Assembly: GCA_003164305.1 (NCBI GenBank)
Contig: PLSZ01000274.1
Location: forward strand, 2,154-12,161
Source: Acetobacteraceae bacterium
GTDB taxonomy: Bacteria > Pseudomonadota > Alphaproteobacteria > Acetobacterales > Acetobacteraceae
DNA length: 10,008 bases
Reading direction: 5' to 3'
The position numbers and the translations under genes were made by a program. Shown piece after piece: positions 1 to 10,008 of this stretch (position 1 is its first letter; each line of letters begins with the position of its first letter). Below the pieces are notes generated by a model. It had not been told where the DNA came from. It did not search any database and was given only the letters and a program-made list of their open reading frames with translations.

Positions 1-10
1 CGGCCATTCC

Positions 11-147
11 CCGTCATCCTCCGGCTCGACCGGAGGACCACTCGCCGCACAGCCGTCAGACAACGTGTGACTCTTCAAAGTCGCGCGGGGTTCGACCGAT
101 CCTCCGGTCGAGCCGGAGGATGCCGAACTGGGGCCGGAGGATGACGG
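11..147. repeat. Cluster of REP-like palindromes (CCTCCGG / CCGGAGG type)
   Basis: Three related units are packed upstream of the first gene. Unit one is a hairpin with an 8-base stem (17-24 pairing with 30-37) and a CTCGA loop. Unit two is a hairpin with a 9-base stem (99-107 with 113-121) and a TCGAG loop, the reverse complement of the first loop, so it is oppositely oriented. The third is a half unit at 133-147, a perfect 15-base inverted copy of 11-25. The units resemble the perfect palindrome at 4927-4957 with some base changes in the stem. I infer a family of dispersed intergenic palindromes like those common in alphaproteobacteria. No gene is visible in 1-228 apart from this cluster, and no clear promoter was found between 148 and 228. 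Confidence 0.7.
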
Positions 148-228
148 ATTGGGGAGTGCCGCCGGGGGTATTGCGCGATCCATGCGAGGACACGATATCC
201 ATCCGCGAGCCTTGTCGGAGTTCAGTCC

Positions 229-588
229 GTGTTCGCGAGCCTGAGACGCGCACTCCAATCGGCGAGGCAACGGTCGGCCGCCCGGAAATACGCGAGACTT
301 CTGGGCCATCGGCTTCTCCGGGATTACGGCGCGTCCGCCCGCTACACCCCGGGCCAGATCAGGACGGCGGCCGCGGCGTGCCACCTGCCGCCAGGTTACC
401 TCTCGTTTGGCTACGCGGCGTTCCTGTCCGAGGCGGAATTCCAGACCATCGCCACCGGCGCCGACTACCATTCGTTACGGGCGCTGCTATCACGCCATGG
501 CCCATCGGGCTCCGGGCAAACGTTTCAGCCGGCGCCGGAAAATTCGGACGCGTTCGCCGGGTATATCGGGTCGGACAGCAACTGGTGA
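229..588 (+). CDS. Small DUF6559-like protein, function unknown
   Basis: This 119-residue protein starts at a GTG codon (229-231). A CGGAG ribosome-binding site at 216-220 lies 8 bases upstream and supports that start. The N-terminus is a basic helix (residues 1-30, rich in Arg), followed by RDYGASARYTPGQI (about 31-46), FGYAAFL (about 60-66) and ADYHSLR (about 77-83). That order (YGxSxxYTPxQ, then a YAxF segment, then a DYxxxR segment) is what I recall for the DUF6559 family of short alphaproteobacterial proteins, which has no established function. There is no signal peptide or membrane segment, so it is probably cytosolic. It ends three bases before the stop of the convergent acyl-CoA synthetase gene. 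Overlapping frames here are long because of the high GC, but this frame has the recognisable motifs and the ribosome-binding site. Family assignment is from memory, not a search. Confidence 0.7.
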   Translation: MFASLRRALQSARQRSAARKYARLLGHRLLRDYGASARYTPGQIRTAAAACHLPPGYLSFGYAAFLSEAEFQTIATGADYHSLRALLSRHGPSGSGQTFQPAPENSDAFAGYIGSDSNW

Positions 589-591
589 CGG

Positions 592-2706
592 TCACTCCTT
601 CAATGTCAGCAACGCGTCCGCCACCGTCAACCCGGACCCGTCCGCGTGCAGAATGACCGGGTTCAGTTCGAACTCCGCCACCTGGTCGCGCAAGGTCAGC
701 GCCGCGCGGGACAACGCCGCCACCAGTTTCGCGACCGGCGTCAGGTCGATCGGCGCGGAGCCTCGAAAGCCGGTCAGCAGGCGCGCCGACTTCAACGCCA
801 GGATCATGCGCGTGGCTTCCGTTTCATCGATCGGCGCCGGGCTGTGCACGACGTCGCCGAACAACTCCACCGTGGTGCCGCCATAGCCGACCATCATGAT
901 CGGGCCGAAGGTGGGATCGTTGACCATGCCGATCACCAGTTCGTGGCCTTTGGGGGCCATTTTCTGCACCAGCACGCCGTCGATCTTCGCGTCCGGCCTG
1001 TGCCGCGCGACGTCGGCCAGCATCGCGGCGTGGGCGGTCATGACGGAGGCTCGGTCATGCAAATTCAACCGCACGCCGCCGGCCTCGGTCTTATGCGGCA
1101 GGTCGGCCGATTGCACTTTCAGAACGACCGGAAAGCCCAACGACGCGGCGGCGGCGGCGGCGGCTTCGGCGGAATGCGCCAGCCGTTCGGACGCGGCCGG
1201 CAGCCACGCCGCGAGCGCCTGTTTCGCCTGGAACTCCGGCACGATGCGCGGCAGGCCGGGTTCCAGCCGGGCCGGCAGCGGATCGAACGGCTCGGGCAAC
1301 GGCCGCGCGATGGCCTCGGCGTAGTCGGCGAGTTTGCCGAACGCCAGGCCGCAGGCACGCAGATCGCTGTGCAGGAACAGGCCGCAGCCGGAGGACGCGT
1401 TCCGCCCGAACTCCGAGGGCAGCGTGTAAGTCCACACCGTCATCGGCTTGCCGCATTTCGCCGCCACGGCGCGGATGCGGGCGGGATCCAGAGAGGCACG
1501 GGTCGTGCTGGCCAGCGAACCGACCAGCAGCAGCATGTCGATTTCGTCGCTCTCGGCCAGATGTTCCATGGCCGTCATCATCGCCGGTCCGGTGTTGGAA
1601 CCTTGCGCGGTGACATCGACCGGATTGCCGGCGGCGCCGTACGACGGCATCAGCGGACGCAACCTGGCTTGTTCCGCGGACGAAAGTTGCGGCACGAGCA
1701 ACCCGTGCGCCGACATCGTGTCCGCGGTCCACGCGCCGCCGCCGCCGGAGACTGTCACGATGCCGACACGACGGCCTTTGGGCAGCGGGCAACTGAGCAC
1801 GACGCCGGCGATGGCGACGGCTTCATCGGGATCCTCGGCTTCTATCACGCCGTAACGTTCGAATATGGCATGGTAAGCGGTGTACGATCCAGACAAGGAC
1901 GCGGTGTGCGAGGCGGAAGCGCGGGTGCCGGCGTCGGAGCGTCCGACCTTGATGGCGATGACCGGTTTGCCCAGACGGCGGGCTTTCGCGAGAGCGGCGA
2001 CGAACTCGGGGCCTTTGCGGACGGCTTCGCAGAACAGCAACACGGCGCCGGTGTGCTCGTCCTCGATCATGTAGTCGAGGAAGTCGGCCATGCCGAGGTC
2101 GGCTTCGTTGCCGGTCGAGATCACGTAACTGAATGCCAGCCCGGCCGCCTTGCCGCGGTTGAACAGCGAGAAGCCGATGCCGCCGGATTGCGCGATGACG
2201 CCGATGCGCTTTGGCGAGACATGGACGGCGTCGGGATCTTCCTGGGTTTCCACGGTCGGGCTGAACGTCGTCGCGACATGGCCTGGCGCGTTGAAGTAGC
2301 CCTCGCAGTTGGGGCCGCAGGCGCGGATGCCGTATTGGGTGGTCACCGCGACGAGGTCGGCTTGCATGCCGCCGGCGGCACCGCCTTCTTCGGCGAAACC
2401 TGACGATATGATCAGGGTGTTTTTGACGCCGGCTTTGGCGCATTCCTCGACCGCTTCGGCGACGGACGCGGCGGGAATCGCGATCAACGCCAGATCGACC
2501 GGACCGCCGACGGCGGCGATGGAGGGGAAGCAGGGCAGGCCGCCAATGTCCTGGTAACTGGGATTGATCGGCAGGATGCGGCCGGGAAAGCCGTTCTCCC
2601 GCAATTGATGCAACAGGCGGCCGCGAATGCGGTGCAGATCGGGCGAGGCGCCGAGCACGGCGATCGATTCCGGCCAGAAGAAGCTGTGCAGCGGGTGGTT
2701 GGTCAT
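592..2706 (-). CDS. NDP-forming acyl-CoA synthetase (acetate--CoA ligase family), CoA-binding plus ATP-grasp
   Basis: This 704-residue cytosolic enzyme is predicted to join a carboxylic acid to CoA with ATP, giving ADP and phosphate through a phosphohistidine. The family also runs in the reverse direction. The single chain fuses both subunits of the archaeal-type ADP-forming enzyme. A CoA-binding Rossmann domain spans about 8-140 (VLGASPD at 17-23, ACGPNCEGY at 129-137). A succinyl-CoA-synthetase-like part (about 165-465) carries ASASHTASLSGSY, where His267 is the expected phosphohistidine. A C-terminal ATP-grasp domain (about 488-704) has PVVLKV (526-531), LPHKTEAGGV (536-545), GHELVIGM (587-594) and FELNPV (679-684, metal binding). 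All key motifs are present, so it looks active. The substrate cannot be read from sequence. A GAGGA lies about 9 bases before the ATG. A poly-Ala run (515-521) comes from a GCG triplet repeat. The nearby hydrolase and crotonase suggest acyl-CoA catabolism. Acyl-protein acetyltransferases of the Pat type share this core but usually add a GNAT domain, absent here. Confidence 0.9.
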   Translation of the reverse strand: MTNHPLHSFFWPESIAVLGASPDLHRIRGRLLHQLRENGFPGRILPINPSYQDIGGLPCFPSIAAVGGPVDLALIAIPAASVAEAVEECAKAGVKNTLIISSGFAEEGGAAGGMQADLVAVTTQYGIRACGPNCEGYFNAPGHVATTFSPTVETQEDPDAVHVSPKRIGVIAQSGGIGFSLFNRGKAAGLAFSYVISTGNEADLGMADFLDYMIEDEHTGAVLLFCEAVRKGPEFVAALAKARRLGKPVIAIKVGRSDAGTRASASHTASLSGSYTAYHAIFERYGVIEAEDPDEAVAIAGVVLSCPLPKGRRVGIVTVSGGGGAWTADTMSAHGLLVPQLSSAEQARLRPLMPSYGAAGNPVDVTAQGSNTGPAMMTAMEHLAESDEIDMLLLVGSLASTTRASLDPARIRAVAAKCGKPMTVWTYTLPSEFGRNASSGCGLFLHSDLRACGLAFGKLADYAEAIARPLPEPFDPLPARLEPGLPRIVPEFQAKQALAAWLPAASERLAHSAEAAAAAAASLGFPVVLKVQSADLPHKTEAGGVRLNLHDRASVMTAHAAMLADVARHRPDAKIDGVLVQKMAPKGHELVIGMVNDPTFGPIMMVGYGGTTVELFGDVVHSPAPIDETEATRMILALKSARLLTGFRGSAPIDLTPVAKLVAALSRAALTLRDQVAEFELNPVILHADGSGLTVADALLTLKE
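1145..1164. repeat. GCG triplet tract inside the acyl-CoA synthetase gene
   Basis: About 6.7 uninterrupted GCG units encode a run of alanines (residues 515-521 of the minus-strand synthetase) just before the PVVLKV motif of the ATP-grasp domain. In homologues this is an Ala-rich helix, so the tract is probably harmless. Slippage would change the length by whole residues and would not shift the frame. Confidence 0.6.
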
Positions 2707-3129
2707 CAGGGACGGTCCTCGGTTTATCCTGGATGGGTCAGGTATTTGGTTTGGCTGCGAAAGACTTTACCACGGAGAACAACGAGGGCCACGGAGGGCC
2801 ACTGAGATCCGTCGCGACGATCGATCGTTCCTCAACGCGGCCCCCGAAATCCCGCGCCAGCGTGAGGCGGCCTCGAACCTCCGTGGCCCTCCGTGGCCCT
2901 CGGTGTTCTCCGTGGTAAAATCCTCACGGTGTTTCAACAAATCGCGGCCATTCCGTTGTGTGTCCGTCATGGCCACGGTCAACCTTTCCCGCGCGCGGTC
3001 CAAATGACGGAATGATCCCGCGATCTGTTCGCCGCCGCCGGCTTGATAAGTGGGGCTTCAGGCCCAGATGAAGGGGAGTCTGAAACGGCGATGGCGCGGT
3101 GGCGATTAATGACGCCGGATAATCGAAAT
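2707..3129. other. 423-base gene-free stretch holding inverted repeats
   Basis: No convincing gene is present between the synthetase start and the hydrolase stop. The left two thirds are occupied by the long inverted repeat 2766-2919. To its right is a weaker dyad: 2941-2955 pairs with 3008-3024 apart from a two-base bulge and one mismatch, and TCCGTCAT (2963-2970) is repeated inverted at 3004-3011. The 59 bases between the long repeat and the synthetase start (2707-2765) must contain the synthetase ribosome-binding site and perhaps its promoter, but no clear sigma-70 boxes stand out. The rest (3025-3129) shows nothing I can name. Confidence 0.6.
2766..2919. repeat. Long inverted repeat of the 'CCACGGAGAACACCGAGG' type, 41-base arms
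   Basis: The left arm is 2766-2806 and the right arm 2879-2919. They match as reverse complements at 39 of 41 positions and enclose a 72-base spacer. Each arm is itself built from a tandem of about 10 bases (GAGGGCCACG, then a second copy). It resembles dispersed intergenic sequences of the form TTTACCACGGAGAAC followed by purine-rich GGAG steps, which I recall from many unrelated bacterial genomes. These often give rise to spurious short ORFs reading FTTENTEGHGG. Transcribed, it would fold into one very stable hairpin just upstream of the synthetase gene. It may insulate that gene from hydrolase read-through. No transposase is present, and its mobility is unknown. Confidence 0.8.
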
Positions 3130-3900
3130 TCATTTCGGCAGCCTGCCCAGAAAGTCGCGGACCGCGGCGTTGACCGCGTTGGGTTTGTGGATGTTGGCGG
3201 CGTGATTGGCGCGCGGGATCACGACCTGGCGCGCGTTGGGAATGGCGCGCGCCATGAACGCGGCGGCGGTCAGATTGGGCTTGTCCTCGGACCCCACCAG
3301 GATCAACACCGGCACATCGATCGCCGCCAGCCAGTCGAGCGCGCCGGTGTCGTACTGGGTCAGCAACAAACGCGCCGCGTTGGCCAGATCGAAGGGACTG
3401 GAATGATTGCGCGGATCGACCTCGGCGCCGCCTTCCAACGCGTCCAGACCGCCCTGTTCCAGGGTTTTCGACATGTCCTCGACCTGGCGGTTCCAGATTT
3501 CGCGCGCGGCGCCGCTGCGCAGGCCTGGCATGGTCCCGATCAGCACCAACGCGCGGACGCGACCGGGGTGCGCATGGCGAAAGCGCAGCGACAGCAAGCC
3601 GCCGATCCCAAGACCGATCAGCACGGCGGGCTCGGTCGTTTCGGTGTCGAGGACCGCCAGCATGTCTTCGATCAGGCCGCTGGTCGTCATTTCCGGTCCC
3701 GGTGCCTCGCTCTGGCCATGGCCCGGCAAATCCCAAAGGATCAGGCGGTAGCGGTCGGTGAGTTCCTCGATCTGCTCGTCCCACATGCGGCTGGTGGCGC
3801 CGAAGCCGTGGGTCAGCAGGATCGCGGCGCCATGGCCGTGCGCCTCCGTGTGCAGACCGGTTCCGTTTCGTCGCAGCAGAGTCAATGTTTCCTTCCCCAT
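3130..3900 (-). CDS. Alpha/beta-hydrolase-fold protein lacking the nucleophile serine
   Basis: The 256-residue length and layout are typical of the alpha/beta-hydrolase fold (3-oxoadipate enol-lactonase-like branch). Visible elements are the oxyanion-hole HGFG (31-34), LWDLPGHGQS (55-64), the nucleophile elbow at 96-100, the beta-7 acid segment LVGSEDKP (Asp206) and ANHAANIH (His233). The elbow reads G-L-G-I-G, so position 98, normally Ser (or Cys/Asp), is Gly (codon GGG). The candidate acid and His remain. Either the protein does not catalyse classical ester or thioester hydrolysis, or another residue takes over. The domain has no signal peptide and is likely cytosolic. The ATG is preceded by an AGAAGACGGA purine stretch. 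It lies divergent to a crotonase gene, 91 bases apart, and on the same strand as the upstream-transcribed acyl-CoA synthetase but separated from it by 423 bases. The fold call is firm; the activity is open. Confidence 0.88.
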   Translation of the reverse strand: MGKETLTLLRRNGTGLHTEAHGHGAAILLTHGFGATSRMWDEQIEELTDRYRLILWDLPGHGQSEAPGPEMTTSGLIEDMLAVLDTETTEPAVLIGLGIGGLLSLRFRHAHPGRVRALVLIGTMPGLRSGAAREIWNRQVEDMSKTLEQGGLDALEGGAEVDPRNHSSPFDLANAARLLLTQYDTGALDWLAAIDVPVLILVGSEDKPNLTAAAFMARAIPNARQVVIPRANHAANIHKPNAVNAAVRDFLGRLPK

Positions 3901-3918
3901 TTCCGTCTTCTCGCGTCA

Positions 3919-3947
3919 TTGCCCGTCGCGACCGCTGCCGGTAAACT
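3919..3947 (+). promoter_or_regulatory. Candidate sigma-70-like promoter for the crotonase gene
   Basis: TTGCCC (3919-3924) and TAAACT (3942-3947) are separated by 17 bases. Each matches 4 of 6 consensus positions, and they lie in the 91-base divergent spacer upstream of the crotonase ATG. In GC-rich DNA such a TA-bearing hexamer at correct spacing is suggestive, but the match is modest. Transcription start would fall near 3954. Confidence 0.3.
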
Positions 3948-3991
3948 CGCACGCGCGCTGATGCGATGAAAGAGCGGGACGAGGAAACACC

Positions 3992-4777
3992 ATGGAACAC
4001 GGGACATACGAACACATCGCGGTATCTGAGTCGGGCCATATCGCCACGATCGAAGTGCGGCGCGGACCGAATAATTTCATCGACACCGACATGGTCGCGG
4101 AAATCGCCGACGCGCTGGATATTTACGACAAGACGCCCGAGGCGCGCGCGATCGTTCTGTGCGCGGAAGGGAAGCATTTTTGCGCGGGCGCCGATTTCGG
4201 CAGCCGCGGCCCCGATGGCGTGATGCGGACGGCGAAACGCGGGCGGCATCTCTACAAGGAAGCGCAACGGTTGTGGAAGACCGGCAAACCGATCGTCGCC
4301 GCCGTGCATGGCGCCGCGGTGGGCGCGGGCGTCGGGCTCGCGGTGATGGCCGATTTCCGGGTGACCTGCCCCGAAGCCCGATTTGCCACCAACTTCACCC
4401 GGTTGGGCTTTCATCCGGGGTTCGGGCTGACCGCTTCGTTGCCTCGGCTGATCGGTGAGCAGCAGGCGGCCATGATGATGTATACCGGCCGCCGCCTGAC
4501 CGGGGAGGAAGCGCTGGCGATCGGGCTGGCGGATTACTGCGTGGCCCAGGACCAGGTGCGCGCGAAAGCGGTCGAAGTGGCGACGGAAATCGCTCAGTCG
4601 GCGCCGCTGGCGATCATCGCGACGCGGGAAACGTTGCGCCGCGGCCTCGCCGAAGCGGTGGCGCGGGCGACCGAGCGCGAATACGAAGAACAGGACTGGC
4701 TGCGCAACACGGCGGACTTCAAGGAAGGTACCAAGGCGATGGGCGAGCGGCGGTTGCCTAACTTTCACGCGCGGTAG
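3992..4777 (+). CDS. Crotonase (enoyl-CoA hydratase/isomerase) superfamily protein without the canonical glutamates
   Basis: The protein is 261 residues, the normal size for a single-domain crotonase acting on acyl-CoA thioesters in the cytosol. HFCAGADF (62-69) is the first oxyanion-hole strand with the CoA-binding loop. AAVHGAAVGAGVGLAVMADFRV (103-124) is the second. FATNFTRLGFHPGFGLT (131-147) follows, then LPRLIG (150-155). Aligned by eye with mitochondrial enoyl-CoA hydratase, the two catalytic glutamates (Glu144 and Glu164) correspond to Gly115 and Phe135. The substrate-activating fold is therefore intact while the usual water-handling acids are gone. An isomerase, lyase, hydrolase or other crotonase reaction is as likely as hydration. 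A GAGGA at 3981-3985, 6 bases before the ATG, supports the start. It is divergent from the hydrolase gene and convergent with the glycosyltransferase unit. Superfamily membership is certain; the reaction is unknown. Confidence 0.9.
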   Translation: MEHGTYEHIAVSESGHIATIEVRRGPNNFIDTDMVAEIADALDIYDKTPEARAIVLCAEGKHFCAGADFGSRGPDGVMRTAKRGRHLYKEAQRLWKTGKPIVAAVHGAAVGAGVGLAVMADFRVTCPEARFATNFTRLGFHPGFGLTASLPRLIGEQQAAMMMYTGRRLTGEEALAIGLADYCVAQDQVRAKAVEVATEIAQSAPLAIIATRETLRRGLAEAVARATEREYEEQDWLRNTADFKEGTKAMGERRLPNFHAR

Positions 4778-4877
4778 GGCCGTTACGGTACCTTCAGCAA
4801 CGGAATGCGTCGTGGCGAGCGTGAGCTACCCGTGACGGATCAGCAACGAGTGTGCGGTGAGCGATGGCCGGGTCAAG

Positions 4878-5006
4878 CCCCATATGCATCAAGTTAAGCG
4901 CCGCGAGAGGAAAATGCCCCTTTTCCCGTCATCCTCGGGCTCGACCCGAGGATGACGTTTGGGGGAAGGTTTTCCCTTCGCCAGCCTTATCTTGATGCGT
5001 ATGGGG
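4878..5006. mobile_element. MITE-like 129-base insertion with 16-base terminal inverted repeats
   Basis: The ends are CCCCATATGCATCAAG (4878-4893) and CTTGATGCGTATGGGG (4991-5006), inverted copies with one mismatch. TCAAG (4873-4877) and TCAGG (5007-5011) flank the element and look like an imperfect 5-base target duplication. There is no open reading frame of note inside, so any movement would need a transposase supplied from elsewhere. The interior holds a perfect 13-base-stem palindrome at the exact centre and partly complementary flanks (TTTTCC and TCGC segments pair in register). This reading as a non-autonomous element is inference. No transposase gene is in the window to match the ends. 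Confidence 0.5.
4927..4957. repeat. Perfect REP-like palindrome; possible bidirectional transcription end
   Basis: CGTCATCCTCGGG (4927-4939) and its exact reverse complement (4945-4957) enclose a CTCGA loop, giving a 13-base perfect stem. It lies between the convergent crotonase gene (ends 4777) and glycosyltransferase unit (ends 5007), where a terminator for both would be useful. Only three T follow the stem on the plus strand and none on the minus strand, so it is not a standard intrinsic terminator. It could stabilise mRNA 3' ends. The sequence belongs to the same family as the units at 11-147. Confidence 0.75.
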
Positions 5007-6146
5007 TCAGGCCCGGCCATGACGAAAAGATAATGAAGTGTCACGACTCGCGGTCACCCCCCCGGATAGTCCCAGCGTATCGATCTGATCAACTAACGAC
5101 TTGGCCATCTCCCGCCAGCCGGACGCCGTGTCCGTCATCGTAACGGGCGTCTCGCGCGGTGGCCGGTCCAGCACGCGGCGCAATCCGGAGGTCAAGCTGG
5201 CGGCGTCCGGCTCGCACAGGATCGCCATCGGCTCGTCGCGCAACTGTTCCGCCAGGCCACCGACATTCGTCGCGATCACGTATCGGTGCGCGGCCAGCGC
5301 CACGGCGGCGACGCCGCTTTGACTGGCTTCGCGATAGGGCAGCACCACGGCGTCGGCCCAACTGAACAGCGAGCCGACCTCGGTTTCCGGCACCCAGCGG
5401 TTCTCCACGATCACGCCGGGCAGCGCCCGCAACGCCGCCAGTTCCCGGCTCTCCGGGCCCGAGCCGACGACACGCACGGTCAGTCCCGGCCGCGGACCCA
5501 GTCGGATGAGGGTTTCGGCGAGCAGGCCGAGACCTTTGTAAGGCAGCAGGCGGCCGAATGACAGCAGGCGGAACGTTCCGGCCTCGGACTCACGGGGCGC
5601 GAAGCTATAACGCATCGGCGGGTGTGTCAGCCGGATCAGCTTCCGGCCCGGCGTTCCGGCGAGTTTCTGGGCCAACAATCGATCGCCGACATGGGCGGTC
5701 AGGGCGGCGACGGCGTTGGCCCGGCCGCACAGCCGGCGTTGCAGCCACATCTGCAACGGGAAACCGTCGCCCGGATGCGCGTCGGCATCGTGCACCAGCA
5801 CGACGAAGGGGATCCGCGACCGCCGCAGCGCCGCCGCCATCAACAGATCCAACGGACCCGGTTGTGCGCAAATCGCGATATCCGGACGCAGCGCGGCGAC
5901 CCTCCGGGCCAACGCCGCGATGGCGAAGGGAGCGGTCGCCAGCCGCCACAGAAACCCGGCCACGCTCGCATAGGTATCGACGGCGAGGTCGCAATGGATC
6001 GCCGGAGAATCCCGGAGAATCTCGGCGCCACGGGCCAGCGATAGCGAGACTTCGGTATCAGGCAGGTCGGCGAGGCCCTCGGCCAGATGCACCGCGAAAC
6101 GGGGCGCGCCGCCGAATCGGCCCCATTGCCAGACCAGAACTCTCAT
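5007..6146 (-). CDS. Glycosyltransferase family 4-like, last gene of the polysaccharide unit
   Basis: This 379-residue GT-B glycosyltransferase is predicted to transfer a sugar from a nucleotide donor to a growing glycan at the cytosolic face of the membrane. The N-terminal acceptor half (1-180) begins with MRVLVWQWGRFGGAPRF and contains VVLVHDADAHPGDGFP (115-130). The donor half has LLSFGRLLPYKG (194-205), VRVVGSG (224-230), ADAVVLPYREASQSG (264-278) and ATNVGGLAEQL (292-302). Glu273 is kept, but the second Glu of the usual EX7E pair is missing, as in the YRxAxQSGV subgroup I recall. The ATG overlaps the upstream gene's TGA (ATGA at 6143-6146), implying translational coupling. The last four residues and stop (HGRA-stop) are encoded within a REP-like palindrome arm. 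The uninterrupted palindrome would have given the same ending. Acceptor and sugar cannot be told from sequence. Confidence 0.88.
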   Translation of the reverse strand: MRVLVWQWGRFGGAPRFAVHLAEGLADLPDTEVSLSLARGAEILRDSPAIHCDLAVDTYASVAGFLWRLATAPFAIAALARRVAALRPDIAICAQPGPLDLLMAAALRRSRIPFVVLVHDADAHPGDGFPLQMWLQRRLCGRANAVAALTAHVGDRLLAQKLAGTPGRKLIRLTHPPMRYSFAPRESEAGTFRLLSFGRLLPYKGLGLLAETLIRLGPRPGLTVRVVGSGPESRELAALRALPGVIVENRWVPETEVGSLFSWADAVVLPYREASQSGVAAVALAAHRYVIATNVGGLAEQLRDEPMAILCEPDAASLTSGLRRVLDRPPRETPVTMTDTASGWREMAKSLVDQIDTLGLSGGVTASRDTSLSFRHGRA

Positions 6147-7387
6147 CGCGGCAGGTCCGGTCCCGTTGGCAAGCCCAGACTTCGGACGGCGTCGGCGAGG
6201 GGGGAGATGCCCAATCGTTCGGTGACCAGCGCTTTCCCTCGCGCGCCCATCGCGGCGCGGGCTTCGGCGTCGTCGGCCAGGTGGCGGAGGTGCGCCACGG
6301 CGTCGGCCACATCCGGATCAGCCCAGTACGAGTCGCGGTAGACCTGGCGCGCGTCCTCGACCGGGACAAGGCGATAACCGACGGTCGCGGCGCTGTCCGC
6401 GTCCATGAACCCCATGTTGCCGGACCATCCCGTGGCGATCACGGGTTTGCCCAGAAGCATGGCTTCGGCGAGGACCAGGCCGAAGCCCTCGGCGCGGTGC
6501 AGCGACAGCACGATGTCGGCGACGGCGGTCAGCGCGTGGACCTCGGCGATGGGATACGATCTGGTATCGATCCGAATATTGGGCGCCCCGCCGGCGGCCT
6601 GAGCGATGCGGGCGAAGTCGGCCGGAAAGTGATCCGGGTTGCCGATCTTCAGCACCAGGATGCGATCCGCGCGATCCCCGAACGCGGCCCGGAACGCGGC
6701 GATCGCGGCCAGCGGGTTCTTCCGCTCGAACGACGACGCCAGGTTCATCGACACCAGGACGACGATCGCGTTCTCCGGCAATCCGAACGCGGCGCGGTCG
6801 CGGGTGACTGGCGCGGGAGGCGCGACCGCCAGAGGGAACGGCACCACCCGGACCCGGCCCGGCAGGAACTTCTCCATGGCGGTCGCGGTGAACGGCGAGG
6901 GGACCCAGACCTCGTGCACGAAGCGGGCGCCGGCGCGCCAGTCCGGCGGCACATCGGACAGTTCCCAGTTCCAGAATCCGATCACGCGGCGGCCGCGCGA
7001 CAGACTCCGCGGCAGGCGCAGCAACGCCAACGGCAACAAAGGCGCGTTGACATGGATGACCAGCGGCGCGGCGGCCGGCGGAGAGGCGCCCAGGATCGGC
7101 GGCGTTCCGCTGGCGCCGGCGGGCAGCAAGGGACTGACATCGACCGGCCAGTTCGCCACGCCCAGGGCGTCGAGCCCGAGCCGAAACAGCCGCGCGCCTT
7201 CGCCGAGGCCTGAATACCGGGACAACTCCCCGGCCACCGCGATGCCATGCGCGGCGGGTGGGGGCGAGCGGTCGATGCGGGGGGCGAGCAGCGCCGCGGC
7301 CTCGGTCCCGGCGCGCCGACGCCCGTTCGCGGGCAGCAGACGCCACAGACGGTGCAGCAAAGACGGCTGAAACGCCGCGGAGGTCAT
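6143..7387 (-). CDS. Glycosyltransferase family 4
   Basis: The product is a 414-residue retaining GT-B glycosyltransferase of the GT4 type. The N-terminal half has HGIAVAGELSRYSGLGEGAR (47-66), a glycine-rich loop typical of this group, and GFWNWELSDVPPDW (137-150). The donor half has SFERKNPLAAIAAF (219-232), ADIVLSLHRAEGFG (290-303) and a clear EX7E motif (Glu300 and Glu308 in AEGFGLVLAEAM), followed by GKPVIATGWSGNMGFM. A GAGGA about 9 bases before the ATG supports the start. Its stop overlaps the next gene's start by 4 bases. Upstream, a 118-base gap separates it from the 503-residue glycosyltransferase. That gap ends in a tiny ORF (7384-7419) whose stop overlaps this ATG. It probably works with its neighbours to add successive sugars of one polysaccharide. 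Donor identity is not visible; GDP-D-rhamnose or GDP-mannose is suggested only by the upstream rmd. Confidence 0.9.
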   Translation of the reverse strand: MTSAAFQPSLLHRLWRLLPANGRRRAGTEAAALLAPRIDRSPPPAAHGIAVAGELSRYSGLGEGARLFRLGLDALGVANWPVDVSPLLPAGASGTPPILGASPPAAAPLVIHVNAPLLPLALLRLPRSLSRGRRVIGFWNWELSDVPPDWRAGARFVHEVWVPSPFTATAMEKFLPGRVRVVPFPLAVAPPAPVTRDRAAFGLPENAIVVLVSMNLASSFERKNPLAAIAAFRAAFGDRADRILVLKIGNPDHFPADFARIAQAAGGAPNIRIDTRSYPIAEVHALTAVADIVLSLHRAEGFGLVLAEAMLLGKPVIATGWSGNMGFMDADSAATVGYRLVPVEDARQVYRDSYWADPDVADAVAHLRHLADDAEARAAMGARGKALVTERLGISPLADAVRSLGLPTGPDLPR

Positions 7388-7505
7388 GCGATTCCGTCCT
7401 CGGCGCGCATCGGCGTCATGCGCGCGCGAGGTCTGGACCGATCCGCGAAGCGACGGCTGATCGTCGTGTGTGCTCTCCCGATCCGGCGCTGCCGAAGAGG
7501 CCCGT

Positions 7506-9017
7506 TCAGGAATTCCCGCCGGTGTCGGCCAGGGCCATTTCCGGGCGGGCGCTTCCTTCGGCCTCGGGCGCCGTTACCGCATATCCAAGCGCGGCGAGCA
7601 ATGCCTCGGCGCTGGCGGTCCAGGGCACCGGCCGAAACTCGCGGCGCACCTGGTCCTCCCAGCGGGCGAGATCGCGCGGATCGAGGATCACATCGCGAAT
7701 CGCCTCGAACGCGTCATGCAGGTTGTCCGGATCGAAGCGGCGCGCCAGCGTGCCACCGGCCTCGGGCAGAGACGTCCGGTCGGCGATCAGGCAGGGTTTG
7801 CCGAACGCCAGGCTCTCGGTCACCGGCAGGCCCCAGCCTTCGTACAACGACGGGAACACGGTGAAGCGGCACCCCTGATACAGCGCGGTCAGCTCGCTGT
7901 CGGAGGGATGCTCCACGACGATCAGCTTGCCATTCAGCCCGTTGGAGTTGGCGATCTGCCGCATGAGGTCATCGACCAGCCAGCCGACCCGACCGGCGAA
8001 GACCATGGTCGGCACCCGTTCCGGCGGCAGTTCCTCCAGCAGGCGGCGCCAGACGCGGAAGATCAGCAGGTGGTTCTTGCGGGCCTCGATGGTGGAGACG
8101 AACAGCGCGTAGCCGCCGGGCGGAGGCAGCCGGTCGGACCGAGGGGCCGGCGCGGTCTCGGCGGCGGTCAGCATGCGACCGAAGCCGGAGCCCATGGGGA
8201 TCGGCACCACCGGCCCGGACAGCGGAATGGCGCGCTCATGCGCGTACGCCGACACATCCTCGGCCGTGGCGCGCGAGATCGCCAGCACGATGTCGCACAA
8301 CGGCAATATCCGGTCGATGAAGGACTGGAAGACGTGGACAAATCCGGGATCGCACCACTCCGGCCGGCGGATCGCGATGATGTCGTACACCAGCAGGGCG
8401 TAGCGTAGGCCAAGCCGCTTGCACTGGCTCTCGAGCATCGCGGCGTAACCTGGATGGGACCAGAACGCGCCCATGGTCAGCAGGATGTCGCCCGGCCGGA
8501 CCAGAGAGGCGAAACCCGCCGCGGCGGTGGTGGACTCTTCCGCCTCCGCCGCGTCGGACGTGGCGCGATCGTGGCGTCCAAGCAGGTGCCGCGAACCCTG
8601 AACGACGCCGCGCCCCAGATCCTTGAACATGGCTCCCCAGGCGCGAAAGGCACGCTCCTGCGCCAACAGGACGGAATAGAGATGGAAGCGAGGCGTTTCC
8701 GGCAACCGCTCCAGCGCGCCGCGGACCATCTGGCGCATGGCCTGGTTGCGCGGCCGGCTCTCGACCTGGGTCGATTCGTCAGTGGGGTTCGACTCGCTCA
8801 GGCGTTCGAACCGACTGGCGAGTTCGGACCATTCGACCGTGCAAAACGTGCCGCGCAGGGCGTTATGGCGGACGAATCGCACGTCGCCGGTGTCGCCATA
8901 CCGCGCGTGCACCGCCCTGGCGATTTCGAACACCACCCGCTGAATGCCGCTCGGCCGCACGTGAACCCGTGTGTACCAAAGCAGATCTTCAACATCGATC
9001 CAGAGAGTGGCGGCCAT
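7506..9017 (-). CDS. Glycosyltransferase family 4 (503 residues), mannosyl/rhamnosyltransferase-like
   Basis: This is a large GT4 enzyme. The N-terminal segment LWIDVEDLLWYTRVHVRPSG (5-24) followed by IQRVVFEIARAV is a signature of a long-chain GT4 subgroup found in polysaccharide loci. A variable, low-complexity stretch rich in Ser, Glu and Arg (about 72-165) lengthens the acceptor domain. The donor domain has YALFVSTIEARKNH (303-316), MVFAGRVGW (338-346), FTVFPSLYEGWGLPVTES (385-402) with an intact EX7E pair (Glu393, Glu401), and FGKPCLIADRTSLPEAGG. There is no signal peptide or transmembrane helix; it is presumably a peripheral cytosolic-face enzyme. GGAAAG in the end of rmd provides a ribosome-binding site, and only 3 bases separate the rmd stop (TAG) from its ATG, so the two are surely co-transcribed. 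By analogy with D-rhamnan loci it may use GDP-D-rhamnose or GDP-mannose, which is inference from context. Confidence 0.9.
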   Translation of the reverse strand: MAATLWIDVEDLLWYTRVHVRPSGIQRVVFEIARAVHARYGDTGDVRFVRHNALRGTFCTVEWSELASRFERLSESNPTDESTQVESRPRNQAMRQMVRGALERLPETPRFHLYSVLLAQERAFRAWGAMFKDLGRGVVQGSRHLLGRHDRATSDAAEAEESTTAAAGFASLVRPGDILLTMGAFWSHPGYAAMLESQCKRLGLRYALLVYDIIAIRRPEWCDPGFVHVFQSFIDRILPLCDIVLAISRATAEDVSAYAHERAIPLSGPVVPIPMGSGFGRMLTAAETAPAPRSDRLPPPGGYALFVSTIEARKNHLLIFRVWRRLLEELPPERVPTMVFAGRVGWLVDDLMRQIANSNGLNGKLIVVEHPSDSELTALYQGCRFTVFPSLYEGWGLPVTESLAFGKPCLIADRTSLPEAGGTLARRFDPDNLHDAFEAIRDVILDPRDLARWEDQVRREFRPVPWTASAEALLAALGYAVTAPEAEGSARPEMALADTGGNS

Positions 9018-9020
9018 GGG

Positions 9021-9977
9021 CTACGTGCTTTCCGGTTCGGCGGCGACCCGCCGGCGCCAGTCGTCGAGCACATCACGAAGTGTTTGCGACCACCCCATAA
9101 CGGGAGACCAGCCGATGAGTTCCATCGCTCGTTTCGCGTCGCAGCGTGCCAGCGGCACCTCGGTGGCGCGGGTCCGACCCGGATCGACAACGATCGAGGC
9201 CTGGACGCCGGCGAGGGTGATCAGATCGCTCAGGATATCGCCGATCCGCCGCGGCACGCCCGACGCCAGGTTGAGGATGGTGCCCGGTGCGATCGCCTCC
9301 CGCCGCGCCATGCAGGCGACATAGGCGGCGCAGACATCCCGTACATCCATGAAGTCGCGCCTGGCCTCCAGATTGCCGACGGAGATCACGGGTTCCTGGA
9401 GTCCCGCCTCAATTCGCGCCAGTTGCCTCGCGAACGACGCCACCACCAGTCCTGAACCCTGTCCTGGGCCGGTATGATTCAACGGGCGGACGCGCACGAC
9501 CCGCAGCCCTTGCCCGGCCATGGCGCCCAATGCGAGGTCGGCGGCGGCCTTGGTCGCGCCGTAGGTGTTCAGCGGCGCCAGCGGGGCGTCCTCGTCGATC
9601 TCGCGCTCGCGGCGGAAGGTGGCGCCATAGGTCTCCGCGCTCGATACGAACACCAACTGGCAGGCGGGGACGTGCCGCCAGATCGCGCGCGCCAGGTGCA
9701 AGGGGCCGTGCAGGTTGACGGCCCAGGTCCGATCCTCGTCGGCGTCGGCGAGGGCCTGGGTGGAGATCGCGGCGAGATGAACGCAGGCGTCCGGCATCGT
9801 TTCCCGCACCGCTCGATCGACGGCGGCGGAGTCGGTGACTTCGAACTCCGGCGTCATCGTCAGCGCGCCGGGAAACGCGGCCGCGATCGCGGTTCGCAGA
9901 TGCTGACCGACGAAGCCGTTCGCTCCCGTGAGCAGAATCCGGGTGGGAGCGATCCGGGTGGGAACGCCTGGGGGCAT
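9021..9977 (-). CDS. rmd: GDP-4-dehydro-6-deoxy-D-mannose reductase-like SDR (GDP-D-rhamnose synthesis)
   Basis: This 318-residue extended short-chain dehydrogenase/reductase matches what I know of Rmd. Rmd reduces GDP-4-keto-6-deoxy-D-mannose to GDP-D-rhamnose with NAD(P)H in the cytosol. Visible are the nucleotide-binding TGANGFVG (17-24), HLAAIS (67-72), SSAETYG (112-118, catalytic Ser/Thr region), the YxxxK pair Tyr139/Lys143, VRPLNHTGPGQG (163-174), and GLQEPVISVGNLEARRDFMD (192-211) followed by VRDV. The RPLNHTGPGQG and GNLEARRDF segments are especially Rmd-like. Related 4,6-dehydratases and 4-epimerases are the alternatives. The ATG is the only usable start: no start codon exists in frame up to the window edge, and no strong ribosome-binding site is seen. 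The first 13 residues contain a duplicated PTRI from a 15-base tandem repeat. It heads the visible part of a polysaccharide unit. Its partner Gmd is expected upstream, beyond the edge. Confidence 0.85.
   Translation of the reverse strand: MPPGVPTRIAPTRILLTGANGFVGQHLRTAIAAAFPGALTMTPEFEVTDSAAVDRAVRETMPDACVHLAAISTQALADADEDRTWAVNLHGPLHLARAIWRHVPACQLVFVSSAETYGATFRREREIDEDAPLAPLNTYGATKAAADLALGAMAGQGLRVVRVRPLNHTGPGQGSGLVVASFARQLARIEAGLQEPVISVGNLEARRDFMDVRDVCAAYVACMARREAIAPGTILNLASGVPRRIGDILSDLITLAGVQASIVVDPGRTRATEVPLARCDAKRAMELIGWSPVMGWSQTLRDVLDDWRRRVAAEPEST
9937..9966. repeat. 15-base tandem duplication at the start of rmd
   Basis: ATCCGGGTGGGAGCG (9937-9951) is followed directly by ATCCGGGTGGGAACG (9952-9966), 14 of 15 identical. 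Read on the minus strand it gives VPTRIAPTRILL, so the PTRI element before the first beta strand of Rmd is doubled. The frame is preserved. Only the inner copy is needed for the Rossmann fold. Confidence 0.85.
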
Positions 9978-10008
9978 GTCAGGACCGCGACCGCGCCCTG
10001 TGACGATC

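Follow-up and report, generated by a model that had tools for sequence, protein, structure and literature searches.

The DNA analysed here, referred to as the window, is a 10,008-nucleotide stretch of an Acetobacteraceae contig. Between two convergent genes, one for an enoyl-CoA hydratase (plus strand, ending at 4777) and one for a glycosyltransferase (minus strand), lies a segment in which three palindromic stems share the centre 4942, with coordinates exactly as claimed in an earlier note on this sequence: an outer stem of 4864-4872 with 5012-5020 (9/9 paired), a middle stem of 4878-4893 with 4991-5006 (15/16) and an inner stem of 4927-4939 with 4945-4957 (13/13). Of the 78 position pairs around this centre, 54 are complementary, the top value among the 19,696 centres in the window, where the runner-up reaches 49; the maximum in dinucleotide shuffles (n = 40) is 43. 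As single-stranded DNA the 157 nt fold with -58 kcal/mol (z = -10.5), and none of 200 shuffles is equally good. An Rfam search and a tRNA search each gave 0 matches. REP-like repeats are frequent in the window (positions 12-155), which would favor a chance overlay of unrelated palindromes at a GC-rich intergenic spot, but this reading is contradicted by the rank of the centre and its excess over all 40 shuffles, and is refuted by the recurrence of the same build in relatives. We give it practically no weight.

The features of the locus are as follows.

4864..4880, minus strand: left part of the target REP, composed of the arm ATGGCC and the left duplication copy (ATGGCC-GGGTCAAGCCC)
4870..4880: left copy of the 11-bp target site duplication, GGGTCAAGCCC, of the form GGG-N5-CCC, 10/11 identical to 5004-5014
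4881..5003: MITE of 123 bp without an ORF of its own, built as end (18), spacer (28), REP (31), spacer (28), end (18)
4881..4898, plus strand: left terminal inverted repeat CATATGCATCAAGTTAAG, 8/8 conserved positions of CAT-------AA--TAA---
4927..4957: central CGTC-type REP, CGTC-ATCCTCGGG-CTCGA-CCCGAGGAT-GACG, 46 bp from each element end
4937..4947: putative landing core without an insertion, GGGCTCGACCC, GGG-N5-CCC, centred on the element (offset 0)
4986..5003, minus strand: right terminal inverted repeat, minus-strand reading CATACGCATCAAGATAAG, 8/8 conserved positions
5004..5014: right copy of the target duplication, GGGTCAGGCCC
5004..5024, minus strand: right part of the target REP with the CGTC tag, minus-strand reading CGTCATGGCCGGGCCTGACCC
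5007..6146, minus strand: glycosyltransferase gene, whose stop codon (5007-5009) falls within the right duplication and whose final codons, RHGRA, are formed by REP sequence

The full layout is ATGGCC - GGGTCAAGCCC - [ CATATGCATCAAGTTAAG - 28 bp - CGTCATCCTCGGGCTCGACCCGAGGATGACG - 28 bp - CTTATCTTGATGCGTATG ] - GGGTCAGGCCC - GGCCATGACG, where the single brackets enclose the element. Its boundaries were fixed from the 5'-CAT with which IS231-subgroup ends begin (Table 1 in the excerpted text of PMC2266710) and from the duplication. The two ends are compatible at 17/18 positions, T/C and T/A differences aside, and no ORF of at least 80 aa is confined to the element, which thus has the usual properties of a MITE (70-300 bp, inverted ends, no coding sequence, a target duplication). 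The flanking duplication had been described earlier as the five bases TCAAG/TCAGG; it is real, and those bases are its core, but its length is 11 bp with 10/11 identical. Likewise, the 16-base middle stem is present, but three duplicated bases on each side had wrongly been counted as part of the element. The target in the window reads GGGTCARGCCC, and the outer REP, on the minus strand, reads CGTC-ATGGCCGGG-CYTGA-CCCGGCCAT. Outer and inner REPs both have a GGG-N5-CCC core at the axis, and both follow the design of the alphaproteobacterial CGTC REPs as defined in the excerpts of PMC3733652, namely a CGTC tag, a stem of 8-9 bp starting with AT and a loop of 4-5 bases.

The RHGRA C-terminus of the glycosyltransferase is found in the window's own protein (P0001) and in P0003 (82% identical) among the 12 homologues fetched and is absent from the other 10, including P0002 (91% identical). 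Because P0003 ends like the window gene and P0002 does not, REPs supply gene ends here. Other repeats occur elsewhere in the window. A cluster of REP-like palindromes at 12-155 (12-44 with 93-125, plus 134-155) resembles the element's inner REP; its parts 12-37 and 99-120 resemble CGTC REPs, and positions 4-37 are 88% identical to 4919-4952, including the outer flank of the inner REP. A different repeat family is represented by a 49-nt inverted repeat (2763-2811 with 2874-2922, 62 nt apart, 90% complementary) that is rich in CCACGGAG/GGCCACGGAG-like units and lies between an acyl-CoA synthetase gene and the next gene.

Members of the IS231 subgroup of the IS4 family have ends of the form CAT-------AA--TAA---, insert with target specificity and duplicate 10-12 bp (excerpted text of PMC2266710). 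Based on agreement at 8/8 end positions at both ends and the 11-bp duplication, the middle layer is best classified as a putative non-autonomous IS4-family (IS231 subgroup) MITE. The end sequence is also compatible with subgroup ISH8 (CAT-----------T-----; CAT plus T15). The target consensus of IS231A is reportedly GGG(N)5CCC.

Scanning genome contigs with CCCATAYGCATCAAGNTAAG returned at least 119 stretches from many phyla, and the matches listed include Desulfobacterales, Methylococcales, Jettenia, Chloroflexota, Armatimonadetes and others. Among the matches listed are short elements as well as four full-length IS of 1.4-1.5 kb (L076, L127, L140 and L153), whose proteins match PF01609 and score above the cut-off of NF033592 (IS4 family transposase); L127 is flanked by an 11/11 duplication, GGGCTTGACCC. 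In the phyla among the matches listed, where CC at -2,-1 was preselected by the search pattern, GGG occupies -11 to -9 at 35 of 143 ends, compared with 297 of 20,000 random places, and the complete GGG-N5-CCC is found at 14 of 143 ends, compared with 1 of 20,000 in the control. A direct duplication of at least 9/11 accompanies 17 of the 55 candidate pairs among the matches listed, many of the 55 not being true pairs.

Several individual cases from these searches deserve description. At L047, 2.2 kb (5116-7292) lie between the same ends with an 11/11 duplication and contain a 421-aa ORF resembling another transposase type, perhaps one IS within another. L153 (4603-6118) is an intact IS4-type IS on a contig labelled Simkania. 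It occupies the loop of a long palindrome that looks perfect (GATGTAATAGCCCA...TGGGCTATTACATC), and its loops too are inverted. The 38 viral matches to the 16-base end recur in phage-like contexts and have no TAAG extension; they were taken as chance. Plasmid searches returned the REP part alone, or nothing.

The copies set beside the window element below come from relatives of the host rather than from the element's family in the host genome itself. Relatives were reached through the glycosyltransferase beside the element, for which the homologues P0046 and P0096 (Acetobacteraceae) show 66% identity and the best genome matches, in the order of G299, reach 55-62%; the acyl-CoA synthetase gene as a route gave 48% identity at most. 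In the class of G293, 0 of 385 genomes contain the exact end. In the family of G1119, 5 of 249 genomes have an end at no more than one mismatch; the three such ends of G973 sit in REPs, and the five matches in the other four genomes were judged by eye to be chance. CATAHGCATCARSWTAAG, with up to one mismatch, was then found in 17 of 59 relatives of G973, and 132 of the 141 matches fall in eight genomes (G1280, 42; G973, 34; G1281, 16; G1266, 13; G1275, 8; G1268, 8; G1279, 7; G1278, 4), whereas the reversed pattern, used as a control, matched three times across the 59. The eight genomes that carry the same build are probably Acetobacteraceae. The 132 matches are covered by 116 stretches that were fetched.

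In these relatives the ends mostly read CATANGCATCAGGATAAG, which keeps 7/8 consensus positions and has AG for AA at 11-12. A REP half adjoins 131 of 175 ends (each with up to two mismatches), compared with 1515 of 20,000 random 30-mers from the same loci, and a GG/CC core is present at 126 of 175 ends, compared with 214 of 20,000 in the control; 44 of the 175 ends are negative in both REP tests. For duplications, we considered 43 pairs, each formed with the best-matching partner sharing at least 7/11 bases, direct or inverted, a rule that favors duplication identity; nearest-partner pairing alone yields 47 pairs and 86 single ends. Most of the 43 come from three genomes (G1280, 20; G973, 11; G1281, 8). 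With the window included, a direct duplication is perfect (11/11) in 11 of 43 pairs and reaches at least 9/11 in 26 of 43. With L275, the two pairs of L281, L318 and L343 set aside as doubtful, 37 of the 42 non-window pairs remain; in these the loops of the duplications have a mean identity of 3.68/5, compared with 1.93 in 5000 permutations (highest, 2.81), and are identical in 19 of 37 pairs, compared with at most 10 in the permutations.

The loops match better in direct orientation in 34 of 43 pairs and better inverted in nine (L252, L256, L263, L267, L281, L283, L288, L305 and L349). Inverted loops are not expected of plain transposition; some of these pairs, in nested loci, may be wrong pairings. 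For ISRm22, recombination between copies has been discussed as a source of imperfect repeats (excerpted text of PMC1525189). At least two loci, L273 and L346, have perfect 11-bp duplications at non-REP sites, which shows that a REP is not required as a target. The earlier note had proposed searching relatives for further copies with similar ends, for duplicated flanks and for empty palindrome sites. The first two were found and an orthologous empty site was not: the L346 flank matched 1 of 59 genomes, its own, and for L273 one flank occurs in 43 of 59 genomes and the other only at its own locus among 12 compared, with synteny lost.

Within the elements, a REP-like CGTC tag (up to one mismatch) is present in 43 of 43 pairs, window included, and in both orientations in 37. 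At 129 of the 175 ends the tag falls into one of two distance classes, being 41-50 nt from the end at 95 of them and 60-72 nt from it at 34; the window REP lies 46 nt from both ends, copies of 127 bp have 47 and 49, and asymmetrical arms also occur (45/64, 48/62). The position of the REP can be understood from these classes: two arms of the same class give a centred REP and arms of unlike classes an off-centre one, such as 48/62. The exact centring in the window is accounted for, in part, by fixed REP-end distances and equal arms. Copies from different loci align end to end through the REP or REPs, with mean column identities of 93% (n = 3), 85% (n = 9) and 86% (n = 6), and therefore the REP moves with the element.

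The first origin of such a symmetrical unit is a separate question. It may have come from a REP that entered a palindromic MITE, or from template switching at a REP. According to the former, the central REP entered the axis of a palindromic MITE by its own REP/RAYT-like insertion, so that REPs are the active party and the landing site of the MITE is a by-product. The excerpts of PMC3733652 describe REP dimers in longer palindromes (A. variabilis, H. neapolitanus) and, for T. roseum, small palindromes that contain GTAG-23 REPs, and the exact 46/46 centring of the window REP also fits. However, different-locus copies have REP and arms in common over their full length, showing that the REP now moves with the element, and the arms are sometimes asymmetrical (45/64, 48/62). 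In addition, the same excerpts associate no dedicated transposase with CGTC repeats, proposing instead that the enzyme became extinct or that various transposases mobilized them. As an account of these elements REP self-insertion is unlikely; it may be the origin of the first such MITE.

Template switching at a palindrome during replication slippage, by which an IS end and a REP were copied twice inversely into a foldback, would account for the equal 46-bp arms and for the complementarity of 4864-4914 with 4970-5020 (51 nt at 76%), and the 9 of 43 inverted loops could result from template switching or from recombination between inverted repeats. This explanation concerns the origin only, as the direct 11-bp duplications at different targets (perfect in 11 of 43 pairs) require transposition, and it is at odds with the 127-bp copies, whose two spacers are quite unlike in sequence. 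We regard it as a possibility of somewhat less than one chance in three, rather better placed than REP self-insertion.

The carried REP also has the sequence of a target. Of the 43 lineage pairs, 29 have a target-like core no more than 30 bp from the element centre, compared with 5.9 expected from shuffles. Among 11 elements of other phyla, hand-picked from the 55 candidate pairs among the matches listed, 2 have such a core (offsets 12.5 and 25), compared with 0.3 expected. In this sample the central core is therefore a feature of the lineage, being much commoner there and not strictly confined to it. Nested ends also occur: 18 end pairs in the same orientation are stacked 58-85 bp apart at 16 loci, with a REP half between them. 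These loci comprise 15 of the 116 fetched stretches and L365, and three of them (L343, L344 and L357) rest on weak ends with up to three mismatches. Because same-orientation ends are stacked with a REP half between them, the carried REP serves as a landing site, and based on these nested copies in relatives the core GGGCTCGACCC at 4937..4947 would be one in the window.

At L365 a 1308-bp IS (1270-2577) has such ends and contains pieces of an IS4-type transposase. Its insertion site is the REP at the middle of an outer MITE with ends at 1206 and 2642. The resulting three layers (1206-2642) consist of a REP, the outer MITE with its own central REP, and a full-length IS inside the latter. The transposase is frame-broken and scores 82 bits against the NF033592 cut-off of 115; its larger piece contains YREK, a motif that is also present in the intact L153 transposase and whose Y is absent from L127, L140 and L076. 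Intact transposases above the NF033592 cut-off occur in three of the eight genomes but are not flanked by these ends; L361, L362, L363, L369, L376, L382 and L386 were considered as partners and rejected because such ends do not bound them, L369 having one weak end. In G1262 a 408-aa protein related to the L365 enzyme is intact, likewise without these ends, and transposase remnants lie close to one matching end (L410/L412). No RAYT is among the Pfam matches of 8 window ORFs. Judged from end and protein sequences, the transposase is most likely a DDE enzyme of the IS4 (IS231-like) type, not a RAYT.

Taken together, the recurrent ends, the REP halves at 131 of 175 ends, the 11-bp duplications and the REPs inside support the proposal of the earlier note that a short non-autonomous element sits at a REP axis and carries a second REP in its middle. 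We conclude with considerable confidence that 4881-5003 is a non-autonomous IS4-family (IS231-like) element in the core of a CGTC REP, carrying a REP of the same class as cargo and as a fresh target. In the mechanism we infer, a DDE transposase of IS4 type acting in trans would excise the element by its two 18-bp ends, in cut-and-paste fashion, and join it across an 11-bp stagger to GGG-N5-CCC, the core of a CGTC-tagged REP between convergent genes, whereby 11 bp would be duplicated. The element would come to lie at the REP axis because each REP of this class has its GGG-N5-CCC (or CGG-N5-CCG) core there. The same-class REP at the element centre travels as cargo and presents a fresh target, and later copies can land inside earlier ones, building nested concentric arrays. 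The carried REP would then be important for spread and not a passive passenger.

The note had also suggested that targeting of hairpin loops explains the exact concentricity. REPs are indeed the chief target, but hairpin extrusion is not needed, since the core targeted reads GGG-N5-CCC or CGG-N5-CCG, and L273 and L346 are at non-REP sites. Taken as a rival reading, the idea is that insertion is guided by the shape of the REP, as a hairpin or cruciform, and not by sequence. The 131 of 175 ends at REPs are compatible with such guidance, and target choice by IS231A is said to be tied to DNA bending as well as to sequence. Nevertheless, L273 and L346 have perfect 11-bp duplications where there is no longer palindrome, and GGG-N5-CCC is preferred in phyla that mostly lack a visible REP-like flank. 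We consider guidance by shape instead of sequence quite improbable, more so even than REP self-insertion; target shape may act as a helper to sequence choice.

More tentatively, and at rather less than even probability, we suggest that CGTC REPs spread here as the central cargo of IS4-type MITEs and that bearing the element's own target at its axis is a self-renewing landing-pad strategy. If this is true, each insertion swaps one landing site for a new one, so that targets are never exhausted, genes are spared and nested arrays grow. The IS4-type MITE would be a concrete carrier for the multiplication of CGTC REPs, with the REP as both core and target. It would also show, in bacteria, how a mobile element can come supplied with a safe landing site, limiting gene damage and keeping the target supply renewable. 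Concentric palindromes that otherwise resemble exotic hairpins would also be explained.

MIC231 elements are non-autonomous cassettes of IS231. The window element differs from IS231 and MIC231 in its hosts, its length of 123 bp, the lack of a cargo gene, its mostly REP targets and the presence of its own target at the element centre. With the IS231 subgroup, as described in the excerpted text of PMC2266710, it shares 5'-CAT ends, AA and TAA at the same spacing, duplications in the 10-12 bp range and target specificity. ISRm22 of Sinorhizobium meliloti, an IS4-family element assigned to subgroup IS4Sa (PMC2266710, as excerpted), is likewise inserted at the axis of REP palindromes, in 10/10 cases in the paper's table (PMC1525189); unlike the present element, it is a full-length IS with 6-bp duplications, and the excerpted text of PMC1525189 makes no mention of a carried REP or of nesting. 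Similarity to REPINs and RAYT-mobilized REPs lies in being short, palindromic, non-autonomous and high-copy. Those systems depend on a HuH/Y1 transposase, whereas a DDE enzyme is indicated here and the ends and duplication are of IS4 type. The IS110-family elements ISPpu9, ISPpu10, ISRm19 and IS621, according to excerpts, also insert at fixed REP positions, but they belong to another enzyme class, and the present element has long inverted ends and an 11-bp duplication. In contrast to the CGTC REPs described in the excerpts of PMC3733652, the REPs here are carried within, and targeted by, an IS4-type MITE. The open-licence literature, as far as its accessible excerpts extend, yielded no report of a MITE that carries REPs, nests in them or bears its own target. 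Thus, IS4-family insertion at an alphaproteobacterial REP axis (ISRm22, PMC1525189) and REPs in longer palindromes (PMC3733652) are already known from these excerpts, and what appears to be new is that a MITE bears, at its own axis, a landing site for itself.
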